Shown piece by piece: positions 1 to 46,909 of a DNA stretch of 46,909 bases (its first letter is position 1; the number at the start of each line of letters is the position of its first letter). The notes beneath the pieces are model-generated. The model was not told the DNA's origin and did not search any database. It worked only from the letters and a program-made list of their open reading frames with translations. The stretch spans positions 19,038 to 65,946 of IMG/VR virus record IMGVR_UViG_3300030104_006454. The stretch is one strand, 5' to 3'. The DNA comes from a virus. A program made the position numbers and the translations under genes.

Positions 1-515
1 AAGGACAATTTGTCATTAACTTTATATCTATATCTTTCTGATGTTTCAAAGTATTTTATATCTGCAAAACCATCTTCTAAATATTCACCTTTTAATATAT
101 ACTTATCGTCAACAAATCTTATAAAGTGATGCTGATCTAAATATTCATTACCTTGTTGTCTTGTATAATCTATTTCAAATAAAAATTCTAAACCAGATAC
201 TTTACCAACATTAGCACCGTCTGACCAAGAGTTTTCAGTACCATCATAAAATGTTTGCGCTCTGTTTTCATAACCAAATCTAGCTATCTTACGTATACCT
301 AATGCTAAGTTATAATCATAAGGTGTTTGTATTGTAGCTGTTTCAAGGCCATTTGTAACTGAAAATGTTTCTACATCTGATATAGAAGTACCACCATTTG
401 CAGCTGCATAAAATGTAGAAAATTTAAATATTTTCTTTACATCTTGACTACAACATTTTTTAGGTGCTGCGCAAGCAACCATTGCTATACATATTACGAT
501 AATTAGTTTTTTCAT
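1..515 (-). CDS. Lipoprotein-like exported protein (3' end outside window)
   Basis: The reading frame starts at an ATG at 515 and runs off the left edge, so the C-terminus is missing. The first 18 or so residues (MKKLIIVICIAMVACAAPKK) form a short basic N-region and a hydrophobic core ending in MVAC, which resembles a lipobox with Cys15 as the lipidated residue; the box is imperfect. The remainder is rich in aromatic and charged residues (for example LALGIRKIARFGYENR) and resembles, from memory, a conserved hypothetical protein of marine Bacteroidota phages. It follows the 2943-residue gene after 25 bases and is probably the end of the same late transcript. A role at the host envelope is inferred only from the signal sequence. 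Confidence 0.6.
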   Translation of the reverse strand, partial: MKKLIIVICIAMVACAAPKKCCSQDVKKIFKFSTFYAAANGGTSISDVETFSVTNGLETATIQTPYDYNLALGIRKIARFGYENRAQTFYDGTENSWSDGANVGKVSGLEFLFEIDYTRQQGNEYLDQHHFIRFVDDKYILKGEYLEDGFADIKYFETSERYRYKVNDKLS

Positions 516-540
516 TATTTTATTTAGTTGTTATATTATT

Positions 541-3500
541 TTATTCTAGCCTAATACCTTCATATTTCCTTTTTTTCTTTTTCTTTTTTTCTTCTTCTAT
601 ACCAACATTGTAAGGTGTCCAACCAGCACCCATAAATATTCTTTGCCATGTTTCATATTTATCACTTAAAGCGTGTTGCACGTTAGTAATATTTTGGTAT
701 GGCGAATAAACAGGCGCATTAGTAATAGCTTGTATACTCATTAACCCCGCTTCTAGTTTTGGATTACCTAATTCAAATTTAAAAGGAGTTTTTGTGTTAA
801 ACTTTAATCTATCGCCAGCTAAATCTAACATACCAATTTTAGATCCAATTGGTGGTGATATATTTAACAAGTCTTCTGTAATTTCACCATAATCAGCCAT
901 ATAACCTTTTGGAGATTGTTTAAAAAATTCAATTGCAGCATTTTTAAACGATGATATAAAAGCTCCTTGTATACCAAAACCTCTTAACATAGAATCTGAG
1001 GTTGATTGTAGTGTATAAGTTTTTGTACTAGCTATTTTTTCTGGAGTAACATCTTCATCATTAAATAACATTGCAAACAAAGCTGATTGTAAACCAGCAA
1101 ATATACTTACTTGAGCGCCCATATAGTATGCTATTCTACCCATAGCCTCTGAAGTATTTCTTAAACCAGTTGTTCTACCTTTAGCTACATCAAGTATATC
1201 TTTCATACCCGCTCTATTCATTTGCATTGGAGTATTGGCAAATGGTAGTATAAATCTACCTATTAAGGATGTTTGTTGTCTAGATAATAAATCTGCTCTT
1301 GATGACTGCTGTGTTCTTTCTGATAAAACTTGAAAATCTAAAAACGCTTCTTTTTCAGCTTCTTTAGTTTTCATGCCTTGTCTTTCATACATTTTAATTC
1401 TGTTTCTATAAAACGTGGCACCACCAAAAGATATTGCAAAACTATCCGCAAGTTTTGTAGGCGTATAACCAACTTTTAAAACTTTAGATATTATACCCTG
1501 TATCATGTTTGGTGAAGCAGCAGCCGCAGAAGCAATTTCAGCTTCAGTAACATTTATTGACAAACCGTCACGTCTTTGTTTTAACATAGGAGAGTTCATT
1601 ATAAACATAAAGTCTTTAGCAAACTGAGGAACATTGGCCATTGCTCTTGCTGCAGATATAGGATTATTTTCTCTCATATTAAGAAAATTAAGAGTAGATA
1701 TAGTTTGTAGAGCAGCTGATCTAGTGTTAAAATTCATAATAGTACCAATACCACCGTTTAAATAATTCATCATAGCGCTACTACCTCTATCTAGTTTTAA
1801 AGATCTAGTTCTACCAGTTTCCATACGATCAAACATATCTTCAATGTTTTCTCTCCACCTGGTGCCAAGCTTAGACTCCATTTTGTTTAAATTTTCTTCA
1901 CTAAATATTTCGTTTTTAGCGTTTGTCCACTCTTGAAGATATTGTTTTCTACTAACGCCTCTATCTATATTTGTGACTTCACCAGCCATTGTTTCTGCCC
2001 ACCAGTTTTCTCCTGGTTCTTTTAAACCTTTTTCTTGTTTTGTAATTGTAGCAAAACGCTCCGCATAAGCTCTTAATCTCGGATTGTTTATTACATGCTC
2101 AACCAATTTGTTTTCTGATGTTTTTGCTAAATCAGGTATTGTGTAACCAGCTTTGTTCCAAAGATAAACTCTCATTGCCATGTCGTTTGTAAAGCTAGTA
2201 CCTTCAACTTCTTTTGAAATTATTTTAACTACGTCTTTATTTTGTTTACGAAGACTCATGTAATCGTTTTTAGCAGATTGTCTAGCTACGTTGTAATCTC
2301 TTATACCTCTTTCAAATGGTAACACAAGCTCTTCTTTAAACCATTTTTTATTTTCGTTACCTTTTTTACCTTTACCATACAAAGGCTCTATTAATAATTC
2401 TAAATCAGCAGCGCTATCACGCATAAATATTCTTCTTCGTTTGATATCTTTACCTCTAATTTTTGCTTCAGCTTTAGAAAATCTTTTTTGGGATTCAATA
2501 CCTAAAGAGTGTTCCATTATTTTGTTTATGGCAAGGTCATTGTTTTTACTAGCTAAAGCTTGTTGAACTTTAGATTTAATATCTAGCTGGCTTAAGACTT
2601 CTTTAACAGCTTTTACATTTGGTAAAGCGTCGTCAACAAAATACATATCGTTATAACCTTCACTAAACTTTTCAAGCATCCATAATGCTTTTGCTTCGCC
2701 AGTGCTATTACCTAATCCAGTTATATTTTTTAAAGGTATTTTTACACCTTCTGACTTTAAATAATCTTGAATTGCTTTAGCACTTTCAGGGGCTCTAGCA
2801 GTTAATATAAATACATTATCTGGACCAAACTTTTCTATTTGATTTTTCATTTTCTGCATTAAAGGCCCTGGCTTACCTTTTGTTACTCTATTAAAATCAG
2901 TAAAGTCCATTTTCCAACCTTCTTTTAATAACTTTTCACCAACAAATGGCCACTCGTTAGAAGCTATTTTCTTTTTTTGTTTTCCTTTAGTTGCAAACAC
3001 AAAGTTTTCGCTAAAAGCAACGGTTTCATCAAAATCAAAAACACTAGCACCTCTTGCTTTTTTGTTTTTAACCCTACCGCTTTCTAGCGCTTGATCTCTA
3101 ATTTTAGCGTTTCTAATCATATTTGCTGTAGAAACGTTTTTAGATGGTAAGCCGGCTTTTTTAGAAATTGCTTGTAAATTTTCGTAAACATTTTTTGCTT
3201 GAAGTCTACCGTCTATAATTTCAGCGTAAGTTTTTCCAGTTTTAAAATCAACAATAGATTCCATTATTTGTCTTTCTAGCAAAAAGTTAGCTTTAGCTGT
3301 TACATCTGTAGTGATACCTTTTTCAGAATATATATTAGCTGTATTACCACCAGCCTCAGCATCATCTATCTTTTTTTGTAATTCTCTACTAATTATGCTT
3401 TGCTTGAACTCTCTAATTAAAGGTTTCATGTTATCTTGAAAAGCTTTTTTCTTTCCAAAATTATTTAAAGTATTTAATAGTAAATTACCAGTAAGGTTTG

Positions 3501-6500
3501 TTAATTGAAACTCGTGTTCACTCCTGTATCTTTCAGAAAGAGTTTTTTCAACATTACCACTTCTAATTAATGTACTAGCGTTGTGAGTAGCTAAACCTCT
3601 AAACCAACCATTACCCAAATTTGTTTGTATTTGTAAAAAATAGCTAACGTTGTTAATTGCTGTTTCTAAACTACCTTTTTCGCCAGACTTGGCAGCGTTG
3701 TTTATATAGTCAAATAGTTTTGTAGAAATATAATTTAGCATACCTTGGTTTGCTTCTAGCATTTTGTTGTAGCCTTTTAAAGTACCGTCAGGAGATAATT
3801 GTTTTTTAATATTTTCAACATATGCTTTTCTTATTTTAGGATTGAAAACATCAAGACCCTTGTCTTCAAACGTTTTTAAAGCATTGTCTACTGCCTTTTG
3901 TACATCTGTGTTATTGTTTACTTTAACAAACTTAGGATCAAAATATTTTTTCTTAAACTCTTTGTTTGTCAAGGGCTTGCCGGTTTTTGTACTTACTTCT
4001 CTAAAATTTACTAAATCAAGTCCCTCAAAAATACCGTTACGCATGTCCTTATCAAATATTTTAGGCTCAGTGATTTTTCCTCTTTTTTTACTTACTCTAG
4101 TCACAAGTGGTCTATAGCCAAACCTTTGATTTCCATAACCCATAGTAGTACCAAGACCACCTCTATCAGGACCTGGCATGTTTAGTAATCTAGCGTCAAA
4201 CGATTCAAAAAACTTAGGTAAAAATAATTCAGCAAAGTCTTTGCTAAAATCTCTATCTTTTTCTCTTTTAGACTTAGCTTGGTTAACATTAATCAAGTCT
4301 TTATTAATAAGTCCTTTTTCTGAAAATTTGTCTAATATTTTGTTTAACTCTCCATAAACACTAACTCCTTTTTTACCGTCAAACTTAGCATCAAAAATAA
4401 TTGGCTTAACCGCTTTGCCTTGTATAATACCAAGAGATCTTCCAGCATCTCCAAACTTTACAAATAATTCGCCAGTAGTAGAAAGTTCTTCTACGCCTAA
4501 CTTCATTTTTTCTAGTATCTCTGCTTTGTATGGTTTTAAACTTTCGTTGCTAGCTATAACCTCTAAAACAGCAGCTTTAGCTCCTTGACCTTTTTTTATT
4601 TTTTCAACAAACTGATCAACTACTAGCTTTGTTTTCATAGATGCTAAAGCCTCTGGAGTGGTTCCTCTTAAGTTTTCTCTAATAGATGTTAAAACTTGAT
4701 TAAGTTGAAGTCCTTCGTAAACGCCAGGATTCATTTTCTTTAACATTTCAACGTATCTAGGATTATTTAACTGCATGTCTACAACTTTTCTAGCTACAGT
4801 AAAAGTTCCATGAGGCATTAGATAATCCATTCTTTTGTGATGCTGATCTTTTCTGTTACCTTTAAATATAATGTCATTAAGAATACCTTTTCTATATGGC
4901 TCTTTTTCCATTTTATCTCTACCCTCAGCTTTTTGAGAATCTGTTAATATTTCTTTAGCAATACCTTTGTTTAATTCTGCAAAAGTAAACTCTCCCACTT
5001 TTTTATAAAGAGGAGCAAAAGTAGATTTAGCAGCGTTTGTAGTTTCCGATGTGTATTTGTCTCTGCTTTCTGGTAGCGTCGCCTCATAGAGTTCTTTTTC
5101 TTTTGCCTCAAATATTTCTTTAGAAATATCGTAATAATCTTTTTTAGCTACTTTTTCTAAAGTAATACTACCATCTTTATTTTCGACTTCTTTATATCTA
5201 CCAAATTGCTTTTCAAATAATTTTTGAGTTTCAGGGGTAATAGCTTCTGCTAATTTTTCCGGTCTTAAATCGATTAAAGCTTTTGTTGATTTTAAATAGT
5301 CAGTTGTGTTTTTTCTAATACTAACCAAGTCTTTAGGCTCAACGTAATCAAGTGGATTTATCTTCTTTTTACCTTTAGCTTCTCTTTTTATTTCTTCTGT
5401 TGATTTAAACTCAAAAGTACTAGGGCCTTTAGTATCAACAATATCTCTACCGGTTTCACCCATTTCTTGAATACTTCTTGTAAAACCAAGACCTTCTAAA
5501 TCGCTTTCTTGACCAAGAGCTCTTTCTTTTATTTCGTGTATACGATTAATTAAACCCTCTCTAACCGTTTTAGTTAAATTTTGTTTACCTTTGTAACCTT
5601 CTTTTGTAGCTTTTTCTATAAATTCAGGTGTTCCAAACTTAGCATCGTATTTAGACTCTAAGGCTTCAACTTCTTTTTTAGTTAATCTTTTGTTTCCTTC
5701 TGAATCAAAAACGTCTGGTTTTCCTTTAGTATAATCAAATTCTTTTCTAGCTTCATATTCTTTTATTAAACCTTGAACACCTCTATTTTTAGCATCAGGA
5801 CCTCTATTTATATCATACACCATATCTAAAGCCAAAGTGTATCTTTGATCAGGGTTTTTATAAACTTCAGGATACATTCTTTCTATTAAATCATATATAA
5901 TATTATCAAAGTTTTTACCAGCAACAGAAGATCTATCTTTAGGATCAGGCATTGTGAGTTGTTCTATAGATCTATCAAGTTTTAAACCTTCTTTGCCTTT
6001 AACTATATCTTGATAAGTTTTTTGAGTTTTACTAGATAATTCTACAGACTTAGAAGGCATATTTGTTTTCATTACCTCTTCTGACTTTTCTTCATTTTTT
6101 CTCTGTTGTGTCCTACTGTCTGCTTCTATTTTTTCGGCAAAAGTTCCATCTGCTTTTACTCTTTTAAACATTTCTATTTGTTTTCTAGTAAGATTACCTT
6201 CTAAAGTAGATCTAGAAAAATTAGCTATAAAATCTATTAAGTCTTGTTTAGTACCGCTTTCAATAACACTAGTACCCATGTGTCTATTAGTAAACTTATT
6301 TAAATCCATTTGTAGCTTTTTCCAAGTGCCATTTGCTACAAACTTACTATAATATCTAGGGTTGGCTAAAATTTCAGCTGTATAAGCTAAAAATTCATTT
6401 GCTTTTATTTTGTCAAAATTAACTTGACTACCATGCTCGTTTTTAACAAGTTCTTCAATAGACATGTCCTTAAACTTACCAGTTGGCTTACCGTCTTTAT

Positions 6501-9372
6501 CTTTTATTTCAACATCTACAAACATTTTATCCTGAAAGCTAGACTCAATAGTAGCTTTAAAGCTGTTCATTAATGCAGGATTATTTTTAAACATTTGTTT
6601 CATTGTTAAATGAAATACTTCATGAGGTAGTTTTCCTGGTTGAACTCTATTAACGTCTATATAAATAGTTTTGCCATCTCTAGATAACTCTGCGGCAGAG
6701 TCTTCAAACTCAAACAAATCTTTACCCTCTTTGTTTTTTCTACTATTAACAGCTTGTATAGAAACTTGTTCTCCAAAAATAGCTTTTATATTTTTGTTTT
6801 GACGCTCTATCATTTTAGTAGCTTTTTCAGGGTCGTGCCAATCATTGACTTCGTATATACCTTCTAGTCTAGTATGAACACCCATAAACAGCTCTTCTGC
6901 TTTTTTCAAAAGCTCTTCTGTTTTTTCAGCTTCTTTAGATCTTCCTGTTGCTTTTTGATTTGCTATAGTACTTTTGTATATAGTTATTTTATTAGCTAAC
7001 TCGTTTTCTAGTTTTTCTAACCTAGATGTTGTTTTAAAATTGTTTTTCCAGTTTTTACCACCACCAAAAGCCCAACCTTTAGCGCCAATAGCAGTAAACA
7101 CAAAGTAATCAACTAGCATGTCTACACTTGTTAATTCTAAATCGGCGTAGTTTTCTTTTACCCATGTTTGGTAAGATTCTTTACCAGCAACATCTCTGAT
7201 TAAAGCCTCTAAATTAGCAGCCGCTTGAACAGACAAACTACCACCTACACCGCTTTTATTAGCGTTCATAAAAGTGTTTAGAAGATTATATTTAGATTTA
7301 AAATTAGGTATTAAATTTCCAACAGCATAAAAACCAGCACCACCACCCATGTGATAATGTTCATCAAAAGCGGCTTTCATTTTTATCTCTTCTTTTATTA
7401 TACCACCAGTGTGATAAAGTGTTTTTTGAAGTGTGTTACCTTGTGATAGTTTAGAGACTAACTTTGCTGCGCCAGGAATAATACCTGTTCCTTTTTTTAT
7501 AGCCAAATCTATTATTGCAAACTCTGCTATAGCAGGAACAAAACCGGTTACGCCTTCATAAACTCTATAAACAGTGCCTCTTTTAATTTCTTCCGTTTGC
7601 GTTGTTGTTAACGTTATGTTACTATTAGCAGCTATACCTTCTAAAATATCTTTGTCTTCTCTAGTGCTACCCATTGTTTCAATATCAGCTTGGCTACCGC
7701 CAAATATACCTCTAAAACCTTCTACAATTAACTCAGCACCTCTTTCTGTTAACATTGTTTCTGTAGATGCTGGGTCTACGTTTAATAAGTGCATTTTAGT
7801 TAACACTCTACCTTCTTTTATTAAATTAAATTTATCATCACGATAATCTTTAAGCATTCTTTTAAAAGGTTTGTCTAAATCAACTCCTGGTGTATATTCA
7901 TCTATACCGGTTAACTGTTGCCATCTAGAGTTTTCAAACTGTTGTAACCCAACTTTATCTGTTAAACCAAAATAACCCATAGGTGATTTAAAAGAAGATT
8001 TGTCTTTAATATTAAGTAAACCAGTAAATTTTGAACCAAAATCTTGTTTACCACTAAATACTGTAGAGCCTTTTGCACCGGACAAAAAAGTAAAACCATC
8101 GCTTTTTACAGTTGCATCGTAATATTTTGCTAAATCTTTTAATTTAACGCTATACTCATATCCATTTTCGTTATCTCCAAGTATTTCATAACCTAAAGCC
8201 TCAAAAATAGCGCTAGCTTGTGGATCATTAACTGTTATGTTATATGTTTCTTCACCTTGTTTATCGCTCAACCATTTTTTTCTACCATTAACGTTAAAAG
8301 CTTGCTCAATATTCTGCCCGTAAGTAAGTTTTATTTTATCTTCTGTTTTAGTTAATTCTTCTTTGCTTACAACAATTGCTGTTGCTGCTTGTGGAGACTC
8401 TGGATTTATAGATATTCCAGTTATAGGATCTACTAAAAACTCAGAGTTTTTTCTCCACCAACCTTCATATTCGCGTAAAAGCTCTTCGTTTGTTTTTTGT
8501 TGTGTTTGATATTCATTTGAGTTAGGATCTAATGTTTTAATTTTTTCTAAACCTAAATGTAAAGCCATACCTTCTTTACTCAAAGTGTTTATCTTAGCTT
8601 GTCTGTTAGCGTTGTCAATTTTTGTTGTGGTAGTATTTTCTTCTGTTATGGTATTAACAAGCTCTATTTCTTTTTCATTAGATTTTATTGCTTTGTCATA
8701 ATCAAACTTTTTAGTAACAGCATCACCTATAATTTTTTCTATAGACTGCTCACTTAATAAACTAAAATCTACATCAGTTTCAAAATCTCCACCAAAAAAA
8801 CCACCAAACTTTCCTACTTGATTTTTTAAAGCCTGCATTACTATTTCATAGTCTTCACCTTTACCACCTTTTTCTAATTTTTCAACATAAGAAAAGTCAA
8901 AGTTTTCGCCTAATAAATTTGTTAAAAAATCAACATCATCTAGTTTTGCAGCTATAACATTTGTGACTTTTTCTTTTTGACTTGCAAACTCTTTACTAAC
9001 AGTTCTGTCTCTATCGAAAAAATTTCTTACATTTAAGTTTACGTCGTCCCAAGAAGTTGTTTTTCCAGCAGTACTAAAAATATTTGGCAAATCAAAAGCT
9101 TCTGACGTTTCATCTGTGTCTGCGTCATACATTACAAATCGATCTTTACCAGCTGTTGCTTCTTTAAACTCAATACCAGTGTTTTTGTAATAAGTATTCA
9201 TATTATTAACAAAATCTTTTTCAACAAAACCCCAGCCAACATCTTTTTTCATTTTTTCTACCGTAGCGTGATTAGTTTTACTTGCGGTAGGGTTTTCAGC
9301 CAACCACGCGTCTAACTCTTCTTGAGTATCAAAATTATATGCTTCACCATTAAGATAGTAAGTTTCAGTCAT
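541..9372 (-). CDS. Giant ejection-type virion protein with HExxH and HAD-like domains
   Basis: This 2943-residue protein is the largest in the window and sits at the distal end of the tail/virion block, where podoviruses encode internal proteins ejected with the DNA. Residues 917-921 are HEVFH, a zincin-type zinc site. Residues 2113-2117 are DFDET, followed by LTAR at 2190-2193 and VDDA at 2246-2249: the three acidic/Thr motifs of a HAD-superfamily phosphatase in the right order and spacing. Near the C-terminus (about 2690-2720) is a segment ending in FANTPMQMNR, which I recall from other very large marine phage internal proteins, followed by a hydrophobic stretch (IFAGLQSALFAMLF) that could insert in a membrane. 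The C-terminus ends in a poly-lysine run. No DxDxD polymerase motif was seen, so it is probably not the virion RNA polymerase of crAss-like phages. The ejection role is inferred from size, position and domain mixture. Confidence 0.65.
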   Translation of the reverse strand: MTETYYLNGEAYNFDTQEELDAWLAENPTASKTNHATVEKMKKDVGWGFVEKDFVNNMNTYYKNTGIEFKEATAGKDRFVMYDADTDETSEAFDLPNIFSTAGKTTSWDDVNLNVRNFFDRDRTVSKEFASQKEKVTNVIAAKLDDVDFLTNLLGENFDFSYVEKLEKGGKGEDYEIVMQALKNQVGKFGGFFGGDFETDVDFSLLSEQSIEKIIGDAVTKKFDYDKAIKSNEKEIELVNTITEENTTTTKIDNANRQAKINTLSKEGMALHLGLEKIKTLDPNSNEYQTQQKTNEELLREYEGWWRKNSEFLVDPITGISINPESPQAATAIVVSKEELTKTEDKIKLTYGQNIEQAFNVNGRKKWLSDKQGEETYNITVNDPQASAIFEALGYEILGDNENGYEYSVKLKDLAKYYDATVKSDGFTFLSGAKGSTVFSGKQDFGSKFTGLLNIKDKSSFKSPMGYFGLTDKVGLQQFENSRWQQLTGIDEYTPGVDLDKPFKRMLKDYRDDKFNLIKEGRVLTKMHLLNVDPASTETMLTERGAELIVEGFRGIFGGSQADIETMGSTREDKDILEGIAANSNITLTTTQTEEIKRGTVYRVYEGVTGFVPAIAEFAIIDLAIKKGTGIIPGAAKLVSKLSQGNTLQKTLYHTGGIIKEEIKMKAAFDEHYHMGGGAGFYAVGNLIPNFKSKYNLLNTFMNANKSGVGGSLSVQAAANLEALIRDVAGKESYQTWVKENYADLELTSVDMLVDYFVFTAIGAKGWAFGGGKNWKNNFKTTSRLEKLENELANKITIYKSTIANQKATGRSKEAEKTEELLKKAEELFMGVHTRLEGIYEVNDWHDPEKATKMIERQNKNIKAIFGEQVSIQAVNSRKNKEGKDLFEFEDSAAELSRDGKTIYIDVNRVQPGKLPHEVFHLTMKQMFKNNPALMNSFKATIESSFQDKMFVDVEIKDKDGKPTGKFKDMSIEELVKNEHGSQVNFDKIKANEFLAYTAEILANPRYYSKFVANGTWKKLQMDLNKFTNRHMGTSVIESGTKQDLIDFIANFSRSTLEGNLTRKQIEMFKRVKADGTFAEKIEADSRTQQRKNEEKSEEVMKTNMPSKSVELSSKTQKTYQDIVKGKEGLKLDRSIEQLTMPDPKDRSSVAGKNFDNIIYDLIERMYPEVYKNPDQRYTLALDMVYDINRGPDAKNRGVQGLIKEYEARKEFDYTKGKPDVFDSEGNKRLTKKEVEALESKYDAKFGTPEFIEKATKEGYKGKQNLTKTVREGLINRIHEIKERALGQESDLEGLGFTRSIQEMGETGRDIVDTKGPSTFEFKSTEEIKREAKGKKKINPLDYVEPKDLVSIRKNTTDYLKSTKALIDLRPEKLAEAITPETQKLFEKQFGRYKEVENKDGSITLEKVAKKDYYDISKEIFEAKEKELYEATLPESRDKYTSETTNAAKSTFAPLYKKVGEFTFAELNKGIAKEILTDSQKAEGRDKMEKEPYRKGILNDIIFKGNRKDQHHKRMDYLMPHGTFTVARKVVDMQLNNPRYVEMLKKMNPGVYEGLQLNQVLTSIRENLRGTTPEALASMKTKLVVDQFVEKIKKGQGAKAAVLEVIASNESLKPYKAEILEKMKLGVEELSTTGELFVKFGDAGRSLGIIQGKAVKPIIFDAKFDGKKGVSVYGELNKILDKFSEKGLINKDLINVNQAKSKREKDRDFSKDFAELFLPKFFESFDARLLNMPGPDRGGLGTTMGYGNQRFGYRPLVTRVSKKRGKITEPKIFDKDMRNGIFEGLDLVNFREVSTKTGKPLTNKEFKKKYFDPKFVKVNNNTDVQKAVDNALKTFEDKGLDVFNPKIRKAYVENIKKQLSPDGTLKGYNKMLEANQGMLNYISTKLFDYINNAAKSGEKGSLETAINNVSYFLQIQTNLGNGWFRGLATHNASTLIRSGNVEKTLSERYRSEHEFQLTNLTGNLLLNTLNNFGKKKAFQDNMKPLIREFKQSIISRELQKKIDDAEAGGNTANIYSEKGITTDVTAKANFLLERQIMESIVDFKTGKTYAEIIDGRLQAKNVYENLQAISKKAGLPSKNVSTANMIRNAKIRDQALESGRVKNKKARGASVFDFDETVAFSENFVFATKGKQKKKIASNEWPFVGEKLLKEGWKMDFTDFNRVTKGKPGPLMQKMKNQIEKFGPDNVFILTARAPESAKAIQDYLKSEGVKIPLKNITGLGNSTGEAKALWMLEKFSEGYNDMYFVDDALPNVKAVKEVLSQLDIKSKVQQALASKNNDLAINKIMEHSLGIESQKRFSKAEAKIRGKDIKRRRIFMRDSAADLELLIEPLYGKGKKGNENKKWFKEELVLPFERGIRDYNVARQSAKNDYMSLRKQNKDVVKIISKEVEGTSFTNDMAMRVYLWNKAGYTIPDLAKTSENKLVEHVINNPRLRAYAERFATITKQEKGLKEPGENWWAETMAGEVTNIDRGVSRKQYLQEWTNAKNEIFSEENLNKMESKLGTRWRENIEDMFDRMETGRTRSLKLDRGSSAMMNYLNGGIGTIMNFNTRSAALQTISTLNFLNMRENNPISAARAMANVPQFAKDFMFIMNSPMLKQRRDGLSINVTEAEIASAAAASPNMIQGIISKVLKVGYTPTKLADSFAISFGGATFYRNRIKMYERQGMKTKEAEKEAFLDFQVLSERTQQSSRADLLSRQQTSLIGRFILPFANTPMQMNRAGMKDILDVAKGRTTGLRNTSEAMGRIAYYMGAQVSIFAGLQSALFAMLFNDEDVTPEKIASTKTYTLQSTSDSMLRGFGIQGAFISSFKNAAIEFFKQSPKGYMADYGEITEDLLNISPPIGSKIGMLDLAGDRLKFNTKTPFKFELGNPKLEAGLMSIQAITNAPVYSPYQNITNVQHALSDKYETWQRIFMGAGWTPYNVGIEEEKKKKKKRKYEGIRLE

Positions 9373-9393
9373 CTATTAATTACTTTAATTTTA

Positions 9394-10833
9394 TTATTGA
9401 ATAAGAGTATTTAAGTGTTCCATATAGTGGTTATAAACTTTAGTACCAAAAGTAACTCCACTTTCAGCTTCAATCATAACTTGTGCCATGACCTTTTGGA
9501 ATGATGCAGGAGATGTGCCTTTTAATTTAAAATCAACTGAATATCTTTTTTCAGGTCCTTCAGCTCCGTACATATTTTTTCTAAAATAATAAAAATTTGG
9601 ATCATCTTCAGCTTGAACAAGTTCAACTTGTCCACCCATAGCGGTAAATGATGTTAACTGCTTATTTTCGTTTACACGTGCCTTTTCAATAACACTTTCA
9701 ATATCTTGAATTACTGATAAATCTTGAGCTTGTGAAGCTGTTAATTTTCCTTTTATTTTAAAGTTAGTTGAACTTGTTGGGTTTGAAACTATTGGGTTAA
9801 AAGTTTTTTCTAAAGGCTCTTTATGTTTTACAATTTTAGCTAAAAAATTATCTATATCTTCGTCTAAATTAGTATCTCCTTCCATTAGCTGATTAAGAAT
9901 TATTGCTTGCGCTTTGTCTTTTTGCTCCTTACTAGTATATTTCTTTAATTCCGCGTCATAATATTCTTTTGCATCAACTTCTACTCCGTTAACTTTAATT
10001 TTAAGACCCTTTAATCCACTTTCTATATAATGCTCTGACCATTTTTCAGTTTTTAAAACACCGTTTTGATCCGTAACTTTAAAACCTTTTGGGTTGTCAA
10101 GAAGAAAACTATATTTAACGTTTTTATTTTCCATTGCAGTTTCTATAGCTGTCAACGTAGCGTCTTTACTAGCTGGAAACTTACTATTTTCACCACTGTC
10201 AAATGTTGAGCCAATAAACTTTGTTAATATATCGTTTACAGGTTTTCTATCTTCAATTGTACCCATGTTTTCTAATTTAGCTAACAACACGTTTGGCCTA
10301 ACATAAGTTACGCCATCTGTATCTAAAACAAGTAAATTACCGTCTGTACCTTGCTGGTAAAACGTAGAAATTTCCATTTCTTCACCAGTTATACCGTCTT
10401 TAATTTTAACAGGATTGTCTAATTCTCCAAGTCTTAAACCTAAAATGTAGTTTTCGTCTATAGGACTAACAGATCCAGAAAGACCATTTTCTTCTATTGT
10501 TGCTAGTCTTGCGTTAATTTTTGGTATTACATTTTTTACATCAAAAGCAATACTTTTTACTTGATTTGTACCATCTTCTAAAGATGTATTTCCATCAATA
10601 ACATTATTTTGAATAGTACCAACCATACCTGTAACCGCTGCCATATCGGTAGGTATCGAAAGTTTTTTTACAGATGATTTTAATTCATCTGCTGCCTTTT
10701 TTCTCAAAGTAAGGCCTTGTGATATAGCACCAACAGCCTCTATATATCCAGCAAGTCCAAACTCACCTTCTGCAGGCGTGTATGCTGAACGAGCTGATTG
10801 TATTACTGCTTGTGTGTTAAGGTTAATTGCCAT
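9394..10833 (-). CDS. Probable internal virion/ejection protein
   Basis: 479 residues, no recognised domain. The N-terminal third is Ala- and Lys-rich and probably helical; the remainder is mixed with many charged residues. It lies between the small gp14-like protein (transcribed before it, 12 bases away) and the giant 2943-residue protein, so it occupies the middle of a three-gene set ordered like the gp14-gp15-gp16 ejection proteins of T7-type phages. That positional analogy is the only basis for the function; sequence similarity to gp15 is not visible. Confidence 0.5.
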   Translation of the reverse strand: MAINLNTQAVIQSARSAYTPAEGEFGLAGYIEAVGAISQGLTLRKKAADELKSSVKKLSIPTDMAAVTGMVGTIQNNVIDGNTSLEDGTNQVKSIAFDVKNVIPKINARLATIEENGLSGSVSPIDENYILGLRLGELDNPVKIKDGITGEEMEISTFYQQGTDGNLLVLDTDGVTYVRPNVLLAKLENMGTIEDRKPVNDILTKFIGSTFDSGENSKFPASKDATLTAIETAMENKNVKYSFLLDNPKGFKVTDQNGVLKTEKWSEHYIESGLKGLKIKVNGVEVDAKEYYDAELKKYTSKEQKDKAQAIILNQLMEGDTNLDEDIDNFLAKIVKHKEPLEKTFNPIVSNPTSSTNFKIKGKLTASQAQDLSVIQDIESVIEKARVNENKQLTSFTAMGGQVELVQAEDDPNFYYFRKNMYGAEGPEKRYSVDFKLKGTSPASFQKVMAQVMIEAESGVTFGTKVYNHYMEHLNTLIQ

Positions 10834-10845
10834 AGTTATATTTTT

Positions 10846-11520
10846 TTAGAAAGGTTTAGTTAGATCCATTTTACCACCAGCACCAAAGTAAGAGCCAGCC
10901 GCTTGACCTACCGCGCTCATATATTGACCGGTTGCCTGTCTAGCGCCAGCTAACGATTGTCTAGCGCCTGCAACTTTTTCACCTTCAACACCTAGCAAAG
11001 TTGTTAGTTTGTCTATTTCAAATTGTCTAGCATCTTGAGCGTTTGCTAATTTAATATCTGTAATTGCTTGATTTATTCTACCTTGTTCTTGTAGTTTTAA
11101 TTCTTTAGCTCTATTTATCATTTGAGTAACAGTCATACCCATTTGCTCTGTTTGTTTATCAGCTTGAATACTTAATGCTTGAGCTAAACTAGCAGCTCCT
11201 GATGTACCACTAGCCATTTGTAAACCTTGCATAATATTAGCTTGTTGTTGTAAAAAAGCTTTACGCTGCATTTCAAAGCCAGAAGTGTCTATCTCCATAT
11301 CTTCAAATATATTTTCTTGATCTACAATACTTGGGTCAATAGGTTGGAATTCTAAATTTTCAAAATCTTGCATTCTTTTCTCATGCTTTGCTTGTGCTTC
11401 TCTCATTTCGCCCCTTGCTCTTCTTTCTGCTTTTTTCTGACTTAAATATCCAGCAACAGCAAGAGCGGCTGTTACCCACCCAAACTGTAAAGGGCTTTTT
11501 TTCTTTATTTTGTTATTCAT
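10846..11520 (-). CDS. gp14-like internal virion protein
   Basis: 224 residues. A basic N-terminus (MNNKIKKKSPLQFGW) leads into one hydrophobic segment at about residues 12-27, then an Arg/Glu/Lys-rich helical region (about 30-55), a Gln/Ala-rich middle and a Gly/Ala-rich C-terminus. One membrane-like helix followed by long Ala/Gln-rich helices is typical of the small ejected protein of short-tailed phages (T7 gp14 class). Position just before two larger virion proteins supports this. The SPL tripeptide near the start recurs in several small proteins of this phage. Confidence 0.55.
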   Translation of the reverse strand: MNNKIKKKSPLQFGWVTAALAVAGYLSQKKAERRARGEMREAQAKHEKRMQDFENLEFQPIDPSIVDQENIFEDMEIDTSGFEMQRKAFLQQQANIMQGLQMASGTSGAASLAQALSIQADKQTEQMGMTVTQMINRAKELKLQEQGRINQAITDIKLANAQDARQFEIDKLTTLLGVEGEKVAGARQSLAGARQATGQYMSAVGQAAGSYFGAGGKMDLTKPF

Positions 11521-11547
11521 ATCTATTATAGTTACATTTTTTGTACA

Positions 11548-11877
11548 TTATTTACTACTTTCAATTACTTCAGAGCCCAATGTAAACAACTCTGCTTTAT
11601 CTCTTGAATTATTTGTTAATTTAACTTCAGCATAATAACCAAGCAAACTACTATTATTTACTGATGTATTTTTAGAAAACATTATAAAATCATTTACATT
11701 TGGACTTGATAAAGGCGTTGTTATTTCAATTGCATCAGCTTCTATATTTGTTATTTCACCTATTTTGGTAAATCCATTGCCAAACCCGTTAGCATCTATA
11801 ACTGAATGATATGCTATATCGCCAATTTGTAAGGAACTGTTGTCTATATTGTTATTTAACTTTATTTTTAATGCCAT
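11548..11877 (-). CDS. Small beta-rich virion-associated protein
   Basis: 109 residues, not recognised. The composition (many Asn, Ser, Ile and Val, short alternating hydrophobic runs, phrases such as IQIGDIAY-type and EITTPL) suggests a small all-beta protein. It lies 5 bases after the 416-residue structural protein and 27 bases before the gp14-like gene, in the same late transcript, so a minor tail or accessory virion role is likely from context only. Confidence 0.4.
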   Translation of the reverse strand: MALKIKLNNNIDNSSLQIGDIAYHSVIDANGFGNGFTKIGEITNIEADAIEITTPLSSPNVNDFIMFSKNTSVNNSSLLGYYAEVKLTNNSRDKAELFTLGSEVIESSK

Positions 11878-11882
11878 ATTTT

Positions 11883-13133
11883 TTATTCGTCAGCTGTACC
11901 AGCAGTTATAATTTTTAATGTATCTAACACTACTTTTGTATTAGCGCTAGGATATTTTTTAACTTTAACACTACCAGTTATATTTATTACTTGATAAGAT
12001 CTTTTTACTTTTAACTTTGTTCCAACAGGTACAACGTTGGCTCTAGTTATAGTGTCACTAGCTCCAGAATAATTAATAGTAACGCTACCAGCTGTTGAAC
12101 TTGGTGTTACCACAGTAATTAAATTATTGTTACCAGAGTTGTTCATGTTGAAGCCTTCTAATCTTACATGACTACCACCACCTAAACCGTAAGTTCCAGT
12201 TAATTCTAAACTAACATTTCCGTCAGATTGTGGAAACGTAGTGCTTGTTCTAACTTCTTTTTCTAAAGGCACACCCCTAGCAACAAAGTTACTAAACTCA
12301 ACTTCTACATCAAAAATAGTTTTCATAAGGCTTGGTCCGTAAGCTCTAAAAACCTGTGAAGAACCATCTGAGCCAGAAAGCGCAGCGCTAAGAGTTATTA
12401 CATTACCAGAAACAGCGGTTACAAAAACATCAGAAGCAGCGTATACTAGCTGCATACCAGGAACTATATTTGTTGTACTAGCTAAAGTCCAAGTGGCAGT
12501 GCTACTGTGAACTCCATCAAGGGTAGTAGCTTGTTGAACATACCAATAGTTGCTCGGAATTGTAAAACTATCATTTGTTGCCGTTGTTGGTAATCTTAAG
12601 CCAAAACCTTTAGTGTCACTACTTGTGTTTGTAAATGTCCAGTCTACAGCTGAAGTTTTAGCAATACCAGATGCTGCTGTTGATCCAACGCTTGATACTG
12701 GCGAGGGAAGACTTACTAAGTTGTCATCTATAGTTGAACTGTCTGGTACTTGAACACTAAGTGTTGTTTGACCAACCTGTGTTATTTCTTTTGAATCAAC
12801 AAAACTTTCATTGCTAAACTTTGTGGTCTCGTTTTTAGCAATTGTTTTTATGCTATACACATCTCCATTAGCATCAGCTGGAAAATTAATAACTTGAACA
12901 AATGTATCTTGAAGTATAGTGCCGTGTAAAGCATTTTCTGATGTGAAGCTATTTGTAAAAGATTTTGATTTAAAATTATAATAACTTTCTTTGCTAGTAC
13001 CGTTTATTTTAATAATATTTATCATAAACTCAGCGCCTGCTTCACCTATTATAGTTAACTGTCTACTTTGAGCACTAGAACTCATAGTGCTTTGATTTAT
13101 TTGAACTCTTGATATAATTTTTTTGTTTATCAT
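11883..13133 (-). CDS. Beta-rich structural (tail) protein
   Basis: 416 residues, rich in Ser, Thr, Val and Asn, with many short beta-strand-like stretches and Gly/Ser-rich turns (for example near residues 130-160 and 330-370). No enzymatic motif is visible. The start codon overlaps the stop of the 2755-residue tail protein by ATGA (13130-13133), so translation is probably coupled and both products may be needed in matched amounts. A tail appendage or tail-surface protein is the most economical reading; no family was recognised. Confidence 0.45.
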   Translation of the reverse strand: MINKKIISRVQINQSTMSSSAQSRQLTIIGEAGAEFMINIIKINGTSKESYYNFKSKSFTNSFTSENALHGTILQDTFVQVINFPADANGDVYSIKTIAKNETTKFSNESFVDSKEITQVGQTTLSVQVPDSSTIDDNLVSLPSPVSSVGSTAASGIAKTSAVDWTFTNTSSDTKGFGLRLPTTATNDSFTIPSNYWYVQQATTLDGVHSSTATWTLASTTNIVPGMQLVYAASDVFVTAVSGNVITLSAALSGSDGSSQVFRAYGPSLMKTIFDVEVEFSNFVARGVPLEKEVRTSTTFPQSDGNVSLELTGTYGLGGGSHVRLEGFNMNNSGNNNLITVVTPSSTAGSVTINYSGASDTITRANVVPVGTKLKVKRSYQVINITGSVKVKKYPSANTKVVLDTLKIITAGTADE

Positions 13134-16100
13134 GGTGTAATTGTTATTATTTCTTTAGCAGTTCCTAATCCTTGAAAACTTGAATCAGCTGTATTAATTG
13201 TTTGGTCACCTTTTATATAATTAAACCACTTACCTTCTTTTTCAATAAACTCAATAACATTACCCTCTTGTTTGTCTGTTTTTATATACTCTACGCTCCA
13301 ACCATCTTTATCTGTACTATTATAAGTTTTTAAAGTGTTGTAATAATTACCCTTTTCTAAAACATTAGGATCACCAGCTTGTACTTTAGACTGACTACCC
13401 TCGTAATTTAAAGTGTTAAAAGATTTTACTACAGAAGGGCTTTCATTTAAAATAGCAGTTATTGTTGAAGGATAAGGTACGCCATAAAAAATATTTCTAT
13501 TTGTATCAATATCATTTACTAATATTTTTTCATTATGTTTAAACATACCACCGTTTTTAAACGTGTAATAATTACCCATTAAACTTGTGCTTTGTTCTGG
13601 TATAAATGATTTAAAACTTGTCCAACCTCTAACGCTTTCGTCAAATGAAACTGTTTTTTCATCAATAAGCTCGTATTCTTTTCTAAATAAAATATTATCA
13701 ATTGTACCATTAGTATTATCAGTATCTACTAAAATAACAAATGTTTCAAGTAGCTCTCCTGCAGCATGACTATCATCACCTACTGTGTGCAAAACATCGT
13801 ACGTGTCAATACCAGTAATTGCTGATTGAAATCTAAAGCCTTCACCTAAATTGTTAAAGTAATAACCACTTATTGATCCAGTTGTAATAACGTGATGAAA
13901 CTTAACTCTAAAAGTATCATTTATACTTGGTTCAATATTTAATTGTTGACTTATTTGAACTGGACCGTTATCACCCGTTATCGGCGCGTTAATAAACTCT
14001 ATATTTTCATTTGTAGAGTCAAAAGTTATATAATCATTAACATTAGGATCAAATCCAGAAATAATAAAATTACCAACAGATCCTGGTGTAAAATAAGTTG
14101 TAATATCTTTTAAAGATATATTGTTAATAGCACCTATAAAACCAGCGCCATCTCCAAAAATTATACGATTTTGTTGGTTTGTTCCTATGTTAACAACATC
14201 TTGTGTATCATGACCACTGTCAACACCGTCAATATAAACATCATAACTACCACTATCCATATTAAACTCAATTTTATAACTACCATCTTGATCAATAACG
14301 TTGTCTCCCCATTGCCCAACGTTAGCATGATTATTATTATCTACACCATCACCTATAACTCTAAAACTACCAGCTCCTTCAACATAATTTGTTACGTTAA
14401 AAGTAAGTTCGTAGCCATCGTTTGTTGGAATTAAACCATTTATTGGTTGGTGAGCTTGAAGATAAAATTGTGTTCCGTTTGATGTTGAGTTATTAAATTC
14501 AATACCATTAGAGCTTGGAAATATAAGTGGAATGTCAAATGAAGTGGTAGGATTAGGGTTGTTAGATGAACCATGATTAAAAATCCAATGAGTAGCGGTG
14601 CCACCAGACCATGTTTCACTAACATCTAACATATTTATAGAATGTATAGTTGCAACTAAGTTTGCAGGTATATTTATAGCTAGTTCAGAGTTAGCGTTAT
14701 CCCCTTGAAATATACATCTATAAGCACCGTGAAGAACTCCTGAAAAATCAAATTTTACTTGTTGTTCTACAAAATTAAAGTTAGTAGGTACACCACTTAC
14801 ATTATGTGAAATAAAAGGAACGTCGCCAGTTGGTGTGCCCTGTCTAAGTGTTAAATCTACAACGTAATAGTTGCCTGTAACAAAAGTACTAGCTTGTTTT
14901 ATCTGTATAACATTACCACCACTACCGGTAACTTCGATAACGTCATTTGTACCAATAACACCATCGCTATAATCTTGGTAATTAACAGTTCCATTGCTAA
15001 CACCTCCATCTGGAGACTCTAACCAAGTTACAACATTACCATCATCTTGTATGCCAGAATTTTGTATAGCTATATAGTTAACACCATACAAAGCTAAACT
15101 TTCTGTTGCAAACCCATCTTCTGGAAGTGAAAAGCCATTTACACTAAAATCCCAGTTATAATAACCTGTGTTAGGCCCTAATCTTTTAACTTCTGCCCAA
15201 GCAGGTATAGCTACTGGTGGCATTGCATCTCCATTTTGAGTTGTTATAGTTTGAAAAGTGTCAACGTCACTCATTTGTAAAGTTTTCTTTATATTTAAAC
15301 TACTTATAGCACCAAAAGCAGGTTTACTAGCAACACCATTTTCATCAAAAAAACGAATACCTACTTGTAAATCTTGAACTACAATTTGCTCAGTATTATC
15401 AGCATCGTTATTACCAGTGCCAGTATCATTTGTAAATTTAAAGAATATGTTATGTAGCACGTTACCAGTGCTTGTTAAAGTTCCAAAATCAGCACCTGAC
15501 GTAGAATGAAAACCAAGCTTGTAATTATTTTGTGGCATTGGATCTGATTGTGTAGATCCAAAATCACCACTAGTGTTAGGTGGTGGGTTACTACCATCAA
15601 ATATAACTTCATCGCTTAGTACAACGCCACCGCTTCCTGGAACACCATCGAAAAGTTGTAAAGTTATATACCTGTGATGATCTGCAGTTGTTCCACTTCC
15701 TTGCTCGCCTTGAGTTCCATCATCATTTACTTGGTTATAATTACGAGCAAAAAATTGAATTCGTACTTCTTCTCCATTAAATATAGTGTTTGGCGCAGCA
15801 TTAGGATATTTATCTAGTACAAGCGTCGGGGTGATAACATTATTAGAATTTACTTTTACACCAGGAAAAATAGCTAATGCTCCTTGAGTACCATCCCAAC
15901 AAAGACCTCTACCATGACCGAGGGAATTATTATCTGTAAAAAACCAAGGATTAGCTGTAGTACCACTACCTAAAACTGGAGAAACATAACCCCCAGTGCT
16001 ATCAGCATATGTATGTGAATAAACAGTACTATAATGATCTTTGTCTGGATTCCAAATAATATCTCTACTAACTCCAGCTCTAGCTGGGGATGGAAATGCA

Positions 16101-19100
16101 CCATACCATTGTGAACTGTTAGAACGAGGAAAAGTCATGGTGCTAGGGTCCCAATCAGGATAAAAATCAACAGTACCAGCCTCACTATCTGTAACAAAGT
16201 CTGAAGCAATATTTTTTTTGATCTGCCATGCTTTATCAGGGTCAGGAGTGGTAGCACCACCAAAATGACCTAAAGGGCCAAAAACAGGAGAAGAAGCTGC
16301 GTTAATAAAGTTCCAACTAGCAAGGCTATTAGGGTCCTGGTCTTGAACAAAACTAGTGCTAGTAAGTTGTTGAGTTGTTATTGTTTCTGTTTCATCTTCT
16401 AAACTACCAGCAGGTATTGCATCGTGATTTATAATTTCTATCCAAAAATTTAATACTCTATTGTTTGTTAAATTATTAGCTATATCAATAGTTGGGTATG
16501 TTACGTTTACAATGCTAGATAATGGATCACCATCAGTTACAAGTTGTGGATTTGCAGAAGGCCCTGTCGTATCTTCTCCTTCTTGTAAATAACTATTAAC
16601 TATAAAGTTTTCTGAAGGTCTTTGAGTACTAAGCGTTATGTTGTAATTTTTACTATGAGCATCAAAACCACCAGTTATTTCTCCAGCTGTTTTTAAATTG
16701 TCTCTAAAAAAATCATCCATACCAGCGTCTGATATAGGTGTTAAACCGTCCATAGATAATCTAAGCACAGCACCTCTTTGTTTGTCAGCAAAGTAAGCTC
16801 TATATGATTCTTTTGCAAAAGACTCTGGATTTTTAGATATACCAAAATCTCCAACAAAAGGAGTTGCATCACCCAAAACGTTGTTAGAAGAAACTAACTG
16901 TACATTACCATCGGCATTATATAAAGCGTCTTTATTAGAAATTATACTTACAACTCTATCTTCACAAAAAGAAACTAAACTTATTCTTCTTTGAAACAGT
17001 TTTTGTATACTACCATAAGTTGGATTTAAGTCTTTAGTAATTTTATCAGCCATTATAAACTGATTTAAATTATTAATACCAGTGTTTGAATTATAAATAC
17101 CTGAAAATATTAATCCATTTTTTCTATTTTCCTCTTTGTATTCTTGATCTAAACTTATAGATGCTTTTACTCCATTAGCTATTTGAGGTTTATTAAAATC
17201 ATCTCTAATTCTATTTGACTCTATACCGTTCCCAAAAGTAAAACAATTAGACCAGCCTAAACCAACCTCGTTGTTTGTAACTAGTTTTATTTTAAAAGCT
17301 TTTCTATCGTTGTTATAAATAGTACCAGTTTCTTCGTCTTCTATTTGCGCATCAAAATAACTCCCATCTTTTTTAGTAAATCTTATAACAACATTGTTAT
17401 AGTTTAAATTTAAAGGTGTACTTTGTAAATCATTACCTTGAAAACCGTTGTTGAGTAAAATATTATTTGTAATTGTTGAATAACCCCATTGTTGTAAAGT
17501 GTTTTCAACATTTAAATCTATAGGAAATTCAACATAAGCGCTTCCATCAAATACTGTTGGATTTGATAAAAGACTTACTTTACAGCCAATAGGTGCTATA
17601 AGTTCCCTAGTTTTTTCAGTTAGTTTAGTAGGATATGCAGAACTTGCTTCATAATAAATATCTAAATCAAAATTTTCTTTTGGCTCTGTTTCCCATATAG
17701 CTGGTTGTGACACTATTTGACTTAATAATACATTTTGATTATTTGACATAAACTGAAAGTCAAGTTGAGAGTCTACGTCAAGATTGTCAGTGGCAGTTAT
17801 GTCAATAGCGTCTGTAGATACAGGATCTTTATTTACTTCAAATATATAACAAATTCTTCTATTGTTAGCTTTTCCAAAATTAACTATAGCGTTTCTTGCA
17901 TTAGTAAAATTGTTAGAAGTTTTATCCTCTGCCCATGTTAAAACTTTTTCATCAACACTATCTCCACCGTAAACTATATCAGTACCATTGTATTCCCATC
18001 TAGCAACCCAAGGAGTGTGGTTATACAAGTGTTTTTTAATTGGTTCTGTTAGTATTGTAAATACAGTATCATCGTCACTAGAAAACTTAAATTTTTGACC
18101 AACAGTTAAATTTTGTAAAAACTTAGCTATTTTACCATCAGGATCTTTAGACGCTGGCCAAGAAGGGTTCCATTGGTTTTCGTGGCGATCTTGATAGTTA
18201 GAATCATACCCTTGCCCAACACCACTTTCTGGAGGAAACGGCAAGGCAACGTTACCGTCGTCATAATTACCTTCCATTTCAACCGTAGTAGGCGGAGTGG
18301 CATGTGGATTATTAAAAACACCACCACCCCAAATACCTTGTAAATGATTTGCAAAACTATCTTTTCCAAATTGAGTTGTAGTGTTGTAAGCTGGAAGTCC
18401 TGTTGAGTCCCAATCACCATCGTGTAAATCTTCTCCAGGACCTAAAAATGATAAATGAACATAAAATTTTCCACTTTCATTACCATAAGTTGTTTCAGGC
18501 GGGCCAGTAAAAGGTTGTTGAGAGTCATTAGAAATGTTACGCCATTTTTTTCTTCCTCCATTGTTCTCTGTAGTAGTACCATTAACCCCAAGTTGACCTG
18601 CTACAATAATACCAGTATGTGTAGGTGTTGTTGTTAAAAATCCTTCTAAACCGTTTATGTGGTAGTTATTGTAAAAATTTTGAATACCACTAGATTTTAA
18701 ATAAGTATTATATGATGGTCCTGTACTTAGTTGATCTCTCCAAGGTCTTGGACTATAAGAACCAACTTGCAAAAGCATAAATTGAGAAGTTGGTGACCAT
18801 GTTTCAGCACCCCAACCATACACACCAGTTCCTTCGTATTGATTTGTTGTTGGATTTAACGTTTTTTCCTCAATCCACAAAGGTGCTTTTGACATAGAGT
18901 TAGCTGACCAACGTGTACCTATCCAAATTTCCCCTGAGGTTTTAGCCAAACTATTATTTGGTGGATTTATTTGGCCACTAGCCATATACATATTATCAAT
19001 AAAAAATCCTCTTTTAGTTTCACTGTTTAAGTCTTCAGCAAGCGTTTGCCAATCGCTTTCAGTTTTTGTTAATGGGTTTGAGGCTGGAGTACTATGACCG

Positions 19101-21397
19101 GCCGCGTCATGTGCATATTGAGTAGATTCAGGAGCAGGAGTACCAGGTGTTATATTAACTAAACCACTATTTCCCTCGTTACCATTAGTTGCTTCTTCAT
19201 TGTAAAACCAATTTATTTTTGCTTCATTTGAAATTACATAATTTTCTAAAAGATCTTCGTCTGAAACTTCTGGAGCTACAGCCCCTGAAGAAACTATTTG
19301 CGCAAAAAACTTTCCAGAAAACTCATCTAATTTTTTTTCTTCTCTTCTTTCACATCTAAACACTAAGTCATCAGATAAGTTTACTCCCGTAGCGGTTCCT
19401 AATGCTATAGCAGCATCTTCTGTTGTTATACCTTTGCTTAGTGTACACATATAAAAAGGATCAAAAAATACTATTGAAACTACTTTATATTTTTCTGAGT
19501 GTCGATCTGGCGTTGACCAAGACATGTATATATTTTCTACATACATCTCTTCATTATTGCCTCCTTGAGTTAATGATCCCCCAACTTGATTAACCCAAGC
19601 AGATCTTCGAATGTGAATAATAGTATTACCAGCTCCTGTTATTTGATTTTCAGGATCACCATTCATTAAACCATCTGTTGTGCCTCCATGTAAAAAATCA
19701 CCAGGATTACTGCCATCAGTAGTTTGCGTTGCACTACCTAAATTTAAGTATTCAAACTTTATAGCATCTGGCGCTTCATTTTGTACGTCTAATACTTTAA
19801 ATTTATTTTTAAGTTGAATTTGACCTTCTGTTCCACCAATTTTCTTTTTTAATATTAAGAAAGATTCTTCTGTAATTTTATTTCTATCCGAAGAAGGAAA
19901 CGCAAGCCAAAGCTTGTCTTTTTTGTCATCAAAAACATTAATATCTTTTTGAGCATAAGCCTTGCTCATTAACAAGTTATAATATTCTCCAGACGTTTCT
20001 TTCACATACACTTTGTAATATTCTGCCCAAGAAGGATATTTAGAGTCTATAGTAAGATTAAGACCTAAAGACTTACTTGCTAATAAACCAAAATTACTAT
20101 CGTACCAGCCAACGTTTACCCCACCTTCATCATTAACAAAAACAGGTGTTTCTCTACCGTACTTATCACCCCAAACTAAACCTAGTTGATATTTTCTTTG
20201 TGATTTTATAGAAGGCACGCCGGTCAAGCCTATATCTTTATCGTGATCTTTTAAATTATAACCAGCTGTTATTTTGTTTAGAATTTTAGATCCGTCTCCT
20301 GCTATTAAATCATAATTTTGAGTGTAGTTACCATAAACAATTCTATTACCAGTAACTTCTTGCGCTAAAGCTTTTTTAGGTACGTTGTCCCAAGGTCTTA
20401 ATAATTGATTTTCTGGAAGAGCAGCAAATATGCTTTCTGATGTTATAGTGTAAGAGTTGCTAGTCCACTCTGGATCGTTATTATTTATTTTTTTAATAGA
20501 AAAAACAACTGTAGAACCGTCTTCTTTGTACAGTATTTCAACTTGAACAACATCATTTGGTAAATCATCACTTTTAAACCCAGATATTTCTATAGACTCT
20601 ATACTGTTAACCATAGCTGTGTTATAACCTTCTTTATCAGAATAAGCGTTAGAATCAGAATAGTCCTCTGTATATATAGGGTTAAATACAACGTTTGTGA
20701 AAGGACCAAAAGTAGAATACTCTCCATCTTTGTATTTATATCTAAAAGAAAATCTTGGAAAAACTTTTTCAAACAATGGATCTTTGTTTGTAGAGGTAGG
20801 TTCGTTTATATTTATAATAGGTTGAGATTTTGGACTTTTTCTTATAACAGTTATGTTATCTTCGTGTAAGTCTCCTTGGCTAACACCATCAATATAGAGA
20901 TTTGTGTGGGCATTTAATCCTAAGGACTGGTCAGTTCCTTCTATACAAGATGGTATATGTATTTTTTTTGGTTCTGAATTATTGTCTGTCCAAAAAAGAA
21001 AATCATCAATAATATTTATACCAGTTATTATTTTGTTAGTAAATTTTAAAGTATTGTCGTATATATCTACTACAACGTATTTTGTAATATTAGTGCGAGC
21101 ACTATGTTGTAATATAGCGTGAATATTATCATTTTCTTGAGGATCTTTACGTGTTACAAACCAATAAATGTTATCGTTTTTATCATCTGTAATAGTTGCT
21201 ATACACACATAGTCTGTCGGCACATGACTATCAACTCTAATATTTCCTAAAATATTTTGCACTACTCCAACACTAGCGTCATCTGAAGAGGTTACCTTAA
21301 CGTTTAAAGCCTCTCTATATTCTCCATTAGGAATTATTCTTTCATCAAGGTCTTTATTCATTTTACCTTGAGTGAAAGTGTTTTTAATCTCTGGCAT
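13130..21397 (-). CDS. Very large tail nozzle/muzzle-type protein
   Basis: 2755 residues. The N-terminus (KNTFTQGKMNKDLDERIIP, then EYREALNVKV) is the pattern I associate with the tail stabilisation or muzzle protein of crAss-like phages, the P22 gp10/T7 gp12-like component at the tip of the tail tube. The gene follows two ring/adaptor genes with 3-base spacing, the expected position. After about residue 1000 the protein becomes a chain of Gly/Asn/Thr/Ser-rich beta-sandwich-like stretches (for example YELTFNVTNYVEGAGSFRVI) resembling carbohydrate-binding-type modules. These would roughly double it over the usual length of the family as I remember it. The extensions may bind host surface glycans; this is inference. 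Confidence 0.6.
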   Translation of the reverse strand: MPEIKNTFTQGKMNKDLDERIIPNGEYREALNVKVTSSDDASVGVVQNILGNIRVDSHVPTDYVCIATITDDKNDNIYWFVTRKDPQENDNIHAILQHSARTNITKYVVVDIYDNTLKFTNKIITGINIIDDFLFWTDNNSEPKKIHIPSCIEGTDQSLGLNAHTNLYIDGVSQGDLHEDNITVIRKSPKSQPIININEPTSTNKDPLFEKVFPRFSFRYKYKDGEYSTFGPFTNVVFNPIYTEDYSDSNAYSDKEGYNTAMVNSIESIEISGFKSDDLPNDVVQVEILYKEDGSTVVFSIKKINNNDPEWTSNSYTITSESIFAALPENQLLRPWDNVPKKALAQEVTGNRIVYGNYTQNYDLIAGDGSKILNKITAGYNLKDHDKDIGLTGVPSIKSQRKYQLGLVWGDKYGRETPVFVNDEGGVNVGWYDSNFGLLASKSLGLNLTIDSKYPSWAEYYKVYVKETSGEYYNLLMSKAYAQKDINVFDDKKDKLWLAFPSSDRNKITEESFLILKKKIGGTEGQIQLKNKFKVLDVQNEAPDAIKFEYLNLGSATQTTDGSNPGDFLHGGTTDGLMNGDPENQITGAGNTIIHIRRSAWVNQVGGSLTQGGNNEEMYVENIYMSWSTPDRHSEKYKVVSIVFFDPFYMCTLSKGITTEDAAIALGTATGVNLSDDLVFRCERREEKKLDEFSGKFFAQIVSSGAVAPEVSDEDLLENYVISNEAKINWFYNEEATNGNEGNSGLVNITPGTPAPESTQYAHDAAGHSTPASNPLTKTESDWQTLAEDLNSETKRGFFIDNMYMASGQINPPNNSLAKTSGEIWIGTRWSANSMSKAPLWIEEKTLNPTTNQYEGTGVYGWGAETWSPTSQFMLLQVGSYSPRPWRDQLSTGPSYNTYLKSSGIQNFYNNYHINGLEGFLTTTPTHTGIIVAGQLGVNGTTTENNGGRKKWRNISNDSQQPFTGPPETTYGNESGKFYVHLSFLGPGEDLHDGDWDSTGLPAYNTTTQFGKDSFANHLQGIWGGGVFNNPHATPPTTVEMEGNYDDGNVALPFPPESGVGQGYDSNYQDRHENQWNPSWPASKDPDGKIAKFLQNLTVGQKFKFSSDDDTVFTILTEPIKKHLYNHTPWVARWEYNGTDIVYGGDSVDEKVLTWAEDKTSNNFTNARNAIVNFGKANNRRICYIFEVNKDPVSTDAIDITATDNLDVDSQLDFQFMSNNQNVLLSQIVSQPAIWETEPKENFDLDIYYEASSAYPTKLTEKTRELIAPIGCKVSLLSNPTVFDGSAYVEFPIDLNVENTLQQWGYSTITNNILLNNGFQGNDLQSTPLNLNYNNVVIRFTKKDGSYFDAQIEDEETGTIYNNDRKAFKIKLVTNNEVGLGWSNCFTFGNGIESNRIRDDFNKPQIANGVKASISLDQEYKEENRKNGLIFSGIYNSNTGINNLNQFIMADKITKDLNPTYGSIQKLFQRRISLVSFCEDRVVSIISNKDALYNADGNVQLVSSNNVLGDATPFVGDFGISKNPESFAKESYRAYFADKQRGAVLRLSMDGLTPISDAGMDDFFRDNLKTAGEITGGFDAHSKNYNITLSTQRPSENFIVNSYLQEGEDTTGPSANPQLVTDGDPLSSIVNVTYPTIDIANNLTNNRVLNFWIEIINHDAIPAGSLEDETETITTQQLTSTSFVQDQDPNSLASWNFINAASSPVFGPLGHFGGATTPDPDKAWQIKKNIASDFVTDSEAGTVDFYPDWDPSTMTFPRSNSSQWYGAFPSPARAGVSRDIIWNPDKDHYSTVYSHTYADSTGGYVSPVLGSGTTANPWFFTDNNSLGHGRGLCWDGTQGALAIFPGVKVNSNNVITPTLVLDKYPNAAPNTIFNGEEVRIQFFARNYNQVNDDGTQGEQGSGTTADHHRYITLQLFDGVPGSGGVVLSDEVIFDGSNPPPNTSGDFGSTQSDPMPQNNYKLGFHSTSGADFGTLTSTGNVLHNIFFKFTNDTGTGNNDADNTEQIVVQDLQVGIRFFDENGVASKPAFGAISSLNIKKTLQMSDVDTFQTITTQNGDAMPPVAIPAWAEVKRLGPNTGYYNWDFSVNGFSLPEDGFATESLALYGVNYIAIQNSGIQDDGNVVTWLESPDGGVSNGTVNYQDYSDGVIGTNDVIEVTGSGGNVIQIKQASTFVTGNYYVVDLTLRQGTPTGDVPFISHNVSGVPTNFNFVEQQVKFDFSGVLHGAYRCIFQGDNANSELAINIPANLVATIHSINMLDVSETWSGGTATHWIFNHGSSNNPNPTTSFDIPLIFPSSNGIEFNNSTSNGTQFYLQAHQPINGLIPTNDGYELTFNVTNYVEGAGSFRVIGDGVDNNNHANVGQWGDNVIDQDGSYKIEFNMDSGSYDVYIDGVDSGHDTQDVVNIGTNQQNRIIFGDGAGFIGAINNISLKDITTYFTPGSVGNFIISGFDPNVNDYITFDSTNENIEFINAPITGDNGPVQISQQLNIEPSINDTFRVKFHHVITTGSISGYYFNNLGEGFRFQSAITGIDTYDVLHTVGDDSHAAGELLETFVILVDTDNTNGTIDNILFRKEYELIDEKTVSFDESVRGWTSFKSFIPEQSTSLMGNYYTFKNGGMFKHNEKILVNDIDTNRNIFYGVPYPSTITAILNESPSVVKSFNTLNYEGSQSKVQAGDPNVLEKGNYYNTLKTYNSTDKDGWSVEYIKTDKQEGNVIEFIEKEGKWFNYIKGDQTINTADSSFQGLGTAKEIITITP

Positions 21398-21400
21398 ATA

Positions 21401-22924
21401 TTAGTGTTTTATCAACTTAGATTTACCTCTAAGCGTTTGTATTATTTCTTCTAACTTAATATTTGACAATCTTAACTTTGCTTGTCTTGTTGCTGCAAAC
21501 TTTTCTTGCTTATATCTTCTAACAATATATTCAGGTATATTTGACATTGTGGATAACATTGAGTATGTTATATGTTTGTATATAGCGTCTTGAGCTAACT
21601 TATGAACTTGCATTTCGTTATCTGTTCCTAAGCTATCACTTATATATTTTAAGATTACAGTTTTTCCTGAAATATTAGAACTAAAGTGAATTAAACCTTT
21701 TAATTGATCTATATAAAAAGAGCCATTTGCTTGAGCGTGCTGCGGGTCAAGTCCATATCTTTTACCAATAATCAAATCATAGTTATCGCTATCGTAATTA
21801 TAATCATTTTGGTTTTCAGAAGGTGTTGAAGATTTGTAGTTAGTCCACGTTGTAGAATCTTCGGTTGATTGTAAAGTATTGTAAACACCTTCATAACCTA
21901 TTTCAACGTCGTCTAATGTTAAAGTAACACTACTATTGTCGACCATTGCTGAAAGATTACCTGGCACAAACATAGTTACTAAAACAAAAACCTCGTCAAA
22001 AGCACTTACATCTATACTTTGTAAAGTTTTTGTTGCATTATCTACAACGGTACTACCGGTCCACTGTACGTAGGCTTTGCCAGCCGAATTACCAGTGTAC
22101 GGTATAAAATTAGGTCCTACCATTGCTTTACCAAATGTTTGACCGTTCATACTAGGGCCATTAGTTTTATGTGGATTTGTAACACCATGACCAGGCGTTC
22201 TACTAATACCAAGTCTAATAATTGCCCCTGAAGCACCTGTTATATCTACTGGCGCAACACCTAAACCTGATAAATTAATTTCATCTACTCCAGTAACGTT
22301 AACCGCTTGCCAACAACTATAATGCCTACCGTAAGTATGTATAGTTGTACCATCATCATATTCTTCTTTATGTATTGTTGCTGTTAACTTACCACTTACA
22401 GAATTAAATACATCTATAGTTTTTAAACTATTAGGATTTGTTTGGCCACCTTGAGGATTTACTTTTGCAGCCGTAGCTGTCCAGTCATTTGTTTTTGATA
22501 ACTTTGTAGAAAAACTGTTATTTTTAAAGTCAGCTAACACAGGTAGTCCTGCAAAATCATAATTACCGTCTGCGTCTTGTTTTATTTTAAAAGGGTTTGA
22601 AGTTTTACTTGTTGGATAAATAATACGTTCTATACCACTATTATCTGACCAGCATAGCTTAGTATAATTAACATAATCGTGCGGAAGTATCATTTGCAGT
22701 GATGGTGGTAAAACTATTTCTTGAGACTTTACAGATTTAAAAGTATCAAAAGATAACTCTTGTAAAGCTCTTTGAGCATGAAAAGCAACATCTGTTTTAC
22801 TAGCTTTACTTATTATTTTTCCTTCACCAACATATACAACTAAAAATTGGTTTATAATATCTTCAAGAGATGTAAATTGATAGTTACCGTAATCGTTACC
22901 TTCATAATAATCTTTTTGAGTCAT
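21401..22924 (-). CDS. Tail ring/adaptor protein with inserted beta domain
   Basis: 507 residues. The N-terminal about 120 residues (helical, with the phrase AFHAQRALQELSFDT and then LPHDYVNYTKLCW) and the C-terminal about 120 residues (LAQDAIYKHITYSMLS, VRRYKQEKFAATRQAKLRLS) match the helical ends expected of head-tail adaptor or ring proteins in crAss-like phages. Between them, at roughly 140-370, is a Gly/Thr/Asn-rich region that reads like a separate beta-sandwich. The gene is 3 bases after the 233-residue ring protein and 3 bases before the large tail protein. The assignment is by remembered family pattern plus gene order. Confidence 0.55.
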   Translation of the reverse strand: MTQKDYYEGNDYGNYQFTSLEDIINQFLVVYVGEGKIISKASKTDVAFHAQRALQELSFDTFKSVKSQEIVLPPSLQMILPHDYVNYTKLCWSDNSGIERIIYPTSKTSNPFKIKQDADGNYDFAGLPVLADFKNNSFSTKLSKTNDWTATAAKVNPQGGQTNPNSLKTIDVFNSVSGKLTATIHKEEYDDGTTIHTYGRHYSCWQAVNVTGVDEINLSGLGVAPVDITGASGAIIRLGISRTPGHGVTNPHKTNGPSMNGQTFGKAMVGPNFIPYTGNSAGKAYVQWTGSTVVDNATKTLQSIDVSAFDEVFVLVTMFVPGNLSAMVDNSSVTLTLDDVEIGYEGVYNTLQSTEDSTTWTNYKSSTPSENQNDYNYDSDNYDLIIGKRYGLDPQHAQANGSFYIDQLKGLIHFSSNISGKTVILKYISDSLGTDNEMQVHKLAQDAIYKHITYSMLSTMSNIPEYIVRRYKQEKFAATRQAKLRLSNIKLEEIIQTLRGKSKLIKH

Positions 22925-22927
22925 TTT

Positions 22928-23629
22928 TTAGCTTTTTTGTTGTTGGATTTGTTTTGATTCTTCGGTAGATGCAATTTGATATAAGTTTGGATCTTTTAGT
23001 GTTATACCAGCTAAACTTAAAATTCTTATAACTAATTCTGTTTGTTCAGATTCATGTAATTCAAAATGATTATGATCCGTTGCGTTTGGATTATATAATG
23101 CTTTTTCGTTTATAACGGCATACGTCCAGTTAGGAGTTTGTGGTAGTTTAATATAATCACAAGATACGTTTGAAGTTTTTGCAGTTTTACCTATAACAGT
23201 TAAACCATTTGCACTTCTAAGATACATTAATCGAGAGTCTGTTGGTGTAAGAAGCGGCACGTTTAATATTTGGCGCCAAGATTTTCTATCAGTATATTCT
23301 GCGGTATAACGTCTACCTTTAGTTACGTTTAACCAGTAAACGTTTTGTAGTTTATATAAATTTTCTGGTAATGTAACACCGTTACCAACCGTTGCACCAG
23401 CAACTTCAAATAAACTTATTTTTTCTTCTAATAAATTTACCATATCAGAATAAGCAGTGTTATTTCCAGGTATTCTTAAAAATTGATTTAAATCATAAAA
23501 GTATTGTTCAAAAATACTCATTTGTGCTTGATTGGCAAATAAATTAAATTCTTGAGGCGTTATATATCCTCTTTGTTCTTTATTAGCTAAAGCCAATACT
23601 GTTTGATATACCGTGTTTATATTTACCAT
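22928..23629 (-). CDS. Tail ring/connector protein
   Basis: 233 residues. The N-terminus (VNINTVYQTVLALANKEQRG, then YITPQEFNLFANQAQ) is a conserved start of the small structural connector or ring protein in crAss-like and marine flavobacterial phages, as I remember it. The rest alternates short strands and helices, ending in a Gln/Glu/Lys-rich tail. The gene is the first after a hairpin at 23640-23678 and is followed directly by the second ring gene. It probably sits between portal and tail tube; function is from context and family recollection. Confidence 0.6.
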   Translation of the reverse strand: MVNINTVYQTVLALANKEQRGYITPQEFNLFANQAQMSIFEQYFYDLNQFLRIPGNNTAYSDMVNLLEEKISLFEVAGATVGNGVTLPENLYKLQNVYWLNVTKGRRYTAEYTDRKSWRQILNVPLLTPTDSRLMYLRSANGLTVIGKTAKTSNVSCDYIKLPQTPNWTYAVINEKALYNPNATDHNHFELHESEQTELVIRILSLAGITLKDPNLYQIASTEESKQIQQQKS

Positions 23630-23639
23630 ATTTTTTTAT

Positions 23640-23678
23640 TGTAGTTTGCGATCGCCCCGTAGAGCGACCGCTCCTACA
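23640..23678 (-). other. GC-rich hairpin between two structural genes
   Basis: Outer arms TGTAG (23640-23644) and CTACA (23674-23678) enclose inner arms GCGATCGC (23648-23655) and GCGACCGC (23664-23671). On the minus-strand RNA the single mismatch becomes a G-U pair, so the hairpin is best formed on the transcribed strand. It is GC-rich in a very AT-rich genome. No T-run follows it in the minus direction, so it is not a classical terminator. An RNA processing or stability element in front of the 233-residue gene is possible. Confidence 0.55.
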
Positions 23679-23684
23679 GTTTGA

Positions 23685-24512
23685 TTATTTTAATTGTTTT
23701 TCTATGTTTGCATAGATTTCCATACCTTCGTCAGTTTTAAACCAAGAGGCTAAAGCTGAATATGGATGTTCGTCAAAAGGAACGTTCATTAGTTTTCTAT
23801 TGTTAGAACCCCAACTAAATGTTCTTTGATCTTGAGATAGTTTTAATAATCCCATTTCAGTTGCTTTAATACCAAAGTTTCTTAACATAACATTATCGTC
23901 AGCTAAAAGATCTAGTAGCAACTCAGGGTTGTTACGAGCAAACAGTAACAAATCTCTTTTAAGCTCCTTAGAACTCATCTGTGATACCTTAGAACCTATT
24001 TCAACTCGCATAATAGCCTCAGCCATATCAATATCCATTTCTCTAGCGGCTAACATTGCATCAGCTTCCATTTCTAAAATTTCAATTTCATTAGCAGCTA
24101 TTTTAGCCGGTTGAAACTCTCTATACAATTTATTTTTATGAGGATGGTATAAAGAAAGAAATTTTTGTAAAACAGTTTTTTCTTTTGGAACATTTAAAAC
24201 TCCTGCTCTAAAAGTTATATGCTCTAATCTTTGATCACCTTTCATTTCATCAACAAAACAAGTTCTTTGATTTGAACAATATTTTAATTCTCTTTCGTAA
24301 CCTTTTTCTTCGTCAAACCAATATACATTAGCTGATTTAATAGTGTAAGATAAAGGTTTACCTTGCCCTTTTAATAAATATGTTCTAGGTTTAACTTCCC
24401 AACCGTCAATACTTTTGTTAGTAGGTTCTTTTCTTTTTGGTTTAGCTGTTTCAACAACTGGTGTTTCAACAACAGGTACCTCTACCTCTTGTGTTTTTTG
24501 TTTTTTTGCCAT
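23685..24512 (-). CDS. Capsid-proximal structural protein
   Basis: 275 residues. The first about 35 residues are low-complexity (repeats of PVVET, then a Lys/Arg patch). The following region contains two cysteines in a short loop (CSNQRTC), and the C-terminal half is helical and acidic (AANEIEILEMEADAMLAARE, then LLLDLLADDNVMLRN). It is the gene after the major capsid protein, separated by a strong terminator. A gene of similar kind follows the capsid gene in other crAss-like genomes as I recall, but its role is not known to me. It is a virion or assembly protein by position. Confidence 0.45.
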   Translation of the reverse strand: MAKKQKTQEVEVPVVETPVVETAKPKRKEPTNKSIDGWEVKPRTYLLKGQGKPLSYTIKSANVYWFDEEKGYERELKYCSNQRTCFVDEMKGDQRLEHITFRAGVLNVPKEKTVLQKFLSLYHPHKNKLYREFQPAKIAANEIEILEMEADAMLAAREMDIDMAEAIMRVEIGSKVSQMSSKELKRDLLLFARNNPELLLDLLADDNVMLRNFGIKATEMGLLKLSQDQRTFSWGSNNRKLMNVPFDEHPYSALASWFKTDEGMEIYANIEKQLK

Positions 24513-24544
24513 AATATAATATATAATAAAATTAATAAAAAAAT

Positions 24545-24589
24545 AAAGAGGGGACGGAGAACGTTTACGTGTATGCCGTCTCCCTCTTT
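24545..24589 (-). terminator. Intrinsic terminator after the major capsid gene
   Basis: Arms AAAGAGGGGACGG (24545-24557) and CCGTCTCCCTCTTT (24576-24589) pair over 13 bp with one bulged base. In the minus direction the stem is followed within one base by seven T residues (complement of A-run 24537-24543), the classic intrinsic terminator form. It lies 14 bases after the capsid stop codon and ends 32 bases before the next start. Partial termination here would give far more capsid mRNA than mRNA for the downstream tail genes. Confidence 0.85.
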
Positions 24590-24603
24590 AAAATAATAAG
24601 TGC

Positions 24604-26130
24604 TTACTTCATTAACATGAAATTGTTAGCACCTTGTGTAACTAAACATCTTTCAGATAAATAATGAACTTGCATCGCATCTAAATCAGATGTAACAGCT
24701 CCAACTGAACCAGTAACCCAAGTTTTGAGTTTTCTTGATTCTGTTTGAGAAGCTCTATATCTAACATGTAAGAATGGACGCTTTAAGTTTTTACCTAAAG
24801 ATTGGTCATATACAGTAGATGTTCCAGCAGGAATAATAACCCCTCTAACTGGAGCTACAGCATCTCTTGAATTAATACCACCTCTTGTAGCTTTGTCATT
24901 TAAGTATCTAAAGTCAGACTTGTAGAAGTCATAAGAACCTCTTCTGAAACCAGAGAAACCTAAGTTTAATGCCATATCTTCAGAGTTGTTAAATACTCCG
25001 TAAGAAGTACCACCAGCTCCGTAAGAATTCATAGAAGCTAACATATCATCCATAGCTAAGCTAGTAGATCTGTTAACAAACATCATGTTTTCTTCAATAG
25101 CACCTTGAGAATCAAACTCAGCTAAGATAGCGTCGAATTCAGCTAAATCAGTCGCAGCGTTTACACCAGTAACACCAGTAGTGATATTACCTCTAGTTTC
25201 AATAGCAGCGAATAATCCTTCAGAACCAATAGTGTTTCCAGCAGTTAAACCACCTTGACCAGCATCAGCACCGTGAGATCCATGAGCTACAGCTTTTACA
25301 GACTCAAGCATTGTCATTTCTAAGTAATCAGAAAAACGAGATCTAGTATCACCTTCAGCTTTTAAGTACCATAAGTAACCTGATTGACCAGCTTCACCTG
25401 TAATTTCAACCCAACCAATTTGAGAAGCATCAGATCCTGAAACTTCGTAGTAATCTTTCATTATAATTGGTTTGTTAGTAAATGTAGTGTGAGTTGGTTT
25501 AACGTTACCAAAACCTGCAGTTGAAGAAGCAGACGCTCCTTGACCTTGAGATCCTTTACCAAACTCAGAACCAATAACTAATAAAGTACAAACACCAGCA
25601 GTTACAGAACTACTAAAAGCAGCTGTATCTTCAATGTTTTCATCTTCGTAAGGCTTACAAGTAACTGTATCTGCAGCAACTGCTGTAACGTTACATTTAA
25701 TAGCTCCTTCAGCACTAGCTAAAATAACCATATCGTTAATTCTTACACCGTGTTCACCTGAAGCTATATCGTTACCATCAATATCTGTAGTAACTCCAGT
25801 AGAACCACCTGCAATAGTAACAACGTTAGTGTTACCGTTGTAAGTACCAATATAAGATAAATGTAATCTACCTTGTTCTGACCAAATAACTTGGTCTGAG
25901 GACATTGCCTCTTCAGCACCAACTTGTGATAAAAAACCTGCAATAGTTCTGTTTCCAAAAACTTCTGCTTCTTTTTCCATAATGTCTGGTACGTATTGTT
26001 GACCCCAGTCGTTTCCGTCTGCGGTAAAATCTATGTAGTTTGAAGATAGTGTTGCTTTTTTCGAAGCTGGTACACTATTTAAACTACCACTGGCTCCTGA
26101 ATGACCAGGACCCGGATTTGAAATTGCCAT
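24604..26130 (-). CDS. Major capsid protein
   Basis: 508 residues, the length expected of crAss-like major capsid proteins (about 500), presumably with the HK97 fold. The N-terminus (AISNPGPGHSGASGSLNS) and the following block DWGQQYVPDIMEKEAEVFGN are patterns I associate with this family. The gene follows portal and scaffold-like genes and is followed by a strong terminator, the usual arrangement for the most abundant virion protein. The leader before the ATG is A/T-only without a Shine-Dalgarno sequence. The fold itself cannot be seen from sequence. Confidence 0.8.
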   Translation of the reverse strand: MAISNPGPGHSGASGSLNSVPASKKATLSSNYIDFTADGNDWGQQYVPDIMEKEAEVFGNRTIAGFLSQVGAEEAMSSDQVIWSEQGRLHLSYIGTYNGNTNVVTIAGGSTGVTTDIDGNDIASGEHGVRINDMVILASAEGAIKCNVTAVAADTVTCKPYEDENIEDTAAFSSSVTAGVCTLLVIGSEFGKGSQGQGASASSTAGFGNVKPTHTTFTNKPIIMKDYYEVSGSDASQIGWVEITGEAGQSGYLWYLKAEGDTRSRFSDYLEMTMLESVKAVAHGSHGADAGQGGLTAGNTIGSEGLFAAIETRGNITTGVTGVNAATDLAEFDAILAEFDSQGAIEENMMFVNRSTSLAMDDMLASMNSYGAGGTSYGVFNNSEDMALNLGFSGFRRGSYDFYKSDFRYLNDKATRGGINSRDAVAPVRGVIIPAGTSTVYDQSLGKNLKRPFLHVRYRASQTESRKLKTWVTGSVGAVTSDLDAMQVHYLSERCLVTQGANNFMLMK

Positions 26131-26151
26131 AATTTTTAATTTTTAAATTTA

Positions 26152-27330
26152 TTATTTGTTTTTAATTTTAAACTTAAAATCAGAAGAATTATCACCTAAT
26201 ACTTTTACTTTTATTCCTCCAGCTTCAACAACACCATGTTCTTGACGTGGATTCATATCTACGTTTTTAGCTTTAGCAACACTTGTTTTTAAAGCGTCAG
26301 CTTTACCTTGCTCGTAAAAATGTTTTGCAATAGCATCAGGATTGTTAGCGGTAAATAAAGATTTATGATAACCTTTAGCATCGGACATTTCGTTATTTTC
26401 ATTCAAGAACTTCTTGACAAAATTATTAATATCACTTTGGTTTTCTTTTACTTTATTAGAATCTTTAACATTAAACCTATACTTTTTATCTCCAACATTA
26501 TAATCAAAGCCTTTAAATTCTTTATTAAAAACATTATTTGTTTTCATTTTAAAAGTATTAGCTTGTTTTTCAACAACCGCTTCGTTTTCTTTTGATTCCT
26601 TGTTATATCTATTAAAAAAATCTACAGCTTTTTGTTGTTCTTTGGTCAACTTTGACCCAGCTTTAATTTCTTCATAGTATTTGGACTTTTGCCTGTCCAG
26701 ATGGGCTTTAGCGTCGGCAACTTGCTCTTTTAACGCTATTTTTTTCTTTTTAACCTCTCTTTCTTCATCAACTTCTTCGTCATACGAAAATCTATCTTCA
26801 ATTAAAAAATTCACCTCTTCAGGTGTTAAGTGAGATTTTGTTTTTTTATAGTACTCTCTAAGAACTGTCATGTCGTCGTAGTTAGAAAAGTCTTGGTTAA
26901 GTGTTACATAATCTTCTAAACTACCACCAGTCTCTTCCATAAAGTCCATTAACTTTTGCACATTTTCAGGTATTGCTTTGCCAGTTTCCTCAGCTTGTTC
27001 TATAGCCTCAACTACTTCTTCAGCTAACTCTTCTGTTTTTTCTTTAACCTCTTCTTCAGTAATTTCTTCTAATACTGGGGTTTCTTCTTGTGCTTGCTCT
27101 TCCGACTGTACTTCTTCTTGTTTTTCTGTGGGCTCGGCATTATTAGGCTCTGCAGCCACTCCCTCGTCGACAAGGTTATCTTCTTTAATTTCATTTTCTT
27201 CTGGTTTTGGTGGTTTACTTAAATCTACTTTGGTAACTTCGTTATCTTGTTTTGCTTGTTTAAGATCAACTTTTGTTACGTTGTCTTTAGCAGCCTTTTC
27301 GACTACTTCTTCTTTTTTCTTTTTTGCCAT
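26152..27330 (-). CDS. Scaffold-like capsid assembly protein
   Basis: 392 residues. After a Lys-rich start, residues about 30-130 are extremely rich in Glu and form long predicted helices (for example EEVKEKTEELAEEVVEAIEQ). The middle is charged and helical, and the C-terminal quarter is basic. It is placed between portal and major capsid protein, where scaffolding proteins are normally encoded. A highly acidic, coiled-coil-like protein in this position is most simply the scaffold that shapes the procapsid. No protease motif is visible. Confidence 0.65.
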   Translation of the reverse strand: MAKKKKEEVVEKAAKDNVTKVDLKQAKQDNEVTKVDLSKPPKPEENEIKEDNLVDEGVAAEPNNAEPTEKQEEVQSEEQAQEETPVLEEITEEEVKEKTEELAEEVVEAIEQAEETGKAIPENVQKLMDFMEETGGSLEDYVTLNQDFSNYDDMTVLREYYKKTKSHLTPEEVNFLIEDRFSYDEEVDEEREVKKKKIALKEQVADAKAHLDRQKSKYYEEIKAGSKLTKEQQKAVDFFNRYNKESKENEAVVEKQANTFKMKTNNVFNKEFKGFDYNVGDKKYRFNVKDSNKVKENQSDINNFVKKFLNENNEMSDAKGYHKSLFTANNPDAIAKHFYEQGKADALKTSVAKAKNVDMNPRQEHGVVEAGGIKVKVLGDNSSDFKFKIKNK

Positions 27331-27358
27331 AATATAATATAATAATAATTAATAATTG

Positions 27359-29779
27359 TTATCTAGGATCAAACGCACCTAAATCAAACCCGCCGCCTAT
27401 ACTATCATTACCTGCGGATTCAAAGTTTTTAGGTGCTTTATCACTTTTTCTTTGGTCAATTAACTCGCTTTGTTGAGTCGCTTGAATTCTTGTTCTTTCG
27501 TCTTTACGATCTTCTTTTTGTTTTTCTTTATCACTTACAGTTTGATTGTCTAGTTTTCTAAGCTCCATGTTATACTGAAACTCTTGTTCCATCAATTCTT
27601 TTTTCAACGCACCTTCTGCTTGAAGTTTTTGCAGACTTAACTGCATTTCTATTTGAGCTAAATTTGCTTTTGACTGCACAATTGCATCATTTTTTTGTAT
27701 TTCTGCTTGAGCAGCAACTTGTTGTGTCTGTGCATTAGCGTTTGCTTGAGCTTGTATGTTTCTTTCGTTTATTTCTTGATCTTTTTCTTGTTTTTTTCTA
27801 CGTCTTATTTTAAGAAGTTGATTAGCTAATTTTAAATTTTTAATTTCTCTAAGATCAATAGCGTCTTCAAGGTCTATAGTTTGTTGAGCTAAAGCAACTT
27901 GGATATTATTTTCTAATAATGCTTTCTCCTCTTCGTCTGGTTGTAATTGTAAAAATATACCAAAATCATACAAATGTAAATTCCTCATTTCATCAAGAGT
28001 AGCTACATTATGAGCTCCTATTTGCTGTATAAATGCATCAGCTGTTGGAGAGTACTCTATAATATCAGATATTCTTAATGACAAACATTCCGCTATACTA
28101 GAAGTTAGATATAATCCAGACTGTAATATGTGTCTTGTTGCTGTGTTACTATTTGCAGCCGCAAGTTTTTGTACACCTACTAAAGCATTTTTATCTGGCA
28201 TGCTACCATCTCTAGCTTCGTTTAGCCCGGTTGTATCTCTTATCATTTGTAAATAATAATTATAATTACCAATAAGTGATTGTAACTTTGCACCTCCAGA
28301 TCCTGATTGTATTTCTTGAATAGGCACTTTACCTGGATTCATTTCACCCTCTGAAGTAAATGATCTACCAATAACAGATCCAGTTTGGAAGAACATGTTT
28401 AAAGCTTCTTGCGGGCTATAATTTGTTCCATTACCAAGATCTATTTCAGCTAAACCATCAGCATCTAAATAAACACCATCTGGTACCATTCTAGCTAAAA
28501 CTTGTTGAATTTTTAAATGAGTTAATTGTATCATATCAGCAAAACCTGTAACACGTCTTACTAGGCTTTCTATTTTGCCTTTATACATTCTAGGGGCAAC
28601 AATAGCATAATTCATTTTTACTTTTGTAAAATCACTTTTAGGTCTCATCATGTTTTTAACCATTCCCCATTGAAGCAGTTTGTTTGTACCTAATATTAAA
28701 GCACCTTCATATAACGTTTCTATACTTCTTTGTAATCTAGAATAATCAGCTGCTTCAGCTGGAGGGTTAAAAGTGTCATCTTTTTCAATTACTTTTTCAG
28801 CTCCACTACCAACTTCTTTTACTTTATAAACCTCGTTCATATAAGTTTTATAATTAAAATATAAAACTTGAACTTTATTGTTGTCTATTTTATTGCTATA
28901 GTTAGAAGAGTGACGAGAATTACTTTGGTGGTAATTGTTATTTGTTATTATCTCTTCTAAGTCCTCGCTATCTAAATGTGGGAATTGTTTTGCTAGTTCA
29001 TTTACAGGCACATTTTTAACCTCACCTACATAGTATATATCATCAAAATAAGGCGATTCAGTATAAGAGTAAACTAAATCAGCAGGATCAACATAATTTA
29101 TAGTAACACCCTCTGAGGTATTAAAGTCAGTTTTAACAGCCCCAATACCTAGTACAGTTAGATCGTAATAAAATTGTTTTTTAATTAATTCATATTTATT
29201 ACCTTCAAATAAAACATTTAACGCTTGTTCTTGCGCTATTTCTGTAGCCTGCTTATAAGTAAGCTGCATGTGTAAAGCTAGCTCTTCTTCATTTGCTGGC
29301 AATGTATTTTGGTCTGAATTAGAAAGATCAACACCAAGCTCACTCCCAACGAAATCATTAAAACCTTTCATTTCTATATCTTGCAACAAAGCCTCCATAT
29401 ATTCTGTTCTCTGAGAAACTCCGTAAGGATCTTGAGAATAAGCTTTTATATCATACATACGTTCAGCTAACCCATTAACAACTATGTCTACAAACTTAGG
29501 TATAATAGGCACTGGTGTCCAGTCTAAATTAAGATAGGACAAATCACCGTTTATAGATAACTCGTCCTTGTATTTTTGTATAGACTGTTCGCCTCTAGCG
29601 TAAAGCCTTAATTCGTGAAAATTATTTTGATTTGAATCGTATCTCGTACCTCGATTATCATTATTAAACCATTCTGTTTCTATTGCTTTAGCAACTTTTA
29701 AACCATAGTCGTAGCTAAGCTTTTCAGCGTCGCTAACAACTTGACTTGGAAAATAATTTTTTATAACAGACTCTGCCAT
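27359..29779 (-). CDS. Portal protein (crAss-like)
   Basis: 806 residues, about the length of crAss-like portals. The N-terminal third carries strings typical of that family as I remember it: FPSQVVSDAEKLSYDYGLKV, RLYARGEQSIQKYKDEL and LDWTPVPIIPKFVDIVVNGL. The last about 170 residues are Gln/Lys/Glu/Ala-rich and probably a long helical barrel or coiled coil. The gene starts 2 bases after the terminase stop and precedes scaffold and capsid genes. The product forms the dodecameric DNA entry ring at one capsid vertex and docks the terminase. Confidence 0.85.
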   Translation of the reverse strand: MAESVIKNYFPSQVVSDAEKLSYDYGLKVAKAIETEWFNNDNRGTRYDSNQNNFHELRLYARGEQSIQKYKDELSINGDLSYLNLDWTPVPIIPKFVDIVVNGLAERMYDIKAYSQDPYGVSQRTEYMEALLQDIEMKGFNDFVGSELGVDLSNSDQNTLPANEEELALHMQLTYKQATEIAQEQALNVLFEGNKYELIKKQFYYDLTVLGIGAVKTDFNTSEGVTINYVDPADLVYSYTESPYFDDIYYVGEVKNVPVNELAKQFPHLDSEDLEEIITNNNYHQSNSRHSSNYSNKIDNNKVQVLYFNYKTYMNEVYKVKEVGSGAEKVIEKDDTFNPPAEAADYSRLQRSIETLYEGALILGTNKLLQWGMVKNMMRPKSDFTKVKMNYAIVAPRMYKGKIESLVRRVTGFADMIQLTHLKIQQVLARMVPDGVYLDADGLAEIDLGNGTNYSPQEALNMFFQTGSVIGRSFTSEGEMNPGKVPIQEIQSGSGGAKLQSLIGNYNYYLQMIRDTTGLNEARDGSMPDKNALVGVQKLAAANSNTATRHILQSGLYLTSSIAECLSLRISDIIEYSPTADAFIQQIGAHNVATLDEMRNLHLYDFGIFLQLQPDEEEKALLENNIQVALAQQTIDLEDAIDLREIKNLKLANQLLKIRRRKKQEKDQEINERNIQAQANANAQTQQVAAQAEIQKNDAIVQSKANLAQIEMQLSLQKLQAEGALKKELMEQEFQYNMELRKLDNQTVSDKEKQKEDRKDERTRIQATQQSELIDQRKSDKAPKNFESAGNDSIGGGFDLGAFDPR

Positions 29780-29781
29780 AT

Positions 29782-31995
29782 TTATTTTTTAATTAGTTTA
29801 GAAGTATTACCACTATTTGCATATTTAGCAATACTTAAGTTTAGTTTAGGTTTTTGTACTGGTGCATTTGGTCTGTATAAATGTCTATTGTTTGCCATTA
29901 TTGCTAATCCTGAACTAATAGAAGCATCATGTTTTGTTCTTTTGTTTATATCAAATTTAGCCCAATCATTTAATAACTCATTAAAATAACAGCTACCAAT
30001 ACTACCATCTTGTTGTAAACCCACGTGATTTTGTATATACATTTCTATAGCTGCAGCGTGGGCTTGTTTTATATCTTCACTTGAGTTAGGCATACCACCT
30101 ATTTCTTTTTCTGCTACAGATAATTTGTTCCATATTTTATCAGGTCTATTCATACTATAACCTCTATAACCTCTACGCCTTAAATAGTACAATAACCTTG
30201 GTTTATTATTCTCTGCAAGTAATGGCATACCATAAAATACTAACGCCATTAAAACATCTTCAAAAAATATTTCTGCAGTCTGCGGTCTTGCTAAGTATTC
30301 TAAAAAAAATTGGTTAGCTGGCGCATCTTCCATTGAAAACCTAGTTAATCCATGTAACGCTCCTTTAGATCCTTGACCATCAACAGTACCACTAATATCG
30401 TAACTGTCACAGCCAAACGCACCGATGTGCTCGTTACCTGGGTATCGTATTCCATTTTTTATTATAATTTTATTTTGTATTTCAACAGGTGGTGTCCAAC
30501 TTATTTTAAATCTACCTTTTTGATCTGGGTAAAATATTACTTTAGAATCTTTAACACCATTAACCCATTGAAAATTACCCTTAGTAATACCTAGTGTTCT
30601 AGACATTTCTTCATTGTAATCTATTTGTTCGTATATTTTTACTAAGTTAAATATACTATTTTTTGTTTCATCTCTAAACGCATGTTCAGTAGTTCTTGGA
30701 AACTGTCTGTAAAATTCGTTTAACGCATCTTGATCGCCTTTTAAGCCATCAGCTTCATTTTGCCAATTGTCTATTACACCTACGTCTATTAACTCTCCGT
30801 ATGGGTCGAAGACATCATGGTCTGGACTATCAAATACTGGAATTCCGTACTCATCAATAAATCCTTCGTAATTCCACTCCATAGGGATAAAGAGAGAATA
30901 CAAGCCAGACGCTGTTTGTCCATTTCTGTTTCGTTTATTAACGTCTGACGCGTTATATAGTTTTTTAAAGTTTTCTCCACCTTTATCTAATGAGTTTGAT
31001 GTTGAGCCCATCATACATTTACCTATAATTCTACTACCTAATCGTAAACATGTTTTTGTAACTCGCCAGTTGTTTAATATATTATCGGGTCTTTCCCACT
31101 TACCACTTTCATCATGTACTAATAATTGAAGCTTTTCTCCGTCATAACTGTTATCACCTGTATTTTTCCAATCAATAGTAGTATCAAGTCCAGCCAAGTC
31201 TTCCTGCTGTTCGTTTGTAGTAATCTTTTTACGCGTAAACTTACTTGCAGGAACCCTATAAGCAAGCTCAGACTTAGGCCTGTCCATACCGTCTTGTATC
31301 GGTTTAAAAAAGAACGGGTAGTTAATTGATATTGGAACCACCTTGTCTGTAAACATTTTTTTAGCATCAGCACCTGTTTTAGATAATATACCAAATCTTG
31401 CATCGCTTGATATTGTAGCTTGATTTACTGTTTCTGCTGAAGACATAAAAGAAAAACCAGATCGTCTGTTTTTAAGGTAGCACATACCATAACATCTTTT
31501 ATCTGCTTTGCAAGCCTCCCAAAATATATAAAACAACCTGTTAGCTTCTCTAAAGTCTGGCGCACCTACATCTATTTTACTCCATTGCAAGTACATATAA
31601 TGCGTGCCTGTTATATATGTTGGTGTACCATTGTTGTTAAACCAAAAGCCATTATCTCTTCTATTAAACTCTTCATCTATGTAATCAAACCATTTAGCTT
31701 TATTTTCTTCAGGATAAGCTCTCCAGTCAAATATGTTTTTAAGTCTACTTAATTCTTTTGGATATTCAAACTGTTTCCATTTTTTTTCTTTGTTGCTATA
31801 CACACTACGCTCTTTCGGTAGCGCTATATGAAAATTTTGTATTTCATATATATCACCTATTTCACCAGTTTTAGATATGACTACAATATCATGTTCTTTA
31901 TTATAACCATACTTCCACTTTTTACCTTTATTAAGTCTACTTATAGTAGTCTTTTTTATAGGTTCTACAACATTATATAAATTTTGCTTATACAT
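29782..31995 (-). CDS. terL: Terminase large subunit (crAss-like)
   Basis: 737 residues, the DNA-packaging motor ATPase/nuclease. A Walker A-like loop, KNRRSGFS, is at 175-182, and the Walker B with catalytic Glu, LLVHDE, ends at D295-E296. The nuclease domain shows the acidic residues expected for an RNase H-like fold: D530 in FGCDSYDISG and E579-D580 in EDVLMALVFYG. The phrase TYITGTHYMYLQW near residue 125 is characteristic of crAss-like terminases as I know them. The start codon overlaps the stop of the TerS candidate by one base (TAATG), implying coupled translation. Confidence 0.9.
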   Translation of the reverse strand: MYKQNLYNVVEPIKKTTISRLNKGKKWKYGYNKEHDIVVISKTGEIGDIYEIQNFHIALPKERSVYSNKEKKWKQFEYPKELSRLKNIFDWRAYPEENKAKWFDYIDEEFNRRDNGFWFNNNGTPTYITGTHYMYLQWSKIDVGAPDFREANRLFYIFWEACKADKRCYGMCYLKNRRSGFSFMSSAETVNQATISSDARFGILSKTGADAKKMFTDKVVPISINYPFFFKPIQDGMDRPKSELAYRVPASKFTRKKITTNEQQEDLAGLDTTIDWKNTGDNSYDGEKLQLLVHDESGKWERPDNILNNWRVTKTCLRLGSRIIGKCMMGSTSNSLDKGGENFKKLYNASDVNKRNRNGQTASGLYSLFIPMEWNYEGFIDEYGIPVFDSPDHDVFDPYGELIDVGVIDNWQNEADGLKGDQDALNEFYRQFPRTTEHAFRDETKNSIFNLVKIYEQIDYNEEMSRTLGITKGNFQWVNGVKDSKVIFYPDQKGRFKISWTPPVEIQNKIIIKNGIRYPGNEHIGAFGCDSYDISGTVDGQGSKGALHGLTRFSMEDAPANQFFLEYLARPQTAEIFFEDVLMALVFYGMPLLAENNKPRLLYYLRRRGYRGYSMNRPDKIWNKLSVAEKEIGGMPNSSEDIKQAHAAAIEMYIQNHVGLQQDGSIGSCYFNELLNDWAKFDINKRTKHDASISSGLAIMANNRHLYRPNAPVQKPKLNLSIAKYANSGNTSKLIKK

Positions 31996-32315
31996 TACTT
32001 TGATCTACCTTCTGCAAAGCCTTTAAAAACTTTAACTTCTGTTTTGTTTTCTTTACCTTCTAATATGTTTTCTTCTTCTTGTATACGGTTGAGAATTTCA
32101 AATGCATCAAATATAGCTAGCTTTTTAGTAGCCGCAGCATTTTTAAGTCTGTCAGCTGATATATCATCATCACTATCAACTATAGGTTCTTTAGCAACTT
32201 TAATTAACTCATCAACTGCTTTGTGCCCAGCCTGGATTATACTCTTCTTCGTTTCCTTGATATTCATATTTAATTGTAATAAATTTTGATAGTAGTCTAT
32301 ATAATTTTTGTCCAT
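31995..32315 (-). CDS. Candidate small terminase subunit
   Basis: 106 residues, helical and charged. The middle (ADRLKNAAATKKLAIFDAFE) is followed by a Glu-rich segment, which matches short helical proteins found just upstream of crAss-like terL genes. TerS recognises the packaging site and loads DNA into the TerL motor. The frame overlaps the preceding gene by 104 bases with the start used here; an internal Met at codon 17 (32267) would cut the overlap to 56 bases and may be the real start. The function is inferred from position and helical character. Confidence 0.5.
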   Translation of the reverse strand: MDKNYIDYYQNLLQLNMNIKETKKSIIQAGHKAVDELIKVAKEPIVDSDDDISADRLKNAAATKKLAIFDAFEILNRIQEEENILEGKENKTEVKVFKGFAEGRSK

Positions 32316-32826
32316 CTACAATAAACTCATATTCTGAACTTGGTCTAAATCCTATTAAGTCACCTTCATTAACCGTACCGTCTGTGTACTTAACAACACC
32401 CATCAAAGGCTGTTCTTTATCAGTATTTAATTTATTTATAGATTTTATTGGTGTTACAAAACAATAACCTTTCATTGCCTGCCACTTTCTACTGTGATAA
32501 CTAAATATAGCTTTTGGTTTATGTAAAAATATTTGATCTGGCTGCACTAAATAACTATCTTCATCAATATAAGCTCTACTGTTTTTTTCTATACCGTATT
32601 GGTTGTGCCATCTTCTAAAAACATTATGATGTACAATTACAGTATCACCAACTTTTATTTCTGTTTCACCTACAGTTGGTATTGCTTTTACTATAGCTTC
32701 TCTGCTAACGTATTGATGATTAAATATTTCAGTATTAACTATAAGTTCTTTGCCGTCTATTTTTTTTGTATTGTTGTATCTTGATTTTACAGGCGTTACA
32801 ACAAAGTTGTAAACCGCTTTCATCAA
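32212..32826 (-). CDS. Tandem GroES-fold-like protein next to terminase
   Basis: 204 residues. By eye the protein contains two copies of the co-chaperonin pattern. Repeat 1 (about 5-103): NFVVTPVKS, GKELIV, EAIVKAIP, IKVGDTVIVHHNVF, YLVQPDQIF. Repeat 2 (about 118-188): GYCFVTPIKS, MGVVKY, NEGDLIGFRPSSEYEF, VDGQKLYRLLSKFITIKY. The last block lines up with the canonical Cpn10 ending (GD-V-F-Y-G-E-DG-Y-L-E-I), including the VDGQ turn. No hydrophobic GGLIL-type mobile loop is evident, so it may not bind GroEL. It overlaps the next gene downstream (TerS candidate) and the 73-residue gene upstream. A shared fold with GroES is inference; I recall homologues in marine phages only as hypothetical proteins. 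Confidence 0.5.
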   Translation of the reverse strand: MMKAVYNFVVTPVKSRYNNTKKIDGKELIVNTEIFNHQYVSREAIVKAIPTVGETEIKVGDTVIVHHNVFRRWHNQYGIEKNSRAYIDEDSYLVQPDQIFLHKPKAIFSYHSRKWQAMKGYCFVTPIKSINKLNTDKEQPLMGVVKYTDGTVNEGDLIGFRPSSEYEFIVDGQKLYRLLSKFITIKYEYQGNEEEYNPGWAQSS

Positions 32827-33044
32827 TACTGTAAGTTATATTCTACAGATACAGCCATATTTTTATTAAAGTCTTTCCAAGGTAATACGTCTTTATCTTT
32901 TTTAATATATACGCTGTACTTGTCGTCTTCTTCTAATATATCGCAGATAGTATGACCACCATACACCTCTTGCCCAACGGCATAGTGCATGGCATCATTT
33001 TTATAGTCTTTGCCTATAGATATTTTACGAATTAGCTTCGACAT
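32823..33044 (-). CDS. Small unknown protein before the GroES-like gene
   Basis: 73 residues, no recognised family. It has a basic first third, then a Tyr/Gly-rich turn (AVGQEVYGGHTI) and an acidic/lysine-rich stretch. It overlaps its upstream neighbour by 20 bases and its downstream neighbour by 4 bases, so it is embedded in a translationally coupled run ending in terminase. Its compact coupling makes it a real gene rather than a chance frame. Confidence 0.5.
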   Translation of the reverse strand: MSKLIRKISIGKDYKNDAMHYAVGQEVYGGHTICDILEEDDKYSVYIKKDKDVLPWKDFNKNMAVSVEYNLQY

Positions 33045-33297
33045 CGTAGTTTATTTCTCCTGTTTGTATGTTAATATTTACTTTACCATACTCTTTTTCT
33101 AGTGCAACTTGTTCTTCTTGTAAAGACTCTTGAAGTTGACTAACTTGATGACATAACATATGTTTTCTAGATTCCATTCTACCTAGTTCCATTTGCATAT
33201 TGTTAATAGGTGAAATTATATCTTGAATAGCTTTTAGTTGCTCATCAGTAATATTTGTAGGTTTAAGGTCTACTACCTTTTCTTTCTTTTTTGCCAT
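33025..33297 (-). CDS. Coiled-coil small protein
   Basis: 90 residues. After a Lys-rich start, residues about 15-70 show heptad-like spacing of hydrophobic residues with many Gln and Glu (for example HQVSQLQESLQEEQVALEKE), indicating a coiled coil. The C-terminus (GKVNINIQTGEINYDV) is beta-like. I do not recognise a function. It begins the tightly overlapping run that ends in terminase. Confidence 0.5.
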   Translation of the reverse strand: MAKKKEKVVDLKPTNITDEQLKAIQDIISPINNMQMELGRMESRKHMLCHQVSQLQESLQEEQVALEKEYGKVNINIQTGEINYDVEANS

Positions 33298-33327
33298 TTT
33301 ATTTAATTTAAGTTAATTTAATTTGTT

Positions 33328-33708
33328 TTATTTTCCTATATAAGCTATCATAGCTCCCGCACCTCCACTTTTAATTTCAGCACTAGTCCATCTTCCATAA
33401 ATTGTTAAACCTGCTGGAAAAGTATTGCTACCATCTACTATAACACCACCACCACCACTAATAGCAGTTTCAGATCCTACAGAAACGTTGTGAGCAGCAA
33501 CATCTGTACCAATATGCTCATAATCAGCGTCAGAAGTATCACCCGTTAAACCACCAGCGTTAGTTCCAAGTGTTTCGAGTTGAGTGTTTGCTACGAAAGT
33601 TATAGCTATAAAAACCTTATTTGTCGGAGGAGTTATTCTTCCATCTGCAGAGTCTGCAAAAACAGATCCCATAACCCCTAATTCGTTTCTACCTGGTATA
33701 TATCCCAT
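33328..33708 (-). CDS. Conserved marine-phage structural protein
   Basis: 126 residues. The start GYIPGRNELGVMGS, the block PPTNKVFIAITFV and the ending LTIYGRWTSAEI are a pattern I remember from many marine phages, where it is a beta-rich virion-associated protein near the lysis and portal genes. The middle is Gly/Thr/Asp-rich. There is no enzymatic motif. It sits 4 bases after the holin gene. A decoration or fibre-type role is likely but not demonstrated by the sequence. Confidence 0.5.
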   Translation of the reverse strand: MGYIPGRNELGVMGSVFADSADGRITPPTNKVFIAITFVANTQLETLGTNAGGLTGDTSDADYEHIGTDVAAHNVSVGSETAISGGGGVIVDGSNTFPAGLTIYGRWTSAEIKSGGAGAMIAYIGK

Positions 33709-33712
33709 AATT

Positions 33713-34099
33713 TTATTTTTTTACTTTTTCTAGTGATCTACCGCCAAAATAAGCACCGATCACAGTTATTAATACTAATTGCAAAAGATCTACATACGAG
33801 TCTTTTACATTGAATTTTAAAAAGCCAGCGTCTATAAATATTAATAACATTGTACATATTACTAAAAATATTAACACTAGCGGTCTTATATTTTTACTTA
33901 GCCATGAGTCTGAGTTCATGTCTAACTTCCACCTTTCAGTTACTTGTTTTTGCATCTCAGCTTCGTAACCCATTATCATATCTTTTATTTTAGCTTCTGC
34001 GGCTAGTTTTTCTTCTTTAGTTGTAGTTAAGTTATCTAACACTCCACCTACATTTTTAACTAACTCACTAGCTCCTGCTGAAAATATTTTACTTAACAT
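33713..34099 (-). CDS. Holin (GTA-type, membrane)
   Basis: 128 residues. An amphipathic N-terminus (LSKIFSAGASELVKNVGGVL), a charged helix, then two strong membrane segments at about 71-90 (IRPLVLIFLVICTMLLIFID) and 103-120 (ending GAYFGG), with a basic tail RSLEKVKK. The phrase DSWLSKNIRPL before the first segment is typical of the 3TM/GTA holin family. It would form lesions in the inner membrane at lysis. No classical lysozyme or amidase was seen beside it. The neighbouring HExxH protein could be the partner that cuts the wall, but this is speculative. Confidence 0.75.
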   Translation of the reverse strand: MLSKIFSAGASELVKNVGGVLDNLTTTKEEKLAAEAKIKDMIMGYEAEMQKQVTERWKLDMNSDSWLSKNIRPLVLIFLVICTMLLIFIDAGFLKFNVKDSYVDLLQLVLITVIGAYFGGRSLEKVKK

Positions 34100-34117
34100 T
34101 TGTATTTGTTTTTATTT

Positions 34118-34537
34118 TTAAATAGCTCCGTAGTTTGCATCTTTTTCCCAAGGAAAATTTCCACCAGCTTCAGTCCATTTACCATCTACTTTAATCATAT
34201 CTTTACCGTTTCTAGTTTCCCTAGGATATGTTACGCCATCGTATTTTACAAAGTTGTCACCATATTCTAGTTTGCCAGTACGCATTTGTGTAGCGTGTAC
34301 CATTTCGTGGTTTACAACTTGTCTTTCTTCAAAACTACCTGGTTGTATTTTATTACTTATGTATATACTACCGTCCATATTAGCCTCACCCATAATACCT
34401 TCGCTTAATGGTTTTCTAATAACAGGTGTTCCAGGTACTGATGCATCACTACCAGCCTCTTGATGAAATCGCATTTTTTTACGTACTTCACCACCAACAG
34501 CATAATTACCTTTTTCTGATCCTAATTTAAATCCCAT
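34118..34537 (-). CDS. Small HExxH zinc-metallopeptidase-like protein
   Basis: 139 residues. Residues 77-81 are HEMVH inside VVNHEMVHATQMRTG, very close to the zinc-site helix of the eCIS-core/DUF4157-type metallopeptidases (HELTHVVQQ). A third ligand could be one of the acidic residues at 91-94 or E131. The N-terminal 45 residues are polar and Pro/Gly-containing. It is encoded directly before the holin (18 bases) and directly after a 40-residue gene whose stop overlaps its start (TAATG). It may process virion proteins or cut peptidoglycan cross-links; the sequence does not decide. Confidence 0.6.
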   Translation of the reverse strand: MGFKLGSEKGNYAVGGEVRKKMRFHQEAGSDASVPGTPVIRKPLSEGIMGEANMDGSIYISNKIQPGSFEERQVVNHEMVHATQMRTGKLEYGDNFVKYDGVTYPRETRNGKDMIKVDGKWTEAGGNFPWEKDANYGAI

Positions 34538-34659
34538 TATTTTTTACCAGGTTTATAACAACTACCTTTAGCACCTTTTTTAGTACCCGGCTTTCTTACA
34601 TAACCAGCTTTTGTCCAGCACCTTAATGGTGTTTTCATTTTAAATGGCCCTTTTTTCAT
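34537..34659 (-). CDS. 40-residue basic protein with GPFKMK motif
   Basis: A tiny frame of 40 codons plus stop, ATG at 34659. It starts MKKGPFKMKTPLRCW and is strongly basic, with two cysteines and Gly/Lys/Pro-rich end (CYKPGKK). Both ends overlap neighbours by one base in the form TAATG, which is good evidence that it is translated. The GPFKMK string near the start is shared with the next gene and, degenerately, with other proteins in this block, suggesting a common targeting tag. No function recognised. Confidence 0.65.
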   Translation of the reverse strand: MKKGPFKMKTPLRCWTKAGYVRKPGTKKGAKGSCYKPGKK

Positions 34660-34832
34660 TATTGAGAATCTTTTAAATCTTTTTCACTAGGTGCACCTTT
34701 ACTACCAGGTTTTCTCATTTTTTCACCAGAACCAGCTTTTATTCTTTTTCTTTTTGCATGAATATTATCCCATAAACCTCTTTTGCCTTTTAAAGGTGAT
34801 TTCATTTTAAATGGTCCTTGTTTTGATTTCAT
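34659..34832 (-). CDS. 57-residue basic protein with GPFKMK motif
   Basis: 57 residues, ATG at 34832, stop overlapping the next start by TAATG. The sequence begins with KQGPFKMKSPLKGKRGLW and continues DNIHAKRKRIKAGSGEKMRK, a pattern I remember from short conserved hypothetical proteins of marine phages. Highly basic, so it may bind nucleic acid or be packaged in the virion. Its start overlaps the stop of the Lys/Met-repeat gene by one base. Confidence 0.65.
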   Translation of the reverse strand: MKSKQGPFKMKSPLKGKRGLWDNIHAKRKRIKAGSGEKMRKPGSKGAPSEKDLKDSQ

Positions 34833-35140
34833 TATTTTTTCTTCATTTTAGTTACAGATTTCTTTTTCATTGCCATAGCTGATTTCTTCTTCATTGTCAT
34901 AGCTGATTTCTTTTTCATTGCCATAGCTGATTTTTTCTTCATTTTAACTGCAGCATCTTTTTGAGCTTTTGTTTTATATGTTTTACCTGCGTAAGTAAAA
35001 GATCCTTCACCAGCGTTAGCCGCTTTTTTTGCTGCGTATGTAAAATTTTTAGCAGGTGATTTTTTCTTCATAGTCATTGCAGATTTTTTCTTCATAGTCA
35101 TTGCAGACTTTTTTTTCATTTTAGCTGGTGCTTTTTTCAT
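34832..35140 (-). CDS. Lys/Met-repeat basic protein, copy A
   Basis: 102 residues made largely of an 8-residue unit MKKKSAMT/A: units begin at residues 8, 16 and 24, and again at 67, 75, 83, 91 and 99, flanking a less repetitive middle (about 31-66) with the phrases NFTYAAKKA and SFTYAGKTYK. The net charge is very positive and Ala/Ser/Lys-rich, like bacterial histone H1-type tails, so DNA binding or condensation inside the capsid is plausible. The gene begins 2 bases after the PAP2 gene stop. The same PAP2-then-repeat order is found again at 40081-40876. Confidence 0.65.
   Translation of the reverse strand: MKKAPAKMKKKSAMTMKKKSAMTMKKKSPAKNFTYAAKKAANAGEGSFTYAGKTYKTKAQKDAAVKMKKKSAMAMKKKSAMTMKKKSAMAMKKKSVTKMKKK
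34835..34942 (-). repeat. 24-bp tandem repeat encoding MKKKSAMA/T, block B
   Basis: Four to five successive 24-bp units inside the Lys/Met-repeat gene, each encoding MKKKSAMA, MKKKSAMT or a variant. The units are nearly identical at DNA level, differing at the third position of codons and at the Ala/Thr codon, so the array probably expands and contracts by slippage or recombination. Confidence 0.75.
35048..35119 (-). repeat. 24-bp tandem repeat encoding MKKKSAMT, block A
   Basis: Three successive 24-bp units at the start of the same gene, encoding MKKKSAMT twice and MKKKSPAK once. Same unit as block B, separated from it by about 105 bp of non-repetitive coding sequence. Confidence 0.7.
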
Positions 35141-35142
35141 TG

Positions 35143-35673
35143 TTATTTTCTTGTATTATTGTACATTAATTTACCTAATTCATCGCCTTCTTTACTATCT
35201 GACAAATAGTGGGCATGAGCGACTCTCCTACTATATGAAATATTTTTACCTGTTTGTAAAAACGCAGATTTTGCTTTTGGATATTTATCTGCTAACAATA
35301 ACGCTATGCCTGTGCCTTGAACAGAATGTCCTGAAGGATATGATGGTGTTTGCATAGACTTTAAAATTATTGCATCTAACTTTTTATCTAACTCGTAAGG
35401 TCTTTTTCTATTATGATGTTTTTTTAAATCCAATATTATTGGGGCTGATTTTTCTATAAAATTAGCAGCAATACTTTTATCATAATCTTTTACATTATTA
35501 TCTTTAGCTGTTTTGGAAAAAGCAGATTCTATGTTGTCAAACTTTTTTACAAAAGATTTGTTTAAAGGTATTTTTCTAAGTTCATTTAACTCTGTGTGAG
35601 TTGTATAACTACCGTCACTTGGTGGTTTGTTTTTTTTAAATGCGCTTATATCAGCTTCTTTTAACATTTCCAT
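35143..35673 (-). CDS. PAP2-superfamily acid phosphatase-like protein, copy A
   Basis: 176 residues. All three signature motifs of the PAP2/vanadium-haloperoxidase superfamily are present: K84-x6-R91-P92, P113-S-G-H116 and S148-R-x5-H155-x3-D159. The conserved Arg residues bind phosphate, His155 is the nucleophile position and His116 the general acid. No membrane segments or signal peptide are visible, so it is a soluble class A-type core. It is a full-length paralogue of the protein at 40346-40876. Substrate is not predictable; virion-borne or intracellular lipid/nucleotide dephosphorylation are options. Confidence 0.75.
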   Translation of the reverse strand: MEMLKEADISAFKKNKPPSDGSYTTHTELNELRKIPLNKSFVKKFDNIESAFSKTAKDNNVKDYDKSIAANFIEKSAPIILDLKKHHNRKRPYELDKKLDAIILKSMQTPSYPSGHSVQGTGIALLLADKYPKAKSAFLQTGKNISYSRRVAHAHYLSDSKEGDELGKLMYNNTRK

Positions 35674-35996
35674 TTTCTTCTAGCTATATCATTTGGACAA
35701 TCGCCATTTTTATCTGGATTTTTACATTTTTTAATACCAGCAGATCTAGCACAATAACTTTTTTTACGTGGACCTCCACCTGGTTGAGGTGGTCTTACTT
35801 TTTTACCAGGGTTTTCTCTATTGTATTTGTCTCTATCTTTTTGTGTCCAACTAGTATGTGGTTTTACTCTATCAAAAAGAGGTGAACCTGTGTTTCTTCT
35901 ACGTCCACAACTAGTAATAGGATAAGGATGGTTCATACTTAAAGTAAAACCTTCCGCTTTTGGAAACATATTATTTTGTCTTTTTGATCCAGGCAT
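35661..35996 (-). CDS. Cys-rich basic protein with CARS...RRKWKC ending
   Basis: 111 residues. The C-terminal third (KKSYCARSAGIKKCKNPD, then CPNDIARRKWKC) contains four cysteines in a spacing that could bind a metal ion or form disulphides. It resembles a short conserved module I recall from many phages (SFCARM...RKWKC type, DUF6321-like). The N-terminal part is Pro/Arg/Gly-rich. The stop overlaps the start of PAP2 copy A by 13 bases and it begins one base before the 146-residue gene ends, so it belongs to the same translated run. Confidence 0.55.
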   Translation of the reverse strand: MPGSKRQNNMFPKAEGFTLSMNHPYPITSCGRRRNTGSPLFDRVKPHTSWTQKDRDKYNRENPGKKVRPPQPGGGPRKKSYCARSAGIKKCKNPDKNGDCPNDIARRKWKC

Positions 35997-36437
35997 TTAT
36001 CTATTTTTATCTTTAATCATATCATCTATAGCTTTGTTATAAACTTTATCTGTATATGATTTGTTATTATAGAATATGCTACGCTCTGATGTAGGCATGT
36101 CTTCTTCGCCTAATAATATACGGTATATTCTATTTATTAATTGTTTACATCTATATGATGTTTTGTATACACTATACTTAATAGTAGTGCGATTTCTATG
36201 TCTCCAAACATCTATCCAACCATCTTGTCTAAGCCTGTCCCACCTGGCTTTGTCCCAAGAAAATGTGTATACTCCGTCCATGAAATCTTTTCGTGTGAAT
36301 CTTCCTTCACAATCTAAATAAAATAAAAGTTCTAAGTCTGCGTCTAAAATACCGTAAGTCTTACAAGCCCACTTTCTAGTGAGCCTGTAATACTTAAGTA
36401 TATTCATATCACGCAAATCTTGCGCGGATAATCTCAA
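35997..36437 (-). CDS. Putative winged-helix-like small protein
   Basis: 146 residues. The segment LDADLELLFYLDCEGRFTRK is followed by a recognition-like helix region WDKARWDRLRQDGWIDVWRH and a TIKYSV strand, which has the helix-helix-wing spacing of a winged-helix DNA-binding domain (MarR-like). The C-terminal part contains a basic Tyr/Arg-rich helix. This is inferred from pattern only. It follows the related trio of structural proteins by 6 bases. Could regulate late genes or be a structural adaptor. Confidence 0.4.
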   Translation of the reverse strand: MRLSAQDLRDMNILKYYRLTRKWACKTYGILDADLELLFYLDCEGRFTRKDFMDGVYTFSWDKARWDRLRQDGWIDVWRHRNRTTIKYSVYKTSYRCKQLINRIYRILLGEEDMPTSERSIFYNNKSYTDKVYNKAIDDMIKDKNR

Positions 36438-36443
36438 TTGCTA

Positions 36444-37139
36444 TTAGTAACTAGCAACTTTAGCATCTACAAGATCTGTTATTCCTAAACCAGGAGCACA
36501 GTACTTGCCTTCCATTAAGTCAATAACTACTTGAACCTTGTGATCTTTATCAGCATTAATACAATCGTTGATACCAGCCATTAAAGCTGTAAACTTACCG
36601 TCAGCGTGAGTTACTGTAAAAGTATCATCATTATCAGTACCTTTTAAAGCGTTGAAATGAAGAACTGTAGTAGTTCCATTTGTTGCAGAACCTCCAATAA
36701 ATCTATCAGCAGGGTACACAGAAGCTTGCTCTAAACCAAAGTGATTTGTAGCGAAGTTTACAGTTACAATATCACCAGCTGCTAAAGTATAACCGTTAGC
36801 AGTGTCAATATTAGCACCAGAACCAGAACCACTTGCTGGTTCAATTCTTAACTTACTATCTGTAATATCAACAGCATCTCCCAGGTCTAAAGTTGTAACA
36901 GTGCCAGCACTAACAGCACTGTAATTACTACCAATGTTAGAGTTAGAGCCTGCCGATGTAACAGTTACAGAAACAAATTCAGTATCGCTATCAATATCAT
37001 CACTACCTACACCAGTTATAGTCATAAATGATGTAGCTGAACCTTGATCTATATTTGCCCAGTTACTTACGTTTGTACTAGTTATAGTAAATGATTGTGA
37101 TAAAGGTCTTTCTTTTCTAAAATATAATAAATTCGCCAT
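36444..37139 (-). CDS. Virion-type protein, paralogue 3 of 3 (with insertion)
   Basis: 231 residues. Shares with the next two genes the start (NLLYF), the motif PADRFIGG at 143-150, a beta/turn block (VTHADGKFTAL) and a final strand block (VQVVIDLMEGKY). Between start and motif is an extra Gly/Ser/Thr-rich insertion of about 120 residues (about 15-135) that looks like a separate beta domain. The start overlaps the stop of paralogue 2 by one base (TAATG). A capsid decoration or fibre-base function is possible; no family recognised. Confidence 0.5.
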   Translation of the reverse strand: MANLLYFRKERPLSQSFTITSTNVSNWANIDQGSATSFMTITGVGSDDIDSDTEFVSVTVTSAGSNSNIGSNYSAVSAGTVTTLDLGDAVDITDSKLRIEPASGSGSGANIDTANGYTLAAGDIVTVNFATNHFGLEQASVYPADRFIGGSATNGTTTVLHFNALKGTDNDDTFTVTHADGKFTALMAGINDCINADKDHKVQVVIDLMEGKYCAPGLGITDLVDAKVASY

Positions 37140-37498
37140 TAGTCTTGAGTTGTTATAGTTAATGCAGTAACACCAGATAAACCTGTTGCTGATATTGCAC
37201 CTTCGTTAGCTGGTAGATTAGTGTTTAAATCTACAACAACTGTGAAGTTATTCGTGTTATTTCTTGATCCGCTCATTAAAGAAGCTAGTTCATCAGCTAA
37301 TTCCTTGAACTTACCAGCACCGTGAGTAATTAAGCATCCATCTCCTACAGTTTCAGTACCATCTTTTGGCATGAAAAATATTTCAGAAGTAGTGTTTGTT
37401 AAAGGCACCATTCCTAAAAAGTGACTAGCAGGATATAAAGCCGCATCTCCGGAAGCATCGTTTTGCCCATCATTGGCAAAGTATAAATAGTTTTCCAT
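37139..37498 (-). CDS. Virion-type protein, paralogue 2 of 3
   Basis: 119 residues. Begins MENYLYF and carries PASHFLGM at 23-30, the block ITHGAGKFKELADELASLM and then FTVVVDLNTN, lining up with the paralogues before and after it. It lacks the insertion seen in paralogue 3. The three genes form a tandem array, which points to duplication with divergence, as often seen for decoration or minor tail proteins. Confidence 0.5.
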   Translation of the reverse strand: MENYLYFANDGQNDASGDAALYPASHFLGMVPLTNTTSEIFFMPKDGTETVGDGCLITHGAGKFKELADELASLMSGSRNNTNNFTVVVDLNTNLPANEGAISATGLSGVTALTITTQD

Positions 37499-37510
37499 TT
37501 TTTAATTATT

Positions 37511-37846
37511 TTAAGAGACAGCCGTTACTTCGGTGATGTCTGGGTGAATAAATTTACCGGTTAACGTGTTTGCAACAACAACGTGTTTACCAGCTTTGTT
37601 TGGTCTCATAGCGTTTGCTAGTGCTTGACATACTCTTTTAAATCCTAAACCATCATTATCATTGATAGCTAGAACTACTTTGTCAGCGTCTGACGTCCCT
37701 TCACTTACTTGGAAGAAAACCTCAACGTCTGTACCGTCAGTAGTGTCAACACCTAAAAACCTATGTGCAGGAACAACAATAGCATTAGAAGCGTCATCGA
37801 CAAATTCTAGCATAGTGCTGTTACCTTTTTTTAAATCTGTTTTCAT
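37511..37846 (-). CDS. Virion-type protein, paralogue 1 of 3
   Basis: 111 residues. Has PAHRFLGV at 26-33, the central helix block FKRVCQALANAMRP and the closing strand block KHVVVANTLTGKF matching the two following genes. The N-terminus is basic and differs from the paralogues. It is 62 bases downstream of groES, and 12 bases before paralogue 2. Not recognised by family; virion or assembly role by neighbourhood. Confidence 0.5.
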   Translation of the reverse strand: MKTDLKKGNSTMLEFVDDASNAIVVPAHRFLGVDTTDGTDVEVFFQVSEGTSDADKVVLAINDNDGLGFKRVCQALANAMRPNKAGKHVVVANTLTGKFIHPDITEVTAVS

Positions 37847-37891
37847 GTTTTTTACTTTAAATTAATAATTTGTTTTTGTTTTTTAGTTTAA

Positions 37892-37913
37892 GGTTTTGGG
37901 TTTGGGGTTTAGG
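37892..37913 (+). other. G-quadruplex-type tract after groES
   Basis: On the plus strand the run GG-TTTT-GGG-TTT-GGGG-TTTA-GG gives four G-runs separated by 3-4 base loops, sufficient for a two-tetrad quadruplex. The plus strand is the template for the late genes, so a folded tract could pause the polymerase just behind groES; the mRNA itself is C-rich here. Confidence 0.45.
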
Positions 37914-38169
37914 CATCAATTAATACCACATCGCCTGAGCGAATAACGTGGTATAATGTTTCTTTGTACTGAACTCCGTGTCCAGCATGTTTATCATAAT
38001 AAACAACATCTTTGTCGCTTATTCCTTCTACAAGGTTACCAGTTGATATTACGTTAGCCTTTATATACCTATTGTCCGCATCAACGTCTTCAGTTAATAT
38101 AAGTCCACCAACTTTCTTTGGCCCTTGTTTTATTTTTTGTACTATTATATAATTATTGACTGCTTGCAT
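37909..38169 (-). CDS. groES: GroES co-chaperonin
   Basis: 86 residues, somewhat shorter than the host protein (about 95) but complete. It has the opening strand NNYIIVQKIK, a mobile loop with the hydrophobic GroEL-binding tripeptide (KKVGGLILTED, residues 18-28), and the closing strands LYHVIRSGDVVLI. The start lies inside the end of groEL (17-base overlap), so the two are translated together. It caps the GroEL ring. Order is groEL then groES, the reverse of most bacterial operons. Confidence 0.85.
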   Translation of the reverse strand: MQAVNNYIIVQKIKQGPKKVGGLILTEDVDADNRYIKANVISTGNLVEGISDKDVVYYDKHAGHGVQYKETLYHVIRSGDVVLIDA

Positions 38170-39721
38170 CGCCTCTCATGTTTGAAATTATACAATCAGC
38201 GGATATAATAGTAGTTACAACACTTACCGCATTTTTAAGTGCTGACTTAGTAACAAGTACTGGATCTATAATACCGTGTTTAATCATTTCATATGTATTT
38301 CCATTTGTTACATCTATTCCCTTACCGTTTGTAGGTTCTACCGCTTCAATTATACCAGCATTATCTAATATAGTTTGGTAAGGTGCTTTTATAGCATTAA
38401 GTAGTATTTCTTCACCCCATCCATTTGGCTTTATTTCTTGAGCAGCATTTAACAGTGCAATACCACCGCCTGGCACTATGCCTTCTTTTAAAGCAGCTTT
38501 AGTAGCATATATTGCATCTTCAACTCTGTCTTTCTTTTCTTTAAGCTCTACCTTAGACGCTGCACCTACACGCACCATACCTACTTTACCTGACAACATT
38601 GCAAGACGATCTTGTATTTTTTTCTTTAAAAACGGGTTTTTTTCGTTTTTTATAGCTTTTTTAACATTTTCTATGCGTTCTGTAAGATCTTCGCTAATGT
38701 CTATAGTAGTAATTACAGTATTTTTGTCATTTGTAACAGCTTTATCAGCTTTTCCAAGGCAATCAACAGTAATTAAGTCCATATCATCACCTAATTCTTC
38801 ATTTATTACCGTAGCTCCGGTTAAAAATGCTAAATCTTGAACTGTATCTTGCTTAGTTGGGCCAAAACCTGGTAGATCTACAATGTTTACCTTAATATTA
38901 CCCTTAACTTTGTTCATCATAAGGGCTGATTTTAGTTGAGTATCAACATGTGCAACAATAAGTAACTCTTTTTTGTTCTTTATAACATGTTCTAGTATCG
39001 GTTGTATTTTACGTATGTTAGGTATTTCACTACCTACAATCAAAACTAGCGGTTCTTCAAGTACACACTCGTGTTTATCAGTATCTGTAACAAAATGTGG
39101 TGATGTTAAACCACAGTCAAACTGCACACCGTCAACAATATCAACGTAAGTTTCTTCAGTTCCAGAACCTTCCATGAAAACTACACCATCTTTACCTACT
39201 TTATTGTATGCATCAGCAATAATCATGCCTAAAGTTCGATCATTATTGCAGCTTATACTGCTAATGTCCTCAAGCATGCTGCCTTCAACGTCTATAGCTA
39301 TATTTGTAAGGTATGTATTTACTTTTTCAAGTGCTGAGCTTATACCTTGTTTAATAAATCTAGTAGAAAGTTCTGCATACTGCTCTTTTTGTACTTCTTT
39401 TATCAGTGCTTCAGCAAGGACAGTAGCTGTAGTAGTACCGTCACCTGCTTCTTTCACTGTGTTTTTAGCAGCTTCTTTAATAAGTGTAGCGCCGAGGTTT
39501 TCAACCGGGTCATATAAGACTACGGATTCTGCTACCGTTACACCATCTTTTGTTATGACCGGGTTGCCTCTAGCATCTTCGTATATTACACACTTACCAG
39601 ATGCTCCTAGAGTAGACTTCACTGCTTTTGCTAATTTGTCTACACCCGTAATTATTTTACTTTTAGCTTTTTCACCAAAGTTTAGCTCTTTGATAAGTTC
39701 GCTGGGTTGGTTATATTCCAT
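38153..39721 (-). CDS. groEL: GroEL chaperonin
   Basis: 522 residues, near full length. The ATP-binding motifs are intact: TLGASGKCV at 37-45, GDGTTTATVLAE at 93-104, and VEDAIYATKAALKEG followed by GIVPGGGIALL near the C-terminal equatorial domain. The apical-domain middle is more divergent than in bacterial GroEL. The Gly-Gly-Met tail is missing; it ends MRGDASSQ. It folds proteins inside an ATP-driven double ring with GroES. Divergence and tail loss argue it is a long-established phage gene, not a recent host pickup. It lies 26 bases after a conserved small gene. Confidence 0.9.
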   Translation of the reverse strand: MEYNQPSELIKELNFGEKAKSKIITGVDKLAKAVKSTLGASGKCVIYEDARGNPVITKDGVTVAESVVLYDPVENLGATLIKEAAKNTVKEAGDGTTTATVLAEALIKEVQKEQYAELSTRFIKQGISSALEKVNTYLTNIAIDVEGSMLEDISSISCNNDRTLGMIIADAYNKVGKDGVVFMEGSGTEETYVDIVDGVQFDCGLTSPHFVTDTDKHECVLEEPLVLIVGSEIPNIRKIQPILEHVIKNKKELLIVAHVDTQLKSALMMNKVKGNIKVNIVDLPGFGPTKQDTVQDLAFLTGATVINEELGDDMDLITVDCLGKADKAVTNDKNTVITTIDISEDLTERIENVKKAIKNEKNPFLKKKIQDRLAMLSGKVGMVRVGAASKVELKEKKDRVEDAIYATKAALKEGIVPGGGIALLNAAQEIKPNGWGEEILLNAIKAPYQTILDNAGIIEAVEPTNGKGIDVTNGNTYEMIKHGIIDPVLVTKSALKNAVSVVTTIISADCIISNMRGDASSQ

Positions 39722-39747
39722 TTAATTAAATTTAATTTGATTGTATA

Positions 39748-40041
39748 CTATTTGAATGTTTTGATTACCTTAGGACCTTTAGTTGCTTCTAGCTTTTTAG
39801 CAAAGTGATCGATGCTTCCATCAATTGCAGCTTCAGCTCCTTCTACAGTTTCACGCCTAGTAACATCTGTCCACTCGTTATCTGTATCTGGGTTTAAACA
39901 TTCAGTTTGGAAAAATCCATTAGGCAGTTGGGTTATCCTCCAATTAGCTTTATTAGCTAAATGGTTCCACTGTTTAATTTCTTTTTCACTTGGTTTTTGG
40001 TTGCTAGTATATGTACTAGTCTTGTAATATAAGTATGTCAT
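39748..40041 (-). CDS. Conserved small phage protein before groEL
   Basis: 97 residues. The core NWRITQLPNGFFQTECLNP, then WTDVTRRETVEGAEAAIDGS and HFAKKLEATKGPKVIKTF, is a pattern I remember as a widespread conserved hypothetical protein of marine phages. It is mixed alpha/beta without catalytic motif. The gene stands alone between the Lys/Met-repeat gene and groEL with short A/T leaders. Function unknown. Confidence 0.55.
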   Translation of the reverse strand: MTYLYYKTSTYTSNQKPSEKEIKQWNHLANKANWRITQLPNGFFQTECLNPDTDNEWTDVTRRETVEGAEAAIDGSIDHFAKKLEATKGPKVIKTFK

Positions 40042-40080
40042 TGGTTTTATTTTGGTTAATACTTGGTATAGGGTGTTTCC

Positions 40081-40344
40081 CTATTTCTTTTTCTTCATCT
40101 TTGCAGCTGATTTCATTTTCATTTGCATAGCTGAAGCTTTTTTCATCATAGCAACTGATTTTTTCATCATTGCCATAGATTCTTTTTTCATTTTCATAGC
40201 TGATTTTTTCATTGCAGCAGGTGATTTGTCAACAATAGCTTTAAACTTAGGATTATTATCTAGCTTGCCAGCTTTAGAAGCTGCTTTTAAACCTTTATTT
40301 AATTTAGCTGGAGTTTTTTTCATTTTAGCAGGTGCTTTTTTCAT
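40081..40344 (-). CDS. Lys/Met-repeat basic protein, copy B
   Basis: 87 residues. The first ten residues (MKKAPAKMKK) are identical to copy A. The N-terminal half is Lys/Ala-rich and non-repetitive; residues about 45-87 are degenerate 7-8-residue units (MKKSAMK, MKKESMAM, MKKSVAM, MKKASAMQ, MKMKSAAK). It follows its own PAP2 gene after 1 base, as copy A follows the other PAP2 gene. Nucleic-acid binding is inferred from charge and composition. Confidence 0.65.
   Translation of the reverse strand: MKKAPAKMKKTPAKLNKGLKAASKAGKLDNNPKFKAIVDKSPAAMKKSAMKMKKESMAMMKKSVAMMKKASAMQMKMKSAAKMKKKK
40084..40212 (-). repeat. Degenerate 21-24-bp repeat encoding MKK-S-M units
   Basis: About six imperfect units in the 3' half of copy B, clearly the same kind of unit as at 34835-34942 but more decayed and with variable length, suggesting that this array is older or has lost homogenisation. 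Confidence 0.6.
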
Positions 40345-40345
40345 T

Positions 40346-40876
40346 TTACGTTTTATTTTTAATATGTTTATACATTGAGTTACCTAATTGTTCGCCCATC
40401 TTACTGTCTGACTTATAGTGAGCACGGGCAACTCTACGACTATAAGATATGTTTTCTCCTGTTTTAGCAAAAGCTGATTTTGCTTTAAGATATTTATCAC
40501 CTAACACCTTTGCTATTAATATACCTTGAACAGAATGTCCAGAAGGATATGATGGCGTCTTCATTGAAGCCATTTCGTAGTTAGGTAAATTTTTATCTAA
40601 ATCTTTAGGTCTTGGTCTATTGTGATACTTCTTTAGTTTTAGTATTACAGGTGCAGACTCTTTTATTAACTTTGCTGCAACACTTTTATCGTAATTTTTT
40701 ATATTATTATCTTTTGCGGTTTTTGCAAACGCAGATTCTATATTGTCAAACTTCTTTACAAAGTCTTTTTTTAAAGGTATTTTTTTAAGCTCGTTTATTT
40801 CTGTACGAGTAGTGTAACCACTATTAGCTGGTGGCTTCATTTTTTTAAACGGTCCTATGTCAAAATCTTTAAACAT
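40346..40876 (-). CDS. PAP2-superfamily acid phosphatase-like protein, copy B
   Basis: 176 residues, exactly the length of copy A and alignable throughout. Signature motifs: K82-x6-R89-P90, P111-S-G-H114, and S146-R-x5-H153-x3-D157; all catalytic positions are kept, so both copies are probably active. The start (FDIGPFKKMKPP) also carries the GPFK tag seen in small basic proteins. Its ATG overlaps the stop of the 110-residue gene by one base (TAATG). Confidence 0.75.
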   Translation of the reverse strand: MFKDFDIGPFKKMKPPANSGYTTRTEINELKKIPLKKDFVKKFDNIESAFAKTAKDNNIKNYDKSVAAKLIKESAPVILKLKKYHNRPRPKDLDKNLPNYEMASMKTPSYPSGHSVQGILIAKVLGDKYLKAKSAFAKTGENISYSRRVARAHYKSDSKMGEQLGNSMYKHIKNKT

Positions 40877-41208
40877 TATCTTGGACCTACACCAGGTGCT
40901 TTAAAAAAGTTTTTAATAGATTCCATGTAATTACTAGCAGTCTCAAAAACAGGTTTCATACCAAACATAGATCTAGTTCTATTACTTTGTTCTGGGCTCA
41001 TGCCAAAAGGTTTTGAAAGCCTCTCTCTTTGTTTTTCGTATTCTGCTCTTTTTTGGTCTAAACTCTTTGTTAACTCTTTATCGTCATGCTTAACTGGAGA
41101 TTCATCACCAAACCCACTAAAACCTTTCATTAGAAATGGCCCTTTACCTTTTGGCACAAACTTGCCTCCAATCTTATTATACATAGTTTTTTTTGACCTT
41201 TTTTTCAT
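40876..41208 (-). CDS. Basic protein with GPF motif
   Basis: 110 residues, Lys-rich start (KKRSKKTMYNKIGGKFVPK) followed by GPFLMKGFSGFGDESP and a charged helix (QKRAEYEKQRERLSKPFG). Not recognised as a family. The GPF-x-MK string again resembles the tag in neighbouring small proteins. It is the second gene of the late block as transcribed and is coupled to PAP2 copy B. Confidence 0.5.
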   Translation of the reverse strand: MKKRSKKTMYNKIGGKFVPKGKGPFLMKGFSGFGDESPVKHDDKELTKSLDQKRAEYEKQRERLSKPFGMSPEQSNRTRSMFGMKPVFETASNYMESIKNFFKAPGVGPR

Positions 41209-41219
41209 GTCTTTTATTT

Positions 41220-41492
41220 TTATATTTTATACTTCTTTTTACCTTCTTGTCGTGTCCCTTTACCACCATTACCCCTATTTGCTCTAATTGACTTAAATTT
41301 ACTGTCTTTATGATCGTAATCTTTACCAGCTATATTCTTACCTTCTTTAATAGCTTTTCTACGTTTTACTTGATTATCTGCTTTCTTAGCTTTTCTACCT
41401 TCAGTCATAGCCATAGCTTTATCTCTAATAGCTTTTCTTTTTGCAGCAGATGCAGACAGTTTTTGTTTAGTTACTTTAATAGGTGAATTCAT
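41220..41492 (-). CDS. First gene of the late block: very basic small protein
   Basis: 90 residues, over one third Lys and Arg. Begins MNSPIKVTKQKLSASAAKRK and ends with DYDHKDSKFKSIRANRG, GGKGTRQEGKKKYKI; this ending resembles short conserved basic proteins I remember from marine phages. It is the promoter-proximal gene of the long minus-strand block, next to the divergent intergenic region. Probably binds nucleic acid or is packaged; not shown by any motif. Confidence 0.55.
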   Translation of the reverse strand: MNSPIKVTKQKLSASAAKRKAIRDKAMAMTEGRKAKKADNQVKRRKAIKEGKNIAGKDYDHKDSKFKSIRANRGNGGKGTRQEGKKKYKI

Positions 41493-41566
41493 AATCTTAT
41501 TATTACATAGTTAATAGCAAATTTAAAATGTGGACAATAGGGTGTTACTAGATAACTATAATAGGC

Positions 41567-41590
41567 TAATGTCCTAAAAAAATGACATTA
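41567..41590. promoter_or_regulatory. Inverted repeat, possible operator
   Basis: TAATGTC (41567-41573) and GACATTA (41584-41590) are perfect 7-bp inverted arms with a 10-base A-rich spacer, about 75 bases upstream of the first late gene. Spacing of about one and a half helical turns between arm centres fits a dimeric regulator site; it could also form a weak hairpin. Confidence 0.4.
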
Positions 41591-41597
41591 CAAATAT

Positions 41598-41617
41598 TGG
41601 GGTGTAGTGTTGCCCCA
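41598..41617. other. Small GGGG/CCCC hairpin
   Basis: TGGGG (41598-41602) pairs with CCCCA (41613-41617) over a 10-base loop. An alternative pairing, TAGTG (41605-41609) with CACTA (41616-41620), is mutually exclusive with it. Role unknown. Confidence 0.35.
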
Positions 41618-41775
41618 CTATACTCGTTTTTGTTTTGTAAAATAAAAGTCAAATTGTTAAAGCGGGCCCCCCTCGTTGTTTTGCGTTTATACGATTTTTT
41701 TTTACATTTTATATTTTATTTTTTTTTTACTAAATATTTCGCATTTTATTTTTTACATATTATATTTACATTTTT

Positions 41776-41808
41776 ACAAACTAAATACGACTACATATGG
41801 ATAATATA
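41776..41808 (+). promoter_or_regulatory. Early promoter element, copy 1
   Basis: ACAAACTAAATACGA, 8-base spacer CTACATAT, GGATAATATA. First and fully consensus copy, directed rightwards. It precedes only a 13-codon frame before copy 2, so copies 1 and 2 may act as a tandem promoter for the first early gene. Confidence 0.75.
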
Positions 41809-41902
41809 ATTGTAAAAAGAAATTAATAAAATGAATTACACTAACACACTTCGCGCAATACATACACACTAAAAATAATAACTAAATAATAATATTACTT
41901 TT

Positions 41903-41935
41903 ACAATGTAAATACGAGACAATGTGGATAATATA
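41903..41935 (+). promoter_or_regulatory. Early promoter element, copy 2
   Basis: ACAATGTAAATACGA, spacer GACAATGT, GGATAATATA. Two changes in the upstream part, the downstream part is perfect. It ends 37 bases before the 73-residue gene, the longest leader of the set. Confidence 0.75.
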
Positions 41936-41972
41936 AATACAAAAACAAAGTTAAACTAAATAAATAAAAATT

Positions 41973-42194
41973 ATGAAATTAAATTCTAAAAGATTTGTAA
42001 TCAGAAAATCACTAATCGGTAAAAATGCAGTAATAACAGTAAACTTCACAAATGGCAAAACTGCCACTTATAATCACGACAAAGTGTTTGAAGTAATGAA
42101 AGATAAACTAGAACAAATGCCATGTTTTATCAAGTACAAAAGCTATACTGCTTCTAACAATGTGCCACTCGTTGCAAGAGAAATCTGCGAGTAG
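41973..42194 (+). CDS. Small early protein
   Basis: 73 residues, basic, with strand-like alternation in the first half (RFVIRKSLIGKNAVITVNFT) and a helix after it (DKVFEVMKDKLEQM). Not recognised. It is the first substantial plus-strand gene, behind promoter copies 1 and 2. Ends with a TAG codon, supporting a standard genetic code. Confidence 0.55.
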   Translation: MKLNSKRFVIRKSLIGKNAVITVNFTNGKTATYNHDKVFEVMKDKLEQMPCFIKYKSYTASNNVPLVAREICE

Positions 42195-42271
42195 TAATAC
42201 AAAGTCGAGTTAGTTCCACTTGTTCCCTCGTATAATCAAATATGAATGAGTAATGTAGTCATGGTGCCGAG

Positions 42272-42288
42272 GTGGGTTCGATTCCCAC
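42272..42288 (+). other. tRNA T-arm-like stem-loop
   Basis: GTGGG-TTCGATT-CCCAC is a perfect T-stem and consensus T-loop (GGTTCGATTCC) of a tRNA. A further pairing AGTTA (42208-42212) with TAACT (42293-42297) would enclose a 90-base element, but I cannot draw a normal D-arm, anticodon arm or 7-bp acceptor stem. It may be a tRNA remnant, a tRNA-like RNA element, or an attachment-site fragment; no integrase is visible in the window. It lies between two early genes in 115 bases of non-coding sequence. Confidence 0.45.
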
Positions 42289-42309
42289 GCTATAACTAAA
42301 ATAATTAAT

Positions 42310-42501
42310 ATGAATAAAGTAAAACAACATATAAATAACGCAAAGCGTTTTAGACAAGAAAACTATAAACCACTAATTGAGTACATCAATTGGAGTGAAA
42401 TCACTAAAGATTATAACTTAAAAACAGGCGATTTAAACTACACTGATTACAACAAATTAGAATTAATATTAGATAATTTTGTTAAAAGTAATACAAAATA
42501 A
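42310..42501 (+). CDS. Small early protein
   Basis: 63 residues, basic then acidic: KVKQHINNAKRFRQENYKPL, then WSEITKDYNLKTGDLNY and a closing helix LELILDNFVKSN. The WSEI-KDYNL-TGDL pattern is one I have seen in short phage proteins without known function. No promoter element directly before it, so it probably shares the transcript from copies 1/2. Its stop codon lies inside promoter copy 3. Confidence 0.55.
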   Translation: MNKVKQHINNAKRFRQENYKPLIEYINWSEITKDYNLKTGDLNYTDYNKLELILDNFVKSNTK

Positions 42502-42525
42502 ACACGAACACTAATGGATAATATA
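42493..42525 (+). promoter_or_regulatory. Early promoter element, copy 3
   Basis: ACAAAATAAACACGA, spacer ACACTAAT, GGATAATATA. The TAA in the upstream part is the stop codon of the preceding gene (ACA AAA TAA in frame). It ends 13 bases before the next ATG. Confidence 0.75.
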
Positions 42526-42538
42526 ATAAATTAAACAA

Positions 42539-42691
42539 ATGATATACGAGCACGAAATAACTTTTAACGATCACTCAATACAATACTTAACTTCAACAAC
42601 TAATTATCTAAATGACGAAGATAAAGAGTTTCTCGAAGCGCTCGATGTCGACTTGTCAACAATTAAATTAATAAATACTTATAAATTATGA
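42539..42691 (+). CDS. Small early protein (50 residues)
   Basis: 50 residues, ATG at 42539. Contains YEHEITFNDHSIQYL and an acidic helix NDEDKEFLEALDVDL. Short, but immediately behind promoter copy 3 and coupled to the next gene by an ATGA overlap, which supports translation. Function not recognised. Confidence 0.55.
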   Translation: MIYEHEITFNDHSIQYLTSTTNYLNDEDKEFLEALDVDLSTIKLINTYKL

Positions 42692-42813
42692 TAATAAGAA
42701 AAGTAGCAGGATTATGGATAGTGCAACGTCAGCACTCACAGCAAATAGTATTTTCACACAAAAGCAGAATGACGTGTTATGAGTGGATATTTAAATCAGT
42801 ACACTATGCATAA
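42688..42813 (+). CDS. Small early protein (41 residues)
   Basis: 41 residues, overlapping the previous gene by 4 bases (ATGA). Basic and aromatic: IIRKVAGLWIVQRQHSQQIV, then CYEWIFKSVHYA. Not recognised. Part of a chain of three coupled mini-genes; translation is likely from the overlap pattern. Confidence 0.45.
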   Translation: MIIRKVAGLWIVQRQHSQQIVFSHKSRMTCYEWIFKSVHYA

Positions 42814-42898
42814 AGTAGCAAAAATACTACTAGATATAGTAGCAATAGGATGGTTAGTATTTGTAATTGTAGCAATAGTAACAATAATTACAAACTAA
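42806..42898 (+). CDS. 30-residue single-span membrane peptide
   Basis: Starts within the previous gene (8-base overlap). The whole peptide is a short basic N-terminus (MHKVAK) and one hydrophobic segment (LLDIVAIGWLVFVIVAIVTI) ending ITN. It would insert in the inner membrane; early phage mini-membrane proteins often act against host functions or in superinfection exclusion, but no family is recognised. Its TAA stop lies in promoter copy 4. Confidence 0.5.
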   Translation: MHKVAKILLDIVAIGWLVFVIVAIVTIITN

Positions 42899-42922
42899 AT
42901 ACGAATTAAGTCGGATAATATA
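42890..42922 (+). promoter_or_regulatory. Early promoter element, copy 4
   Basis: ACAAACTAAATACGA, spacer ATTAAGTC, GGATAATATA, fully consensus. The upstream part contains the stop codon of the membrane peptide (ACA AAC TAA in frame). Ends 7 bases before the next ATG. Confidence 0.78.
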
Positions 42923-42929
42923 TATAAAT

Positions 42930-43121
42930 ATGAATATGAAAACAAACATAAACACTTTAAACTACAACGAAAAAACTAAAACACTAATTTTAAACAAAAT
43001 AAAATACAAAGGCTATGAAATTTGCGAACTACCTGCAAACTTTGGTTGTATTGAATTTAACGAAAAACCAGGAATTAGTGAATGGATTAACTACAAAGGT
43101 CTAACATTTATACAAGAATAA
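42930..43121 (+). CDS. Small early protein
   Basis: 63 residues; a second Met two codons in is an alternative start. Contains strand-like runs (KTLILNKIKYKGYEICELP) and a closing WINYKGLTFI. Not recognised. First gene behind promoter copy 4 and followed after 2 bases by the next. Confidence 0.5.
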   Translation: MNMKTNINTLNYNEKTKTLILNKIKYKGYEICELPANFGCIEFNEKPGISEWINYKGLTFIQE

Positions 43122-43123
43122 TT

Positions 43124-43384
43124 ATGAAAAAAAACAAGTATAAACTAACAATTACAGAAGCACACAGTGATCTACTCAAAGTAGAAATGACAGACAAGTA
43201 TTGTAACTACTGCTGTGTATACGAACCAAGTATTGAAGACGCACTAGCGTATGCAGGTTACTGGTTTGCTGAAACTGAAGCAAGACGCGAGTCAAATCAA
43301 ACTCACGCAAAAGCAGTAATGGAAATGAATAAACTAGATAAAGAAGCTGGTATACTAACTGGCAACTATGATGGATTAGATTAA
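43124..43384 (+). CDS. Small early protein with Cys cluster
   Basis: 86 residues. The segment KYCNYCCVYEPS contains three Cys residues close together, followed by a helix (EDALAYAGYWFAETEARRES) and an acidic end. The Cys cluster alone does not form a full zinc site. Not recognised. Second gene of the promoter copy 4 unit. Confidence 0.5.
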   Translation: MKKNKYKLTITEAHSDLLKVEMTDKYCNYCCVYEPSIEDALAYAGYWFAETEARRESNQTHAKAVMEMNKLDKEAGILTGNYDGLD

Positions 43385-43394
43385 AATAATAAAT

Positions 43395-43970
43395 ATGAAA
43401 GAAAATAATAAATGGAAGTATCAAGGCGATAGCAGGTACGAGAAAATATATGAGAAAATGCAACTACTTGGTATACAAGACGTTACCACAGATAGGCAAC
43501 ACAAGAATGGTACAATAGTTTGGCGATTACCAATCAAAAATAATTGGCCAAGACAAAACGCTAGTTTCATTGAAGTAGCTAGTATGAAAACAGGTTATGT
43601 ACGTAATCAGAATAGTGGTTATAGTAACTATCAACTCAATAAAAGATGTGAAAACGAGCCGGAGTATTTTAAACTACCTAATGGTGATTATAGAAAATTT
43701 ACAACTCGTGGTTGTGTACTAATACCAATAGAAATTGATAGATTAGAGTATTTAATAAAGTATTGTGTTAAAAACTATTACATTAAAAATGCTAATCAAG
43801 TGCCAAATGGCGAGTTCTATCCAAAGTGGATGTATGATAATGCTAAAGAAAATGCAGACTTTCATGAGAAAAGATCTGATGAGTACATGAATAAGTTTGC
43901 TAATGTAGCACCTGATGGTACAAAAGAAGTAACATTAATAATAGATGGCCATAAATATAAAGTAATATGA
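43395..43970 (+). CDS. Early protein of unknown function
   Basis: 191 residues, the largest early gene apart from the ligase. Starts with Lys/Trp/Tyr-rich residues (NKWKYQGDSRYEKIYEKMQ), then TTDRQHKNGTIVWRLPIKNN; a middle with CVLIPIEIDRLEYLIKY; the C-terminus ends KEVTLIIDGHKYKVI. No catalytic motif was recognised. Stop overlaps the next ATG by ATGA. Confidence 0.5.
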   Translation: MKENNKWKYQGDSRYEKIYEKMQLLGIQDVTTDRQHKNGTIVWRLPIKNNWPRQNASFIEVASMKTGYVRNQNSGYSNYQLNKRCENEPEYFKLPNGDYRKFTTRGCVLIPIEIDRLEYLIKYCVKNYYIKNANQVPNGEFYPKWMYDNAKENADFHEKRSDEYMNKFANVAPDGTKEVTLIIDGHKYKVI

Positions 43971-44107
43971 GTAAGAAAAGAAAACTAAACAGCAAGAATC
44001 CAAAGTATATGGACAAAAGCCTAGTAACCGAAAAGAAGGTTATAAGAAAAGAATTAATTAATAATGTAAAAGGCGTTAAAATAAACGCAGTATGGTATGA
44101 AAAATAA
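43967..44107 (+). CDS. Small basic early protein (46 residues)
   Basis: 46 residues, start overlapping the previous stop by 4 bases. Very basic (SKKRKLNSKNPKYMDKSLV, then EKKVIRKELINN) with no hydrophobic core, suggesting nucleic-acid or ribosome contact. Not recognised. Coupled position supports it being real. Confidence 0.5.
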   Translation: MSKKRKLNSKNPKYMDKSLVTEKKVIRKELINNVKGVKINAVWYEK

Positions 44108-44303
44108 TAGACTAAAAACAATGAACTGTATAACAGTGTTAGATTTTGAAGTGGGAAAAGTGTTTCAATACAATATAGGTAAAGATCACTTATGCTGGAA
44201 CCCTGAATATGAGAGATGTGAGCAATTCTTAACAGGTGAAGGACACAATTTAAGTAACATAAACTGGATGGTACATAGTAATGAGGAAATAATTACAAAT
44301 TAA
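44097..44303 (+). CDS. Conserved small phage protein (LDFEVGKVFQY type)
   Basis: 68 residues from the ATG at 44097, or 60 from the ATG at 44121 (MNCITVLDFE), which avoids the 11-base overlap and fits the homologues I remember better. The pattern ITVLDFEVGKVFQYN, then CEQFLTGEGHNLSNINWMVH is a recurrent short protein of tailed phages without known function. The stop codon lies in promoter copy 5 (ACA AAT TAA). Confidence 0.6.
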   Translation: MKNNRLKTMNCITVLDFEVGKVFQYNIGKDHLCWNPEYERCEQFLTGEGHNLSNINWMVHSNEEIITN

Positions 44304-44327
44304 ATACGATTGCTATTGGATAATATA
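44295..44327 (+). promoter_or_regulatory. Early promoter element, copy 5
   Basis: ACAAATTAAATACGA, spacer TTGCTATT, GGATAATATA. Carries the stop codon of the preceding gene. Ends 15 bases before the zinc-ribbon gene and would also transcribe the structured RNA candidate downstream. Confidence 0.76.
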
Positions 44328-44342
44328 TACAAATAACGATAT

Positions 44343-44552
44343 ATGATTTGTAAATGTAAAAATATAATACCACCTGGCAGAGTTAAACTTGGCTTTAGTA
44401 CGTGTGTAAACTGTTCAACAGTAGAAGCATATGGTTGCGCACCACTAATAAACCACAAAACCGGCAATTCTATTCAGATAATGTCAAGCAGTGACGCTGC
44501 TCGTATTGCCAAGTTAACTCGACGCAGGGGTTATGGAACAATGTTGGCTTAA
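44343..44552 (+). CDS. Small zinc-ribbon protein
   Basis: 69 residues. Cys3, Cys5, Cys21 and Cys24 (MICKCKNIIPPGRVKLGFST then CVNCSTVE) form a zinc-ribbon or DksA/TraR-zinc-finger-like knuckle pair; Cys32 is near. The C-terminal part, HKTGNSIQIMSSSDAARIAK and RRRGYGT, is a pattern I recall from marine phage proteins. DksA-like fingers contact RNA polymerase, so a transcription-modulating role is possible but unproven. It is the only protein gene in the promoter copy 5 unit, followed by the RNA candidate. Confidence 0.6.
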   Translation: MICKCKNIIPPGRVKLGFSTCVNCSTVEAYGCAPLINHKTGNSIQIMSSSDAARIAKLTRRRGYGTMLA

Positions 44553-44818
44553 CTTTGTTTTCAAAACGTGTGGAAGAACAAAGATCAGGTTAATTCTTGA
44601 GCCACACGGACATGTAGAGGCTTGGGTGGTTGCGCGTAAGGCGAGTAGAGACAGTATCTAAGAACAGTTACAGCTTGAAATAATAGTGTACGACTGAGAC
44701 GACAGTATCTCATCTTACTTACATGGCAGAACGGCAGGATAAAGCAAAATGTTCGTAAGTCTGTAAGTTCTTTATGAGTACGCAGAACAAGAACCACGCC
44801 TGCCCTCCCTCTTCATGT
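44553..44818 (+). ncRNA. Candidate undescribed structured RNA
   Basis: 266 bases without a convincing gene, about 44 percent GC against roughly one third around it. Helices found by eye, all Watson-Crick: (a) CGTGTGGAAGAA (44567-44578) with TTCTT-GAG-CCACACG (44594-44608), 12 bp with a 3-base bulge; (b) a closing helix ACATG/AGAGG/GGG/TGGTT (44610-44631) with AACCA/CCC/CCTCT/CATGT (44792-44818), 18 bp in four segments; (c) GCGTA (44634-44638) with TACGC (44779-44783); (d) AAGAAC-AG-TTACAG (44660-44673) with CTGTAAGTTCTT (44761-44772), 12 bp; (e) TGAGA/TCTCA (44695-44699, 44708-44712); (f) ACTTAC/GAAC (44717-44732) with GTTC/GTAAGT (44751-44760). They nest into one multibranched fold filling the space exactly between the zinc-ribbon stop and promoter copy 6. 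The strand is taken from the direction of copy 5. It does not match tRNA, tmRNA or RNase P as I know them. Confidence 0.6.
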
Positions 44819-44819
44819 T

Positions 44820-44852
44820 ACAAACTAAATACGATAATAGAAGGATAATATA
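44820..44852 (+). promoter_or_regulatory. Early promoter element, copy 6
   Basis: ACAAACTAAATACGA, spacer TAATAGAA, GGATAATATA, fully consensus. Begins 2 bases after the last helix of the RNA candidate and ends 15 bases before the 92-residue gene. Confidence 0.78.
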
Positions 44853-44867
44853 ATAAAATTAAATCAA

Positions 44868-45146
44868 ATGAAATTAACAAGTAAAAAAGTAAAACAATAT
44901 ATGGCGTGGAGAACTGATGAAGAGCTCACGCATTGCCCTAATGCTATTGCTGCGGCTTGCAATGATATGTACGAAGAGTACAGGCATAATGAGTTTCTTA
45001 AAATAACAGCAAAAGATTTTATGAAGCTATTATTCTTTAACGACCCAATAGTCGGTATGAATACACATAGCTATGGCTTTCACACAGCACAGGGTAGGCA
45101 CATTATTAACACTTTACAAAATAAATATTATGAGTACAAAAACTAA
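44868..45146 (+). CDS. Small early protein
   Basis: 92 residues, mostly helical: KKVKQYMAWRTDEELTHCP, AIAAACNDMYEEYRHNEFLK, ITAKDFMKLLFF, ending with GRHIINTLQNKYYEYKN. Not recognised. First gene behind promoter copy 6; overlaps the next gene by 17 bases. Confidence 0.5.
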   Translation: MKLTSKKVKQYMAWRTDEELTHCPNAIAAACNDMYEEYRHNEFLKITAKDFMKLLFFNDPIVGMNTHSYGFHTAQGRHIINTLQNKYYEYKN

Positions 45147-45390
45147 ATTACCTAAATGGTTTAAAGGCGCTTGCTACGATGAAGGTAGCACAGTAAAAAA
45201 TCCGTTCAGCGGAGAAGAATATGAATTAAATAATGTAGAACTTTCTATGTACGACTTTATAATAGGTAGTCAGATGGTGTTTGAAATGGCACCACAAACT
45301 GTTACGCCTGGCAAAGTTAGAGACTTTCAAAAAGGTCTTGACTGGTTCAGAAAAAACAATACTGACGCTTATTTTGTTTTACTAGATTAA
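45130..45390 (+). CDS. Conserved small phage protein (LPKWFKG type)
   Basis: 86 residues from the ATG at 45130; a longer frame to 45073 exists but would lie deep in the previous gene, and the family as I remember it starts near LPKWF. Pattern: LPKWFKGACYDEGSTVKNPF, then GEEYELNNVELSMYDFIIGS, ending DFQKGLDWFRKNNTDAYFVL. A widespread conserved hypothetical of marine and cyanobacterial phages; no catalytic motif. Confidence 0.65.
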   Translation: MSTKTKLPKWFKGACYDEGSTVKNPFSGEEYELNNVELSMYDFIIGSQMVFEMAPQTVTPGKVRDFQKGLDWFRKNNTDAYFVLLD

Positions 45391-45400
45391 AATAAATAAT

Positions 45401-45571
45401 ATGGAAAATATAACACAAGATGAATTTAACGCTTACGAAGACGTAAGAGAATCAGGCATAACTAATATGTTTGACGTGAGTACTGTATCAGACTATTCAG
45501 GTTTGAGCAGAGACAAAATAATAACTATAATGAAGTCTTACGAGACACTATTCAACAAATATGGCCACTAG
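45401..45571 (+). CDS. Conserved small phage protein (VSGVTNMFDV type)
   Basis: 56 residues. Reads FNAYEDVRESGITNMFDVST, then VSDYSGLSRDKIITIMKSYE, a short helical pattern I recall from many phages. It begins 10 bases after the previous gene and its stop overlaps the next start by 11 bases. Function unknown; the helix-turn-helix-like second half might bind nucleic acid. Confidence 0.6.
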   Translation: MENITQDEFNAYEDVRESGITNMFDVSTVSDYSGLSRDKIITIMKSYETLFNKYGH

Positions 45572-45956
45572 ATCAGCAATAAGATTTGCTACACGTAAAG
45601 AAGGTGTATCGTTCAACGAACTACCTGAAAATATAAACGCACAGTTCTATGCGCACTGGGACGGTTACCCATCACACAGAGGTGTAGAAATAGCTGAATC
45701 ATTACTTCATGGTCACAAGATTGAAGGCTGGGAAGTAGAAGATTTAGAACACAGGCATACTGACCTTGAGTTTATATACTATGTGTGGCAAGTAAAAGGC
45801 AAAGAAACTTGGATTAGTATATTTGAGCGCAGTGACTACAGCGAAGAGTCTTGGCATCTAGATTATGATGAAAAAGATGCTTTCAAATGTATATTTGTAG
45901 GTAAACCTACAGATTTAATAGATAAATACAAACTAAATACGAACGAAGAAGGATAA
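45561..45956 (+). CDS. Conserved phage protein (ATRSAIRF / HWDGYP type)
   Basis: 131 residues. ATRSAIRFATRKEGV, then FYAHWDGYPSHRGVEIAESL and a C-terminal acidic/aromatic part (WVS-type strands, SYEESWHLDYDEK-like). The ATRS start with a WDGYP motif is a recurrent phage protein of unknown function. The last nine codons coincide with promoter copy 7, and the stop codon TAA is inside GGATAATATA. Confidence 0.6.
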   Translation: MATRSAIRFATRKEGVSFNELPENINAQFYAHWDGYPSHRGVEIAESLLHGHKIEGWEVEDLEHRHTDLEFIYYVWQVKGKETWISIFERSDYSEESWHLDYDEKDAFKCIFVGKPTDLIDKYKLNTNEEG

Positions 45957-45960
45957 TATA
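45928..45960 (+). promoter_or_regulatory. Early promoter element, copy 7
   Basis: ACAAACTAAATACGA, spacer ACGAAGAA, GGATAATATA, fully consensus although the whole element lies within the coding end of the previous gene. It ends only 3 bases before the next ATG, which restricts where transcription can start. Confidence 0.78.
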
Positions 45961-45963
45961 TAT

Positions 45964-46242
45964 ATGACTGATGAATTTTTAGACAAACTAGCTGACAAAT
46001 TGTTAGACAAACTGTTAGAAAAATGTTCACAACCTGAATGGCATGTGCGAAGATCAGATGACTTTGTTAATAACTTATCAGGCATAATAGCTTTTAAAGA
46101 AAATGAAGAAGAACGTATGCTCGGTGAAATGTCTAAACTAATGACACTCATGGTAATGTACGAAGAAAAAGGTGATCAAGACAAAGCTAACTTAATGCAA
46201 GAAAAAGTAGACGAGATAAATAAAAAATTAAATAACAGATGA
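45964..46242 (+). CDS. Helical early protein
   Basis: 92 residues with a Leu/Lys/Asp heptad-like start (LDKLADKLLDKLLEKC) and a Met/Glu-rich helical end (MLGEMSKLMTLMVMYEEKGD). Probably all helical, possibly self-associating. Not recognised. Start only 3 bases after promoter copy 7; stop overlaps the ligase start (ATGA). Confidence 0.5.
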   Translation: MTDEFLDKLADKLLDKLLEKCSQPEWHVRRSDDFVNNLSGIIAFKENEEERMLGEMSKLMTLMVMYEEKGDQDKANLMQEKVDEINKKLNNR

Positions 46243-46909
46243 TGAGAAAAAAACCAATGCTAGCATACCCTGTTAGCGATAAACCAATAAACTATACTAA
46301 GCCTACGTTTATACAACCAAAGCTTGACGGCGTGAGATGTCTTATACAATACGAAGGCAGCGAAGCTAGTGGCTACGAAAGCGTTGTAGCATACTCACGT
46401 ACAGGTAAAGTATGGCAAAACATTAATCACATACTAGCGTCGCTAATACCTTTTTTCAAAAAATACCCAGATGTAATACTCGATGGCGAGTTGTATAATC
46501 ACAAATTTAAAGACGACTTTGAGTCTATAATATCTATGGTCAGAAAAACAAAACCAACAGACGAGGACAGATCTATATCACGTAAGAACGTACAGTTTCA
46601 TTGTTACGATATAGTTGATGAGACTATGCCATTTGAACAGCGTAATAAGTTTATTCTGTCTGCAGTATACAACAACTACGACTATGTACGTGTACTACCT
46701 TGTCAACAAGTTACTAGCGACGACAACGCTAAAAAAATACACAAACTAAACCTCGATGCAGGTTTCGAAGGCTCTATTGTACGTACTAATGATACGTATC
46801 AATGTAAGCGTTCACATAATCTACGTAAATTCAAAGACTTCAGCGATGCCGAAGCTACGATCGTAGGTTATCTAGATGGTAAAGGCAAAAGGACTGGCAC
46901 GCTTGGCAA
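46239..46909 (+). CDS. ATP-dependent DNA ligase (3' end outside window)
   Basis: 223 codons are present, open at the right edge. Nucleotidyltransferase motifs are clear: K28-L-D-G-V-R33 (motif I, adenylated Lys28), S53-R-T-G (motif Ia/III), D82-G-E (motif IIIa), E177-G-S-I-V-R (motif IV) and K197-F-K199 (motif V). This is a short phage-type ligase that seals nicks in replicating phage DNA. The start at 46239 gives a 4-base overlap with the previous gene; a second Met follows directly. The oligonucleotide-binding domain would lie beyond the window. Confidence 0.88.
   Translation, partial: MMRKKPMLAYPVSDKPINYTKPTFIQPKLDGVRCLIQYEGSEASGYESVVAYSRTGKVWQNINHILASLIPFFKKYPDVILDGELYNHKFKDDFESIISMVRKTKPTDEDRSISRKNVQFHCYDIVDETMPFEQRNKFILSAVYNNYDYVRVLPCQQVTSDDNAKKIHKLNLDAGFEGSIVRTNDTYQCKRSHNLRKFKDFSDAEATIVGYLDGKGKRTGTLG

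Follow-up and report, generated by a model that had tools for sequence, protein, structure and literature searches.

On the evidence of sequence comparison, a block of 266 bases in an uncultured phage encodes a noncoding structured RNA on the + strand, which belongs to an undescribed family of marine, Flavobacteria-type phages. As read from the aligned homologues, the core of this RNA is an H-type pseudoknot, in which helix S1 (GTGGTT/AACCAC) crosses helix S2 (GGCAGG/CCTGCC). The core is open to inserts at two positions, and more than 12 recognisable modules are grafted at these core positions, inside one another, beside the core, or stand alone. The element is rated as new, since no family described in Rfam 15 or in open-access papers has this core or swaps modules from one attachment point to another. 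The block was analysed within a window of 46,909 nucleotides (the whole stretch of viral DNA studied, to which all coordinates refer unless another locus is named), where the following features were located.

44295..44334, + strand: early promoter copy before the zinc-ribbon gene, ACAAATTAAATACGA-N-GGATAATATA, an exact copy of a repeated motif
44343..44552, + strand: zinc-ribbon-like gene of 69 aa, next to the block on its 5' side
44553-44818, + strand: noncoding RNA block, 266 bases, from the zinc-ribbon stop to the next early promoter
44567..44608, + strand: module A, helix CGTGTGG/CCACACG, asymmetric internal loop AAGAACAA/GAG and inner stem
44610..44620, + strand: 5' strand of the outer helix P0, ACATG-T-AGAGG, with covariation in 18 distinct homologues
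44625..44631, + strand: core strand GGTGGTT, of which 44626-44631 is the 5' strand of S1; GGTGGT is invariant in 18 aligned cores
44632..44732, + strand: insert 1, module D holding module Z
44648..44712, + strand: module Z inside D, with the direct repeat GACAGTATCT at 44650 and 44701
44733..44745, + strand: 5' strand of S2, GGCAGG (44733-44738), and conserved loop ATAAAGC (44739-44745)
44746..44791, + strand: insert 2, module B, TGTTC (44750-44754)-GTA ... TAC-GCA-GAACA (44785-44789)
44792..44797, + strand: 3' strand of S1, AACCAC; ACCAC is invariant in 18 aligned cores
44799..44804, + strand: 3' strand of S2, CCTGCC, which completes the pseudoknot; pairing and covariation in 18 homologues
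44808..44818, + strand: 3' strand of P0, CCTCT-T-CATGT, with covariation
44820..44859, + strand: next early promoter, immediately 3' of the block, exact motif

The block fills the whole gap between the zinc-ribbon stop codon (44552) and the promoter ACAAACTAAATACGA at 44820, as an earlier note on this DNA had stated. No further promoter copy was found between the promoter at 44295 and the block, and transcription of the block therefore probably starts at that promoter. The repeated early promoter, ACAAAYTAAATACGA followed by GGATAATAT, occurs in the window at 41776, 41903, 42493, 42890, 44295, 44820 and 45928, and at 1802 in G000. In relatives, a noncoding block often follows the zinc-ribbon gene and stops at the next early promoter; an early promoter lies 8-16 nt beyond the 3' strand of S2 in 18 of 36 cores. 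IMG/VR viral contigs encode 73 relatives of the zinc-ribbon protein, with 63-100% identity. A small basic protein, MSKKRKLNSKNPKYMDKS, is encoded at 43967-44107, and its relatives are the gene directly upstream of the core in 17 of the 43 members. The window differs from these, as its core has shifted to a place behind the zinc-ribbon gene. A GroEL-like chaperonin gene (PHROG 5725) is located at 38153-39718 on the - strand.

The composition of the block differs from that of its surroundings, with a G+C content of 0.435-0.445 against about 0.30, which confirms the reported rise. The block was also said to hold no gene, and only chance open reading frames of 42 aa (+) and 70 aa (-) were found. 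Open reading frames of at least 50 aa overlap only 6 of 43 homologous blocks, and a coding-conservation check among these blocks detected none, which favours a structured RNA. Two of the proposed helices were recovered. The 12-bp hairpin with a 3-base bulge corresponds to 44567-44608 (7 bp and 5 bp, GAG bulge), the only part of the block that is stable alone (z -3.0). The closing helix from 44610 to 44818 pairs ACATG-T-AGAGG with CCTCT-T-CATGT and is extended by GTGGTT/AACCAC. The earlier note thus stands for the G+C content, the lack of a gene, the hairpin, the closing helix and the placement, but not for the stability of the fold or its full nesting. The 12-bp helix with a 2-base bulge was not identified in the block, and the nested six-helix fold gains no stability over shuffled sequence, an outcome that the earlier note had named as a refutation: on the + strand z was -0.14, with 85 of 200 shuffles equal or better, and on the - strand z was -1.05. 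The helices do not nest consistently either, as GTGGTT/AACCAC crosses GGCAGG/CCTGCC and forms a pseudoknot in the most conserved part. The nested folding energy is no better than that of shuffles because this conserved part is a pseudoknot, which such programs cannot draw.

The core was exposed by following two letter strings of the window block that recur in other blocks. Its layout is GGTGGT, insert 1, AACGGCAGGATAAAGC, insert 2 and GAACCAC-R-CCTGCC, the whole enclosed by P0. Covariation across the homologues, which had been proposed as a check, is strong and supports a structured RNA. In 18 distinct sequences, 96.9% of the cells of the pseudoknot and P0 are paired and 7 pairs are changed on both sides; the sequences are related, and the inserts were cut out by rule. 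None of 500 shuffles reached this covariation, and pairing fell to 37-56% when the partners were slid against each other, a control that retains the relatedness of the sequences. The bulk of the variation is found in P0, where 5 of 7 pairs show changes on both sides. S2 is 100% paired, with both-side changes at two pairs, and takes the forms GGCAGG/CCTGCC, AGTAGG/CCTACT and TGTAGG/CCTACA or G, the last in L012, L044, L047, L055 and L064. All five pairs of S1 are invariant with no compensatory change, so S1 is deduced from geometry and invariance. In the region of the S2 5' strand and loop, AGGATAAAGC is likewise invariant in the 18 aligned cores. Within the fixed helices, 10 G-T cells stand against 2 A-C cells, which favours an RNA of the + strand.

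The modules vary in their position. The two ends of insert 2 pair in a helix that almost every member spells with other letters; its mean length among 32 distinct inserts is 5.8 bp. When the 3' ends of the inserts were swapped among members, the real pairing was never equalled, whether for the 32 insert-2 or the 14 insert-1 sequences (0 of 2000 each). In the window, module A stands before P0. Among 8 distinct relatives of this module, the helix is 91.7% paired, its covariation was matched by 0 of 500 shuffles, and the unpaired letters are nearly invariant. Module D has a conserved strand ATCTTA and a helix of GTAAG (44636-44640) with CTTAC (44718-44722), for which four compensated forms are known: GTGAG/CTCAC, GTAAG/CTTAC (the window form), GCGAG/CTCGC and GTGGG/CCCAC. 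Module Z is common to the window, L003, L008 and L118. Its helix CAGTT/GACTG (44665-44669/44692-44696), enclosed by the direct repeat, is 100% paired in all 4 known sequences; covariation is weak, and four sequences are too few for a claim. Module B also occurs in L003.

The same module can have several parents. Module A is found alone (window), in a tRNA-like element (L003, L045), inside D (L042, L050) and as insert 2 (L014). Module E occurs in insert 1 (L010, L023), D (L042), insert 2 (L066) and a tRNA-like element (L003), and modules F, G, H, K, L and Z are likewise distributed over different parents. At the other extreme are minimal cores, which carry either no module at all (L080, L097) or just a short hairpin (L074, L099). 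Module E (GAGGTTTGGGATAGACGTTTTACGAAATCTCCAATAGAATAAAAC; at 5260 in L010, and in L023, L042, L066 and L003) is nearly invariant at every insertion site and resembles a second H-type pseudoknot, with GAGGTTT/AAATCTC and GTTTTA/TAAAAC.

A scan of viral contigs raised the count of distinct cores to 43, every one in viral contigs. A covariance model (R1), built from eleven other members with the window left out, recovered 44723-44805 as its sole match in the window, at E 5e-6. Over 89 IMG/VR records, a sample with a bias to carriers, since the core itself had been used to fetch some of the loci, R1 matched 45, one of them doubtful (L016, E 0.005). The core is present once in 44 of these 45 records and twice in L134. 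No bacterial genome matched the strict core pattern. A looser pattern gave 20 bacterial matches, which by eye did not contain the rest of the core, mostly resembled coding sequence and were rejected as chance. The core is also absent from six related phages of the annotated collection, which were picked because their terminases are similar (MW202828, two Elemovirus, two Cellulophaga phages and one Tenacibaculum phage). The terminase of the window phage is placed near Elemovirus, Pachyviridae and Pervagoviridae phages of Flavobacteriia, so its host probably belongs to the Flavobacteria. The genes beside the cores fall into 13 unrelated upstream and 9 downstream clusters, and this variety argues against a cis element specific to one gene. 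In distant phages, the minimal core stands alone, directly after a Bacteroidetes-type promoter in L077 and L080/L097.

Searches for known families support the reading as a structured RNA of no known class, alongside the covariation and the absence of coding conservation. At the gathering cut-off, Rfam 15 gave no match in the window, and in 18 related loci none except one ordinary tRNA in L041. Permissive Rfam scans of the window block, L003, L080 and L099 returned sub-threshold matches only. Blastn searches of phage records with the block and with core sequences gave nothing real, and no description of the element was found in the literature searched (open-access PMC papers). The nearest known kind is that of the ornate phage RNAs GOLLD and ROOL, structured RNAs of phages and prophages that have pseudoknots and a function still unknown, reach hundreds of nucleotides and form cages (PMC12286853). 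Like them, the element is a phage-encoded structured RNA with a pseudoknot, and it shares with GOLLD the division into one conserved and one variable part (PMC12286853). In contrast, its core, known here from sequence, can be as small as about 60 nt, and its modules are exchanged between attachment points. The GOLLD and ROOL covariance models had no match in the window, the related loci or the permissive scans. The H-type pseudoknot riboswitches SAM-II and preQ1 are similar in their compactness and strongly conserved loop letters, but the element has neither an Rfam match nor a constant downstream gene, and it tolerates large structured inserts at two points. The likeness to tmRNA (RF00023) concerns blocks neighbouring the core in related phages, which hold elements with an acceptor stem and T-arm and without an anticodon arm. 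The window block itself has no T-arm: neither ARAGORN nor the Rfam tRNA and tmRNA models found an acceptor stem with T-arm in it. L003 shows no more than a 17-nt piece of T-arm with a match to tmRNA, which scores far under the gathering cut-off. As a kind, structured RNAs of phages with unknown function are already known. What is added is a new RNA fold family, seen to date in uncultured phages alone, and a mode of evolution that swaps folded RNA parts among attachment points and preserves the core with hardly a letter changed.

As for its role, we tentatively prefer, with somewhat less than even confidence, an undescribed structured RNA that is made early, acts in trans and offers a pseudoknot scaffold for exchangeable modules. 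Early transcription, trans action and the presentation of motifs are what we infer here. The RNA would be produced early from the promoter at 44295, where it probably forms the 3' part of the transcript that includes the zinc-ribbon gene. The pseudoknot may serve as a scaffold or binding site that stays constant, whereas the modules grafted onto it would present differing conserved loops to proteins or RNAs of the host or the phage. In the likeliest use, RNA-binding, decay or defence factors of the host would be occupied or diverted at an early stage of infection, and the exchange of modules between phages might reflect differing targets. Trans action is favoured because the element is present in a single copy and its neighbouring genes change. 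If these RNAs do act in trans, they would serve the phage as a tool at the start of infection, and every module could be used directly as a probe to find its partner in Flavobacteria. A wider reading, doubtful but possible, is a combinatorial RNA-gene system, in which early noncoding RNAs would be assembled from a shared set of more than 12 structured motifs on the pseudoknot core and on tRNA-like elements without an anticodon arm, the motifs being exchanged to match the host factors that are bound or neutralised. Nothing points to a ribozyme or packaging role.

Several findings count against trans action. In 26 of 43 members, the 9 nt that follow P0 contain at least five T, and a promoter directly follows half of the cores, both of which fit a cis-acting 3' end. 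The main rival is indeed a transcript-end element, a possible reading of lower probability: an early unit would have the block as its 3' UTR, P0 with a U-rich tail would terminate or slow transcription, and the pseudoknot with its modules would shield the mRNA end from 3' exonucleases. In the window, as in many relatives, the block lies after a stop codon and ahead of the next early promoter, which agrees with this, and the many unrelated upstream genes would suit a general 3' end device. Many members also resemble intrinsic terminators in ending with a stem and a T-rich stretch before the next promoter, but differ from them in having a conserved pseudoknot and modules as the loop. Moreover, no T-run follows the window copy, and no terminator-like site (stem and U-tract) was detected in 44200-45000. 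The element occurs once per genome although early units are many, and in distant phages the core stands 5' of a gene. Finally, a terminator or stabiliser needs neither an invariant pseudoknot core nor swapped modules with invariant loops.

The trans-acting reading also has to be weighed against a 5' leader element, which would fit the cores located 21-42 nt before an open reading frame (L077, L080, L099, L118). A riboswitch-like leader, in which the pseudoknot would bind a metabolite or ion and control the following gene by sensing or attenuation, is nevertheless unlikely. The compact H-type pseudoknot and the near-invariant core would suit it, as would the core between a promoter and a peptidase-like open reading frame in L077/L080 and the T-run after P0, 21 nt before an open reading frame, in L099. 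In the main lineage, however, the block ends before a fresh promoter and so lies outside the leader of the next gene. The downstream genes belong to 9 unrelated clusters, and no Rfam riboswitch was matched.

A self-cleaving ribozyme or RNA-processing site is quite improbable. Its conserved, pseudoknotted core and its size are ribozyme-like, and the tRNA-like elements among the neighbours are possible processing sites, but no Rfam ribozyme family was matched. The order of the core helices presumably differs from the HDV, twister, pistol and hammerhead layouts, and these readings were dropped together with group I. A DNA-level element, i.e., a hairpin for replication, packaging or recombination, is highly improbable: the blocks change position and have modules in common, as recombination sites might, but the pairing is strand-specific in its G-T and A-C cells, a pseudoknot with invariant unpaired loops is typical of folded RNA, and the cores were scored beside genes of the same strand. 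Chance structure in an ordinary intergenic gap, to which only the shuffle-like nested folding energy would lend itself, is refuted by the covarying core conserved in 43 distinct homologues and its recovery by an independent model at E 5e-6.

Other structured elements were observed in the same early regions. The tRNA-like elements consist of an acceptor stem and T-arm with no anticodon arm, and some are only about 46 nt long. They are located at 42195-42312 in the window, at 4216-4494 in L003, and in L006, L007, L011, L032, L045, L068-L071 and others, and are reported neither by ARAGORN nor by the Rfam tRNA and tmRNA models at the gathering score. A matching acceptor strand is present within 100 nt of 55 of 94 distinct T-arms, against 19.5 with swapped acceptors. 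A separate element of about 50 nt, TATAAGTACACTAGTAAG...CGAACGGTACTTATA, directly follows the zinc-ribbon gene in L006, L007, L011, L029, L042 and L066, and its closing helix is changed on both sides (GTAC/GTAC, GTG/CAC, GAGTG/CACTC).
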